The translations under genes were made by a program, and so were the position numbers. From an uncultured Alphaproteobacteria bacterium (GTDB taxonomy: Bacteria; Pseudomonadota; Alphaproteobacteria; RF32; CAG-239): a DNA stretch of 49,075 bases. Numbering within the stretch: position 1 is the first letter of the stretch; each line of letters begins with the position of its first letter. The DNA lies in NCBI GenBank assembly GCA_944393715.1, contig CALYBB010000027.1:1-49075 (forward strand), read 5' to 3'. Positions 1 through 49,075 of the stretch are shown piece after piece. The notes under the pieces are model-generated. The model was not told the origin of the DNA, made no database searches, and saw nothing but the letters and a program-made list of their open reading frames with translations.

Positions 1-431
1 AAGATTAAGCAGATAGGCAACCGGACCTTTTCTGATTTCCGCAATAACTTAGTGCTATTTATCTCTATGAAACATGTTATTTCTCCTTGTCTACAATTTT
101 TGTTTCACTAAGGAACACTCCGCAAAATCGGAAAATCGTTCGGCATAATTTGAAAAATTTTTTATTGCTACAAAAACCGATGTTTTGAAACGCGAACAGT
201 TGGAAATAAAAAGCCTTAGTTTTAAGCCGAATTTGGTCGGGTCTGTCCCGACCAAAAGTATCTATTTTGGTATCTTTTTTGGGACATTGGTAAAAATAAA
301 AAATAGATACGCGACCAGACCACCGCACAAATGCGCCTATAAATGAGATTGATGAAAAGCCGGAAAGTGCCGGAAAATAAGGGATATAGAGGCAATATTT
401 TAAGCTAAAATTGCACCCGAGAATTTAAAAC
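1..431. other. Gene-free AT-rich stretch with nested inverted repeats
   Basis: I see no convincing gene here. An 83-codon minus-strand frame exists (77-328), but it has no family resemblance and no good ribosome-binding site. The stretch does contain a perfect 10-bp inverted repeat (232-241 / 247-256, arms TTTGGTCGGG and its complement, 5-nt loop). Next to it is an 11-bp inverted repeat (258-268 / 300-310, arms GTATCTATTTT and its complement). It could be a structured RNA or the remnant of a mobile or repeat element. No T-run marks it as a simple terminator. Confidence 0.4.
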
Positions 432-457
432 AAAAAAACCTCTTCACTACGAAGAGG
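432..457 (-). terminator. Intrinsic terminator of the tRNA gene
   Basis: Read on the minus strand, CCTCTTC and GAAGAGG form a 7-bp stem with a 5-nt loop, followed at once by a run of seven T. It lies 8 nt beyond the CCA end of the tRNA-Ile gene and should end its transcript. Confidence 0.85.
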
Positions 458-465
458 CTTTTAAG

Positions 466-542
466 TGGTGGGCCCTGATGGACTCGAACCAACGACCAGA
501 CCGTTATGAGCGGCCTGCTCTAACCAACTGAGCTAAGGGCCC
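466..542 (-). tRNA. tRNA-Ile (CAU anticodon, isoleucine AUA-reading type)
   Basis: The minus strand folds as a 77-nt tRNA. The acceptor arms are GGGCCCT and AGGGCCC, and a CCA end is encoded. The D-arm contains GCTCAGTTGG and the T-arm contains GGTTCGAGTCC. The anticodon loop CTCATAA gives anticodon CAU. The body resembles E. coli ileX/ileY rather than elongator or initiator tRNA-Met. The C34 would therefore be changed to lysidine by TilS so that AUA is read as Ile; that step is inferred from family knowledge. The gene stands alone, with its own terminator. Confidence 0.9.
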
Positions 543-623
543 TTCTTTCAAGACTGGTTGCAAAATAAGCCAAAACCCACCCTTAGTCAAGAAAATTTTG
601 CGCCTTAATAAAATATTGTATAG

Positions 624-641
624 ACAAAACAGCTGTTTTGT
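624..641. promoter_or_regulatory. 18-bp perfect palindrome upstream of the 684 gene, possible operator
   Basis: ACAAAACAGCTGTTTTGT is a perfect 18-bp palindrome that directly abuts a possible -10 box (GATAAT, 642-647), 42 nt before the start codon of the downstream gene. The position suits a repressor site or a 5' hairpin. No convincing -35 box could be placed, so the promoter itself is uncertain. Confidence 0.45.
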
Positions 642-683
642 GATAATTTTTGTCAACAAGTTCCGCTAACCAAAGGATTTAAA

Positions 684-1241
684 ATGAAACAACAATACCG
701 CGTCATCTGCACTGAAAATCCCCGTCTCTACCCCCAAAAAACCTTCATAGACATCTATCCTGCCGACATTTCTCGTCCGGAAAATTGTATAACGCACGAT
801 GTCCTGCTGCAAATGCGGCGTCTGGCAAACCCTGAAGTTGACCATATCATCAACGGCATTATTCTAACGGACTGCGGTGCCGGCAATATCCATCTGCAAT
901 ACGAAACCGTAACCAATCGGCGGCTGCGTCAATATCAGGAAAATATTCGCCAAAGACTTGATCCTGCCATCATCAAGACCTTCCATGAAATGCGTCATGC
1001 CGGAAAAGACCGCACCCTTGAAGTAAGTTTTGGCAATATGGCTGTTTTATTTGATTTACACGCGCCATCTCTGGATGCGCCGGTCAGTGCCCGTCAGAAC
1101 GCTTTAATTGAAGAAAACAAACGTATCCGCTATATAGCTGCCAAACGCCAAGAACTCATCGCGCGAAGATCAAAAGAACCCTATGCCAATAAACCGCATC
1201 TGCTCTTAGCTTGGAAGCAAGCTCAATACCGCGGCGATTAA
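684..1241 (+). CDS. Hypothetical protein, 185 aa
   Basis: I do not recognise this protein. It is a soluble, basic polypeptide with no signal peptide or membrane segment. The C-terminal third is helical and rich in Arg and Lys (about residues 135-185). Cysteines occur only near residues 9, 35 and 64. The start ATG is preceded by AAAGGA at a normal distance. It is a single gene between the tRNA and the convergent rpoD operon, with an 18-bp palindrome in its upstream region that may control it. Function is unknown. That it is a real gene is supported by its length, its start site and the lack of overlap with other genes. Confidence 0.7.
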   Translation: MKQQYRVICTENPRLYPQKTFIDIYPADISRPENCITHDVLLQMRRLANPEVDHIINGIILTDCGAGNIHLQYETVTNRRLRQYQENIRQRLDPAIIKTFHEMRHAGKDRTLEVSFGNMAVLFDLHAPSLDAPVSARQNALIEENKRIRYIAAKRQELIARRSKEPYANKPHLLLAWKQAQYRGD

Positions 1242-1253
1242 CAATATCTAAAA

Positions 1254-1280
1254 GAGAGGCAAAAACGTTTTCTACCTCTC
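1254..1280 (-). terminator. Probable terminator between the 684 gene and rpoD
   Basis: GAGAGG and CCTCTC form a 6-bp stem around an inner AAAA/TTTT pairing. On the minus strand it is followed by TTTT, 16 nt beyond the rpoD stop. It could also serve the plus-strand gene, which ends 12 nt upstream. The stem is short and the T-run weak. Confidence 0.5.
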
Positions 1281-1295
1281 CTTTCTGTTTAATTT

Positions 1296-3371
1296 CTATT
1301 GATCCAAAAAGCTTCTAAGCTTACGCGACCGGCTCGGATGTTTAAGCTTGCGCAGCGCCTTTGCCTCAATCTGCCGGATACGCTCGCGCGTCACATTAAA
1401 CTGTTGACCAACCTCCTCCAGAGTATGATCCGTGTTCATGCCAATACCAAACCTCATACGCAAAACACGCTCCTCACGCGGCGTCAGACTTGATAAAATT
1501 CTCGTGCAGGTTTCTTTCAGATTAGAATGAATAGCTGAATCCAAAGGCTGCAAAGCACTCTCATCGGCGATAAAATCACCCAGCGACGAATCTTCCTCAT
1601 CACCGACCGGTGCTTCCAGCGAAACCGGTTCTTTGGCAATCTTCATAACCTTACGCACTTTCTCAAGCGGCATCGACAAGCGTTTGGCCAGCTCTTCCGG
1701 AACAGGCTCACGTCCCATCTCAGCCAACATCTGCCTTGAGGTTCGCACCAGCTTGTTGATGGTTTCAATCATATGCACCGGAATACGAATCGTCCGCGCC
1801 TGATCCGCAATCGAGCGGGTAATTGCTTGGCGTATCCACCAAGTAGCATAGGTCGAAAACTTATAGCCGCGGCGATACTCAAATTTATCCACCGCTTTCA
1901 TCAGACCGATATTACCTTCCTGAATCAAATCCAAAAACTGCAACCCGCGGTTAGTATATTTTTTGGCAATTGAAATCACCAACCGCAAATTGGCCTCAAT
2001 CATCTCTTTTTTGGCGCGTTCGGACTCTCTTTCCCCTTTTTTGATTGTATCCACCATTCGACGATATTCGGTAATCGGCAAACCGCATTCCTGCGCCATT
2101 TTAGCCACACTGTCGCGCAATTCAGTAATTTCCGTGCCATATTTAGCCGTAAACTCCTGCCAGTGTTTGTCCTTTATTTTTGCCACTTCGGCCAGCCAAT
2201 TAGGATCAAGTTCTGCTTTTTGATACTGTTTCAAAAAATCTTCTCTTTTAATCTTGCAGCTCATGGCATAGCGCAACAACTTGCCCTCAAATCCCATCAG
2301 ACGCTTATTGAGGCTGTTTAGTTGTTCAACCAACTGCTCAACCCGAACGGCATTCAAATGAATTGAACTCATCAATTCAACCAAATCTTTCTTAACCTTA
2401 ACATACTTTTTTTCAACCGCAGGTGCTATTTTTTTTCCGGCAATAATCGCCGCCACTCGCTGATTCTGAATTTTTTTCAAATCATCATAATAGCTCGAAA
2501 TCTTGGTTAATATCTCCAATACGGGTTCTTTCAGAGCCTCTTCCATCGCGGCAATAGAGGCCGACGCCCGAGCACCGCTTCCATCCATATCACCATCTTC
2601 ACTGCCTTCGACATCGGTCTCTCCGCCTTCGCTTATCTCATCCGCGGCCTCTTCCTCATCTTCGTCAACGGCACCGTCTAATTCAATATCATCTTCCAAA
2701 TCTTCGTCAATATCGTCGAGATCTTCCTTCTCATCAAGCTCTTGAGCAACTTTGTCCAAATCTTCATTGGCATTACCATTATCGTCGTCATCAAAAGCCA
2801 TGGCATCCATATCATCGCCGTACATCATTTCCAGATCGACAATATCCCTGAGTTGCATTGAACCGTTTATCAACTCATCGCGCCAGTCGGCAATAGCCTT
2901 AATCGTCATCGGACTTTCGCAAAGACCGTCAATCATAACGGTTTTTCCGGCCTCAATACGCTTAGCAATAGCAATTTCTCCTTCGCGCGACAACAGCTCA
3001 ACCGACCCCATCTCTTTCAGATACATTCTGACGGGATCATCACTGCGGCCTAGCTCTTTTTCGTCAAAATTACCACCTTCATCGTCACCGTCATCATAAT
3101 TCTCTTCATCCGCATTTTCATTTTCAAACCCATCAACATCAGCCTCGGATATAATGCTGATTCCCATATCCGAGATTGAAGTCATAATATCTTCAATGTG
3201 TTCTGAAGTTTCCCTCTCCGAAGGCAACGCTTTGTTGAGTTCCTCAACGGTAATAAAGCCACGATTTTTGCCCTTGTCAATCAAACGCTTGACCGCACTG
3301 CCCAAAGAATCAATTAACGGCGCATCGGCCGATGCGCCCTCATACAAATCAGAATTCTCTATGTCCGACAT
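1296..3371 (-). CDS. rpoD: RNA polymerase primary sigma factor RpoD (sigma-70)
   Basis: Housekeeping sigma factor that directs RNA polymerase to -10/-35 promoters. Region 1.1 is at the N-terminus and region 1.2 holds [11 protein letters not shown]. Region 2 contains [16 protein letters not shown] and [17 protein letters not shown], region 3 follows RTIRIPVHM, and region 4 contains [14 protein letters not shown] and the [20 protein letters not shown]. The non-conserved region is unusually acidic (about residues 185-265, nearly all Asp/Glu). The ATG start at 3371 is preferred over an upstream in-frame TTG because GGGA lies 8 nt before it. The protein is then 691 aa. It is the last gene of the yqeY-dnaG-rpoD cluster. 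Confidence 0.97.
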
Positions 3372-3498
3372 AAATTTTCCCAAAAAATCGATTTTTCATC
3401 TAAGCTTAAACTGACATCAATTTTTAATAATTTTTAAGCCTTTTGTCAAGCATTAATATTTCGATTCGCACCCAAAAAACAGCCGATTTCAACTATCA

Positions 3499-5289
3499 TT
3501 AAAAACCGTCATTTTCCTTCAGCAACAGGTCTCTCTCTTTCTTTAGCATCTCATAGCGTTTATAATCATCGCTGCTGAAATCTCCGTTTTCCAAAACTCT
3601 TTTGCTCTCACGGATATCCGTTTCCAACTGACGCAACTGCACCTCAACGAGACGTTCATCCAAATCTTTGCGCATCTTTATAATATCCGGACATTGTTTT
3701 TTCAAGATGTGCACATCAACCAATCGCCGCCACCCTGTCAAATTCGGGCGGGAATCAAGCACCGCGGCAAGTTTTTCCTCATCATCCGGAGCAAAATCTC
3801 CCTGAACAACCTCCACTATTGCGTCATACAATTCCTTCAATTGATTGTCTTTTACCGCAAAATTAAACAATCTTTCCTCATACTCTTCCGCCAACTGCGG
3901 ATAACAAACAAATGCCGAGATTACATATCTTGCCACAAGATCATCCAAATCTGTCCGCGCTCGGTGCACCGACGAAAAAGAACGCGGTGCAAAAACCTTC
4001 CCCTTTCTGGCCGGCCGGCTTGGTTCCACCAGATCGCTGTAGATTTTGCGTTTCATCTCCTGAACATAATAACCGCGCACAGTCTCATCCGCAATTTTAG
4101 CAACCTCCTCTTTTATATCTTTTTCGATTCGGGCCTTCTGTTCCGGTGTATCAATCAATTTTCCTTCCAAGTTTTTACGCCACAACAAGTCTTTAAGCGG
4201 CACCGTTGTCGTCACCACTTTCAAAAATTCTTCCGTCCCTTTGGCCTTCAAAAACTCATCAGGATCCTGCTTATCCGGCAAAAAAGCATACTGCAGCGAA
4301 TACCCTGGCCTCAAAATCGGCAACACTCTATCAACCGAGCGCACGGCCGCCCGAATACCGGCGGCATCACCGTCAAAACAACAAATCGGCTCATTAACCA
4401 CTTTCCAAGCTTCTTGAATTTGGTCTTCGGTCAAAGCTGTCCCAAGCGGCGCCACGGCATAACCTATGCCATACTTATCCATTGCAATAACATCCATATA
4501 GCCTTCGCAGATAATCAACCGCTTGGCATCATAGCCGCATTCGCGGGCATAATTCAGATTATACAAAATCCGCCTTTTATTAAACACCGGCGTTTCCGGC
4601 GAGTTCAAATATTTCGGCTGGCTGCCGTCCATCACCCGTCCGCCGAAAGCGACAACCTTGCCGCGCTTATCCATAATCGGGATCATGACACGGTTGCGAA
4701 AAAAATCATGCGGGCGATTGTTTTCCGGTATGGTCAAAAGCCCCAGCTCCGCCATTTCCTTATCGCTGATACCGTGCGACGAAAGCTGCGCCTTAAGCCC
4801 GTTGTTGTTTGGAGCAAAGCCCAAGCGAAACTTGCTGATGATCTTATCGTCAAACCCGCGTGAATACAAATAATCAAGCCCTTCGCGACCGGCCGGCAGC
4901 CGCAGCATCTTTTCAAAAAAGCGCGCGGCCATCTCCATAATGTCATAGGCTGTGGCACGTTTTTCTGCTTGTTCTTTGCTTTCGGAACTAAGTTTCGGCA
5001 ATTGCATTCCGACCTTATGCGCCAGCTTTTCCACCGCGTCAATAAAGCTCAGGCCGTTAGCCTCCATCTCAAACTTGATGATATCGCCATGCGCACCACA
5101 ACCAAAACAATGATAAAAACCTTTGGCTTCATTAACGGTAAATGACGGCGTCTTCTCATTATGAAACGGACAGCAAGCGGTATATTCACGCCCCTTGCGC
5201 ACAAGCTTAACCTTTGAGCCGACGATATCGACAATAGATATCTTCGCTCGCAACTCATCGCAAAATCGTTGTAAATCCGTCGACGCCAT
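3499..5289 (-). CDS. dnaG: DNA primase DnaG
   Basis: Synthesises RNA primers for chromosome replication at the fork with DnaB helicase. An N-terminal CHC2 zinc-binding domain shows CPFH followed by CFGC (first Cys about residue 40). The central catalytic core has the Toprim signature ICEGYMDVIAM and, further on, CFDGDAAG. The basic motif with PKYLNSPETPVFNK precedes it. About 596 aa is normal for the family. The ATG at 5289 is used; a TTG directly before it is less likely. AGGA of its ribosome-binding site overlaps the yqeY stop codon 8 nt upstream, which suggests translational coupling. Confidence 0.97.
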   Translation of the reverse strand: MASTDLQRFCDELRAKISIVDIVGSKVKLVRKGREYTACCPFHNEKTPSFTVNEAKGFYHCFGCGAHGDIIKFEMEANGLSFIDAVEKLAHKVGMQLPKLSSESKEQAEKRATAYDIMEMAARFFEKMLRLPAGREGLDYLYSRGFDDKIISKFRLGFAPNNNGLKAQLSSHGISDKEMAELGLLTIPENNRPHDFFRNRVMIPIMDKRGKVVAFGGRVMDGSQPKYLNSPETPVFNKRRILYNLNYARECGYDAKRLIICEGYMDVIAMDKYGIGYAVAPLGTALTEDQIQEAWKVVNEPICCFDGDAAGIRAAVRSVDRVLPILRPGYSLQYAFLPDKQDPDEFLKAKGTEEFLKVVTTTVPLKDLLWRKNLEGKLIDTPEQKARIEKDIKEEVAKIADETVRGYYVQEMKRKIYSDLVEPSRPARKGKVFAPRSFSSVHRARTDLDDLVARYVISAFVCYPQLAEEYEERLFNFAVKDNQLKELYDAIVEVVQGDFAPDDEEKLAAVLDSRPNLTGWRRLVDVHILKKQCPDIIKMRKDLDERLVEVQLRQLETDIRESKRVLENGDFSSDDYKRYEMLKKERDLLLKENDGF

Positions 5290-5297
5290 CAAAAATC

Positions 5298-5756
5298 CTA
5301 ATTACCAGCCAACTGTGCCTTGACCAACGCATTAACCTTGCCGAAATCCATCTGTCCGGCATATTTGGCCTTAAGCGCTCCCATCACTTTGCCCATATCT
5401 TTCATTGATGCCGCTCCGATTTCAGCAATAATTGCCCTAACCGCCGCCTCTGCCTCGGCCTCACTCATCTGCTTAGGCAAAAAACGCTCAATCACCGCAA
5501 TCTCGGCTTTTTCTTTGTCCGCCAATTCCGGACGATGCCCTTCAATAAACATCTTAATCGAATCATTCCGCTGCTTGATCATACCCTGCATCATACTCAA
5601 CAATTCGGCATCCGAAGCTTTTTCCTGTCCTTTACCACGCGCTTCGACGTCTTTTTCTTTCTGTCCGGCAATAATCATGCGAATGGCGCTGGTGGTTACA
5701 ACATCTTTGGCCAGCATGGACTCTTTCAAAGCTTTTTGTAAATCATCTCTCAACAT
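5298..5756 (-). CDS. yqeY: YqeY/GatB-like domain protein
   Basis: Small helical protein of the YqeY family (about 150 aa), related to the C-terminal tRNA-binding domain of GatB and GatE. It is usually thought to act in tRNA-dependent amidation, but the free-standing protein has no firmly proven role. Visible family features are the N-terminal LRDDLQKALKESMLAKD, the middle EIAVIERFLPKQMSEAE and the C-terminal MKDMGKVMGALKAKYAGQ. A strong GGAGGA precedes the ATG. First gene of the operon with dnaG and rpoD, an arrangement common in Alphaproteobacteria. Confidence 0.92.
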   Translation of the reverse strand: MLRDDLQKALKESMLAKDVVTTSAIRMIIAGQKEKDVEARGKGQEKASDAELLSMMQGMIKQRNDSIKMFIEGHRPELADKEKAEIAVIERFLPKQMSEAEAEAAVRAIIAEIGAASMKDMGKVMGALKAKYAGQMDFGKVNALVKAQLAGN

Positions 5757-5856
5757 TTTTCATTCCTCCGATAAAAAAAACTGCACCCAGCATATACGCC
5801 TTATCACAAAAAATCAACCGCCAACAAAAAAATAAAGCCGCATTACAACCAAAAAC

Positions 5857-5885
5857 TTGACATCTCAAATAAAACGACCTAAAAA
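5857..5885 (+). promoter_or_regulatory. Sigma-70-like promoter for the 5931 gene
   Basis: TTGACA (5857-5862), a 17-nt spacer and TAAAAA (5880-5885). It would give a leader of about 40 nt before the ATG at 5931. The -35 is perfect and the -10 moderate. Confidence 0.55.
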
Positions 5886-5930
5886 TAGCCCAGTAAATAT
5901 TTATTATTAATTTTCTAACACTTTATACCT

Positions 5931-6359
5931 ATGGACATTTATAATGTATCGCTGATTATTGCAGTCTGTATCGTTCTGGCGGTTATTATTCTCCGCACTG
6001 TTTATAGACAAAACGCTTTTCAAACACCCCTCATCCAAAATGAGGATATCGTGTTGCCGCGTTGTTTTTCTGCCTCGGCCAAAGGAATCATTCTGATTAA
6101 CGGCAAGGCGCTTGTTTCTTCAAAAAATAAATGCTATATCGGAAATTTGAATCGCGTCTATGCCAACCATAACGGCCACATCTTCGTAGAGCTCATTGAA
6201 AACAACTACGAAATCAGCATGATTGAGTTTGACCAATACGGACAATGCGTCGCCAAACACCAAAACTTTGATGACAAAGGATTCCCCGTCAAAACGCACT
6301 ACACGGATAATAAGGGACGCCTGCATGTAATCATAAGTATCAACAAAGATGACTGTTAG
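5931..6359 (+). CDS. Hypothetical membrane-anchored protein, 142 aa
   Basis: I do not recognise this protein. Residues 6-22 form one hydrophobic N-terminal helix, so it is probably a bitopic inner-membrane protein. The rest is a small hydrophilic domain with repeated short beta-type segments; ILINGKALVSS and QYGQCVAKHQNF are examples. Cys residues fall near 13, 44, 67, 105 and at the C-terminus. The start codon lacks a Shine-Dalgarno and is preceded by an AT-rich leader, as in several other unknown genes in this window. It stands alone, with its own promoter and a strong terminator. Function is unknown. Confidence 0.65.
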   Translation: MDIYNVSLIIAVCIVLAVIILRTVYRQNAFQTPLIQNEDIVLPRCFSASAKGIILINGKALVSSKNKCYIGNLNRVYANHNGHIFVELIENNYEISMIEFDQYGQCVAKHQNFDDKGFPVKTHYTDNKGRLHVIISINKDDC

Positions 6360-6380
6360 TCCGTCAATTTTTTTTTGAAA

Positions 6381-6420
6381 AACACCGCTTTTAATTCAAT
6401 TAAAAGCGGTGTTATTTTTT
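6381..6420. terminator. Strong bidirectional terminator
   Basis: A 16-bp perfect stem (6381-6396 / 6398-6413) with a minimal loop. It is followed by ATTTTTT on the plus strand and by TTTCAAAAA-type sequence on the minus strand. It separates the convergent genes 5931-6359 and 6419-8209. Confidence 0.9.
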
Positions 6421-8209
6421 AAAAATACCATCTTACTCCGACCAAAAATTCTTCCGTGTCATCACCTTTTTTGTCCTCATACACCGCCTGTCCCCCAACG
6501 GCCCAATTTGTGCTCAAGACGTAATTCATCTCCAACTTATAGCTTGTTTGCTGCCCGATTTTCTGGCTGGCCCATTGCGGCTCAATCTCACCCAAAATTT
6601 TCCATTTTCCAAAATCAGCCATCAGTCCTAAATCCGCACTGAATGCTAACCATGAGTTATGCGGCAAAAATCCGCCGTAAGCTGCTTTTGTATTCAAAAG
6701 CGCAAACCCCCACAACCAATCGGCAAAAGCATAAGCCCCGCCGCTGCCGACAACCAGATTACCGACATACCCCTCGCGCCCGTTTTGCGGATTCTGCCAC
6801 CGCTCGACATTAGCCCTAATCTGAAACGACACCGGCGTAAACATCGCATCAATCGGCGAAATCGAACGAATGGTCAACAAATCAAAATTCTGCAAAACAT
6901 ATTTGTCTTGTTCGTCATAATGTCTGAAGCGTGTTTCCAAAAAATTAATCTCGGCCCCTTTGGGCAGACCAAAATCATTATCCGTCAAGGATTGATATGC
7001 CGGCCGCAAACCGACTTCCTCAAAGCCTTCACCGTTGCGCACCCCTGCCCCGACCGTCAACCGCATCGATTCGTGTGCCAGCAAGGGCGGATTTCCGGCA
7101 AAGTCATCACCGATACGTCCCTTATCATCCAGTTTGCTACGCGCCCGCAGTGCGTCAAAACTCTGCCGCCGATATTCTTTTAACCCCAAATCACCGGCCA
7201 CATACTGATATTGCACATACTGATACGCCGTTTCCAATACATCGGCTTTATCAGCTTCGCTCATATCTTCCGGTAGTTCAAATTTTTTGTTTTTGATAAT
7301 ATTCCGATACACCTGTCGTTGCTTCGGCGTCATCTCGCGATAACGGTGCCTTATCTTGTTTTGCCGCGACGGCCGGTAGTTCATCCCTTTAACCAACCCC
7401 TGTGCCCGATACGCCGCCTTAAACGTATCCAACGGAATGGCGTGCACCGGAAACTGCCGCGCCAGTTTCAGCGACGGCCTCACTGCGTCCAGCATTTCCA
7501 TCAGCATATAAGAACAGTTGCGACTGAAAAAATAATAGCGCGACTGAGTCTGCCCTATCTCCCACAAATGCGCCACAAAAAATTCCAGCTCCTCCGACGA
7601 AAAATCCAGATTAAGTTCCCAAATATCGCGATTTTCAATATTATTATAAGTATTGATGATATCATAATAAGGCTTGACCGTAAAACCGCCGAAATAACCG
7701 CCGGTCAGCCCCAAAACCGCATACAATGCCCCAGGCTCATCGCCGGTAAAAGCGCCGTAATTAGCGCCGTGCGCCAAAAGCTGCGTCCCCTTGCGCTTGG
7801 TATCGATTCTCAGCAGCGTATGCCCGAACATTGACGACGGATTATTCATATAAGCATCGGTAAAAAGCAATGTCACGCCGGCCGGCTGCAAATCTTTCTT
7901 AAATTGTTCGTATTCCTCGCACTGCGGAAATTCACTTTTAACCAGTCCGGCTTTTTTCAACAACAGATAACGCGACGGAAACAGGCATTTTTTCTCATCA
8001 TCCTCACCGGCAAACAATTTAATCGTCGCCTCAAGTTCGGTCGCCGGATCTTTTTTACCGTCTTTGCTTAAAAAAAAGTTCGGCGAGTCAATCGAGCTTT
8101 CGCCGTTTTGATAATGTCCGATCGCCAGCCACGCCGCAGACTGCGCAAAATCAGCCGCCCAAGCCTCCGTTGCCACTAAAAACAAACTAAAAAAAACAAA
8201 ATACCGCAT
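6419..8209 (-). CDS. DUF4105 (Lnb N-terminal periplasmic domain) protein
   Basis: A 596-aa exported protein. The signal peptide (residues 1-18) ends in AWA-A. The Lnb/DUF4105 domain has the hallmark DAYMNNPSSMFGHTLLRID near residues 118-136, with a conserved His at 130. A later NCSYML-type Cys belongs to the same domain. From about residue 380 the sequence alternates as in a beta-barrel and ends in WYF, typical of outer-membrane proteins. The family resembles NlpC/P60-like or lipoprotein-handling enzymes, but the function in Proteobacteria is not established. The Shine-Dalgarno is weak. A terminator lies directly upstream, so it probably has its own promoter or depends on read-through from the DUF3015 gene. 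Confidence 0.85.
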   Translation of the reverse strand: MRYFVFFSLFLVATEAWAADFAQSAAWLAIGHYQNGESSIDSPNFFLSKDGKKDPATELEATIKLFAGEDDEKKCLFPSRYLLLKKAGLVKSEFPQCEEYEQFKKDLQPAGVTLLFTDAYMNNPSSMFGHTLLRIDTKRKGTQLLAHGANYGAFTGDEPGALYAVLGLTGGYFGGFTVKPYYDIINTYNNIENRDIWELNLDFSSEELEFFVAHLWEIGQTQSRYYFFSRNCSYMLMEMLDAVRPSLKLARQFPVHAIPLDTFKAAYRAQGLVKGMNYRPSRQNKIRHRYREMTPKQRQVYRNIIKNKKFELPEDMSEADKADVLETAYQYVQYQYVAGDLGLKEYRRQSFDALRARSKLDDKGRIGDDFAGNPPLLAHESMRLTVGAGVRNGEGFEEVGLRPAYQSLTDNDFGLPKGAEINFLETRFRHYDEQDKYVLQNFDLLTIRSISPIDAMFTPVSFQIRANVERWQNPQNGREGYVGNLVVGSGGAYAFADWLWGFALLNTKAAYGGFLPHNSWLAFSADLGLMADFGKWKILGEIEPQWASQKIGQQTSYKLEMNYVLSTNWAVGGQAVYEDKKGDDTEEFLVGVRWYF

Positions 8210-8214
8210 GCTTC

Positions 8215-8253
8215 AAAAAACAGAGGCGCCGCACAATATTCGCATCCGGCGCC
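8215..8253 (-). terminator. Intrinsic terminator after the DUF3015 gene
   Basis: On the minus strand GGCGCCG and CGGCGCC form a 7-bp GC-rich stem, followed within 4 nt by six T. It begins 28 nt after the stop of the 8281-8739 gene and ends 6 nt before the start of the DUF4105 gene. Confidence 0.8.
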
Positions 8254-8280
8254 CCCGAAAATACCAATCCTTATCGGAAC

Positions 8281-8739
8281 TTAGGCTTTGGCCAGTTGCA
8301 TCACCGACAGGGTCAGATCAACCGCGTCGACATCGTTGCTGGCAAACAACACGCCGAAATTGTTCTGCACTTTACCGGCAAACGCCTCTTCATCAACGTT
8401 TAAAATACCGGCTACCGTAACCAGCGTTTCGCCCTCGCCGGCTGCTGCGTCGAGCGCAAACTGCTCCATATTGTTTTCCAGAAAAGCCAAGAGCATTCTG
8501 CCCGTGCCGCCGGTAACCCGACCGTTCGGATCACATCCCGACGTACCGGTTGAAATGCCGAAAGTCTGTGTACCGAAAATGCCGTTGGTTGTTGCGGCCA
8601 AAACCTGCGGTACAATACCCGACTGTCCGCGCCAAGCCATAGATCCCAAGCCGCAGCCAGTAGAATCATACGCATTGGCATTACTGCTCAAGGCCAAAAC
8701 GCCCGCGGCAACTGCCGCCACCATACAAATTTTTTTCAT
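8281..8739 (-). CDS. DUF3015 family secreted protein
   Basis: A 152-aa exported protein. The signal peptide ends near SNANA-YD (residues 1-23). It is followed by GCGLGSM, then GTQTFGISTGTSGC, and an LENNMEQFALDAAAGEGETL stretch, all characteristic of DUF3015. The role of the family is unknown; it is periplasmic or surface-located. The ATG at 8739 is chosen because GGAG lies 8 nt upstream and it gives a clean signal peptide. A longer in-frame start (8766) would add nine residues without reason. It is divergent from greA. Confidence 0.85.
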   Translation of the reverse strand: MKKICMVAAVAAGVLALSSNANAYDSTGCGLGSMAWRGQSGIVPQVLAATTNGIFGTQTFGISTGTSGCDPNGRVTGGTGRMLLAFLENNMEQFALDAAAGEGETLVTVAGILNVDEEAFAGKVQNNFGVLFASNDVDAVDLTLSVMQLAKA

Positions 8740-8836
8740 GTTCCATCTCCGAGAAAGTTTAAACACGTGCCAAGTCTAACATAAAATCCGCTATTGTATA
8801 GCGCTTTGCTTAACTTTTCCCCCGCAAACAAAAAGC

Positions 8837-8864
8837 TTGATTTATTTTTTTAACGTGCTATATT
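8837..8864 (+). promoter_or_regulatory. Promoter of greA
   Basis: TTGATT (8837-8842), 16-nt spacer, TATATT (8859-8864). It predicts a start near 8871 and a leader of about 90 nt that contains a terminator hairpin before greA. Confidence 0.6.
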
Positions 8865-8895
8865 TACTCCTAGTTGTTTAATACAAGATGTCGTT

Positions 8896-8931
8896 CTGTG
8901 AAGGAGTTTTCTCCCTCGCAGTTCTTTTTTT
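8896..8931 (+). terminator. Terminator-like hairpin in the greA leader (attenuator)
   Basis: An 11-bp stem with one mismatch (8896-8906 / 8911-8921), a TTTT loop, then TTCTTTTTTT. It sits between the predicted greA promoter and the greA start at 8961. Premature stops here would release a short leader RNA of about 55-60 nt. E. coli greA has a leader terminator that yields the GraL RNAs; a similar role here is inference. Confidence 0.7.
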
Positions 8932-8960
8932 CTGAAACATTTTAACAGGACAGGTGAAAA

Positions 8961-9434
8961 ATGGAAAAATTTCCTCTGACAAAAGTCGGTTATGACGCTT
9001 TGGAAGCCGAATTAAAAAATTTAAAAGCCGTTGAGCGCCCGCATATCATTGCCGCCATCTCTGAGGCGCGTGCCCAAGGCGATTTGTCGGAAAACGCCGA
9101 ATATTCGGCTGCCAAAGAAAAGCAAAGCTTTATTGAAGGCCGCATTCAGGATCTGGAGGCCGTCTTAAGCCGTGCTCAGGTCATCGATGTTACCAAAGTT
9201 CGCAGCGATATCATCCGCTTTGGTGCCACAGTTGTTGTTGCCGACGAAGATTCTGACGAAGAAAAGGCCTACCAAATTGTCGGTGACTATGAGGCCGATA
9301 TTGAAAAGAACAAAATTTCGTTGTCCTCACCTTTGGCCAAGGCTCTCATCGGCAAAGAAGTCGGCGATGTTGCCGAATTCAGCGCACCATCCGGACACAA
9401 ATCTTTTGAAATAATTGAAGTTAAATATATTTAA
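8961..9434 (+). CDS. greA: Transcription elongation factor GreA
   Basis: Rescues backtracked RNA polymerase by stimulating cleavage of the RNA 3' end through the secondary channel. The 157-aa length is standard. The N-terminal coiled-coil begins PLTKVGYDALEAELKNLK. The tip motif DLSENAEYSAAKEKQ carries the acidic residues needed for cleavage. The C-terminal FKBP-like domain ends SPLAKALIGKEVGDVAEF. GGACAGGTG precedes the ATG. The leader holds a terminator hairpin, so expression may be attenuated. Confidence 0.97.
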   Translation: MEKFPLTKVGYDALEAELKNLKAVERPHIIAAISEARAQGDLSENAEYSAAKEKQSFIEGRIQDLEAVLSRAQVIDVTKVRSDIIRFGATVVVADEDSDEEKAYQIVGDYEADIEKNKISLSSPLAKALIGKEVGDVAEFSAPSGHKSFEIIEVKYI

Positions 9435-9458
9435 TTGTCTCTTTGTCGAACTATATAA

Positions 9459-9489
9459 AAAGCTGCCAGTTTTTGGCAGCTTTATTTTT
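9459..9489 (+). terminator. Intrinsic terminator after greA
   Basis: AAAGCTGCC and GGCAGCTTT form a 9-bp stem (9459-9467 / 9475-9483), followed by ATTTTT. It lies 14 nt before the trxB start at 9503, so trxB relies on read-through or on a promoter inside this short gap. Confidence 0.8.
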
Positions 9490-9502
9490 AAGGAAAAATG
9501 CC

Positions 9503-10438
9503 ATGGCCAAATTCAGCACTAAAGTCTTAATTATCGGTTCCGGTCCCGCCGGCTATACCGCCGGCATTTATGCTGCACGCTCGGGTCTGGAACCGATTTT
9601 GGTTTCCGGAACAGATACCGGCGGTCAACTGACATTGAGTGAAAATGTCGAAAACTTCCCTGGTTTTCCTCACGCCGTATCAGGCAGCGAATTGATGGAA
9701 AACATGCGCCGACAGGCCGAACTTTTTGGTGTTGTTCTGATCAACGACAAAATTGTTGAGGTTGATTTTTCCCGCCGGCCGTTTGAATGTTCTTCCGAAA
9801 AACACAACGCTTTTTATGCCGACAGCATTATCATTGCCACCGGCGCCTCGGCCAAGTGGCTTGGCCTGCCTGATGAAGAAAAATATCGCGGTTTTGGCAT
9901 TTCAGTCTGTGCCACTTGCGACGGCTTTTTTTACCGCGGCAAAAATGTCGCCGTTATTGGCGGCGGCAACTCTGCCGTTGAAGAAGCTTTATACCTGACC
10001 ACTTTTGCCCGCTCGGTAACTCTGATTCACCGCCGCGACAACTTGCGTGCCGACAAATACCTGCAAGAAAAGCTGTTTAACACCCCACAAATCCGTGTTA
10101 TCTATGACCGAACAGTCGAAGAATTCATCGGCAGGAACGCCCCGCCGACTCTTGAAGCGCTCAAACTCAAAAATGTCAAAACAGACAAAACCGAAATTTT
10201 GCCGACGGATGGTGTTTTTATCGCCATCGGTCATAAACCGAATACCGAAATTTTTCAAAACAGGCTGGAGCTTGACAACCGCGGCTACATCAAAACCGCC
10301 CCCGACAGCACCCGCACCAGTGTTGAGGGAGTTTTCGCTGCCGGCGATGTCCGAAACGCCGATTTTCGTCAGGCAGTTATCGCTGCCGGCTCTGGTGCCA
10401 TGGCGGCCATGGAGGCCGGCCGCTGGCTCTGCCGCTAG
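9503..10438 (+). CDS. trxB: Thioredoxin reductase TrxB
   Basis: FAD/NADPH enzyme that reduces thioredoxin in the cytoplasm. The FAD-binding GSGPAG is at residues 12-17. The redox-active CATC is at residues 136-139 and is followed by DGFF. The NADPH-binding GGGNSAVEEALYL comes next, and the C-terminal FAD motif reads GVFAAGDVR. The length of 311 aa is normal. The in-frame ATG at 9503 has AAGGA 8 nt upstream. A nearer ATG at 9498 is out of frame, and longer starts would run through the greA terminator. The convergent ABC permease stop is only 3 nt away. Confidence 0.96.
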   Translation: MAKFSTKVLIIGSGPAGYTAGIYAARSGLEPILVSGTDTGGQLTLSENVENFPGFPHAVSGSELMENMRRQAELFGVVLINDKIVEVDFSRRPFECSSEKHNAFYADSIIIATGASAKWLGLPDEEKYRGFGISVCATCDGFFYRGKNVAVIGGGNSAVEEALYLTTFARSVTLIHRRDNLRADKYLQEKLFNTPQIRVIYDRTVEEFIGRNAPPTLEALKLKNVKTDKTEILPTDGVFIAIGHKPNTEIFQNRLELDNRGYIKTAPDSTRTSVEGVFAAGDVRNADFRQAVIAAGSGAMAAMEAGRWLCR

Positions 10439-10441
10439 CAT

Positions 10442-11671
10442 CTATTCATAACGCAACGCATTAATCGGATTAAGAAGGGAAGCTTTATAGGCTGGATAAA
10501 AGCCGAAAAACAACCCCACCACGCCGGAAAAAGAAAAAGGCAAAAGCACATAAAGCAACGAAACCTTAGCCGGCAGCGAGGTGAAAATTCCCACCAACGC
10601 CGAACCGACCAATCCTAGTATAACTCCTGCCAAACCGCCGATTAAAGACAACACCAGCGCCTCGGTTAAAAACTGCCAGCGGATATCCCAAGCCTTAGCC
10701 CCGATGGCCATACGAATACCGATCTCCCGCGTCCGCTCGGTAACCGAAACCAGCATAATATTCATAATACCGATACCGCCGACCAGAAGCGAAATCGACG
10801 CAATCGACCCCAAAAGGATGGTCATCACTTTTGTTGAGCTTTCCATCATTTCCATCATCTGCGTCAGGTTGCGAATAACAAAATCATCCTCCTTATTGGC
10901 GCCCAGATTATGCCGCTGACGCAAAAGCTCGCGAATTTCTTCCTGCGCCGTATAGGTGCTCTGCGAATCAATCGCCTGCAACATTACCTGCTTAACCTGA
11001 TCCGGAAACGAAATACCCATCACCTTTTTCTGCGCTGTTGTAATCGGAATATACACCACGTCGTCCTGATCAATACCGGGGCCGGACTGCCCGCGTTCCA
11101 CCAAAACACCTATAACCTTAAACGGAATACCTTTAACCCTGATGGTTTTGCCCAACGGATCAACATCCCCGAACAACTCGTTGACCACCGTCTGCCCGAG
11201 GATAGCCACTTTGGCGGCGCTGCGTACGTCGGTTGACGAAAACATCCGCCCGTAGGCCAAATCCCATTCTTTAATCTCAAAAAGCCGCCGGTCGGTTCCG
11301 GTTACACCGGTCGACCAGTTGGCATTGCCGTAAACAATCTGCGCGGTTTCTTCCAAAATCGGCGCCGCCAGCTTAATCGCCGCCACCTTTTGCTGAATGG
11401 CATCACCGTCGCTTTTTTTCATCGTCGGCTGCGACCCGTGGCCGCCGCGTGCACCAGAAGACGTCGCCACGCCGGAGCGAATAATAATCAGGTTTGACCC
11501 CATGGTTTTCATCTCATTTTGAATTGATATCTGCGCACCGTTGCCCACCGAAAGCATCACGATCACCGCCGCCACACCGATAATAATACCGAGGCTGGTT
11601 AATATCGAGCGCATTTTGTTTGCTTTGATAGCGCGTCCGGCGATAGAAAATATCGTGCTGGCATCAATCAT
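10442..11671 (-). CDS. macB: MacB-type ABC transporter permease
   Basis: A 409-aa inner-membrane permease of the MacB/FtsX superfamily. It has one N-terminal helix (about residues 20-42) and a large periplasmic domain (about 45-280). Three C-terminal helices carry the family motif VTERTREIGIRMAIGAK. The domain fused to the ATPase in E. coli MacB is a separate gene here. Its ATG overlaps the ATPase stop (ATGA), so the two are coupled. With the ATPase and the lipoprotein adaptor it would form a tripartite macrolide- or peptide-type exporter. No outer-membrane channel gene lies nearby, so TolC must come from elsewhere. Confidence 0.92.
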   Translation of the reverse strand: MIDASTIFSIAGRAIKANKMRSILTSLGIIIGVAAVIVMLSVGNGAQISIQNEMKTMGSNLIIIRSGVATSSGARGGHGSQPTMKKSDGDAIQQKVAAIKLAAPILEETAQIVYGNANWSTGVTGTDRRLFEIKEWDLAYGRMFSSTDVRSAAKVAILGQTVVNELFGDVDPLGKTIRVKGIPFKVIGVLVERGQSGPGIDQDDVVYIPITTAQKKVMGISFPDQVKQVMLQAIDSQSTYTAQEEIRELLRQRHNLGANKEDDFVIRNLTQMMEMMESSTKVMTILLGSIASISLLVGGIGIMNIMLVSVTERTREIGIRMAIGAKAWDIRWQFLTEALVLSLIGGLAGVILGLVGSALVGIFTSLPAKVSLLYVLLPFSFSGVVGLFFGFYPAYKASLLNPINALRYE

Positions 11672-12357
11672 CGCGCATTCCTTTCATCCGAGTGAATCTC
11701 ACCGTCGACGATTCGGATAATCCGCTTGGCATAACGAGCAATATCATCTTCATGCGTTACCAAAATAATCGTCCGTTTCAAATCCTCATTTAGTTTGGTA
11801 AACAAGTTCATAATCTCAATACTCATTTTGGTATCCAGATTTCCGGTCGGCTCGTCGGCAAAAACAATCGGCGCCTCATTAACCACCGCCCGCGCAATGG
11901 CCACGCGTTGTTGCTGGCCGCCGGAAAGCTGGTTTGGCTGATGATACATCCTCTCTTTTAATCCTACCCGAGCCAACGCCTCCTTAGCGCGCCGTTCTCT
12001 TTTTGCCGACGGTACATTGGCATAAACCATCGGCAACTCGACATTTTCCAGCGCCGTTGTGCGCGATAACAAATTAAACCCCTGAAACACAAAGCCGATT
12101 TTGCGGTTGCGAATTTCCGCCAGCTCATCGGCGGACAAATTTTCCACCCGCTGCCCATCCAATAAATAAGTTCCCGAGCTTGGCTTGTCCAAACAACCCA
12201 AAATATTCATCAGTGTCGACTTCCCAGACCCTGAAGGCCCCATAATCGCCACAAACTCGCCATCTTCAATCTTAAGGCTGATTCCTTTGAGTATTTTAAG
12301 CTGCAAGCCGTCCAGCGGATAACTTTTGGTAATGTTTTTAAGCTCAATAAGGCTCAT
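11668..12357 (-). CDS. MacB/LolD-type ABC transporter ATP-binding protein
   Basis: A 229-aa nucleotide-binding subunit. Walker A is GPSGSGKST, the signature is [14 protein letters not shown], and Walker B is [12 protein letters not shown] with a switch His in LVTHEDDIA. It powers the adjacent MacB-type permease. The start lies 4 nt from the end of the adaptor gene, and CGGAGA overlaps that stop codon. The end overlaps the permease start. On sequence alone it could be called LolD-like, but the adaptor gene points to an export system. Confidence 0.95.
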
Positions 12358-12360
12358 CGG

Positions 12361-13518
12361 CTATCTCCGGAGTCTCAGGCGTGCAGCACGTTTTTCAGTT
12401 TCTTTTTTATCCTCAAGGATAACTTCGTCGCCGTCTTTAAGCTGCTCGGAAAACACCTCGGTAAAATCATCGTCGGCAATACCGGTAATCACGTTAATCC
12501 GTGTTGGTTTGCCTTTGCGCAAAATCCAAATTCCCTTGTCCTGATAACGTTTAATCTCTCCGTTTTCATCGGTAACATAAAACCGCAGCGCTTTGTTTGG
12601 CGCCAGCAGCACATCTTTCTTCTCGGCGGTAATGATTTCCACGTTAGCCGTCATACCGGGTTTTAATTTCAAGGCCTGATTGTCAATGCTGATAATCACC
12701 TCATAGGTAACGACATTTGAAGTTGTAATCGGATTATTGCGCACCTGAGAAACAACGCCTTCAAATACCTCATCAGGAAAACTATCCACCGAAAACTCAA
12801 CCTTCTGCCCGTCCCTGATTTTGGCAATATCCGCCTCCACCACCGAAGCCTCAATCTGCATTTTGGTCAAATCTTCCGCCACATTAAACAGCGTCGGCGT
12901 ATTAAAACTGGCCGCCACCGTTTGCCCGACCTCAACCTCGCGTGAGATCACTACCCCATCGACAGAAGAGATAATCCGTGTATATTCAAGATCAATCTGT
13001 GCCTGATTCAAAGCCGCCTCGGCCTGTTTGATTTCCGCCTCTTTCAAAGCCTTTTGCGCCACCGCATTGCTGTAGTCGCGCTGTGCCGATTCCAATTCCT
13101 TGTCGGTTGAATACTGTGAGCGGTTTAACTTCTTGATACGGTCGAGATGTTTTTTATAATAGACGATATCGTTTTTGGTTACTTCCAACTCGGCTTTGGC
13201 AATATCCAGCGCCGCCTGCCGTTGATCAACCGTGGCCTCAAATGTCTGCGGATCAATCAACGCCAAAAGCTGTCCCTTATCAACCTTGGTATTATAATCA
13301 ACATAAATCTCGGCAATAATCCCCGAAACCTGCGTACCGATATTGACGGTCGAAATCGGGTTGATAATCCCCGAGGCGGTAATCTTTTCCACAATATCGC
13401 CCTTAAAAATTTTGGCCGTAACCAGATTATCATTTTTTTTATCGCAGCCGGAGAGCAAACCGGCCGTTACCATACCGATAGCAACCATAAGCAGGGCTGT
13501 TTTGACAAACTTTTGCAT
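12361..13518 (-). CDS. macA: MacA-like periplasmic adaptor (membrane fusion) lipoprotein
   Basis: A 385-aa HlyD/RND-type adaptor linking the ABC pump to an outer-membrane channel. The start at 13518 has AAGGGA upstream and opens a lipoprotein signal peptide with lipobox LLSGC (Cys 25). The barrel-sandwich half GIINPISTVNIGTQVSGIIAEIYVDYNTKVDKGQLLA is followed by a helical hairpin rich in Ala, Lys and Glu. The second half, beginning about VDGVVISREVEVGQTV, and a beta-barrel complete the fold. First gene of the macA-ATPase-permease operon. Confidence 0.93.
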   Translation of the reverse strand: MQKFVKTALLMVAIGMVTAGLLSGCDKKNDNLVTAKIFKGDIVEKITASGIINPISTVNIGTQVSGIIAEIYVDYNTKVDKGQLLALIDPQTFEATVDQRQAALDIAKAELEVTKNDIVYYKKHLDRIKKLNRSQYSTDKELESAQRDYSNAVAQKALKEAEIKQAEAALNQAQIDLEYTRIISSVDGVVISREVEVGQTVAASFNTPTLFNVAEDLTKMQIEASVVEADIAKIRDGQKVEFSVDSFPDEVFEGVVSQVRNNPITTSNVVTYEVIISIDNQALKLKPGMTANVEIITAEKKDVLLAPNKALRFYVTDENGEIKRYQDKGIWILRKGKPTRINVITGIADDDFTEVFSEQLKDGDEVILEDKKETEKRAARLRLRR

Positions 13519-13592
13519 CGTTTTTCCCTTAAAATAAAACTGTTTTATATATAATAACGACAAATATATAAAAAAAGTTTTAAAAATAATGC

Positions 13593-13621
13593 TTGAACGA
13601 ATCGCTTTTTTTGTCTATATT
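13593..13621 (+). promoter_or_regulatory. Promoter for the 13734-14808 genes
   Basis: TTGAAC (13593-13598), 17-nt spacer, TATATT (13616-13621). It leaves a leader of about 105 nt. A second possible -10 (TATAAT, 13649-13654) lacks a good -35. Confidence 0.55.
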
Positions 13622-13733
13622 AATAAATGCATATTTTTATTCATAAATTATAATGTTTCACATGTTGTCGAAATTACCCGCAATTGAATATGCACGCGGC
13701 TAAAATTAGACAAAAATTAAAATTTATTATTTT

Positions 13734-14018
13734 ATGGCTAAAAAAGAAAAAATTTCTGCCCCAAAAGAAGAGATTATGCTGCGTGGAATTCTCCGCAAAA
13801 TTCAAGCAGGATTGCCCGAGGACTTTGTCATAACCAACAAGAAACCTGTACAAAAAGAAATCCGGCGGATATCCTCTCCGGAAACTGAAACGCTCTGGTC
13901 GTCTTGGTGCAAAGACAAAGCTGGCGAAGTTTTTTTAGCTCTGCTGGTTCGTCCCGACAGAGTTAAGTTAATCAAGCAAGCAAGACTGAAAGAAGAATTC
14001 GTCATCCATTCTGTTTAA
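13734..14018 (+). CDS. Hypothetical protein, 94 aa
   Basis: I do not recognise this small, very basic protein, which has no signal peptide or membrane helix. Two segments stand out: a Lys-rich N-terminus (residues 1-20) and a compact second half with ETETLWSSWCKDK and VRPDRVKLIKQAR. There is no Shine-Dalgarno; the leader before the ATG is almost pure A/T. It is followed after 19 nt by the 14038 gene and shares its promoter, so the two probably work together. Function is unknown. The differing start context suggests a separate history from the core genes. Confidence 0.6.
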   Translation: MAKKEKISAPKEEIMLRGILRKIQAGLPEDFVITNKKPVQKEIRRISSPETETLWSSWCKDKAGEVFLALLVRPDRVKLIKQARLKEEFVIHSV

Positions 14019-14037
14019 TCTCTAAAAAACAAAAAAA

Positions 14038-14808
14038 ATGGCAAAAGAAAAACTAACAACGCCCCAGAACCTTGCGTTACGGGGGTTGTCATTGGCTCAA
14101 AAGCTAAAACATTTGAGTCTTTGGCGCAAAAGCGGTGAAATCACGCAGGAGCAATTTAACTATTTTTCTAATCTCTGGATATCCAGAGAGACCAAGAAAA
14201 AGCTAAAAGCTCAAAAAACACCGACACCCCAAAAGCCTATGCACAAAAACAGGCATAGGACGGTTGTTGAAGGCGCGATGGAATGTTTCCTAAACCGCCT
14301 GCAGGGAAAATTGAACAATTACTTAGCTCAACGTCTTCCGGCGCCGCTGAGCAATGCTGAACTCTCCCTGTTTCACAAATATTTGAGCGAATGCCTCATG
14401 CATCGCGGGCTTATCAACAAATTACTTGTGGTAGGCCTCCGCTATCCGGACAAACGTCTAAACCGGATATGCGAAAAGTTCATTCGCGAAAATAAAAAAT
14501 ACCCACACTATTCCGACATTTACTTCTGGAATCTGTTGTGGGAGGACGGAAATCTGGTACCGATGGACGCCATTCGGTTGATGTTGGTCAAAAAAGAAGA
14601 CAGGATCGTCATTGATCCCGTTTTTGAAAAAGACCTAATCAAATTTCTTCTTCCGCTGATTGAACTTCAGCGAGACAAAGAAAAAACCCGATTAGATTGG
14701 GTTTCTTCTCTGGAAGGAGAAGAAAAAGAAAAAGAGGTGAAGCGAAAAGAAAAAAGGCTAAAAGCCTTTGAAAGGCTGCTTCAAGCCGCTCACGAATACA
14801 TCCTCTAA
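14038..14808 (+). CDS. Hypothetical helical protein, 256 aa
   Basis: I do not recognise this protein. It is soluble, mostly alpha-helical and strongly basic. A Lys-rich first third (1-80) precedes a helical middle (about 80-175) that contains LFHKYLSECLMHRGLINKLL. A charged Glu/Lys coiled-coil-like tail lies near residues 210-245. There is no Shine-Dalgarno (an A-run precedes the ATG). It is the second gene after the 94-aa protein and ends at a strong terminator. Nucleic-acid or protein binding is conceivable from its charge, but no motif supports it. Confidence 0.65.
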   Translation: MAKEKLTTPQNLALRGLSLAQKLKHLSLWRKSGEITQEQFNYFSNLWISRETKKKLKAQKTPTPQKPMHKNRHRTVVEGAMECFLNRLQGKLNNYLAQRLPAPLSNAELSLFHKYLSECLMHRGLINKLLVVGLRYPDKRLNRICEKFIRENKKYPHYSDIYFWNLLWEDGNLVPMDAIRLMLVKKEDRIVIDPVFEKDLIKFLLPLIELQRDKEKTRLDWVSSLEGEEKEKEVKRKEKRLKAFERLLQAAHEYIL

Positions 14809-14823
14809 CCGCCCTTCACTTTA

Positions 14824-14857
14824 CCCCGAAAGCAAAAAAAGCTTTCGGGGCTTTTTT
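14824..14857 (+). terminator. Intrinsic terminator after the 14038 gene
   Basis: CCCCGAAAGC and GCTTTCGGGG form a perfect 10-bp stem around seven A, followed by CTTTTTT. Confidence 0.92.
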
Positions 14858-14870
14858 GTCTAAAAAAAGG

Positions 14871-14899
14871 TTGCTCATTATTTATTTTTGCGCTAGTAT
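14871..14899 (+). promoter_or_regulatory. Promoter for the 14934 gene
   Basis: TTGCTC (14871-14876), 17-nt spacer, TAGTAT (14894-14899), giving a leader of about 28 nt. It follows directly on the upstream terminator, so this gene is a separate unit. Confidence 0.5.
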
Positions 14900-14933
14900 G
14901 TAGCGGATAAAATATTACTAACACTATTTTTTT

Positions 14934-15881
14934 ATGAAAAAATTTTCGAACAAAGAAAGAGAACTGTTATCTCAGGCCAAGGAATGCCCCATCGCACGCT
15001 ATTGGCTATCGCAAAAGCTAATCATCAAAGAACTATCGGTTAACATAGAACGACGGTTTACATATCTCCTGCTGGTAGAAAACAATATTTACTGCCAATG
15101 GCGGCAAAACTGCCTTGAAGATATGGAGCGTATCAAACTGCACGACAGTTTGTCGGAGCTTTTCTCGTATATATCGCAACCAAACGTTCCGCTGGTCAAG
15201 GCTCTGGCCACACTCCAGCGTCGGTATGCCAAGGAAACCAGCAAAACGCGTCAAAAACAAATTGGTAAAATGATCTCCTTGCTTCAGCGTCTGGTGCACA
15301 GCGAAAAGATGCTTTACCAGTTGTCAAAAAAAGAATTTGCCAACGGCAAGATCGAAAACGTTTTGGAGAATATTGCCTCCCGCATAGAAAATGCCGACGA
15401 GATTTTTGCCGAGAACCGTTTGTTCACCTCTCAATGCATCAAGCATTACAATCGCTTGACAAAACTTGGGATCAAACCAAGGGTCGATGAATTAAGGCTA
15501 TGCCTGCGGCCGGAGTTTGCCGAAAACGCAGAAATGTTTACCAAACAAGTAAACATCATCTGTTCGACCTATCATGAAGGACAAGACGTCCCTATTGAGG
15601 TCAAAGATGCTTGTTTTGAATTCATCAAATCAAGCATTGATGTGGTCGGCTATCTCCATGCCAATCTCATTGATTATGTTTTCAAAAACGACAGAATCAG
15701 TGAACGGGCGTTTCAGCTTTTCTGCGATGCGGAAAAATACATCCGCAACAACGGCATGGCCGTTTTGTTGAAGGATCGCGCGACCAGACTGGCCGAAAAA
15801 AAAGGGCTGTATGGCAGACCGGCTGCCGATTTGTCCGATTCGGACGTGCGAGTGCTGCGTCTGGCCAAGATGTTCTCTTAA
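14934..15881 (+). CDS. Hypothetical helical protein, 315 aa
   Basis: I do not recognise this protein. It is soluble and almost entirely alpha-helical, with repeated helix pairs of about 35-40 residues, as in TPR- or HEAT-like scaffolds. There is no clear repeat consensus. Examples are residues 70-110 around PNVPLVKALATLQRRYAKE and 225-285 around DACFEFIKSSIDVVGYLHAN. It has no signal peptide and no catalytic motif. The ATG follows a run of seven T without a Shine-Dalgarno, like the two genes before it. Function is unknown; its neighbours suggest a small accessory cluster. Confidence 0.65.
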   Translation: MKKFSNKERELLSQAKECPIARYWLSQKLIIKELSVNIERRFTYLLLVENNIYCQWRQNCLEDMERIKLHDSLSELFSYISQPNVPLVKALATLQRRYAKETSKTRQKQIGKMISLLQRLVHSEKMLYQLSKKEFANGKIENVLENIASRIENADEIFAENRLFTSQCIKHYNRLTKLGIKPRVDELRLCLRPEFAENAEMFTKQVNIICSTYHEGQDVPIEVKDACFEFIKSSIDVVGYLHANLIDYVFKNDRISERAFQLFCDAEKYIRNNGMAVLLKDRATRLAEKKGLYGRPAADLSDSDVRVLRLAKMFS

Positions 15882-15887
15882 AAATTT

Positions 15888-15925
15888 TACCCCGCCTGCG
15901 GCTTGTCGCCGCCGCGGGGTATTTT
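15888..15925. terminator. Bidirectional terminator
   Basis: TACCCCGC and GCGGGGTA (15888-15895 / 15914-15921) form an 8-bp stem with a partly paired loop. TTTT follows on the plus strand and a T-rich run on the minus strand. It separates the 14934 gene from the convergent Lcl/DUF1566-like gene. Confidence 0.75.
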
Positions 15926-15948
15926 AATATAATAAAATTGCCCAAAAA

Positions 15949-16725
15949 CTAATAAGCGACGACACAACGAGCATCATAGATTTTAGAGGAGGCTTCACCG
16001 CCTGCTTTTTGACCTCTTCCAAAATCGTAACCACCAAAGGAAACAGGATAGTTTCTGTAAAGAGTAGAAGACCAATGGGGACCATGATCAAGAGACATAC
16101 CGCCAGCTTTGGCAATACCATCGCTAATGAGACGAAGTTCAGCATCATCCAAATTATTAAACTCTCTATCAAATATAGCCCCTAGCTCATCAGTACTTGG
16201 CAAAAACCAACTTCCCTTTGCCAATCCCCCGTCTGTCTTATTATAGCAATATCCCGCCGCATAATCAGATCCGGTGCCAAAAAATGCCACAATCTTTTCG
16301 CTATAGACTTTACCTCCAAGATCACAACCACTAAAAGCATCACACGGTTCCAATCCCGATATATAATCCTCTTTTTGTGTACTTCCGACAATGCCTCCAT
16401 TATAATCCAACGCCAAGGCCAATCGTTTGGAGGTATCAAACACGACGCCAATCGCACTTTTTCCGGAAGGCGTCGAATTATAGCATTTTTTGTCATTATA
16501 CAAAACCGAGCCCACTTGACACTCAGTCTCTCCTGCGGGATTCGTGCAATAAAGCGCGTTTTCGTCAAACGGGCATTTGAGTATTTTCTGTCCCGCACAC
16601 TCTTCAGCTGTCCACCCGTAGCCCAATTCATCACAGCTTGGCAAAGTCTGGCAATTAACCGCCGCATTCACTGCCGAACACGCCCCAAAAACCGCCGCAC
16701 CGACCAAAAATAAATATTTTTTCAT
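15949..16725 (-). CDS. Secreted Cys-rich Lcl/DUF1566-like domain protein (paralog A)
   Basis: A 258-aa exported protein. A signal peptide (1-21) is followed by a Cys-rich module with CQTLPSCDELGYG and LKCPFDENALYC. The C-terminal half resembles the Lcl/DUF1566 fold, with GSWFLPSTDELGAIF, then HWSSTLY and a final ARCVVAY. Such domains occur in surface adhesin-like and fimbrial proteins; binding to a host or cell surface is inference. The gene at 40116-40892 is a clear paralog of exactly the same length. Both lie behind the same promoter and double-palindrome leader. GGGAGG lies 8 nt before the ATG, adjacent to the proximal palindrome but not inside it. Confidence 0.8.
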   Translation of the reverse strand: MKKYLFLVGAAVFGACSAVNAAVNCQTLPSCDELGYGWTAEECAGQKILKCPFDENALYCTNPAGETECQVGSVLYNDKKCYNSTPSGKSAIGVVFDTSKRLALALDYNGGIVGSTQKEDYISGLEPCDAFSGCDLGGKVYSEKIVAFFGTGSDYAAGYCYNKTDGGLAKGSWFLPSTDELGAIFDREFNNLDDAELRLISDGIAKAGGMSLDHGPHWSSTLYRNYPVSFGGYDFGRGQKAGGEASSKIYDARCVVAY

Positions 16726-16742
16726 ATCTCATCCTCCCGCTT

Positions 16743-16772
16743 GTTGCAAAAAAAGGTTCCTTTTTTTGCAAC
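16743..16772 (-). repeat. Palindromic hairpin repeat, copy A2 (proximal)
   Basis: A 30-nt palindrome with arms GTTGCAAAAAAAGG / CCTTTTTTTGCAAC and AA as the central dinucleotide (gene orientation). It ends 17 nt before the ATG of the 16725 gene, next to its Shine-Dalgarno. Its arms are identical to those of the three other copies in the window. Confidence 0.95.
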
Positions 16773-16839
16773 ACTTTTTCAGTAAATTAAAGATCATTTT
16801 TCCCGTTGTTTTGGCTCATTTTTTCTATCATCCTTTCTT

Positions 16840-16869
16840 GTTGCAAAAAAAGGACCCTTTTTTTGCAAC
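16840..16869 (-). repeat. Palindromic hairpin repeat, copy A1 (promoter-proximal)
   Basis: The same 30-nt palindrome with central dinucleotide GT (gene orientation). It begins exactly 10 nt after the -10 box, so it would fold at the extreme 5' end of the transcript. It lies 97 nt from copy A2. No T-run follows, so at this locus it is not a classic terminator. Confidence 0.95.
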
Positions 16870-16879
16870 ACTTTCTATC

Positions 16880-16908
16880 ACCATAGCATGAAATACTTAA
16901 AAAAGCAA
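16880..16908 (-). promoter_or_regulatory. Promoter of Lcl/DUF1566-like paralog A
   Basis: Minus strand TTGCTT (16903-16908), 17-nt spacer, TATGGT (16880-16885). Its layout matches the promoter of paralog B: the same spacer, and the same 10 nt to the first palindrome. That repeated geometry makes it more credible than the boxes alone would. Confidence 0.65.
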
Positions 16909-17009
16909 TAATATTCCCTTTGCTTATTGCTCTTATCTCAACACAACCAAAAAACAAGCACCTCGCCTCGGCAGGAGCATTCTTCCGCTAAAGCGATCTT
17001 CAAATCATC

Positions 17010-17924
17010 TTAAACCAAAAAACGCTGTCCAAAATTAAATCCGCGCAACAACTCAGCTGCCGACATAGCTTTCTTCCCTTGTCGTTGAATTTGCAAAACT
17101 TCAAGAGCATCTTGCGCACAGCCTATAAACAACCTCTCGCCCTCTTGCTGCAAAGCACCGGATGCTAATTGCCACGAATTAGACACTACCTGACAGCGCA
17201 ACAATTTAAACCTCTCCCCGCCATATTCAAAATAAGCCGCCGGATAAGGATTAAAAGCCCTAATTTTGCGCTCAAGCTCTCTCGCCGGCGCCTTAAAATC
17301 AAGCCGACACTCTTCTTTGTCTATTTTCGCTGCATACGTCACCAAGCTTTCGTCCTGAGGTTCCGGCACAATATTATCAAGATTATCCAGCACCTCAACA
17401 ATCAATTTAGCTCCCAGTTCCGCCATTTTGTCGTGCAAAACACCGACCGTCATATCCTTATCAATCTCAATCTCGCCTTTTTTATACATCGCACCGGCAT
17501 CCAAAGCCTCAACCACCTGCATAATTGTAATGCCTGTTTTGGCATCTCCCGCCTCAATCGCCCGCTGCATCGGTGCCGCACCGCGCCAGCGCGGCAGCAA
17601 TGAACCATGGACGTTTAAGCACCCTTTCGGACAAGCCTCAATAATTTCTTTTGGCAATATCAAACCATAGGCAGCCACTATCGAAATATCGGCGCCGAGC
17701 GCGGCAAATTTTTGTTGTTCTTCCGGCTGACGCAACGTTTTCGGTGTCCGGACTTCTATGCCGTGTGCCTCTGCCCACAAATGCACCGGCGATTTTTGCA
17801 ACTCACGCCCGCGGCCGGCCTCCTTGGGTGCTCGAGTATAAACACAAACAACATCATGTTTTTTGGCCAAAGCCTCCAAACTCGGCAAAGCAAATTCCGG
17901 CGTGCCCATAAAAATTATTTTCAT
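17010..17924 (-). CDS. fmt: Methionyl-tRNA formyltransferase
   Basis: Formylates initiator Met-tRNA with 10-formyl-THF. The 304-aa protein begins MKIIFMGTPEFALPSLEAL. It has the catalytic region LNVHGSLLPRWRGAAPMQRAI (Asn and His of the active site), then GITIMQVVEALDAGAMY with the third catalytic residue, Asp. A C-terminal tRNA-binding domain starts near KIRAFNPYPAAYF. The ATG at 17924 has GGGGA upstream; a TTG one codon earlier is less likely. It lies 29 nt downstream of era. No peptide deformylase gene is adjacent. Confidence 0.97.
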   Translation of the reverse strand: MKIIFMGTPEFALPSLEALAKKHDVVCVYTRAPKEAGRGRELQKSPVHLWAEAHGIEVRTPKTLRQPEEQQKFAALGADISIVAAYGLILPKEIIEACPKGCLNVHGSLLPRWRGAAPMQRAIEAGDAKTGITIMQVVEALDAGAMYKKGEIEIDKDMTVGVLHDKMAELGAKLIVEVLDNLDNIVPEPQDESLVTYAAKIDKEECRLDFKAPARELERKIRAFNPYPAAYFEYGGERFKLLRCQVVSNSWQLASGALQQEGERLFIGCAQDALEVLQIQRQGKKAMSAAELLRGFNFGQRFLV

Positions 17925-17953
17925 CAATTTTCCCCTTCCAAACTTGTCTGCTT

Positions 17954-18859
17954 TTAAGCCTTAAAATCCAAGCCCCAAACACTGTACCGGCCGGCATCTT
18001 CCTGCCAGTTTTCGCGCACTTTGACAAACAAGAACAAATGCACCCGCGCCTCCAGCATTTCCTCCAGCTCCCTGCGCGCAGCCTGACCAATACGTTTAAT
18101 CATCGCGCCGCCTTTGCCGAGGACAATCATCTTTTGACCGTCTCTTTCGACATAAATGGTAATTTCGGCCCTGATGGAATTATCTTCGCGCCGCTCCCAA
18201 AGCTCCGGTTCAACCGTCAGCGCATAGGGAAGTTCCTGCTGCAAAAACAAAAACAATTTTTCGCGCACAACTTCTGCCGCCAGCAATTTAGGCGGCATAT
18301 CCGACATCTGCTCCTCGGGATAGTACCACGGGCTCTCTGGCAAATGCCCTGCCAAATAGCGGTAAAATTCTTCCATATTTTCGCCGCTTGCTGCCGACAC
18401 AAAAAAAGTCTCTTCAAAAGCATAAGCTTTGTTTAGAGCTTGGCTCAACGCCAACAAACTTGCCTTTTTAACCAAATCGATTTTATTAATCAGCAACACT
18501 ACCGGCGCTTTTTTGTTTTTAAGTCCTCCAACAATAGCCCTTGTCTCATCGTCAAGCCCTTTTTTGGCATCAACAACCAGCACCACAATATCGGCATCGC
18601 CGGCACCGTCCCAAGCCGAAGCCACCATCGCCCGATCCAACCGGCGTTTGGGCTTAAATATCCCCGGCGTATCCACAAAAATAATCTGCGCATTTTCAAA
18701 AACACCAATACCTTTAACCCGTGTACGCGTTGTCTGCACCTTGGGCGAAACAATCGAAACCTTCGCTCCGACAAAATCATTGGTAATGGTTGACTTTCCT
18801 GCATTCGGCGCACCGATAAGCGCCACAAAGCCGCACCTTGTCGGCTGTTTTTCACTCAC
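17954..18859 (-). CDS. era: GTPase Era
   Basis: Ribosome-associated GTPase that matures 16S rRNA and the 30S subunit. G1 is GAPNAGKST, G2 lies in QTTRTRVKG, G3 is DTPG and G4 is NKID. A C-terminal KH RNA-binding domain includes VLGKGGAMIKRIGQAARRELE. At 301 aa it is typical. The start is GTG, overlapping the rnc stop as GTGA, so translation is probably coupled. The order acpS-lepB-rnc-era is characteristic of Alphaproteobacteria. Confidence 0.97.
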   Translation of the reverse strand: MSEKQPTRCGFVALIGAPNAGKSTITNDFVGAKVSIVSPKVQTTRTRVKGIGVFENAQIIFVDTPGIFKPKRRLDRAMVASAWDGAGDADIVVLVVDAKKGLDDETRAIVGGLKNKKAPVVLLINKIDLVKKASLLALSQALNKAYAFEETFFVSAASGENMEEFYRYLAGHLPESPWYYPEEQMSDMPPKLLAAEVVREKLFLFLQQELPYALTVEPELWERREDNSIRAEITIYVERDGQKMIVLGKGGAMIKRIGQAARRELEEMLEARVHLFLFVKVRENWQEDAGRYSVWGLDFKA

Positions 18860-19503
18860 TTCAATATCTCCAGCATTGCCGATGCCGCGGCAAACTCCGC
18901 CAGCTTTTTACTCGTCCCTTTTCCAATGGCTTTGCGCCCATCATCAAGCACAACCTCCATCTCAAAAACCGGCCGATGCTCGCTGCCGGAACGAGAAAAT
19001 TCCCTGTATTGCGGCGTTCCAAGCTTCAAGTGATGCGTCAATTCCTGCAATCTGGTTTTGCTGTCTTTGGGCGGTGCCACATTCCTGTCAATCAGCTCAC
19101 GCCAATGGTTATTAACGAACTCTATCGCCGCATCAACCCCTGCATCAATATAGATCGCACCAATAACCGCCTCACAAACATCGCATAACACATTTTCGTT
19201 GCAACGCAAATCCTCATTAGCTACTCGCATAAATCTATCAAGCTCCAAGGTCTTTGCCACTTCTGCCACTGTTTCTTTGCACACCAAACCGACAAATCGC
19301 TGAGACAAACTTCCCTCCGGTTCATCCGGAAACAAATTATACAATAGCGATGCCGCCGCCACACCCAAAACTCGATCGCCCAAAAACTCCAGCCGCTCGT
19401 AATTGGCATCAATATCCGAATCAACACTACCATGCGTAATAGCTTTACGCAAAAGCCCTTCGTTCCTAAAACGATACTTCAATATTTGTTGTAGTGTCTC
19501 CAT
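18856..19503 (-). CDS. rnc: Ribonuclease III
   Basis: Cleaves double-stranded RNA in rRNA processing and mRNA control. The catalytic signature ERLEFLGDRVLGVAAA appears near residues 36-51, and the second acidic cluster CDVCEAVIGAIYIDAG follows. The C-terminal dsRNA-binding domain begins DSKTRLQELTHHLK and ends GKGTSKKLAEFAAASAML. The length of 215 aa is normal. It starts 15 nt after lepB and overlaps era. Confidence 0.97.
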   Translation of the reverse strand: METLQQILKYRFRNEGLLRKAITHGSVDSDIDANYERLEFLGDRVLGVAAASLLYNLFPDEPEGSLSQRFVGLVCKETVAEVAKTLELDRFMRVANEDLRCNENVLCDVCEAVIGAIYIDAGVDAAIEFVNNHWRELIDRNVAPPKDSKTRLQELTHHLKLGTPQYREFSRSGSEHRPVFEMEVVLDDGRKAIGKGTSKKLAEFAAASAMLEILK

Positions 19504-19518
19504 GACCCCGAAAAGCCT

Positions 19519-20247
19519 CTATTCAATATGGTTAAACAACCGTGACCACCGAATTTTTTTCGGCCAGCTCCAAGGCAGATACCACGCACCTTCATCATTA
19601 TGCGAAAAGAATAAAAAACGCGCCTTGCCGACCAAATTTTCCGCCGGCACAAAACCGACATTAACCCTACTGTCGTCCGAACGATCGCGGTTATCACCCA
19701 TCATAAAATAACTACCCTGCGGCACTCTGATTTCTTCAAAATCATCATTAGGTTCTTGGTCGGACACCTCCAAAATCGGATGCTCTTTACCCTCTGGCAA
19801 AACTTCAATATATTTGCGATACCTCTCAGCGCTGCCGTAACGGTTACGCAAAACAAACTCTTCCTCATTTTTACGCTCAAGCATCTTGCCGTTGATAAAC
19901 AATCTGCCTTTTTCCAACTTTATTTTATCCCCCGGCAGCCCGATAACTCTTTTGATATAATCAGTCGAATTGTCCTGCGGATTTTTAAATACCACCACAT
20001 CACCGCGTTTTGGTGCGTCCTCCCAAATACGCCCATCAAACAGCGGCAGACTGAACGGAAACGAATGCTTGGAATAACCATATGTATATTTGGAAACAAA
20101 AAGATAATCCCCAATATAAAGCGTCGGATACATTGAACCGGAAGGAATTTTAAACGGCTCAAACCAAAGACTGCGAATAAGCAGTGCAATCAAAATTGCA
20201 TAAATAATTGTTTTTATGGTATCAACAAAACTTTCTTCTTTTTCCAT
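19519..20247 (-). CDS. lepB: Signal peptidase I
   Basis: Inner-membrane serine protease that removes signal peptides from exported proteins. One N-terminal membrane helix (about residues 10-29) is followed by IPSGSMYPTL with the nucleophile Ser 38. The general-base Lys lies in DYIKRVIGLPGDKI, and the GDNRDRSDDSR box comes later. The ATG at 20247 is preferred because AGAGG precedes it; the upstream in-frame starts lack a site. The protein is 242 aa. It probably serves the many signal-peptide proteins in this window. Confidence 0.96.
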   Translation of the reverse strand: MEKEESFVDTIKTIIYAILIALLIRSLWFEPFKIPSGSMYPTLYIGDYLFVSKYTYGYSKHSFPFSLPLFDGRIWEDAPKRGDVVVFKNPQDNSTDYIKRVIGLPGDKIKLEKGRLFINGKMLERKNEEEFVLRNRYGSAERYRKYIEVLPEGKEHPILEVSDQEPNDDFEEIRVPQGSYFMMGDNRDRSDDSRVNVGFVPAENLVGKARFLFFSHNDEGAWYLPWSWPKKIRWSRLFNHIE

Positions 20248-20319
20248 CAAGAGGCCTCTGATAACAACCGATTCTCGCAAAAACTCCGCTTATCATACAG
20301 CATTTTTGCAAATTAACAA

Positions 20320-20709
20320 CTACATTTTTTCAATAATAACAACTGCTTGCGCAAATGGTTTATCATCGCTCAAACTGATAAACACATTAGAACTTCCCCC
20401 TCTGGTCAGCTGCCGCAGTCTTTCGAGAGCACCTCCAAAAAATTCCAGCTCCGGCCGACCAACGGCATTATGCCTGAGGGCAATATCATTAAAAGTTATA
20501 CCCTGCGAAAAACCGGTTCCAAGAGCCTTAACCGCAGCCTCTTTAGCCGCCCATACTTTTGCCAAACGCAAAACCTTATCTTTCCCTTTTTCCAAATAGC
20601 TTCTTTCATCTTCACGACAAATCCGCAGACTGAAAGCGTCGCCGTTTTTATTCCAAACCTCGGCAATACGTTCAATACTGACTATATCCGTTCCTAATCC
20701 GACAATCAT
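20320..20709 (-). CDS. acpS: Holo-[acyl-carrier-protein] synthase
   Basis: Transfers phosphopantetheine from CoA to acyl carrier protein. It begins MIVGLGTDIVSIERI, the family start, with the Mg-binding Asp in GTD. The second motif is LAKVWAAKEAAVKALGTG. The end, VFISLSDDKPFAQAVVII, also matches the family. The start at 20709 is chosen by family alignment. The ATG at 20724 is possible because the Shine-Dalgarno is weak at both. It directly follows rsh (18 nt). The pdxJ gene often found next to acpS is absent. Confidence 0.93.
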   Translation of the reverse strand: MIVGLGTDIVSIERIAEVWNKNGDAFSLRICREDERSYLEKGKDKVLRLAKVWAAKEAAVKALGTGFSQGITFNDIALRHNAVGRPELEFFGGALERLRQLTRGGSSNVFISLSDDKPFAQAVVIIEKM

Positions 20710-20727
20710 CTTTACCCAATTCATCAA

Positions 20728-22872
20728 CTATTGATTTGATCTGGCGGCATATGACACGACTTTTGAGGCCTTAAGCGCAGCAATAATATCCGTCAGATGT
20801 TTCAAATCCCGCACTTCAATATCAACAATCAGCTCAAAATAGCTCAACGTCCGGTTGGTTATGTTCAAATTGGCAATATTGCCTTCATTACGAGCAATAA
20901 GGTTTGACAAATCGCCGAGAGCCCCCGGCTCATTGGCCAAAATAACCCTCAACCTCCCGATATGTGTCCCCTCCGTTGCGCCGTCACCCCACGAAATATC
21001 CAGCCACCTTTCCGGTTCAGAGGCATATTTTTCTAGTGCTTTACAATCAATCGAATGCACGGCAACCCCTTTACCGGTCGTCACAATACCGACAATTCTA
21101 TCCCCCGGCAGCGGATGACAGCATCCGGCAAAATGCACCGCCATCCCCGGAATAAGCCCTTTAATCTTAAGCGGCTCAGATTTATTTTTTTTGTCGCTTT
21201 TGCCAAAACCTCGTGCCTTAAAAGATTTAACCACCTTGCCGAGTTTGGACTGTTTATAGCTTGGATAAACCGCCTTCATGACATCCCAAGCTGTAATCAA
21301 GCCCTCTCCAACCTTAGCATAAATATCTTCAACCGACTCGGCCTCAAAATTAGGCAAAACGCTTATCAAGCCTTTATCGTTAAAATCCAAATTTTCGCTT
21401 TTAAAAGTTCTTTCCAACATTTGTTCGCCTAAGGCGGCAAATTGCTCACGCTTGTTGGCACGCACATAGCGGCGGATAGCGGCCTTGGCCTTACCCGTAA
21501 CAACAAATCTGTCCCACTCCGGTGACGGATGCTGCGCCTTTGATGTCAAAACTTCAACCTGATCACCATTTTGCAAGACGGTGCGCAGCGGCTTGATTTC
21601 ACCGTTAATCTTCGCTCCGACGCAGGTATTCCCGACCTTCGAGTGCACCGCATAAGCAAAATCAACCGGCGTGGAATTAACCGGAAGCCCGATCAAATCA
21701 CCCTTAGGCGTAAAGCAAAATACCTGATCATTATACATTTCCAGTTTGGTATTTTCCAAAAACTCTTCCGGATTGGAGGCCTCTTCCAAAATTTCCAACA
21801 ATTCCTGAATCCAGCGAAAATTCTTGCCGACGACTTTCTCACCCTGTTTATATGCCCAATGTGCCGCCACGCCTTTTTCATTAACTTCATGCATCTCCTG
21901 CGTGCGGATCTGAATTTCAATTCGGGTATTTTCCGGCCCGATAACGCCGGTATGAATTGATTTATAACCGTTTGGTTTCGGGGTTGAAATATAATCCTTA
22001 AAACGTCTGGGAACCATATGATATTTACTGTGGACAATACCCAGCGCCTGATAACACGATGCCACATCGTCAACAATGATGCGAAACGCCATAATATCCG
22101 ACAACTGCTCAAACGAAGCATTTTTTTTCTGCATCTTGCGCCAAATGGAATAGGGCGACTTTTCGCGTCCCGAAACCATGGCCTTAACACCGCCTTCGGC
22201 CATATCTTTTTCCAGCTGTTTAATAATTGCCGGCACCAGATTACTGCCCTGTTCACGCAAAAAGTTCAACCGCGCGGTAATAGATTCATAAGCTTCTTTG
22301 TGCAATTCCTTAAAAGCAATTTCCTCGAGTTCGGTTTTAATCTCCTGCATACCGATTCTCTCGGCCAACGGCGCATAAATATCCAAAGTCTCGCGGGCTA
22401 TACGCGCTCTTTTTTCCGGCGCACAAAAATGCAGCGTGCGCATATTATGCAGCCTATCCGCCAATTTTATCAGCAAAACCCTGATGTCTTCCGACATCGC
22501 AAGCAGCAATTTACGAAAATTTTCTGCCTGTTTGGTGTCTTTTGACTTCAGCTCAATCATTGCCAATTTGGTCAGCCCGTCAACCAGCTGCGCCACCTGC
22601 GGCCCAAACAATTCGCGGATTTCTTCAATAGTCGCGTCGGTATCTTCCACCGTATCATGCAAAAGCCCCGCAATAATCGACGTCGAATCCAACTTAAATT
22701 GTGTCAAAATACCGGCCACTTCAACCGGATGCGAATAATAAGGATCACCAGACGTCCTGAGCTGCGCCCCGTGCTTTTTCATTGCATAAACATACGCCCT
22801 GTTCAATGCGTCTTCATCCGCATCCGGATCATAAGATTTAACTAGGTCAACGAGCTCATATTGTCTTAACAT
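20728..22872 (-). CDS. rsh: (p)ppGpp synthetase/hydrolase Rsh (RelA/SpoT family)
   Basis: Bifunctional stringent-response enzyme, 714 aa. The HD hydrolase domain keeps SHPVEVA and LLHDTVEDT (His 48, His-Asp 72-73), so hydrolysis is expected. The synthetase domain contains GREKSPYSIWRKM and IMAFRIIVDD. A TGS domain (about 385-450) and a C-terminal ACT domain (last 75 residues, RLRVILANEPGALGDLSNLIA) complete it. It lies between rpoZ and acpS, as is usual in Alphaproteobacteria. There is no obvious Shine-Dalgarno. A terminator structure separates it from rpoZ. Confidence 0.96.
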   Translation of the reverse strand: MLRQYELVDLVKSYDPDADEDALNRAYVYAMKKHGAQLRTSGDPYYSHPVEVAGILTQFKLDSTSIIAGLLHDTVEDTDATIEEIRELFGPQVAQLVDGLTKLAMIELKSKDTKQAENFRKLLLAMSEDIRVLLIKLADRLHNMRTLHFCAPEKRARIARETLDIYAPLAERIGMQEIKTELEEIAFKELHKEAYESITARLNFLREQGSNLVPAIIKQLEKDMAEGGVKAMVSGREKSPYSIWRKMQKKNASFEQLSDIMAFRIIVDDVASCYQALGIVHSKYHMVPRRFKDYISTPKPNGYKSIHTGVIGPENTRIEIQIRTQEMHEVNEKGVAAHWAYKQGEKVVGKNFRWIQELLEILEEASNPEEFLENTKLEMYNDQVFCFTPKGDLIGLPVNSTPVDFAYAVHSKVGNTCVGAKINGEIKPLRTVLQNGDQVEVLTSKAQHPSPEWDRFVVTGKAKAAIRRYVRANKREQFAALGEQMLERTFKSENLDFNDKGLISVLPNFEAESVEDIYAKVGEGLITAWDVMKAVYPSYKQSKLGKVVKSFKARGFGKSDKKNKSEPLKIKGLIPGMAVHFAGCCHPLPGDRIVGIVTTGKGVAVHSIDCKALEKYASEPERWLDISWGDGATEGTHIGRLRVILANEPGALGDLSNLIARNEGNIANLNITNRTLSYFELIVDIEVRDLKHLTDIIAALKASKVVSYAARSNQ

Positions 22873-22891
22873 TTTATTTTCATTCGCACAT

Positions 22892-22958
22892 AAAAAAAGT
22901 TTCAGCCATTATAACTTACACAACATTGTTTAATTAAGTTTAAATAGCCGAAACTTTT
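22892..22958 (-). terminator. Probable terminator between rpoZ and rsh
   Basis: On the minus strand AAAAGTTTCGGCT pairs with GGCTGAAACTTTT (two wobbles), ending in seven T. The loop is long (about 40 nt) and contains TATAAT, a possible -10 for rsh. Confidence 0.5.
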
Positions 22959-22984
22959 AAAGCAACAAAAATCTTAACGCAGAT

Positions 22985-23458
22985 TTACTCTTCCATATCA
23001 TCTCCGGCATCAAAATCATCCATACCGGTCATATCATCATCCGATATATCGTCAACGCCATCTGCGGCATCATCACTTTCCAAATCCAATGTCTCATCAT
23101 CGCCGCCGTGAATCTGCATAGAATCTTCCAGCTCCGCCTGAGGCAAAACACCGGAAAACTGCTCATCCAAATCAGCCAGCTCTCTTTCGGCAGCCATAAT
23201 TTCGAGCTCTTCTTCCTCAGGTTCTTCAACCTCGACATTTTTCTGCAAACCCATAACCAACGAATGCTGCAATTCTTCAATACTGACGCTTTCGGCAGCA
23301 ATTTCGCGCAACGCAACCACCGAATTTTTATCATTGTCGCGATCAACCGTCAACGGCGATCCGGAGGCAATATCTTTCGCTCTTTGTGCCGCCACCATCA
23401 ACAATTCATAGCGGTTCGGAATTTTATCAATACAATCTTCAACCGTAACACGAGCCAT
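22985..23458 (-). CDS. rpoZ: RNA polymerase omega subunit with long acidic tail
   Basis: Assembly subunit of RNA polymerase. The N-terminal domain is diagnostic: [20 protein letters not shown], then [11 protein letters not shown] and [11 protein letters not shown]. At 157 aa it is roughly twice the minimal omega. Residues 75-157 form a highly acidic tail, almost all Asp, Glu, Gly and Met. AAAGGA precedes the ATG. RpoD in this window has a similar acidic block. The rpoZ-rsh order is conserved in Alphaproteobacteria. Confidence 0.95.
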
Positions 23459-23576
23459 TTTTATATTCCTTTGCTAAAATCATTAAACAACCGATTCGTT
23501 CTCGGTATAAACACTTCTGCCGTCAAATGCAACAAAAAAATGATTTTTTTGTTATAAAACAACAACATAAATACGT

Positions 23577-24827
23577 CTAATAACGATTTATCGGATACCC
23601 GAAAAACTGAAATCCCTTTTCTCTCAATTTTTCACCAAAATCCTTGCGATTCTTTCTAAACGCCAAAACATCGCTAAGCGGCGCCTTATGAGCCTGAATA
23701 ATTGACTGCATGGTTGCAAACCGAACATTTTGCGTATAAGCGCTCATCCCCTTTATTTCGTCATCATATATGCCGCGCCGGTATTCTCTGATCGCCTGCA
23801 CAACGCCTCTGCGAATATTAGCCAGACGATAAGCCTTTATGGTTTTGTCGCAAGTATAAGCCCATTCGTTCAGAGTAAAGCCTTCGCCGGACACCAGCTG
23901 AGCCAGTTCCCTTTCTTTTCCCAGTATACGTGCTTTTTGCACCAATCGGGCGCATGGATTAACCAAATCTTTAAGCCCCGAAGGCACATAGCGGCCGATT
24001 TCCTGTTCTTTTTCATAAGCCATCCACATAATACCGATACGCGTCAGCCAAAACTCATTTTCAGGCTGGTGCGCCCAATCATCAACCGCATCAATCGTCG
24101 CAATAAAAGCCTTAATATCAGCCGCCGTCAACAGGCTGTCTTTGGTCGGCCGCAGCGTGCGCAAATCGCTTTTACTGGGCTTGTCTTGCTCCTGATAGTC
24201 AGGCATATATTTTTCCGGCCGAACCATTTTTTTGATTGCGGCATAAAACTGCGGATCATATTCAACTTTCGGATGATAACGCGTCATCTTGGGATACTCT
24301 ATTTCTTCTTCATATCCAGGCCATGCCTCCGGCATCAGCAAAAAATAATAAGCCGGCGATACAAACTCAAGATTTTTAATATCCTTAACTTGTTCGGCAA
24401 TTCTGGTAGGAAACTGATTTTTTGTTTCTTTAATCCCCGGAAGATTCAATATCTTCTCCGACATATTCGGGATCTCAAACAATACCGGTCCAATATACTG
24501 ATAATACTTTTTCGGGATCATGCTCAAAAATTCAAGATACAAATCTTCATTTTCGCCCTTAAGACGTTTTTCCTGCATTCCATACGCGGCAATCGTTGTC
24601 TGAAACTCATGATCAAAACCATCCAGCAGATCATAAAAGCTGCGATATTTTTTGTTATATTCGTCGTACTTTTCAAAAGATTTTTCCAACTCCTCTTTGG
24701 ACGGAATATCATCCGCCTCCAGATCAATATCAAAAAAATCGGCAAATTCATCCACTCCGGCCGCCGCCGAAAATGCCTGTAAAACCGAGACCAAAAATAC
24801 AATACCGATCCAAAACCTCAAAAACAT
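23577..24827 (-). CDS. Hypothetical exported protein, 416 aa
   Basis: I do not recognise this protein. With the start at 24827 it opens with a signal peptide (FLRFWIGIVFLVSVLQAFSA), and the mature part is acidic. A helical segment around residues 45-100 is followed by proline- and tyrosine-rich stretches. A final helical domain (about 250-410) contains WMAYEKEQEIGRYVPSG and RRGVVQAIREYRRGIYDDE. Only two Cys are visible in the mature part (near PCARLVQ and YTCDKT), so a disulfide is possible. Longer starts (GTG or TTG, to 24866) exist, so the start is uncertain. Likely periplasmic; function unknown. Confidence 0.7.
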   Translation of the reverse strand: MFLRFWIGIVFLVSVLQAFSAAAGVDEFADFFDIDLEADDIPSKEELEKSFEKYDEYNKKYRSFYDLLDGFDHEFQTTIAAYGMQEKRLKGENEDLYLEFLSMIPKKYYQYIGPVLFEIPNMSEKILNLPGIKETKNQFPTRIAEQVKDIKNLEFVSPAYYFLLMPEAWPGYEEEIEYPKMTRYHPKVEYDPQFYAAIKKMVRPEKYMPDYQEQDKPSKSDLRTLRPTKDSLLTAADIKAFIATIDAVDDWAHQPENEFWLTRIGIMWMAYEKEQEIGRYVPSGLKDLVNPCARLVQKARILGKERELAQLVSGEGFTLNEWAYTCDKTIKAYRLANIRRGVVQAIREYRRGIYDDEIKGMSAYTQNVRFATMQSIIQAHKAPLSDVLAFRKNRKDFGEKLREKGFQFFGYPINRY

Positions 24828-24987
24828 TCCCCTCTTCTGCTTTCTCTCAGACACAATTATACCCAAAAAAATCTAAAAAAAGATAAATACTGACAAATTT
24901 TTAAAAAAGAAGCTGGACTCTAAGCAAATATTACCATAATATGCAACAAGAATAAGGTTTGCTGATAATTTATTAAGGAGGCTTGAT

Positions 24988-25557
24988 ATGGCTTGGACAG
25001 AAGAAATGGTCGAAGAGTTAAAACGCCTTTGGGCTGAAGGTGTAACAACCGGTGAAATCGGTCGCCGTTTAAATATCTCCAAAAACTCCATCGTCGGCAA
25101 AGTTCATCGTCTGGGGCTTTCTGGCCGCCCGTCGCCGATCAAAAAGAAATCGGATACTCCTGCGGCGGAAAAAGAACAACCGGTCAAAACCGCCAAAACG
25201 ACCAAACCGGCAACCAAACCAGCGGCCAAAACACCGGCAACTAAGTCTGATGCATCGGCAAAAGAAGCAAAACCGACTCCTGCACCGGCTACCTCGAAAC
25301 AAAAGATCGAAAGCCAACACGTCGAAACTTTTGAAGAAGATGTCAAATTGGCCAAAAGCCTGAACCCTCCCTCTGACGAACCGGCAAAAAAAGAATTTTT
25401 GTCGCTGACAGATCTTGACAACCACACCTGCCGCTGGCCGATCGGCGATCCTAAAGATGAAAATTTTCATTTCTGCGGCAAAAAGGTGCGCCTCGGACAA
25501 ACTTACTGCGAAGAGCACGCGACGATTGCTTACGTCAGCAAGGCCGGCAAAAAATAA
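24988..25557 (+). CDS. gcrA: GcrA cell-cycle regulator
   Basis: Alphaproteobacterial transcription factor that works with sigma-70 at promoters carrying CcrM-methylated GANTC sites. The N-terminal HTH-like MAWTEEMVEELKRLWAEG, then ISKNSIVGKVHRLGL and SGRPSPI, is diagnostic. A low-complexity Ala/Pro/Thr/Lys linker (about residues 52-115) leads to a C-terminal domain with CRWPIGDPKDENFHFC and a further CEEH, likely the sigma-70-binding part. AAGGAGG precedes the ATG. A single GANTC site (24916-24920) lies upstream. It ends 8 bp from the convergent 26708 gene. Confidence 0.95.
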   Translation: MAWTEEMVEELKRLWAEGVTTGEIGRRLNISKNSIVGKVHRLGLSGRPSPIKKKSDTPAAEKEQPVKTAKTTKPATKPAAKTPATKSDASAKEAKPTPAPATSKQKIESQHVETFEEDVKLAKSLNPPSDEPAKKEFLSLTDLDNHTCRWPIGDPKDENFHFCGKKVRLGQTYCEEHATIAYVSKAGKK

Positions 25558-25565
25558 CTTTCGCC

Positions 25566-26708
25566 TTAGTGAACGTTTCCGCTGTTTTTCAATCGCCGCA
25601 TCTGTTGTGCAAGACTCATCTTTGACGGGTTTTTGGGGTTTATTTTCGGAAGCTCGCCAGTCTTTTGCAAATCATTTTTGGCAAACCTGTCCGGATTCTT
25701 CATCTGTTCCAGAACCTCCTCGACAGGGTACATCATCTTGTGATAAGCGACAATATTTTTATACCTTTCTGGAAGATTCCGCTCATCAAAAACAAGCAGC
25801 TTGTCATTTTTCTTGTCCAAAACCGTTACCAAATCTGGCCTGACTTTTACCATCTCTTTAAGCAAAGCAAAAAAAGTTCCCTTATCCACATAAAAATGCG
25901 CCCGCCCATACTTCAAGCGCTTGTTGCCTCTTCTGTGATAATTCGGCGAAGCACTGACGCGCCCTTCGCCATAAGAAGCACCCTGCGGTCCCATAACTTG
26001 ACAATGTGAAAAAACGGTCTCCCCTTTTTCATTAATCTTAAAAACGATAATAGGCATCGTTTTACGTTCTTGGGCGTCTTCCTCCACCTTGATTGGAACG
26101 ACATCACGAATATCGCCTCTGTCAAAAAAAGGAATCAACCCCCATGCCGGCACGACAGCATCAAAACCATTCTCCATAGCCTCGGACGTAACCATCCCAA
26201 GCCGCCTCAAAAGATTCTTCATGGCCTTGGTGCATCTTCTGGAGCCAACATTAATATTCAAAGAAGTATCCCAAACCTTCTTCATCTGCTCGGACTCTTC
26301 TCCGGCTGCCCTTTCCATATCAGATAACTTGATCGTCACACCACTGGCATCAATTTTCAAATTATCACGATTCTTTAGCCCTGAAAAATCATCAACCACT
26401 TCAAAATTTCGCATTTCCTCAAAGCTGATCGTCTTTTTGTCTTTGCTGGCAATCTTCTTCTCCGCGCCATCAGAACCAACCGAGGTTGTCAGATTATTAG
26501 CCGACGAAGAAACCGCATGCCATCCACCGGAGCTTGCCGACATATCCGCTACCGACGTCGACGACGCCGCCATCAACACCGGCAAAGCAAAACTTCTCAG
26601 CTTTCTTCCCAATTTTTCTGCACGCCCGACCACATTCTTTGGAAACTTTCCGTTCCTTAAAGAATATAAAAGCCTGTTTTTCAAATCCTCATTAGACAAA
26701 ATATCCAT
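25566..26708 (-). CDS. Hypothetical protein, 380 aa
   Basis: I do not recognise this protein. A basic N-terminal region precedes a hydrophobic stretch (about residues 38-55, around RSFALPVLMAASSTSVADM), which could be a late signal sequence or membrane anchor. A Ser/Lys-rich linker follows. The C-terminal domain (about 150-335) holds CTKAMKNLLRRLG and FDAVVPAWGLIPFFDRGD. A basic region is at SPNYHRRGNKRLKYGRAHF. AAGGA precedes the ATG and a good promoter lies directly upstream. The 8-bp gap to the convergent gcrA leaves no room for a terminator. Function is unknown; secretion is possible. Confidence 0.7.
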   Translation of the reverse strand: MDILSNEDLKNRLLYSLRNGKFPKNVVGRAEKLGRKLRSFALPVLMAASSTSVADMSASSGGWHAVSSSANNLTTSVGSDGAEKKIASKDKKTISFEEMRNFEVVDDFSGLKNRDNLKIDASGVTIKLSDMERAAGEESEQMKKVWDTSLNINVGSRRCTKAMKNLLRRLGMVTSEAMENGFDAVVPAWGLIPFFDRGDIRDVVPIKVEEDAQERKTMPIIVFKINEKGETVFSHCQVMGPQGASYGEGRVSASPNYHRRGNKRLKYGRAHFYVDKGTFFALLKEMVKVRPDLVTVLDKKNDKLLVFDERNLPERYKNIVAYHKMMYPVEEVLEQMKNPDRFAKNDLQKTGELPKINPKNPSKMSLAQQMRRLKNSGNVH

Positions 26709-26728
26709 TTTTTCTTCCTTTTTGTCCT

Positions 26729-26757
26729 ATTTTACTATAAAACACCTTCAATGTAAA
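26729..26757 (-). promoter_or_regulatory. Promoter of the 26708 gene
   Basis: Minus strand TTTACA (26752-26757), 17-nt spacer, TAAAAT (26729-26734). The leader would be only about 14 nt and include the Shine-Dalgarno. Confidence 0.65.
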
Positions 26758-26761
26758 CCCC

Positions 26762-26783
26762 TATGGTAAAAAAATTTACCATA
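26762..26783. promoter_or_regulatory. Inverted repeat just upstream of the 26708 promoter
   Basis: TATGGTAAA and TTTACCATA form a 9-bp inverted repeat with a 4-nt centre. It lies 4 nt upstream of the -35 box of the 26708 gene, the position expected of an operator or activator site. The arms are AT-rich, and an A-run follows on the plus strand, so a weak terminator is an alternative. Confidence 0.5.
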
Positions 26784-26894
26784 AAAAAAGACCTTATGCA
26801 AATCTTGGCTATATTTTATTATCTAGACAAAACAACATTTATTTTCAAGTTTCATCCCTAGTTATTAACAGAGAAAAAAATATTTGTAGACAAT

Positions 26895-26926
26895 CAAAAA
26901 GCGGAATCTTTATCAAGATTCCGCTT
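26895..26926 (-). terminator. Intrinsic terminator after the 26935 gene
   Basis: AAGCGGAATCTT and its complement form a perfect 12-bp stem with a TATC loop, followed on the minus strand by five T. It begins 8 nt past the stop of the 26935-27264 gene. Confidence 0.92.
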
Positions 26927-26934
26927 CTTTAAAA

Positions 26935-27264
26935 CTACTCCCAGACAATGGCAATTTCGCCGTTTAGTTCCATAACTTTGCCGACGTTGCCGTTTTCGTC
27001 GGTAAAAGTCTCATCCGATGGCACCGCCATCTCATAGCGGAACCCCGGAGAACAGCAATAAGCCAATCGACTGACACATTCTAAAATAAAAGGGATTTTA
27101 ACCTCTCCCTTTTTGGCGCTCAGCATCCAAGCCAACTGCCCTGGGACATCATGCTTGATCCTCACAAGCTGGGCTTTTTGAGCAAATTCAAAACCTTTCC
27201 AATCTTCCTGAAAGAGATTGGTTAACGCTGCGGCAACCGCCTCGGCTTTTTCTAACTTTTTCAT
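26935..27264 (-). CDS. Hypothetical protein, 109 aa
   Basis: I do not recognise this small soluble protein. It has a helical N-terminus (EKAEAVAAALTNLFQEDW). A central region with VKIPFILECVSRLAYCCSPGF carries three Cys, two of them adjacent. The C-terminus is an acidic beta-like segment. The AT-rich leader has no Shine-Dalgarno. It follows the 27662 gene after 11 nt and is probably cotranscribed with it. Function is unknown. Confidence 0.6.
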   Translation of the reverse strand: MKKLEKAEAVAAALTNLFQEDWKGFEFAQKAQLVRIKHDVPGQLAWMLSAKKGEVKIPFILECVSRLAYCCSPGFRYEMAVPSDETFTDENGNVGKVMELNGEIAIVWE

Positions 27265-27275
27265 AAATAATAATT

Positions 27276-27662
27276 TTATTTTTCGTAATTAAGGTGTTTT
27301 ATGTTCAAAGGGAAACATCCCCATGTCAGATAGATAACATCCTCCGGTGCAAATTTTGTCCTCCAAAAGTCATTAAGACTTTCAAGCATTTGCCTCGGAG
27401 GCTCGCGTTCATATTCCGAATCGCCGATCATTTCCGAAAGCCTTTCATCCGTCAACCGATCCGATCTGGAATCCTTATGACTTTTTTTAGCGACGATTTC
27501 TTCTTCCAACAGAGATTTCATTTCCTCTCTTTTTAGCGTGTTGAAAGCAATAACGTCAACATGCTCGTTTTCCGAATCAAGCACCGTCAAGCATACTCTG
27601 CAACGGTCTCCGGCTTTGGCCGGCATAGGCACCAAAAGCGCCGAAAAATTATATTCTTCCAT
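27276..27662 (-). CDS. Hypothetical protein, 128 aa
   Basis: I do not recognise this protein. The ATG at 27662 (MEEYNFSALLVPMPAKAGD) is preferred. A longer frame reaching 27863 would overlap the divergent porin start, and its extra N-terminus has an intergenic-like composition. A beta-rich first half contains CRVCLTVLDSENEHVDVIAF, and the second half is charged and helical. No Shine-Dalgarno is visible. It forms a two-gene unit with the 27264 gene. Function is unknown. Confidence 0.55.
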   Translation of the reverse strand: MEEYNFSALLVPMPAKAGDRCRVCLTVLDSENEHVDVIAFNTLKREEMKSLLEEEIVAKKSHKDSRSDRLTDERLSEMIGDSEYEREPPRQMLESLNDFWRTKFAPEDVIYLTWGCFPLNIKHLNYEK

Positions 27663-27828
27663 ATCGACAATAATTAAATAAATTAGACTTAAACAACTGC
27701 TCAACAAATAGCACATTTCTAGACAAAAGTAAACAAAAAAGTCATCTTTTCTTTCTGCCTCTTTAAATTCACCGGCGGCAGCATATATCAGGCAATCATC
27801 ATTAACTTTTGCCGAAAGGATTTTTGCC

Positions 27829-29061
27829 ATGTTCCGCCGCTTTACACCTTTCTGTTTATCCATTGCCCTCTTGAGTCTTTATTGCCGTTCCGCTCTGGCT
27901 GACGACACCAATGCCTTGCCGCACCAAGAAAGCGCCGAGGGCCGTGTGCAAATTTCAGAAAACTACCGGCGCCTGCGTTTCAGCCGTTTTGGACAAGATT
28001 ATTCGGCATTCAAAGACTGGTTGCAAAAAAAATACGGTCTCGGCTACTCGCTCACCGCCTCATTCACCGCTCAATCAGGCTCACCAAGCGGCAAAAATAC
28101 GGCCCTGCAAACCATCCTTTATCCCGCCATCACATGGGATTTGTTCAACAATTCTTTCGGCAGTGCCGTCCTTAACGTTGCCTACAACATTGTCCGCTAC
28201 ACCGGCGCCAACTCCGGCAAAATTGACGACAATATCGGCGTCGTTACCTCAATCAACGACTACGACGAGCAAAGCAACGAATTCCCCGAACTATACGTCA
28301 GTTACCAACTTCCGGATAAATACGACTGGCTGACCATCGGCCTCGGTCAATACCCAATATACAACTTTGACGGCACCACCTACGACGCCAACCAGCAGGA
28401 AAACTTTATCAACTGGACCTTCTCGCAAAATGCCTCTGCCTCATACCCGACCTCCGGCCTCGGTTCATATATCCAGATAACACCGACTCCGGAATGGAGT
28501 TTTGCCGCCGGTTTTCAAGACGCCACTAATGTCGACGGCACTCGGATATCAACTTCGCGTCTGGATGAAAAACATTACGCGACTTTCGGTTATGTTTCAT
28601 ACAACCCCGTAATCAAGAAGCTTGGCCAGGGACAATATTCATTCTTAGTCTACAACCAGCCGGCCGTTGCCGCCCAGCCGCAGACTACCAACGGCTGGTC
28701 ATTCAATTTTTCGCAAAACCTAAACGAAAAATGGGCTCTCTTCGGGCGTGCCAATGGTGTTTCCGGCGAGATGGAAGAAATCGATAATTCTTACCTACTA
28801 GGGGTGGTACTGAACAATCCTTTCAACCGCAACCCGCTTGACCAAATTGGTTTTGCCGGAGCCATAAACCATATCAACGAAGACGCCGTCGGCAAACCGA
28901 TAAACAGCAACTACGAAAAAATTTTAGAAAGCTACATCACTTTCGGCATTTCCAAATGGATGACCATAACGCCTGATATCCAGATTTATTTTGATCCAGC
29001 ACTTAATCCAAAATCTGACACAGCTTTGGCTTTTTCGCTGCGGGCAACCCTTTACTTCTGA
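27829..29061 (+). CDS. OprB-family carbohydrate-selective porin
   Basis: A 410-aa outer-membrane beta-barrel. The signal peptide (1-24) ends SALA-DD. The repeated beta-strand pattern and Phe/Tyr girdles fit the OprB family; motifs such as LYVSYQLPDKYDWLTIGLGQYP and MTITPDIQIYFDPALNP are characteristic. The C-terminus ends in LRATLYF with the terminal aromatic needed for BAM insertion. AAAGGA precedes the ATG. Such porins admit sugars. It stands alone, with no sugar-uptake genes nearby, so its substrate cannot be told. Confidence 0.88.
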   Translation: MFRRFTPFCLSIALLSLYCRSALADDTNALPHQESAEGRVQISENYRRLRFSRFGQDYSAFKDWLQKKYGLGYSLTASFTAQSGSPSGKNTALQTILYPAITWDLFNNSFGSAVLNVAYNIVRYTGANSGKIDDNIGVVTSINDYDEQSNEFPELYVSYQLPDKYDWLTIGLGQYPIYNFDGTTYDANQQENFINWTFSQNASASYPTSGLGSYIQITPTPEWSFAAGFQDATNVDGTRISTSRLDEKHYATFGYVSYNPVIKKLGQGQYSFLVYNQPAVAAQPQTTNGWSFNFSQNLNEKWALFGRANGVSGEMEEIDNSYLLGVVLNNPFNRNPLDQIGFAGAINHINEDAVGKPINSNYEKILESYITFGISKWMTITPDIQIYFDPALNPKSDTALAFSLRATLYF

Positions 29062-29190
29062 CCATACATTCAAAACTTCAAAAAATATTGTACACAACTG
29101 GCGTTTTTTTAAAAAGTTTAACTTTACAAAAACGCCTTTTTTACGCTACATTAAGGCAAGTTTTAAATTCATCATTAATAAGGTTTGTCC

Positions 29191-29709
29191 ATGAAAAAAA
29201 TCCTTGCCGGAATAGCCATGTTGATGCTTTCTGCCTGCCAAAACAATATAGAACCAACTCCTGTCATTGAATCTCCCGTCGTGCCTCAGCCGGTTACAAC
29301 CGGCGCCAAAATCATCGGCGGCGTTGAAACGCTGTACGTAACACCGATCCAAATGCCCTTTCAAGCGCGGATAGACACCGGCGCCGAAACCTCTTCCTTG
29401 GATGCCGACCATATAAAACCTTTTGAACGCGACGGTGAAAAATGGATCTCTTTCAACATTACCAACCGCAAAAACGGCGAGAAACATCATTTTGAAAAAC
29501 CAATCAAACGCCGCACCCACATCGTCCGCATCAATCACGAAGAAGAACGCTATGTTGTCAACATGAGCATCAAAATGGGTGATGAACTGATCAATGCCGA
29601 ATTTACTTTAGCCGAACGAGACAAATTCAACTATCAGGTTTTAATCGGCCGCAACATTTTAAACGGCCGCTTTATTGTCGATTCTTCATTGGAAAACACT
29701 CTGCACTAA
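29191..29709 (+). CDS. RimK-associated retropepsin-like protease, lipoprotein
   Basis: A 172-aa lipoprotein with signal peptide and lipobox LSAC (Cys 16). The rest matches the family annotated as ATP-dependent zinc protease (PF05618), whose fold is retropepsin-like. The active motif is RIDTGAETSSLDA, and a later LIGRNILNGRFIVD also fits. The start at 29191 is chosen over 29185 because ATG follows AATAAGG and gives the clean lipoprotein signal. It lies 25 nt before the 7TM inactive transglutaminase and the ATP-grasp gene, a recurring trio. Confidence 0.88.
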   Translation: MKKILAGIAMLMLSACQNNIEPTPVIESPVVPQPVTTGAKIIGGVETLYVTPIQMPFQARIDTGAETSSLDADHIKPFERDGEKWISFNITNRKNGEKHHFEKPIKRRTHIVRINHEEERYVVNMSIKMGDELINAEFTLAERDKFNYQVLIGRNILNGRFIVDSSLENTLH

Positions 29710-29734
29710 ACTTTTGACAAAGGTCTTGCCCGTC

Positions 29735-31264
29735 ATGAAACATTTTTTTTCCGTCCGTCTGCTTTTAACCATTTTTTTGGCTTTATCGCTGGGCTTTGCC
29801 GGATACAGCATGTACTACAAAATCAAATATTGGGGTTTCAGCCTCTCCCCAAAACAAAGTGCCAACGTTTGGGACATTGAAGCCCACATAACCTTTACCG
29901 CCGACAACTCGCCGGTCAAAGTAAGCCTTGGCATCCCGACCAAAAACAAAGGATTCAAGATTTTGGAAGAAAACGTTACCGCCGAAGGCTACCAAACTTC
30001 AAAATACGCCGATCGCATTGTCTTCACAGCTCAAAACAAAACCGGCGAACAAGATCTTTACTACAAAATTATCATCTTTGACAATACTTGGGGCAAAGAT
30101 AAGCTCAAAGACAAAGCACCAGCTGCCCCAAAGCTGCCGGAATTTGACGAACAAAAATTGGCTCAGGCCCGCCAGATTGTTAAACTCTCGCAAAAAATGT
30201 CCGGCAATGATGCCGTTGAAAAACTTATTAACTTGTTTAATCAAGAGCCGCTGGATTCTGCCCTAAAATCTTATCTGCCGGTACAATACGCCCCAAAAAC
30301 CAAAATTGAGATTATGCAAGAGCTTTTGGCCGTGGAGGGTATTGCCGCCCGCACCGCCCGCGGTCTTAAACTTGAAGAAGGCCAAAAAATCACGCCGGAT
30401 CTAATGCTTGAGGCCTACATTAACGGTGCGTGGCATCTTTATGACCCCGCCACCGCCAAACAAGGTCTGCCTGACAACTTTTTGCTGTTTCAACGCGGTG
30501 GCAAATCGCTTTTGGATGTCGAGGGCGGCATTGAATCAACAGTTAAATTTTCGCTGCAAAAATCTATCACCTCAACGATGAATCTGGCCAGCCGCCGCGC
30601 CAATCTGGCCGAAAAATCAGGCTGGTTTGACCATACTATCTACAGCCTACCCTTAGCTCAGCAAAACACCTTAAAATGGCTGTCGGTTTTTCCGATTGGT
30701 ATTCTGCTGGTAGTCCTGATGCGCAACATTGTCGGCGTTCAAACCATGGGCACTTTCACCCCCATGCTGATATCCATGTCTCTGGTCAAAACAGGCTTTG
30801 TAACCGGCCTGACTTGCTTTGTTGCCATCATCTTGCTCGGCCTGATAATCCGCTTTATTATGTCAAAGCTTAACTTGCTTTTAGTACCGCGCATCTCGGC
30901 GGTAGTAATTTTTGTTATTTTGATTATCCATTTTTTGACCTTTGTCGGCTATAATTTTGACATCAAAATTGCCCAAGCCTCGGTCTTTTTCCCGATTATC
31001 ATTACCGCTTGGGTTATTGAGCGCGCCTCTATCACTTGGGAAGAAGACGGCCCCGTTAATGCAGGTAAAGAATTGTTCAACAGTCTGTTGGTCGGCATCA
31101 TTGTTTATTTTGTTATCGCCAATGACTATATCCGCCACTTTATGTTTGTCTTTAACGAATTCAATCTGGTTATTTTGTTTGTCGTTATGTTGCTAGGCAC
31201 CTACACCGGCTACCGCTTAACCGAACTCAAGCGTTTTGCGCCGCTGGTCAAAAAAGGACTATAA
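29735..31264 (+). CDS. Inactive transglutaminase fused to 7 transmembrane helices
   Basis: A 509-aa inner-membrane protein. One N-terminal helix (about 8-25) is followed by a periplasmic transglutaminase-like domain (about 30-310) and seven C-terminal helices from about residue 325 (LKWLSVFPIGILLVVLMRN onward). This is the known architecture of transglutaminase-like proteins that have lost the catalytic triad. It is thought to bind a peptide product of the neighbouring ATP-grasp ligase. The start at 29735 has AAAGG upstream; longer frames overlap the protease gene. The ligase gene follows after 1 nt. Confidence 0.9.
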   Translation: MKHFFSVRLLLTIFLALSLGFAGYSMYYKIKYWGFSLSPKQSANVWDIEAHITFTADNSPVKVSLGIPTKNKGFKILEENVTAEGYQTSKYADRIVFTAQNKTGEQDLYYKIIIFDNTWGKDKLKDKAPAAPKLPEFDEQKLAQARQIVKLSQKMSGNDAVEKLINLFNQEPLDSALKSYLPVQYAPKTKIEIMQELLAVEGIAARTARGLKLEEGQKITPDLMLEAYINGAWHLYDPATAKQGLPDNFLLFQRGGKSLLDVEGGIESTVKFSLQKSITSTMNLASRRANLAEKSGWFDHTIYSLPLAQQNTLKWLSVFPIGILLVVLMRNIVGVQTMGTFTPMLISMSLVKTGFVTGLTCFVAIILLGLIIRFIMSKLNLLLVPRISAVVIFVILIIHFLTFVGYNFDIKIAQASVFFPIIITAWVIERASITWEEDGPVNAGKELFNSLLVGIIVYFVIANDYIRHFMFVFNEFNLVILFVVMLLGTYTGYRLTELKRFAPLVKKGL

Positions 31265-31265
31265 G

Positions 31266-32213
31266 ATGTTTGGCTGGTTCAAAAAATTCACATCACCAAC
31301 GCTGTTGCGTGCCAAAGGCGTCTTGGGCATGAACGCCCGCAACTTTCACGTTATCAGCAAGTATAACGCCCGCCGCCTCTATCCTTTGGTCGATGACAAA
31401 GTGCAAACTAAGGCTCTGGCCCTGCAATATGGTGTCAACACGCCAAACATGATTGGCGTTATTGAACACCAATATCAGGTCAAAAACATCCTAAAAATGG
31501 TGCAAAACCACCATGAATTCGTCGTCAAACCGGCGCACGGCTCCGGCGGTAAAGGCGTTTTGGTCATCAAAGACTATACCGACAACTGTTTTACTCTGCC
31601 CTCCGGCAAAACCATGACCTACAACGAGCTTTACCAACACATTTCCAACATCTTAAGCGGCCTTTACTCTCTGGGCGGCCGTTATGACGAAGCTTTGGTT
31701 GAAGAAGTGGTGCATTTTTCCGATGTTTTCAAAGACTACAGCTATCATGGTGTTCCCGATGTCCGCATCATTGTCTACAAGGGCTACCCGATTATGGCAA
31801 TGACCCGCCTGTCAACGGCCGAATCCGGCGGCCGTGCCAACCTGCATCAGGGCGCCGTCGGCGTCGGTCTTGATATCAAAACCGGCAAAACAAAAAAAGC
31901 CGTCCAGCACAACCTGCCTTTAACCGTTCACCCCGACACTCATGCCGATTTGCGCAAGATTCAGGTTCCTTTATGGCGCGAACATCTGCTGATTGCCGCT
32001 AAAGCTTACGAGATGACCGGCCTCGGCTATTTTGGTGCTGACATCGTCTTAGATGCCCAAAAAGGGCCGATGATGCTGGAACTCAACGCCCGCCCCGGTC
32101 TGGCGATTCAGATCGCCAACGGTTTAGGACTCAAAAAAGCCATTAAACGGGTTGACAAACGCTATCCTTCGGGATTAACCCCCGAGCAACGAATTGATTT
32201 TATTTTGGCCTGA
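31266..32213 (+). CDS. Alpha-L-glutamate ligase-like ATP-grasp protein (RimK-type)
   Basis: A 315-aa ATP-grasp ligase expected to add amino acids through peptide bonds. FVVKPAHGSGGKGVLVI is the ATP-binding lid. YSYHGVPDVRIIVYKGYP and MMLELNARPGLAIQIANG (with the Mg-binding Glu and Asn) complete the active site. The start codon comes 1 nt after the preceding stop; AAAAGGA lies within that gene's end. It forms an operon with the 7TM protein and the lipoprotein protease. The substrate is not known from the sequence. Confidence 0.92.
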   Translation: MFGWFKKFTSPTLLRAKGVLGMNARNFHVISKYNARRLYPLVDDKVQTKALALQYGVNTPNMIGVIEHQYQVKNILKMVQNHHEFVVKPAHGSGGKGVLVIKDYTDNCFTLPSGKTMTYNELYQHISNILSGLYSLGGRYDEALVEEVVHFSDVFKDYSYHGVPDVRIIVYKGYPIMAMTRLSTAESGGRANLHQGAVGVGLDIKTGKTKKAVQHNLPLTVHPDTHADLRKIQVPLWREHLLIAAKAYEMTGLGYFGADIVLDAQKGPMMLELNARPGLAIQIANGLGLKKAIKRVDKRYPSGLTPEQRIDFILA

Positions 32214-32217
32214 TATT

Positions 32218-32246
32218 TTGCATTTTGGCCCGACAATACCTATATA
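32218..32246 (+). promoter_or_regulatory. Promoter of the cyclophilin gene
   Basis: TTGCAT (32218-32223), 17-nt spacer, TATATA (32241-32246). It gives a leader of about 31 nt containing AAGGAG. Confidence 0.6.
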
Positions 32247-32283
32247 AATACCAGACAAGATTTTATCATAAGGAGATTAGACC

Positions 32284-32895
32284 ATGGCTGAAACCAAACA
32301 AATCAAAAACGCTGCAACCAAGAGATTAAGCGATAAAAAGACCAAAGGCCTGCCGAAAGAAGATACCAAAAAACTAACCCAGAGCAAAACCCGCGCCAAA
32401 AAAATCAAACATTCTTACGCCGTCAAAGATCCCGAAAACGCGCTGTTGCTCAAATTAAAAAACGGCGATGTCATTATTGAGATGTACCCGGACGCCGCGC
32501 CCGAACACGTTGCCCGAATCAAAGAACTGGTGCGTCAGGGTTTTTACAACGGCCTCAAATTTCATCGCGTGATTGACGGCTTCATGGCGCAGACCGGCTG
32601 CCCCTACGGCAACGGCACCGGTGGTTCCGGCAAAAAGCTCAAAGCCGAATTCAACCGCAACCCGCACAAACGCGGCACCGTATCAATGGCCCGCTCTATG
32701 CTGCCCGATTCTGCCGACAGTCAGTTTTTCATCTGCTTTGCCGACTGCCCGTGGCTCAATGGTCAGTACACTGTCTGGGGCGAGGTTACCTCAGGCATGG
32801 AATATGTTGATATGATCAAAAAAGGCGACGGCGCCAATGGCGAGGTTGCCAACCCCGATGAAATTATATCAATGACCGTCATTGCCGATATTTAA
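32284..32895 (+). CDS. ppiB: Cyclophilin-type peptidyl-prolyl isomerase
   Basis: A 203-aa cytoplasmic prolyl isomerase. A Lys-rich N-terminal extension of about 55 residues, with no signal peptide, is unusual. The cyclophilin core follows with FYNGLKFHRVIDGFMAQTGCP and then SQFFICFADCPWLNGQYTVWG. The catalytic Arg of FHRV is present. AAGGAG precedes the ATG. The basic extension might bind nucleic acid or ribosomes, which is a guess. It has its own promoter and a strong terminator. Confidence 0.95.
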   Translation: MAETKQIKNAATKRLSDKKTKGLPKEDTKKLTQSKTRAKKIKHSYAVKDPENALLLKLKNGDVIIEMYPDAAPEHVARIKELVRQGFYNGLKFHRVIDGFMAQTGCPYGNGTGGSGKKLKAEFNRNPHKRGTVSMARSMLPDSADSQFFICFADCPWLNGQYTVWGEVTSGMEYVDMIKKGDGANGEVANPDEIISMTVIADI

Positions 32896-32897
32896 GC

Positions 32898-32940
32898 AAA
32901 ATCCGGTGCAATGTCTGCAAAAACACTGCACCGGATTTTT
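32898..32940. terminator. Bidirectional terminator
   Basis: A 13-bp perfect stem (32898-32910 / 32927-32939) followed by T-runs on both sides. It serves the cyclophilin gene and overlaps the stop of the convergent 33256 gene. Confidence 0.92.
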
Positions 32941-33256
32941 AATCTTCCCCTTCTCCGTCGTCATCAGCGGAAAAGAGCATCTGCCACAAGGCTTTGCGGT
33001 AAATCCATAAATTAAACACGCCGAGTACGACCGAAATCATGCCGAACAAATAAAGGATATAATACCAGTTCATCTGGTCGGCATTCATCATCACATCCTG
33101 CCGGCCGGCACGAATAAACCCGATGGCCGCCGATGTCGCCGCAAAGGCGATAACAAAAGCAACCAGCCAGATCTTTTGCTTGGTCTTTTCTTTCAGCAAA
33201 AAGGCGGTAATCAGATAAAACAGCAAAAAGGCAAAAAACAAATATAATTCCATCAT
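32939..33256 (-). CDS. Small integral membrane protein, 105 aa
   Basis: I do not recognise the family. Three hydrophobic segments can be seen, at about residues 3-20, 30-48 and 64-88. A basic loop (KEKTKQK) and an acidic C-terminus (ADDDGEGED) flank them. GAGGAG precedes the tandem ATG-ATG start. It is probably an inner-membrane protein of unknown role. Confidence 0.65.
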   Translation of the reverse strand: MMELYLFFAFLLFYLITAFLLKEKTKQKIWLVAFVIAFAATSAAIGFIRAGRQDVMMNADQMNWYYILYLFGMISVVLGVFNLWIYRKALWQMLFSADDDGEGED

Positions 33257-33316
33257 CGCGGCTCCTCAAATCTGCACTCCAAACATCTTTGCCTTTTGAT
33301 ATAATGCCGTCCGGCC

Positions 33317-33373
33317 AAAAAACAAGAAGTCCGCTTTTCCCAAAAACTAACGTTTTCCGAAAAAGCGAACTTC
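33317..33373 (-). terminator. Intrinsic terminator after the 33374 gene
   Basis: GAAGTTCGCTTTT pairs with AAAAGCGGACTTC (one G-T wobble, 13 bp) on the minus strand and is followed by TTGTTTTTT. It starts directly at the stop codon of the 33374-33760 gene. Confidence 0.88.
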
Positions 33374-33760
33374 TCAATCTTCCTTACATCCGGCAGCATT
33401 CACTGGGATCATTACCCCAAAAATAACCGCCGGAATCAGCAGCCACCAAAACGGATTCCAGTTGAATACATCAGCTGTAATCCACTTGACGGCCATGAGC
33501 ACCACAATTGCGGCACCCATGATGAACTGCGGCTCCACAGCACCATCTGTATAACGATGGCTTTGCCCACAACGACAAATAAATCCCGTTGCGAGAATGA
33601 ATCCGAACCGCCACCACCCTGAATCCGCGCAAACACAAAAGATACCTGCGACAAGAACCAGAATGGTCATAATTTTATTAACGATATCTCCCTTAATAAA
33701 AAGAGAAACAACGGCTGCCAACAGCAGTATCCCGTATGGCAACAAAAAATTATTATACAT
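33374..33760 (-). CDS. Small integral membrane protein, 128 aa
   Basis: I do not recognise the family. Four hydrophobic segments cover most of the protein (about residues 5-21, 29-45, 76-92 and 100-120). A short loop with CRCGQSHRYTDG lies between the second and third. The ATG at 33760 is preferred because AAGGAT lies 4 nt upstream. It is probably an inner-membrane protein of unknown function and is followed by a strong terminator. Confidence 0.6.
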   Translation of the reverse strand: MYNNFLLPYGILLLAAVVSLFIKGDIVNKIMTILVLVAGIFCVCADSGWWRFGFILATGFICRCGQSHRYTDGAVEPQFIMGAAIVVLMAVKWITADVFNWNPFWWLLIPAVIFGVMIPVNAAGCKED

Positions 33761-33802
33761 AATCCTTAACTTTAGGATTTTATTATAGCATAAAACTGAC
33801 AA

Positions 33803-35551
33803 TTAATCAAAAGAAAAAGCCTCTTCCGATTCGATCACCGGCCACTCGCCGGCCGCAACCTGCTCCAGCGTTTTGTTTTCCGTGCCGAATCTCAGATTAT
33901 AAATCCAGTAATTAGCCACCACCCGCTCAATATAAATGCGGGTTTCCGCCGCCGGTATCACCTCAATAAACATCAGCGGATCATCACCGTCCCGCGCGCC
34001 TTTTTGCCATTTGACCAAATTCCCTGGCCCGCCGTTATAAGCCGTCAGCATAAAAAACAAATTGCCCTCAATAAACGGCTTGGCCAAAAGATAACTGATA
34101 TATTGCTGCCCGAGCTTCAGATTATAATCCAAATCAAACAATTTGTCCTTATTGCGTTTTACGCTTTTGTCGCCGCTGATATGATACGCCGTGTTCGGCA
34201 TCAGCTGCATCAACCCCCTCGCGCCGGAACGGCTGGTTGCCTTGCGCCAAAAAGCCGACTCTTGCCGGATCATCGCCAACACCAGCGCCTTATCCACCAA
34301 CCATTTTTTATGCTCCGACCATTTTGGCAGCGGATAAATTTCTTTTTCATACCGCCCACTCAAACTTTCCAAATTTTTTTGCCGGCTGATAGTTATCACC
34401 AACGCATGCAACCCCTTGCGACTGGCCAGAACAATGACCGCTTCTTTTTGTTTATCATTCAAACCGTCATACGCGGCAAAAAATTCATCTGCCGCCAATT
34501 TCCGCTGTCCGGCGGCCAAAAGTACCACCGCCCGCACCAAAGCTTCCGAAGCGGCAATTTCTTTAATATATTCCTCCTTGCCGAAATCATTGATATATTG
34601 ATCACGATTAAAAGCATAATCCGGTCTTTCGCCCAACTGATACGCCGCCAAAATACCATAAAAAGTATATTTATGCCGCGCCGCCAGTTTAAGCATTTCT
34701 TGCGCTTTCAGGTGATTGCCAAGTTTGTCATACGCCCGAGCCGACCAAAAAGCCCCCGCTGCCACCAGCCATTCGTCCGAATTTTTTGAACCACCCAGCC
34801 GCGCAAAATAACTGGCCGCCGCTTTATAATTTTTCAACCGCCATGACGCCAATCCCGCAACCCATGTTGCCATGCCGGAATTATGCCTTTTTGACGCTTT
34901 CACACCCCATTCCAGAGCCTTGCGGTCATAATTGTCAACCAGATATTTCATGGATAACGTCGCTGCCAAACTATCCCAATAAGGCTTGGGCGCCAATTGC
35001 TGAAATCTTTTGTTTTCCAAAATATGCCGCGCCGGCAGTGTTTTTCCCTTCCCTATATAAGCACGAAAGCGCTGCGCCTGCCTCACCAAAAAGCGGCGAT
35101 TACCTCTGCTAAGTCTTTCCAAATACTTGCGCGATATTTTGTTACTTGGTGTTTTATCATCGGCAGAAACAAACTCCGGCAAATCAGCGCCTTTGCGTTT
35201 CGCCAATTTATAAATTCTCGGCGCCTGCGGCAGTTCCGAATACATCGCCAACCAGTCTTCAAGCTCCTCAACACGGCTTTTATATTTGGCATGCAGATAC
35301 TTTTCCGCCAATACATGCCCCAAAATAATCGGATTTTCCAAATCGGCTACTTGTTTGTCCGCCGCCGTAAAATCGCCTTTTTCAATCAAATCAAATATCT
35401 GCTCATACTTTTTAATTTCCGCCTGAGCAACCCCGGCATGCTCAAAAATTTCATCATAAACCGCCGGTGTCAAAATATCAATTTCCGCCCGCGCCGGAAC
35501 CGCTGCCACAACAGCCATACCAACCAGTATTATGCTTTGCCAAAATTTCAT
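33803..35551 (-). CDS. slt: Soluble lytic murein transglycosylase (Slt70-like)
   Basis: Periplasmic enzyme that cleaves peptidoglycan and forms 1,6-anhydro ends. A signal peptide (1-22, ending PARA) leads into a long helical superhelix (about 30-420). The C-terminal SLT domain follows, with catalytic Glu in MIRQESAFWRKATSRSGARG. LMQLMPNTA and AYNGGPGN are further family motifs. At 582 aa it fits the Slt70 class. The ATG at 35551 is chosen for the signal peptide. It starts 7 nt after a Cys-rich periplasmic protein gene, so it sits in an operon with the 36266 and probably 37022 genes. Confidence 0.95.
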   Translation of the reverse strand: MKFWQSIILVGMAVVAAVPARAEIDILTPAVYDEIFEHAGVAQAEIKKYEQIFDLIEKGDFTAADKQVADLENPIILGHVLAEKYLHAKYKSRVEELEDWLAMYSELPQAPRIYKLAKRKGADLPEFVSADDKTPSNKISRKYLERLSRGNRRFLVRQAQRFRAYIGKGKTLPARHILENKRFQQLAPKPYWDSLAATLSMKYLVDNYDRKALEWGVKASKRHNSGMATWVAGLASWRLKNYKAAASYFARLGGSKNSDEWLVAAGAFWSARAYDKLGNHLKAQEMLKLAARHKYTFYGILAAYQLGERPDYAFNRDQYINDFGKEEYIKEIAASEALVRAVVLLAAGQRKLAADEFFAAYDGLNDKQKEAVIVLASRKGLHALVITISRQKNLESLSGRYEKEIYPLPKWSEHKKWLVDKALVLAMIRQESAFWRKATSRSGARGLMQLMPNTAYHISGDKSVKRNKDKLFDLDYNLKLGQQYISYLLAKPFIEGNLFFMLTAYNGGPGNLVKWQKGARDGDDPLMFIEVIPAAETRIYIERVVANYWIYNLRFGTENKTLEQVAAGEWPVIESEEAFSFD

Positions 35552-35558
35552 CTGCTTC

Positions 35559-36266
35559 TTATCTGGACAGCCAAACCAACTTGGCAGCACACTCCGATGC
35601 CGTCATCCCGCGCACACGGCAACGGTTAACCACAATATTAGGCGCTTTATCCATACTGTAGCAACCTTTTCCCATCAGCGAATAGTTATAATAAGTCTGC
35701 GTATTGGGCAAAACATCGGAAAACGACAGCGTCGTCGTCATATCCGGCCACACAAGCTTAACATCCAGTTGCGTAATTTTGCGATCAAGATTCGACAAAA
35801 TATTAAACCGAACATCACATCGCGGAAAATTTTTCTGATAATTGTCAATCCTAAATCTGTCATAATAAAGAAAAATATTATCAGCTTTCTTCATCCGCCC
35901 TTTTTCATCAACGGCAACAAATGCCTGTCCTCCGCGAACTGATCCGTCGACAGTCGGCGTATCAAGACGATAAAGTTCCCCTTCGGGAATAAAAATATCT
36001 TCCGCTTCGGCATCTTGCTCGTTATTGTCTAAAGCAACCGTGCCCATCTGACCGGCAGAAACATTTTCCTCCGTCGACAAATTGCCGTCCTCGTCAACCG
36101 GCGATTCAGCTATGCTCTGTTCCGACTCAACAGCCCGAGGCTGACTGGGGACGGACATATCCTCGGCAGAAAACACCTGCGCAAACGCCGGCTCTGCAAC
36201 CGCCAGCACCAACATTAGCCCCGCTCCTATCAGTCTAAGCCTAAGCAACAATTTCTCCTTCAGCAT
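35559..36266 (-). CDS. Periplasmic Cys-rich protein, 235 aa (paralog of the 37022 gene)
   Basis: I do not recognise a named family. A signal peptide (about 1-29, ending PAFA) precedes an acidic linker (40-95). A beta-type domain follows, with FRIDNYQKNFPRCDVRFNI and ITQLDVKLVWPDM. Cysteines are at 150, 202, 216 and 226. The last three have the same C-X13-C-(X9-13)-C order as in the 37022 gene, which makes the two likely homologs. The ATG at 36266 has a weak site; a TTG at residue 7 has AAGGAG ahead and is an alternative. It ends 7 nt before slt. Confidence 0.7.
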   Translation of the reverse strand: MLKEKLLLRLRLIGAGLMLVLAVAEPAFAQVFSAEDMSVPSQPRAVESEQSIAESPVDEDGNLSTEENVSAGQMGTVALDNNEQDAEAEDIFIPEGELYRLDTPTVDGSVRGGQAFVAVDEKGRMKKADNIFLYYDRFRIDNYQKNFPRCDVRFNILSNLDRKITQLDVKLVWPDMTTTLSFSDVLPNTQTYYNYSLMGKGCYSMDKAPNIVVNRCRVRGMTASECAAKLVWLSR

Positions 36267-36290
36267 AAAAAACGCCTACACGTCTCGGCC

Positions 36291-37022
36291 TTATTTTTTT
36301 TCAAACGATTCGGTCTGATCCATGTCCTTGGCAATATCTTCAATAACGTCAATTGTTTCTAGATAAATGTCCTCAAGTTCTTTTTCCGCCTCGTCAAACT
36401 CCAGATCTTCCATTGCAATCTGCTGCTCCAACGAAATTTCTTTAAACTCGGTATAATACTCAGCATTCATCGGCGAAACATAGCGAAACATATTGTCGCA
36501 ACTCTGCCGCGAAAAACTGCTCCCCATCGACGCCGTGCCGCAATTATCAACTTTTATATCCATATCGTTCAAGAGCAAAAAGCACCGATCCGTATCAACC
36601 TTGGCCTTAAGAGAAACCTGCTGCTTAGCTTTGAGCGGCGGCAACTTCAAAGACACCGTAACATCTTTGCTGGTAAAACCGGAAGTCGAATAGCGCGACC
36701 GTACAGCGTTTGGCGCCTTTCTTTTTTGCTCTTTGGCCGCACGCTCTTCCTGATCTATCATTTCGCCGACAACTTCGTCATTCCACCCCAATGTCAACGC
36801 AATATTCGACATATCTTTTGAGGTATTATTGAAAAAAGTCGCCCCGATATTGCAATAGAGCACATTTCCATCCATATCTTTTTCCGGCACGACATCATGA
36901 ATCTTAAACAAGACCTCGCCGGCCTGTTCTTCCTTCTCCTGCGGAGCTGCCGCCGCAATTCCGGAAATCGACACCGTTCCCAGCATCAAAATACCTGTCA
37001 AAACTGTTGCTGTTTTATGCAT
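36291..37022 (-). CDS. Periplasmic Cys-rich protein, 243 aa (paralog of the 36266 gene)
   Basis: I do not recognise a named family. A signal peptide (1-26) is followed by an Ig-like beta domain with EVLFKIHDVVPEKDMDGNVL and NIALTLGWNDE. Cys residues are at 57, 147, 161 and 175. The tail from 190 is a strongly acidic helix. The start at 37022 has AAGGA 8 nt upstream and gives a clean signal peptide. It lies 24 nt before the 36266 gene and then slt. A cell-envelope role together with slt is suggested by position only. Confidence 0.7.
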   Translation of the reverse strand: MHKTATVLTGILMLGTVSISGIAAAAPQEKEEQAGEVLFKIHDVVPEKDMDGNVLYCNIGATFFNNTSKDMSNIALTLGWNDEVVGEMIDQEERAAKEQKRKAPNAVRSRYSTSGFTSKDVTVSLKLPPLKAKQQVSLKAKVDTDRCFLLLNDMDIKVDNCGTASMGSSFSRQSCDNMFRYVSPMNAEYYTEFKEISLEQQIAMEDLEFDEAEKELEDIYLETIDVIEDIAKDMDQTESFEKK

Positions 37023-37119
37023 TTTCCATTCCTTTTTTTGCAAAATTCCAAGATTTCTGCCAGTCTTCCAATACATCATTTTATGCTATCATATAGGATT
37101 TTTCCTAAAATACCATTAA

Positions 37120-37938
37120 TTATTGCAACAAAGCATTGAACTGTTGATTATTTTCGCACAATGCTTTTTTAAGGCGCAAAAAATCGGCCCACGCCTTAGC
37201 TTTTTGTGCCGGTGTACGCAAAAGATAAGCCGGATGATACCCTGCCAACACCCGGATCTTGCGGCCGTCTGAGCTCTCATATTCCTGCCATTTTCCCCTG
37301 AGCCGCGAAATACTCTCCGAATTACCCAAAAGCGAATTAACCGCAACCGCACCCAACGCGAAAATATAATCCGGTTTAACTATTTCAATCTGCTTTTTCA
37401 AAAAAGGCAAACAAACGGCAATCTCCGCATCAGAAGGCGAACGGTTCCCCGGCGGACGCCACGGCAAAATATTGCAAATATAACAAGAATTGCGATCAAG
37501 CCCCACCGCTGCCAGCATTTTATCCAAAAGATGGCCGCTTCGTCCGACAAAAGCTTTTCCTGCCAAATCTTCTTCTGCTCCCGGCGCTTCGCCGACCAAC
37601 ATAACCTTAGCTGCCGGATTACCGTCCCCGATAACCGTTTTTTTGGCATTATATTTTAACGAGCATCCTTCAAAGCTTTCCACAACTTGCCGCAACTCAT
37701 CCATTGTCCGAACATTACGGCACACATCGTCAGCACTTTTAACCGCTGCGGCAGATGACAAAGCCAACGAGGACGTTGCCGGTCTCGCGGCAAAACGTGT
37801 CTCGTTTTTTTGCGCCTCCGAAAAATGCGGCAAAGCCCCGCCCGAAAGCGCCAAAACCTCACCGCCGCAGGTTTCGTCCACTCCAGACAAAATATAGAAT
37901 TCAAGCACTTCTCGTGCGTTCATATTCTCTTGACTCAT
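37120..37938 (-). CDS. Uracil-DNA glycosylase (family 4-like, alphaproteobacterial type)
   Basis: Removes uracil from DNA to start base-excision repair. The core has VMLVGEAPGAEEDLAGKAFVG, a GRSGHLLDKML stretch, NILPWRPPGNRSP and the final GYHPAYLLR, all typical of family 4-type enzymes. The N-terminal 90 residues are variable. The position where family 4 enzymes have a CxxC of the Fe-S cluster reads FEGCSLKYNAKKTV, with only one Cys, so a full cluster is doubtful. The start could also be the ATG at 37923. It is divergent from the TPR lipoprotein gene. Confidence 0.88.
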   Translation of the reverse strand: MSQENMNAREVLEFYILSGVDETCGGEVLALSGGALPHFSEAQKNETRFAARPATSSLALSSAAAVKSADDVCRNVRTMDELRQVVESFEGCSLKYNAKKTVIGDGNPAAKVMLVGEAPGAEEDLAGKAFVGRSGHLLDKMLAAVGLDRNSCYICNILPWRPPGNRSPSDAEIAVCLPFLKKQIEIVKPDYIFALGAVAVNSLLGNSESISRLRGKWQEYESSDGRKIRVLAGYHPAYLLRTPAQKAKAWADFLRLKKALCENNQQFNALLQ

Positions 37939-38092
37939 GACAAGCGGATTCTAAAATAATTATTTTTCTTAGGCAAGAATAAACATTTATTTGCACAAAT
38001 TTAATCATATATTGATAATCTTATTGTATGATTTGAAAAACATGTATAAGATACCCGCAATGCAAAAAATTTTATCAGGAAAATTTCTGACA

Positions 38093-39898
38093 ATGGGAAA
38101 AATCAGTTTTATATCGGTTTTGTTGGTTGCAGCCGTTATCTTCATTTCGTGTTCGCCAATCGTGCACACCGATATTCCCGTCCCTGCACCAAACAAAACT
38201 GAAAAAGACCTCGAAATCAACGCCTACGGCGCCTATCTGGCCGGAAGAGTTGCCCATATCCGCAAAGACTTTGATCAGGCAGCGGATTACTACAAATTGG
38301 CCTATGCCAAAGATCCCCAAAATGCCGAATTAATCGATAAACTTTATTTGCTTCTTGCCTCAAAAGGTCGTATCGACGAAGCCGCCGAATACGCCCAAAA
38401 AGCTATTGACGCCAAAACATCAAACAGCTTTGCTTATATGCTGTCGGCCGCAAAGCAAATGCACGACGGGCAATATGCCGATTCGCTCAAGACCATGAGT
38501 CAAATAAACGATCCCATATACAAAGTTTTTATTACACCTTTGTTCAATGCATGGAACTACGCCGGTCTCAACCAACAGCAAAAAGCCCTTGCTGAACTTG
38601 AAAAGCTCAAACAAGAAAAAGGATTTGCTTCTATATACCGGCAACATCGAGCCATGCTGTTTGACTATTTGGGGCAAAATCGCGAAGCAGCTCAAGCTTA
38701 CGAACAGCTAATAACCGACAAAAACGCAGAAATATCCGTCCGCCTGTTAGAATTAATAACCAATTTCTACATTCGTACCGGCCAAAAAGACAAAGCTGTT
38801 GCCATCATGGATTCTACCGTCAACAACCAATCTTTGGATACATTGCTCAAATCCCTGCGGCTTAAAGTTGCCGCCGCAGATCCCAAAACAGCCGAGCCGA
38901 TTTTATCTTCGGCACAAATCGGTGCTGCCGAGGCCTTGTTTACCATTGCATCAACCTTTCGTTATGACGAAGTAATCGACATCGCACACATGTACACGGC
39001 GTTAGCCATCTACATGAATCCGCAATACAACACCGCCAAAATATTAATGGCCGATATTTTTGAGGTTCGTGAAATGTACGATGATGCCAACCGCCTCTAC
39101 GACAGTATCGACAAAAACGACATCGCCTACTATCCGGCACAACTTAAAAAAGCCCGCAATCTTTCCCATCAAGAGGATTTCAAGGGAGCCGAGATCTTAT
39201 TAGAATCTCTGAGTTCTGATTATAACGACATCCAAATATACATGGAACTCGGCGATGTCCTCCGTTTAAGCGGCCGTTTTGCCGAGGCCGTCAAATATTA
39301 TGACCGCGCTCTCCAAATGGCAGACAGCCCCGTAACCATGTGGGTGCTTTATTATGCCAAAGGTGTTTCTCTAGAGCGCACTGGCCATTGGCAGGAAGCC
39401 GAAGAAACCTTGTTAAAAGCCTACGATATAAACAAGCATTTTCTTGTTTTAAACCATCTTGGCTATACGTGGATGCGCCAAAACAAAAAAATAAACGAAG
39501 CTTTTGAGATGATTGTAGAAGCTTATAATCAGGCTCCGTTTGATCCAAGCATCAATGACAGTCTGGGCTTTGCGCTATATAATCTCGGTTACTATGGTAT
39601 GTCCCTAAAATACCTTGAAAAAGCAGCCGAATCTTATCCGTCGTCTGCCGTAATCAGTGCACATCTCGGCGATGCTTATTGGTTGACCGGACGCAAAAAC
39701 GAGGCTCGTTTTCAATGGCGACATGCACTGCGCCTCAAAGATGACAGCGGAGAACTTGATATTGAAGCAACCAGAAAAAAAATAACCGACGGCATTCCCG
39801 AACCGGCTCTCAGCTACGACAAAGATCAGATCGAAGCTTTAATCAAAAAAATTCATTCTCCTCAGAAGGCCGTTTTCAAAATTGTTCGCAAACAATAG
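38093..39898 (+). CDS. TPR-repeat lipoprotein, 601 aa
   Basis: A tetratricopeptide-repeat protein. From the ATG at 38093 the signal peptide MGKISFISVLLVAAVIFISC carries a lipobox, so the mature protein is a lipoprotein. TPR units run through most of it; DQAADYYKLAYAKDPQNAEL and FAEAVKYYDRALQMADSPVT are examples. The SYPSSAVISAHLGDAYWLTGRKNEA unit ends the series. AGGAAA lies 11 nt before this ATG; 38060 is an alternative start. Such proteins are scaffolds in envelope complexes. No promoter was placed. The palindrome at 39969 can act as its terminator. Confidence 0.88.
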   Translation: MGKISFISVLLVAAVIFISCSPIVHTDIPVPAPNKTEKDLEINAYGAYLAGRVAHIRKDFDQAADYYKLAYAKDPQNAELIDKLYLLLASKGRIDEAAEYAQKAIDAKTSNSFAYMLSAAKQMHDGQYADSLKTMSQINDPIYKVFITPLFNAWNYAGLNQQQKALAELEKLKQEKGFASIYRQHRAMLFDYLGQNREAAQAYEQLITDKNAEISVRLLELITNFYIRTGQKDKAVAIMDSTVNNQSLDTLLKSLRLKVAAADPKTAEPILSSAQIGAAEALFTIASTFRYDEVIDIAHMYTALAIYMNPQYNTAKILMADIFEVREMYDDANRLYDSIDKNDIAYYPAQLKKARNLSHQEDFKGAEILLESLSSDYNDIQIYMELGDVLRLSGRFAEAVKYYDRALQMADSPVTMWVLYYAKGVSLERTGHWQEAEETLLKAYDINKHFLVLNHLGYTWMRQNKKINEAFEMIVEAYNQAPFDPSINDSLGFALYNLGYYGMSLKYLEKAAESYPSSAVISAHLGDAYWLTGRKNEARFQWRHALRLKDDSGELDIEATRKKITDGIPEPALSYDKDQIEALIKKIHSPQKAVFKIVRKQ

Positions 39899-39935
39899 CT
39901 TTCTGCCTTCTCGGTATAATTGCAGGTAAATATTA

Positions 39936-39964
39936 TTGTTTTTTTAACGGTTCCATGTTATAAT
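39936..39964 (+). promoter_or_regulatory. Promoter of Lcl/DUF1566-like paralog B
   Basis: TTGTTT (39936-39941), 17-nt spacer, perfect TATAAT (39959-39964). Transcription should start near 39971, at the very beginning of the first palindrome. The spacer and the 10-nt gap to the palindrome core are identical to those at the promoter of paralog A. Confidence 0.8.
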
Positions 39965-39968
39965 TTAC

Positions 39969-40014
39969 AAAACTGTTGCAAAAAAAGGATCCTTTTTTTG
40001 CAACAGTTTTTTTT
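39969..40014 (+). terminator. Extended palindrome B1, terminator-like, at the transcription start
   Basis: A perfect 42-nt palindrome (39969-40010) containing the shared 30-nt core (39975-40004) with central AT, and followed by four more T after the arm's own TTTT. It has the form of an intrinsic terminator. It would end the TPR gene transcript and also interrupt RNA begun at the 39936 promoter after about 40 nt. Confidence 0.85.
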
Positions 40015-40063
40015 AGTTTTGAAACATTATTTTATCTTTGTTTTTACACATTTTTTTGAAATC

Positions 40064-40107
40064 CCTCCGTGTTGCAAAAAAAGGATCCTTTTTTTGCAAC
40101 ACGGAGG
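40064..40107 (+). repeat. Extended palindrome B2 that includes the Shine-Dalgarno
   Basis: A perfect 44-nt palindrome with the 30-nt shared core (40071-40100, central AT) and flanks CCTCCGT / ACGGAGG. The right flank is the GGAGG ribosome-binding site of the 40116 gene, so in RNA it pairs with CCTCC and would be closed to the ribosome. Confidence 0.95.
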
Positions 40108-40115
40108 ATGCTGCC

Positions 40116-40892
40116 ATGAAAAAATATCTATTATCAACAAGCGTTGCCTTAACATGCCTGACAGTCGGCTCTGCCGCCGCGACCGATCCCGTTTGCCGCT
40201 CGCTGCCTGATTGTGCGGAATATGGTTTTACCATGAACGCCTCAGATTGTGAAGGCAAACCAAGCCTGAAATGCCCCTTTGATTACAGCAAACTTTTTTG
40301 CGTTCCAGATAAAACAGAAACACCTCCCGAGCCAGAACCCGAACCGACCCCAGAACCTGTCGCCGTTCCTTGTAAAATCGGTTCAATTGTCCGTTCCGAC
40401 GGACAATGCTACGACGGCGATCCGGATATAGCGCAAGTCGGTATTGTTTTTGATCCTGACAGACGTAAAGCTATTCCTATCCGAAAGGTGTTGTGGGGAC
40501 TAGTATGGAGCGATCCCGAAATTAACATCCCACAACTCGAACATTGTCCTACCAATTACAAAAGCTGCGGCGCCGACGGCGAAGCCAACACCTCCAAAAT
40601 TGTCTCAACCTTGCGCCCAAACACCGATTATGCCGCAGGTTATTGCGCCAATGCCGGTTATTTTCTGCCTAGCGTCGAAGAACTACAAACCATAGCAGAA
40701 CACATAGATGAAATAAAAAAAAGCGCTTTCTCTTTTGGTTCTGATATGAATTTTAGTCTTAGCTATCTCTACTGGTCGTCCACACAATATGATAATCAGT
40801 ACGTCGTAGCTGTCGATCTGCATGATGGACTTTTAGATTTATTCCAAAAAGACTATGTCTCGATCTACACCATGTGCGCCTACATCTATTAG
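40116..40892 (+). CDS. Secreted Cys-rich Lcl/DUF1566-like domain protein (paralog B)
   Basis: A 258-aa exported protein, the same length as its paralog at 15949-16725. A signal peptide (1-22) leads to the Cys-rich module CRSLPDCAEYGF and LKCPFDYSKLFC. A Pro/Glu-rich linker (PEPEPEPTPEP) absent from paralog A follows. The Lcl/DUF1566-like half contains AGYFLPSVEELQTI, then YWSSTQYDNQYVVAVDL and a final MCAYIY. The start at 40116 has GGAGG 8 nt upstream, inside a palindrome; an upstream frame extension to 40038 would translate the palindrome and is rejected. A surface-binding role is inferred. Confidence 0.8.
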   Translation: MKKYLLSTSVALTCLTVGSAAATDPVCRSLPDCAEYGFTMNASDCEGKPSLKCPFDYSKLFCVPDKTETPPEPEPEPTPEPVAVPCKIGSIVRSDGQCYDGDPDIAQVGIVFDPDRRKAIPIRKVLWGLVWSDPEINIPQLEHCPTNYKSCGADGEANTSKIVSTLRPNTDYAAGYCANAGYFLPSVEELQTIAEHIDEIKKSAFSFGSDMNFSLSYLYWSSTQYDNQYVVAVDLHDGLLDLFQKDYVSIYTMCAYIY

Positions 40893-40909
40893 TAAAAGCT
40901 CCGGATTCC

Positions 40910-40938
40910 AAACGCCTCAGTTGCTGCCTGAGGCGTTT
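40910..40938. terminator. Bidirectional terminator
   Basis: AAACGCCTCAG and CTGAGGCGTTT form an 11-bp perfect stem with a 7-nt loop between paralog B and the convergent prfC, overlapping the prfC stop. Confidence 0.85.
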
Positions 40939-42511
40939 ATTCCTTGACTTTAGCCAATTTCACTTTTGGAAAATCTTCCCGCGCCTTGTTCAAATGCCAG
41001 GCGTTACGCGCCAAAAACACCAAATCGCCGTCATGATCTTCCGCCAGTGTCAACCGATTGGCGTCCATAAATTTTTTAAGTTCGGCTTTATCCTCCGCGC
41101 TAACCCATCGCGCAGTAAAATACTGCGTCGGCTCAAACATCACCGGCAGATTAAATTCGTTTTTAATCCGGTCGGCCATCACCTCAAACTGCAACACCCC
41201 GACCACGCCGACAATCCATTCTGCACCGACCACCGGTTTAAAAATACTGGCGCCACCCTCCTCGGCAATCTGTTTTAAGGCATCGCCCAAATGCTTTGAT
41301 TTCAACGGATCCAGTGCCCGCACCGATTTTAACAATTCCGGCGCAAACGATGGTATGCCGGTAAAGTTGATTTTTTCGCCCTCGGTCAACGTATCACCGA
41401 TTCTCAACTGCCCATGGTTGGGTATACCGATAATATCGCCGGCAAAAGCGTCTTCCGCCAGTTCGCGCTCTTGTGCCATAAACATCACCGGTGTGGCTAC
41501 CTTGATACTTTTGCCGGTTCTGACCTGATACAAACCCATACCGCGCTTAAAATGCCCCGAACATATCCGCATAAAGGCAATACGGTCGCGGTGTTTCGGA
41601 TCCATATTGGCCTGAATTTTAAACACAAAACCGCTGACTTTTTCTTCTTCCGGCTTAACCATACGCTCAACCGCCGGATGCGGCCGCGGCGTCGGTGCAA
41701 ACTGTGCCAGCCCTTCCAAAACCTCTTTAACGCCGAAGTTGTTAATCGCACTGCCAAAGAAAACCGGCGTCATCGTTCCGGCCAGATAAGCCTCCAAATC
41801 AAACTTCGGACACAATGCCTCAATCATCATCACATCTTCGCGCAATTTAGCTGCCTGATGAGCCGGCAAAAGCGCGTCAAGCTTGGGGTCATCAAGCCCG
41901 CTGCAGGTTTCAATCACGCTGTTGATGGTCGACTTATCACCGGTTTTGCTCATCAAAATCATCCGATTGTTTAAGATATCATAACAACCCTTAAAATCTT
42001 TGCCCGACCCCACCGGCCAGCTTGCCGGTGTGACGTCGAGCGCCAGCGTTTTTTCAATCTCGTCCAGCAGCGCAAACGGATCCTGCCCCTCGCGGTCAAG
42101 TTTGTTGATAAAGGTAATAATCGGCACGTCGCGCAGCCGGCAAACCTCAAACAACTTTTTGGTCTGGCTCTCAATACCTTTGGCCGAATCAAGCACCATC
42201 ACCGCCGAATCAACCGCCGTCAACACACGGTAAGTATCTTCGGAAAAATCCTCGTGCCCCGGCGTATCCAACAAATTAAACGTGATATTTTCATAGTCAA
42301 AAGTCATCACTGACGACGCCACCGAAATCCCGCGCTCCTGCTCAACCTTCATCCAGTCCGAACGCGCGCGTCGGCTTTCACCCCGAGCTTTGACCGCACC
42401 CGCCTGCTGAATGGCTCCGCCGAACAACAACAGCTTTTCGGTTAAGGTTGTCTTACCGGCGTCTGGGTGGGAAATAATTGCAAAAGTCTTGCGCGGATTA
42501 ACTTTGTTCAT
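40937..42511 (-). CDS. prfC: Peptide chain release factor 3
   Basis: GTPase that recycles RF1 and RF2 from the ribosome after termination. G1 is SHPDAGKTT, followed by the switch region ARSDWMKVEQERGISVASSVM. G3 is DTPGHEDF and G4 is NKLD. The second domain and the C-terminal GGASIFKPVVGAEWIVGVVG region distinguish it from EF-G. The start at 42511 (MNKVNPRKTFAIISHPDAG) matches the family; longer starts lack support. The protein is 524 aa. The Shine-Dalgarno is weak. Confidence 0.97.
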   Translation of the reverse strand: MNKVNPRKTFAIISHPDAGKTTLTEKLLLFGGAIQQAGAVKARGESRRARSDWMKVEQERGISVASSVMTFDYENITFNLLDTPGHEDFSEDTYRVLTAVDSAVMVLDSAKGIESQTKKLFEVCRLRDVPIITFINKLDREGQDPFALLDEIEKTLALDVTPASWPVGSGKDFKGCYDILNNRMILMSKTGDKSTINSVIETCSGLDDPKLDALLPAHQAAKLREDVMMIEALCPKFDLEAYLAGTMTPVFFGSAINNFGVKEVLEGLAQFAPTPRPHPAVERMVKPEEEKVSGFVFKIQANMDPKHRDRIAFMRICSGHFKRGMGLYQVRTGKSIKVATPVMFMAQERELAEDAFAGDIIGIPNHGQLRIGDTLTEGEKINFTGIPSFAPELLKSVRALDPLKSKHLGDALKQIAEEGGASIFKPVVGAEWIVGVVGVLQFEVMADRIKNEFNLPVMFEPTQYFTARWVSAEDKAELKKFMDANRLTLAEDHDGDLVFLARNAWHLNKAREDFPKVKLAKVKE

Positions 42512-42602
42512 GATTTTATTCTTACAAAAAAGGTTAAAACTTGAGCCGTTTGTAGCCCAAAACACCCACGCTGTCAAGCATACTGTTTTTTCTGCTTTAA
42601 AC

Positions 42603-42637
42603 AAAAAAATTCCCCGCCGCAGGGCAGGGATTTTTTT
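42603..42637. terminator. Terminator at the end of the small membrane protein gene
   Basis: TCCCTGCC and GGCGGGGA (one wobble) form an 8-bp stem with seven T on both sides. It overlaps the stop codon of the 42636 gene. Confidence 0.8.
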
Positions 42638-42869
42638 ATAACAACAATACTACTACCCCCAAAAATATAAGGAGTAGGGATATTCCCACCAAATCACTCA
42701 GTGAGAAACCCCAAAAAACAACTATAGCCGCACTTCCGAAAGAAACCGCCGATTCCAGCAAATTTCCAGACAAGCTATATGTTTTTAGCGACACGGTACA
42801 TCCCATCGCTACTATTATCTGAACAATAACCAGAGTTATGATCAGAATAAAGATCCCAACTGTTTCCAT
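42636..42869 (-). CDS. Small hydrophobic membrane protein, 77 aa
   Basis: I do not recognise the family. Two or three membrane helices cover nearly the whole protein (about residues 3-24, 41-56 and 59-77). The short loop TYSLSGNLLES joins the first two. The leader before the ATG is A/T only, without a Shine-Dalgarno, as in other unknown genes here. A strong terminator ends it. It may be real, but short hydrophobic frames can arise by chance. Confidence 0.5.
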   Translation of the reverse strand: METVGIFILIITLVIVQIIVAMGCTVSLKTYSLSGNLLESAVSFGSAAIVVFWGFSLSDLVGISLLLIFLGVVVLLL

Positions 42870-42960
42870 ATAATTATATTTTTCATAATTTGTCCTATGC
42901 TTCGGTTACTACCACAAAAACCTTGTCCATGCAAGCTTTTTCTTATTATTTCTATCAACA

Positions 42961-42992
42961 AAAAACGCGCCGCCGTTCGGCAACGCGTTTTT
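42961..42992 (-). terminator. Intrinsic terminator downstream of the PpiC-type gene
   Basis: AAAAACGCG and CGCGTTTTT form a 9-bp stem with a partly paired GC-rich loop. On the minus strand it runs into TTTTTT. It lies about 80 nt after the stop of the 43075 gene. Confidence 0.75.
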
Positions 42993-43074
42993 TTCTTGAT
43001 CATCACTCCGATACTTATGCCAACACCAAAGATCGGGCGTACTTACCATCAAAACTAAGGAACTCCTTCCGAAG

Positions 43075-43887
43075 TCAATCCTTAATCTCCTCGCCTTCGG
43101 CGTTATATTTAACAATCGTCGCCTTATCCTGCAAGCCTTTGATAACATCACCCATAGTCTTTTGCGCCAGCATCGACCGCAGCTGCCGCTCGACCAGCTT
43201 CAGCGGCTGCGGCTTAGCATCTCGGATATCCTCAACCATAATCACATGGTAGCCAAACTTGGTTTTAACCGGCTGCTTGGTAAACTGGCCTTTTTTGAGC
43301 TTAAACGCCGCCTCGGAAAACTCCGGCACCATCATCTCTTTTGTAAAATAACCGAGCTCTGCGGGTTCTTCCGAATATTCTTTAGCCAACTTGTCAAAAT
43401 TGCCTTCCTTATTTAGACGAGCAATAACCTCTTTGGCTTTATCCTCGCTGTCAACCAAAATATGTTTGGCTTTAATTTCTTTTTCGCCCTTAAAACTGTC
43501 TTTATAGTCATTATAGAGCCTTCTAACCGCACTGTCGGTAACTTTTGCCCGCACTTCTTTCTCAAGATATATCTTGCGAGCCAATTCCTCTTTCAAAGCC
43601 TTCAACTGAACCTTATATTCCGGCGTTTCGGTAACTTTTGCATCAACAGCGGCCTGATAAACCACTTCACCGTCGACAAAAATATCCAGTGTCCGGTCAT
43701 AAAATTCATCAAACGATGTCTTTTCTTTAACCGCCGGATTCGTATTATAGGCAGCCTCAATATCCGCCACACTGATCTTTTTGCCGTTGATCACCGCCGC
43801 CACGCCGTCCTTGCCAGCCGCCGCGACATTTCCTGCCTGCAAAAGCACCAGCCCCATAACCGCCAAAACCGTATATTTTCTGTTCAT
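43075..43887 (-). CDS. Periplasmic parvulin-type peptidyl-prolyl isomerase (PpiC/SurA-like)
   Basis: A 270-aa exported foldase. The signal peptide (1-22) ends NVAAA. A SurA-like N-terminal helical region begins AAVINGKKISVADIEAAYN. The parvulin domain (about 128-220) contains KAKHILVDSEDKAKEVIARL, then AKEYSEEPAELGYFTKEMM and KTKFGYHVIMVED. Helps outer-membrane and periplasmic proteins to fold. GGAGG precedes the ATG at 43887; the longer frame upstream has no support. It is divergent from secA, another protein-export gene. Confidence 0.93.
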   Translation of the reverse strand: MNRKYTVLAVMGLVLLQAGNVAAAGKDGVAAVINGKKISVADIEAAYNTNPAVKEKTSFDEFYDRTLDIFVDGEVVYQAAVDAKVTETPEYKVQLKALKEELARKIYLEKEVRAKVTDSAVRRLYNDYKDSFKGEKEIKAKHILVDSEDKAKEVIARLNKEGNFDKLAKEYSEEPAELGYFTKEMMVPEFSEAAFKLKKGQFTKQPVKTKFGYHVIMVEDIRDAKPQPLKLVERQLRSMLAQKTMGDVIKGLQDKATIVKYNAEGEEIKD

Positions 43888-43990
43888 GCTACCCTCCTTA
43901 ATAAAAAACGCATTTATCTGAAAGTTATATAATAAAAGGACAAAATTTTCCAACTTATTTTTTTTGCTGGTTTATAACTCGGTACGGCTC

Positions 43991-44019
43991 TTGACTTCGC
44001 GCCCGTAAAACACTAAATG
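43991..44019 (+). promoter_or_regulatory. Promoter of secA
   Basis: TTGACT (43991-43996), 17-nt spacer, TAAATG (44014-44019). The -10 is weak. It is the best candidate in the 180-bp divergent gap. Confidence 0.45.
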
Positions 44020-44068
44020 TAAAACGTTAAACTATTGAATAATTTATAACTCTTAAGGATAAGAACAA

Positions 44069-46798
<2,730 letters not shown>

Positions 46799-46806
46799 TC
46801 TGAAAG

Positions 46807-46838
46807 AGCCTCCGTCAAAAACGGAGGCTTTTTCTTTT
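46807..46838 (+). terminator. Intrinsic terminator of secA
   Basis: AGCCTCCGT and ACGGAGGCT form a perfect 9-bp stem with a CAAAA loop, followed by TTTTTCTTTT. Confidence 0.92.
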
Positions 46839-46842
46839 ATTG

Positions 46843-47272
46843 TCATTCTGAGCGTTATTTTTCTGTCATTCTGAGGGACGAACGTCCCGAAGAATCTCTG
46901 AGATGTTTTGCCCCGCTCAACATGACAAAAGGAAAATGTCATCCTGAGCGCAGCGAAGGATCTCTACGATGTTTTGCCCCGCTCAACATGACGAGATATT
47001 GTCATCGCTCATCGGGAGGCATTCCTCCCGATGATAAGCGATCTTCGTTGAGGCGCGTAGGAGGCAACCAGCGTAAGCTGGTTGGGGATTGCGCCTCAAT
47101 CTGGATCCTTCGGCGCTGACGCGCCTCAAGGATGACGCACCCTAGGTCATTCTGAGGAGCGAATGCGACGAAGAATCTAAGAGATCCTTCGAGGCTAAAG
47201 CCTCTCAGGATGACTATAAAAAACGTGCCTCTCCGGATGACAGGTTTTGTTGCTTGGCCAAAGGCGGCATGA
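46843..47272. repeat. Block of GTCATYCTGAG-type dispersed repeats
   Basis: At least five degenerate copies of a unit beginning GTCAT(T/C)CTGAG and containing AGCGAAGRATCT lie here in both orientations, some ending CTCAGGATGAC, so each can form a hairpin. A 25-nt segment is repeated exactly at 46902-46926 and 46968-46992. A further inverted repeat (CATCGGGAGG / CCTCCCGATG) lies near 47008-47033. Similar repeats are widespread in intergenic regions of many bacteria. No gene is present. Confidence 0.85.
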
Positions 47273-47520
47273 CAGTTTAAATTTTCCCATTATTCAAAAA
47301 ATAAATTTAAATTCGTTTTAATAATTTACTTCTAATCCAATATTAACATATACCATATCTCCTCACACAAGCACTTTCTGACAAAATTTCGAAAAATGCC
47401 GTTTTTTCTTTTCTGCTCTTTTCTGCCACACCAAAAATTATCGGCTAGGCATCATTTTTTTCTGGATTTTTTATCTGCCCGATGATATAAAGCGCTCAGG
47501 TATAAGTTTATTACCCGAAA

Positions 47521-47567
47521 AGCCGGTAGATCAGGCGTAAAACCGTCTAATTTACGAGGCTTTTTTT
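47521..47567 (+). terminator. Terminator-like structure in the nifJ leader
   Basis: Outer arms AGCC (47521-47524) and GGCT (47558-47561) enclose an inner stem CGTAAA / TTTACG (47536-47541 / 47551-47556), and a run of seven T follows. Premature termination 30 nt before nifJ is possible. The stems are short, so this is tentative. Confidence 0.5.
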
Positions 47568-47572
47568 ATTTT

Positions 47573-47584
47573 GTTAACGTTAAC
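47573..47584. promoter_or_regulatory. 12-bp palindrome before nifJ, possible operator
   Basis: GTTAACGTTAAC is a perfect palindrome (and a direct repeat of GTTAAC) lying between the leader terminator and the nifJ Shine-Dalgarno. Confidence 0.4.
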
Positions 47585-47595
47585 TTTAAGGATGA

Positions 47596-49075
<1,480 letters not shown>

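Follow-up and report, generated by a model that had tools for sequence, protein, structure and literature searches.

Palindromes flanking oppositely oriented segments at paralogous loci as likely crossover sites of an Mpi-family invertase at predicted secreted-protein genes of an uncultured gut alphaproteobacterium

In the genome of an uncultured gut alphaproteobacterium, 30-bp palindromes enclose DNA segments whose orientation differs between paralogous loci, and we consider it quite probable that these palindromes are crossover sites at which an Mpi-family invertase flips the segments and so switches genes for predicted secreted proteins on or off. The window analyzed here, a stretch of 49,075 nucleotides, is contig C27 of the home genome G000 (1.40 Mb in 50 contigs, completeness 96.4%). 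An earlier note on this stretch had offered three possible roles for the palindromes. One of them, ends of an invertible segment, is now strongly supported by reversed leaders in two species, matched crossover cores and an Mpi-family invertase. The idea of a 5′ hairpin also holds in a different form, its predicted function being termination or masking of the Shine-Dalgarno (SD) sequence instead of mRNA protection, while a dimer-binding operator is not needed by the explanation that we favor. The two loci of the window, A and B, comprise the following features.

16880..16908, minus strand: locus A promoter, with −35 TTGCTT (16908-16903), 17-nt spacer and −10 TATGGT (16885-16880)
16840..16869, minus strand: promoter-proximal palindrome of locus A (putative recombination site), core AC on the plus strand (GT in gene sense), unmatched to its partner
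16773..16839, minus strand: promoterless leader segment of locus A, 67 nt, inverted relative to the paralogues B, C34, C36 and C46bR, predicted ON
16743..16772, minus strand: gene-proximal palindrome of locus A (putative recombination site), core TT on the plus strand
16733..16738, minus strand: SD sequence of gene A, GGGAGG
15949..16725, minus strand: gene A, ATG at 16725, 258-aa Cys-rich family protein, secretion predicted from an N-terminus that looks signal-like by eye
39936..39964, plus strand: locus B promoter, with −35 TTGTTT (39936-39941), 17-nt spacer and −10 TATAAT (39959-39964)
39975..40004, plus strand: promoter-proximal palindrome of locus B (putative recombination site), core AT
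39969..40010, plus strand: terminator-like hairpin of locus B, the palindrome being lengthened by 6 flanking bp, with TTTTAGTTTT after it in gene sense (a predicted OFF state)
40005..40070, plus strand: promoterless leader segment of locus B, 66 nt, in the predicted OFF orientation
40071..40100, plus strand: gene-proximal palindrome of locus B (putative recombination site), core AT
40064..40107, plus strand: 44-nt inverted repeat of locus B, 21-bp arms around a 2-bp core, with the SD within the 3′ arm, a predicted SD-masking stem
40102-40107, plus strand: SD sequence of gene B
40116..40892, plus strand: gene B, ATG at 40116, 258 aa, predicted secreted, with a weak Lcl_C match under the Pfam cut-off

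The arrangement that the earlier note had described is exact at both loci. At locus A, the promoter with its 17-nt spacer is followed by a 10-nt gap, the 30-bp palindrome, 67 nt, the second palindrome and the SD, and the twin arrangement on the other strand (39936-40107) has the same 17-nt spacer and 10-nt gap, with 66 nt between the palindromes. The 14-nt arms are the same in all four copies of the window, as had been noted, and the central dinucleotide alone differs (TT, AC, AT and AT); the palindrome pattern occurs four times in the window versus not once in 100 dinucleotide shuffles. A consensus sigma-70 scan listed neither the locus A nor the locus B promoter at its threshold, and we base the promoter call on the 10 near-identical copies found at a constant distance from the palindrome. 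The sole match in an Rfam scan of the window was a tRNA.

Whereas the leader had been regarded as duplicated at two loci, the duplication is real and its extent is greater, with 10 loci in the home genome and related sets in two congeners. The palindrome, GTTGCAAAAAAAGG-NN-CCTTTTTTTGCAAC, is present in G000 in 18 exact copies and one with a single mismatch (control, 0), and two 29-base versions raise the total to 21 sites at 10 loci on 7 contigs. Its arms are constant throughout the genome except for the one mismatch and the two deletions, and the central dinucleotide is AT, AA/TT or AC. There are 10 units of promoter plus site, each measuring 53 nt from TTATTG to the A-run. Promoterless leaders of 65-67 nt between two sites are found at seven loci (A, B, C4, C28L, C34, C36 and C46bR), with sites spaced 95-97 bp apart, and promoter-bearing segments of 122-126 nt between two sites at four (C28, C43, C46b and C46c). 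C28 and C46b carry three sites each, serving two divergent genes, and C46a has a single site. The earlier note had proposed that scatter over the genome at gene ends, with no link to promoters or Lcl/DUF1566-like genes, would mark the palindrome as an ordinary dispersed repeat or terminator. When this check was run, all 21 copies proved to lie at the 10 loci with promoters, every one of which also has a gene of the family, and REP-like scatter at unrelated gene ends was not found, G000 having no scattered copies. The exact 30-mer had no match in GTDB genome contigs or in IMG/VR, which is uninformative on the species itself (its own or near records were possibly excluded), and at ≤3 mismatches there was one match across 57 relatives.

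The genes at these sites belong to one family. A search of the home genome with a 13-member alignment returned 17 matches, 13 of them full-length, and 12 of these 13 are the first gene at a site, the 13th being next in tandem; the remaining four matches are partial or more distant, three of which are encoded on C31 and the fourth at the end of a contig. Lcl_C was matched by 3 of the 13 paralogues at E 0.001. The structure model of protein A has a mean pLDDT of 75, and its comparison with the PDB gave no fold match at E 0.001 or better. At C28, the 5′ ends of the two divergent genes (L018:3947-4894 and 5218-6204) are identical at 176 of 180 nt, while the next 180 nt are unrelated (47/180), as if the 5′ ends had been homogenised. 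Long inverted near-identical stretches also lie near the 5′ ends of a divergent pair from another family at G002 L061. Adjoining the C43 inverton is a gene that we name flgI-like, with an upstream sequence, TGGCAC-N5-TTGCA (L021:5440-5550), that resembles a sigma-54 promoter; the C43-side promoter pointing toward this gene meets a terminator-like hairpin before the sigma-54-like sequence.

The statement of the earlier note that the spacers between the palindromes are not alike turned out to be wrong, because the spacer of locus A matches its paralogues once it is reverse-complemented. Leader A compared with leader B scored 14.0 in the inverted sense (0/1000 shuffles, maximum 13.5) and −16.5 in the direct sense, a score reached by 448 of 1000 shuffles. 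Against C34, its closest paralogue, the inverted score was 42.5 (0/1000, maximum 17.5) and the direct score −20.0, and as reverse complement it scored 36.5 against C36 and 26.5 against C46bR (0/1000 shuffles each). Across B, C34, C36 and C46bR, the direct scores of leader A were shuffle-like, from −12.5 to −20.0. Since the spacer at 16773-16839 matches its paralogues as reverse complement alone, it is inverted relative to them. C4 and C28L group with A, weakly: the inverted scores against B, C34, C36 and C46bR were reached by 9, 28, 4 and 0 of 1000 shuffles, respectively, for C4 and by 1, 79, 105 and 2 for C28L, and we regard the orientation of these two leaders as suggestive. The sequences that flank the palindromes are complementary over 5-9 bp at each of the eight sites that belong to B, C34, C36 and C46c, and parts of C43 and C46b have shorter or broken runs. 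These runs are now 0-3 bp at A, C4 and C28L, and flipping the segments in silico regains 5-6 bp at one site each, with 3, 0 and 0 bp at the other; the flank complementarity agrees in part with the leader orientations. A reversed leader is also present in the congener G002, where L102 is inverted relative to L096 (31.5), L100 (31.0) and L101 (44.0), with 0/1000 shuffles each and no direct match. The gene behind this leader is not a member of the family, so L102 may be a decayed locus; its family gene lies on the other side. Both leader orientations are present across the paralogous loci of G000 and across those of G002.

In G002 and in a second congener, G022, we fetched sites at 11 and 7 loci, respectively. 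The promoter pattern (≤2 mismatches) accompanies them at 10 of the 11 and 5 of the 7 loci, and the gene family was detected by tblastn at 9 and 5 and was absent by tblastn at 2 of 11 and 2 of 7. Many of the sites in these two genomes are imperfect palindromes, and the layout is nonetheless unchanged.

With their constant arms and variable centers, the palindromes look like crossover sites of serine recombinases, whose inversion needs 2-bp cores matched in the inverted sense. In G000, the cores of 9 of the 11 neighboring pairs are matched for inversion, compared to a permuted mean of about 3 (P of 2e-5 or 2e-4 according to the type of shuffle; the cores of the two 29-mers were read as TT and AT). 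The same holds for 9 of 10 pairs in G002 (P 0.001) and for both pairs in G022 (P 0.1). Incompatible cores occur at A (TT/AC), at C4 (TT/TT, one site being a 29-mer) and at G002 L099 (TT/TT). For Hin, one base-pair change in the core blocks ligation in the inverted orientation (PMC4817059), and A and C4 may therefore be locked. Inverted sites with compatible cores, as expected of an inverton, are present at B (AT/AT) and not at A. Locus B is predicted to be OFF and switchable, while locus A is predicted to be ON, perhaps locked by its mismatched core; ongoing switching is likewise a prediction.

The candidate enzyme is a 197-aa protein, P0003, encoded beside groEL on contig C41. Its match to NF009949, the model named “master DNA invertase Mpi family”, reaches 295.6 bits (cut-off 272) over model positions 1-195 of 203, and the protein also matches PF00239 and PF02796 above their cut-offs. 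An N-terminal RVST motif, whose serine we take to be the catalytic one, is combined with a C-terminal helix-turn-helix, as aligned to gamma-delta resolvase. Searching G000 with PF00239 gave two proteins, this one and a protein on C20 (L025:1318-1905), which is Mpi-like, falls below the PF00239 cut-off, lacks the RVS motif and has a helix-turn-helix; it may be a regulator or a paralogue that has degenerated. G000 has a single intact small serine recombinase, which belongs to the Mpi family. A search with PF00589 gave two proteins only, with open frames of 320 and 322 aa, the size of XerC/D.

Mpi-family matches of any strength were found in 37 of 58 genomes, including the home genome, and thus the family itself is common in this group; 17 of 58 genomes have matches above the cut-off. 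Identity to P0003 above 64% is limited among the 57 relatives to G002 (80%), G022 (78%) and a 20-residue fragment in G030. When sites were counted by a 24-base pattern with ≤3 mismatches (larger strand count), there were 20 in G000, 18 in G002 and 10 in G022, and 12 further genomes had one or two matches, with a backward control reaching 2 in some genomes. Among the 57 relatives, many diverged sites are therefore seen only in G002 and G022, the two with close Mpi orthologues. Because the contig that carries the invertase gene, C41, has no sites, the link between enzyme and sites rests on this co-occurrence.

Around other Mpi genes, several further repeats were observed. In G006, one of the genomes with one or two matches, a site-like match with two mismatches to the 24-base pattern (G006:C3:853-876) lies 172 bp from an Mpi copy (G006:C3:103-681), and weaker forms of the link between enzyme and site may thus exist; the identity of the G006 Mpi to P0003 is 62%. 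An inverted-repeat scan of 14 stretches of relatives (13 around invertases, one around a site) returned locus-specific repeats, for example in G024, G006 and G017, and the G002 inverton, and otherwise nothing clear in those stretches; beside 12 Mpi relatives, no half-site pairs like those of G000 were found. Short inverted repeats with gaps of 101-194 bp lie near other congener Mpi copies (L065:6396-6544, L067:5098-5325 and L072:8022-8156) and are candidate local invertons with different sites. Beside another Mpi relative, L119:3760-5181 contains inverted copies of a 150-bp sequence that enclose 24-bp inverted repeats, a shufflon-like arrangement. Mpi relatives with 63-69% identity also occur in MAGs labelled Ruminimicrobiellum, Endomicrobiaceae, Gastranaerophilales and Melainabacteria (L114, L120, L117 and L119, respectively) and are as close to P0003 as, or closer than, the copies of most congeners, a distribution that likely reflects horizontal spread or mis-binned contigs.

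We then compared the two orientations of each leader as RNA. By a simple terminator rule, a sense terminator is predicted in the OFF orientation of 12 of the 13 leaders (7 from G000, 4 from G002 and 2 from G022) and in the ON orientation of one. The exceptions are C4, whose predicted ON state has a weak match, and L102, where neither state has one. Counted after a core-to-core flip, the promoter-side stem is longer in the OFF orientation in 11 of 13 leaders, C4 being one pair shorter and L102 tied. In the window, a terminator scan returned one terminator at locus B, in the sense direction, and two at locus A, both antisense. Promoters that point away from the gene run into a matching hairpin in four of four cases, with weak tails at L103 and C46c, and no hairpin was found at promoters facing the gene through a single site (L097 and L099) or at C46a.

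In folds, the SD is less accessible in the OFF form of all seven G000 leaders, with a small difference at C4 (0.50 versus 0.59). The complementarity on the gene side, which involves the SD flank, is locus-specific (48 versus a permuted mean of 34.6, P 0.0004), while that on the promoter side is not (P 0.09). In the ON-form folds, the two palindromes tend to pair with each other, and this pairing could itself have effects. SD masking is absent from the leaders of G002 and G022 that were read, where the SD lies beyond the stem, and masking thus looks as if it had been added in the home species. We accordingly rejected SD masking as a general mechanism, as it was found in the leaders of neither congener, and made termination the core of the model.

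In the mechanism that we propose, the invertase encoded on C41 would act on the sites and flip each segment between them. Where the segment bears the promoter, transcription would be directed toward one gene, toward its divergent neighbor or away into a terminator-like hairpin. A promoterless leader would instead lie between a fixed promoter and its gene, where, in the OFF orientation, one of its ends would lengthen the promoter-proximal palindrome to a hairpin with a tail of U’s, a predicted intrinsic terminator, while the other end of the OFF leader would, in the home species, pair with the SD flank at the second palindrome and so mask the SD. In the ON orientation, terminator and SD mask would both be mostly lost. 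The recombination site is thereby predicted to double as the stem of an RNA switch.

Other explanations can be proposed for parts of these observations. The palindromes could be operators for a dimeric regulator, with paired sites looping the DNA and coordinating the family and with the reversed spacers being old, unselected rearrangements. This would suit their perfect symmetry, the fixed 10-nt distance from the −10 element and the 95-97-bp spacing at the leaders. However, it leaves unexplained the antisymmetric matching of the central dinucleotides, the reversed leaders in two species, the terminators whose presence tracks orientation and the co-occurrence with a close Mpi orthologue, and we consider it very improbable; a repressor might nevertheless share these palindromes. 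Alternatively, the inversions could be by-products of replication, arising when the polymerase switches template from one palindromic hairpin to the other, which would flip the short spacers without a dedicated enzyme, while the palindromes would be retained as terminators. At such short distances, perfect inverted repeats readily provoke template switching, and the hairpins are strong in folds. Yet template switching does not predict matched central dinucleotides, many of the G002 and G022 sites are imperfect palindromes in the same layout, and the site changes with the species alongside the invertase, and we consider such an origin very improbable.

It is also conceivable that inversion is real and driven by another recombinase, be it XerC/D or an enzyme encoded in the small part of the genome that is missing from the assembly, given that the invertase is unlinked to the sites, that completeness is 96.4% and that two tyrosine recombinases are present. 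Against this speaks the variable 2-bp center between identical arms, which fits small serine recombinases; in addition, both tyrosine recombinases look by size and number like housekeeping XerC/D, and the many-copy site families follow the close Mpi orthologue. We therefore hold a different recombinase to be very doubtful. Least credible of all, with hardly any chance of being right, is the view that the palindrome is simply a dispersed repeat, of REP type or from a miniature element, that spread by duplication together with its neighboring promoter and gene. While the near-identity of the copies within the species and the single match to the 30-mer at ≤3 mismatches in 57 relatives would agree with such a repeat, all copies found occupy fixed positions at the promoters of one gene family, their gene-side flanks are locus-specific and complementary, and the genome-wide distribution, with no scattered copies, already contradicts it.

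Taking inversion by the Mpi-family enzyme as the preferred reading, it is tempting to speculate further, at a level where we would put the chances of being right and wrong about equal. One master invertase would flip the 65-67-bp leaders, with the same 30-bp palindrome serving as a terminator at one end and an SD mask at the other, giving an OFF state with two locks. Flanking promoter invertons on the same sites would turn the three-site loci into four-state switches that choose between divergent surface proteins, and site arms and enzyme would have changed together between congeners. The preferred reading itself predicts genome-wide combinatorial phase variation in an uncultured gut alphaproteobacterium; in one reads-based survey, none of four Alphaproteobacteria samples was positive for such inversions (PMC5903667). 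It would bring promoters and terminators that invert together on a common set of sites, with a likely enzyme, and it suggests that the ON or OFF state can be read from assembled genomes through leader orientation and core match.

Several known switches can be compared with this system. In Clostridium difficile cwpV, the promoter is outside the invertible segment, which separates it from the gene, and the OFF RNA has a proposed intrinsic terminator (PMC2784873). The leaders described here share with cwpV the outside promoter, an OFF terminator at the promoter-side repeat junction (by sequence prediction, 12 of 13 leaders OFF versus 1 of 13 ON), a surface-protein target and a recombinase that does not adjoin the switch (PMC2784873). 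They differ in that cwpV is inverted by the tyrosine recombinase RecV, a member of the XerC/XerD family, with repeats then seen only at cwpV in the genome, whereas here a serine invertase is predicted and many loci are present, and in that the cwpV segment measures 195 bp between imperfect 21-bp repeats, as opposed to 65-67 bp between perfect palindromes that form the hairpin stem (PMC2784873). Unlike in cwpV, the SD is also predicted to be masked in the home species. As the likely recombinase class differs, with the 2-bp core logic and the Mpi co-occurrence pointing to a serine enzyme and a tyrosine one, such as the two XerC/D-sized proteins of G000, being less likely, we suggest that the leaders work like cwpV and do not claim membership. 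The C. difficile flg switch is similar in that inversion of a leader acts after transcription initiation, but its OFF state is Rho-dependent (PMC7446863), while a hairpin with a U-tract is predicted here. Among the best matches in the open-licence literature, where cwpV and flg appear, we found no SD-masking inverton, which is weak evidence of absence.

With Salmonella Hin/hix, the system shares a serine invertase and core nucleotides that must match (PMC4817059, PMC3798978), to be compared with the mismatched core of locus A; the hin gene, however, lies inside its own invertible segment (PMC2784873), with control by a Fis-bound enhancer, and the enzyme here is remote. As in Bacteroides fragilis, where seven of the invertible regions of Mpi are polysaccharide promoters, one serine invertase would serve many invertible regions genome-wide (PMC4747536, PMC5903667), although the system described here is in an alphaproteobacterium, acts on genes for Cys-rich proteins of predicted secretion and has many promoterless segments. 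At a B. fragilis EPS operon, under a tyrosine recombinase, transcription is reported to be inversely related to how many inverted repeats separate the promoter from the gene (PMC4747536), which fits a regulatory role of such repeats. Taken together, the system combines two known kinds, B. fragilis Mpi and C. difficile cwpV, and what seems new, as far as we have seen, is a palindrome that is both site and hairpin, two types of inverton on common sites, and the host group.
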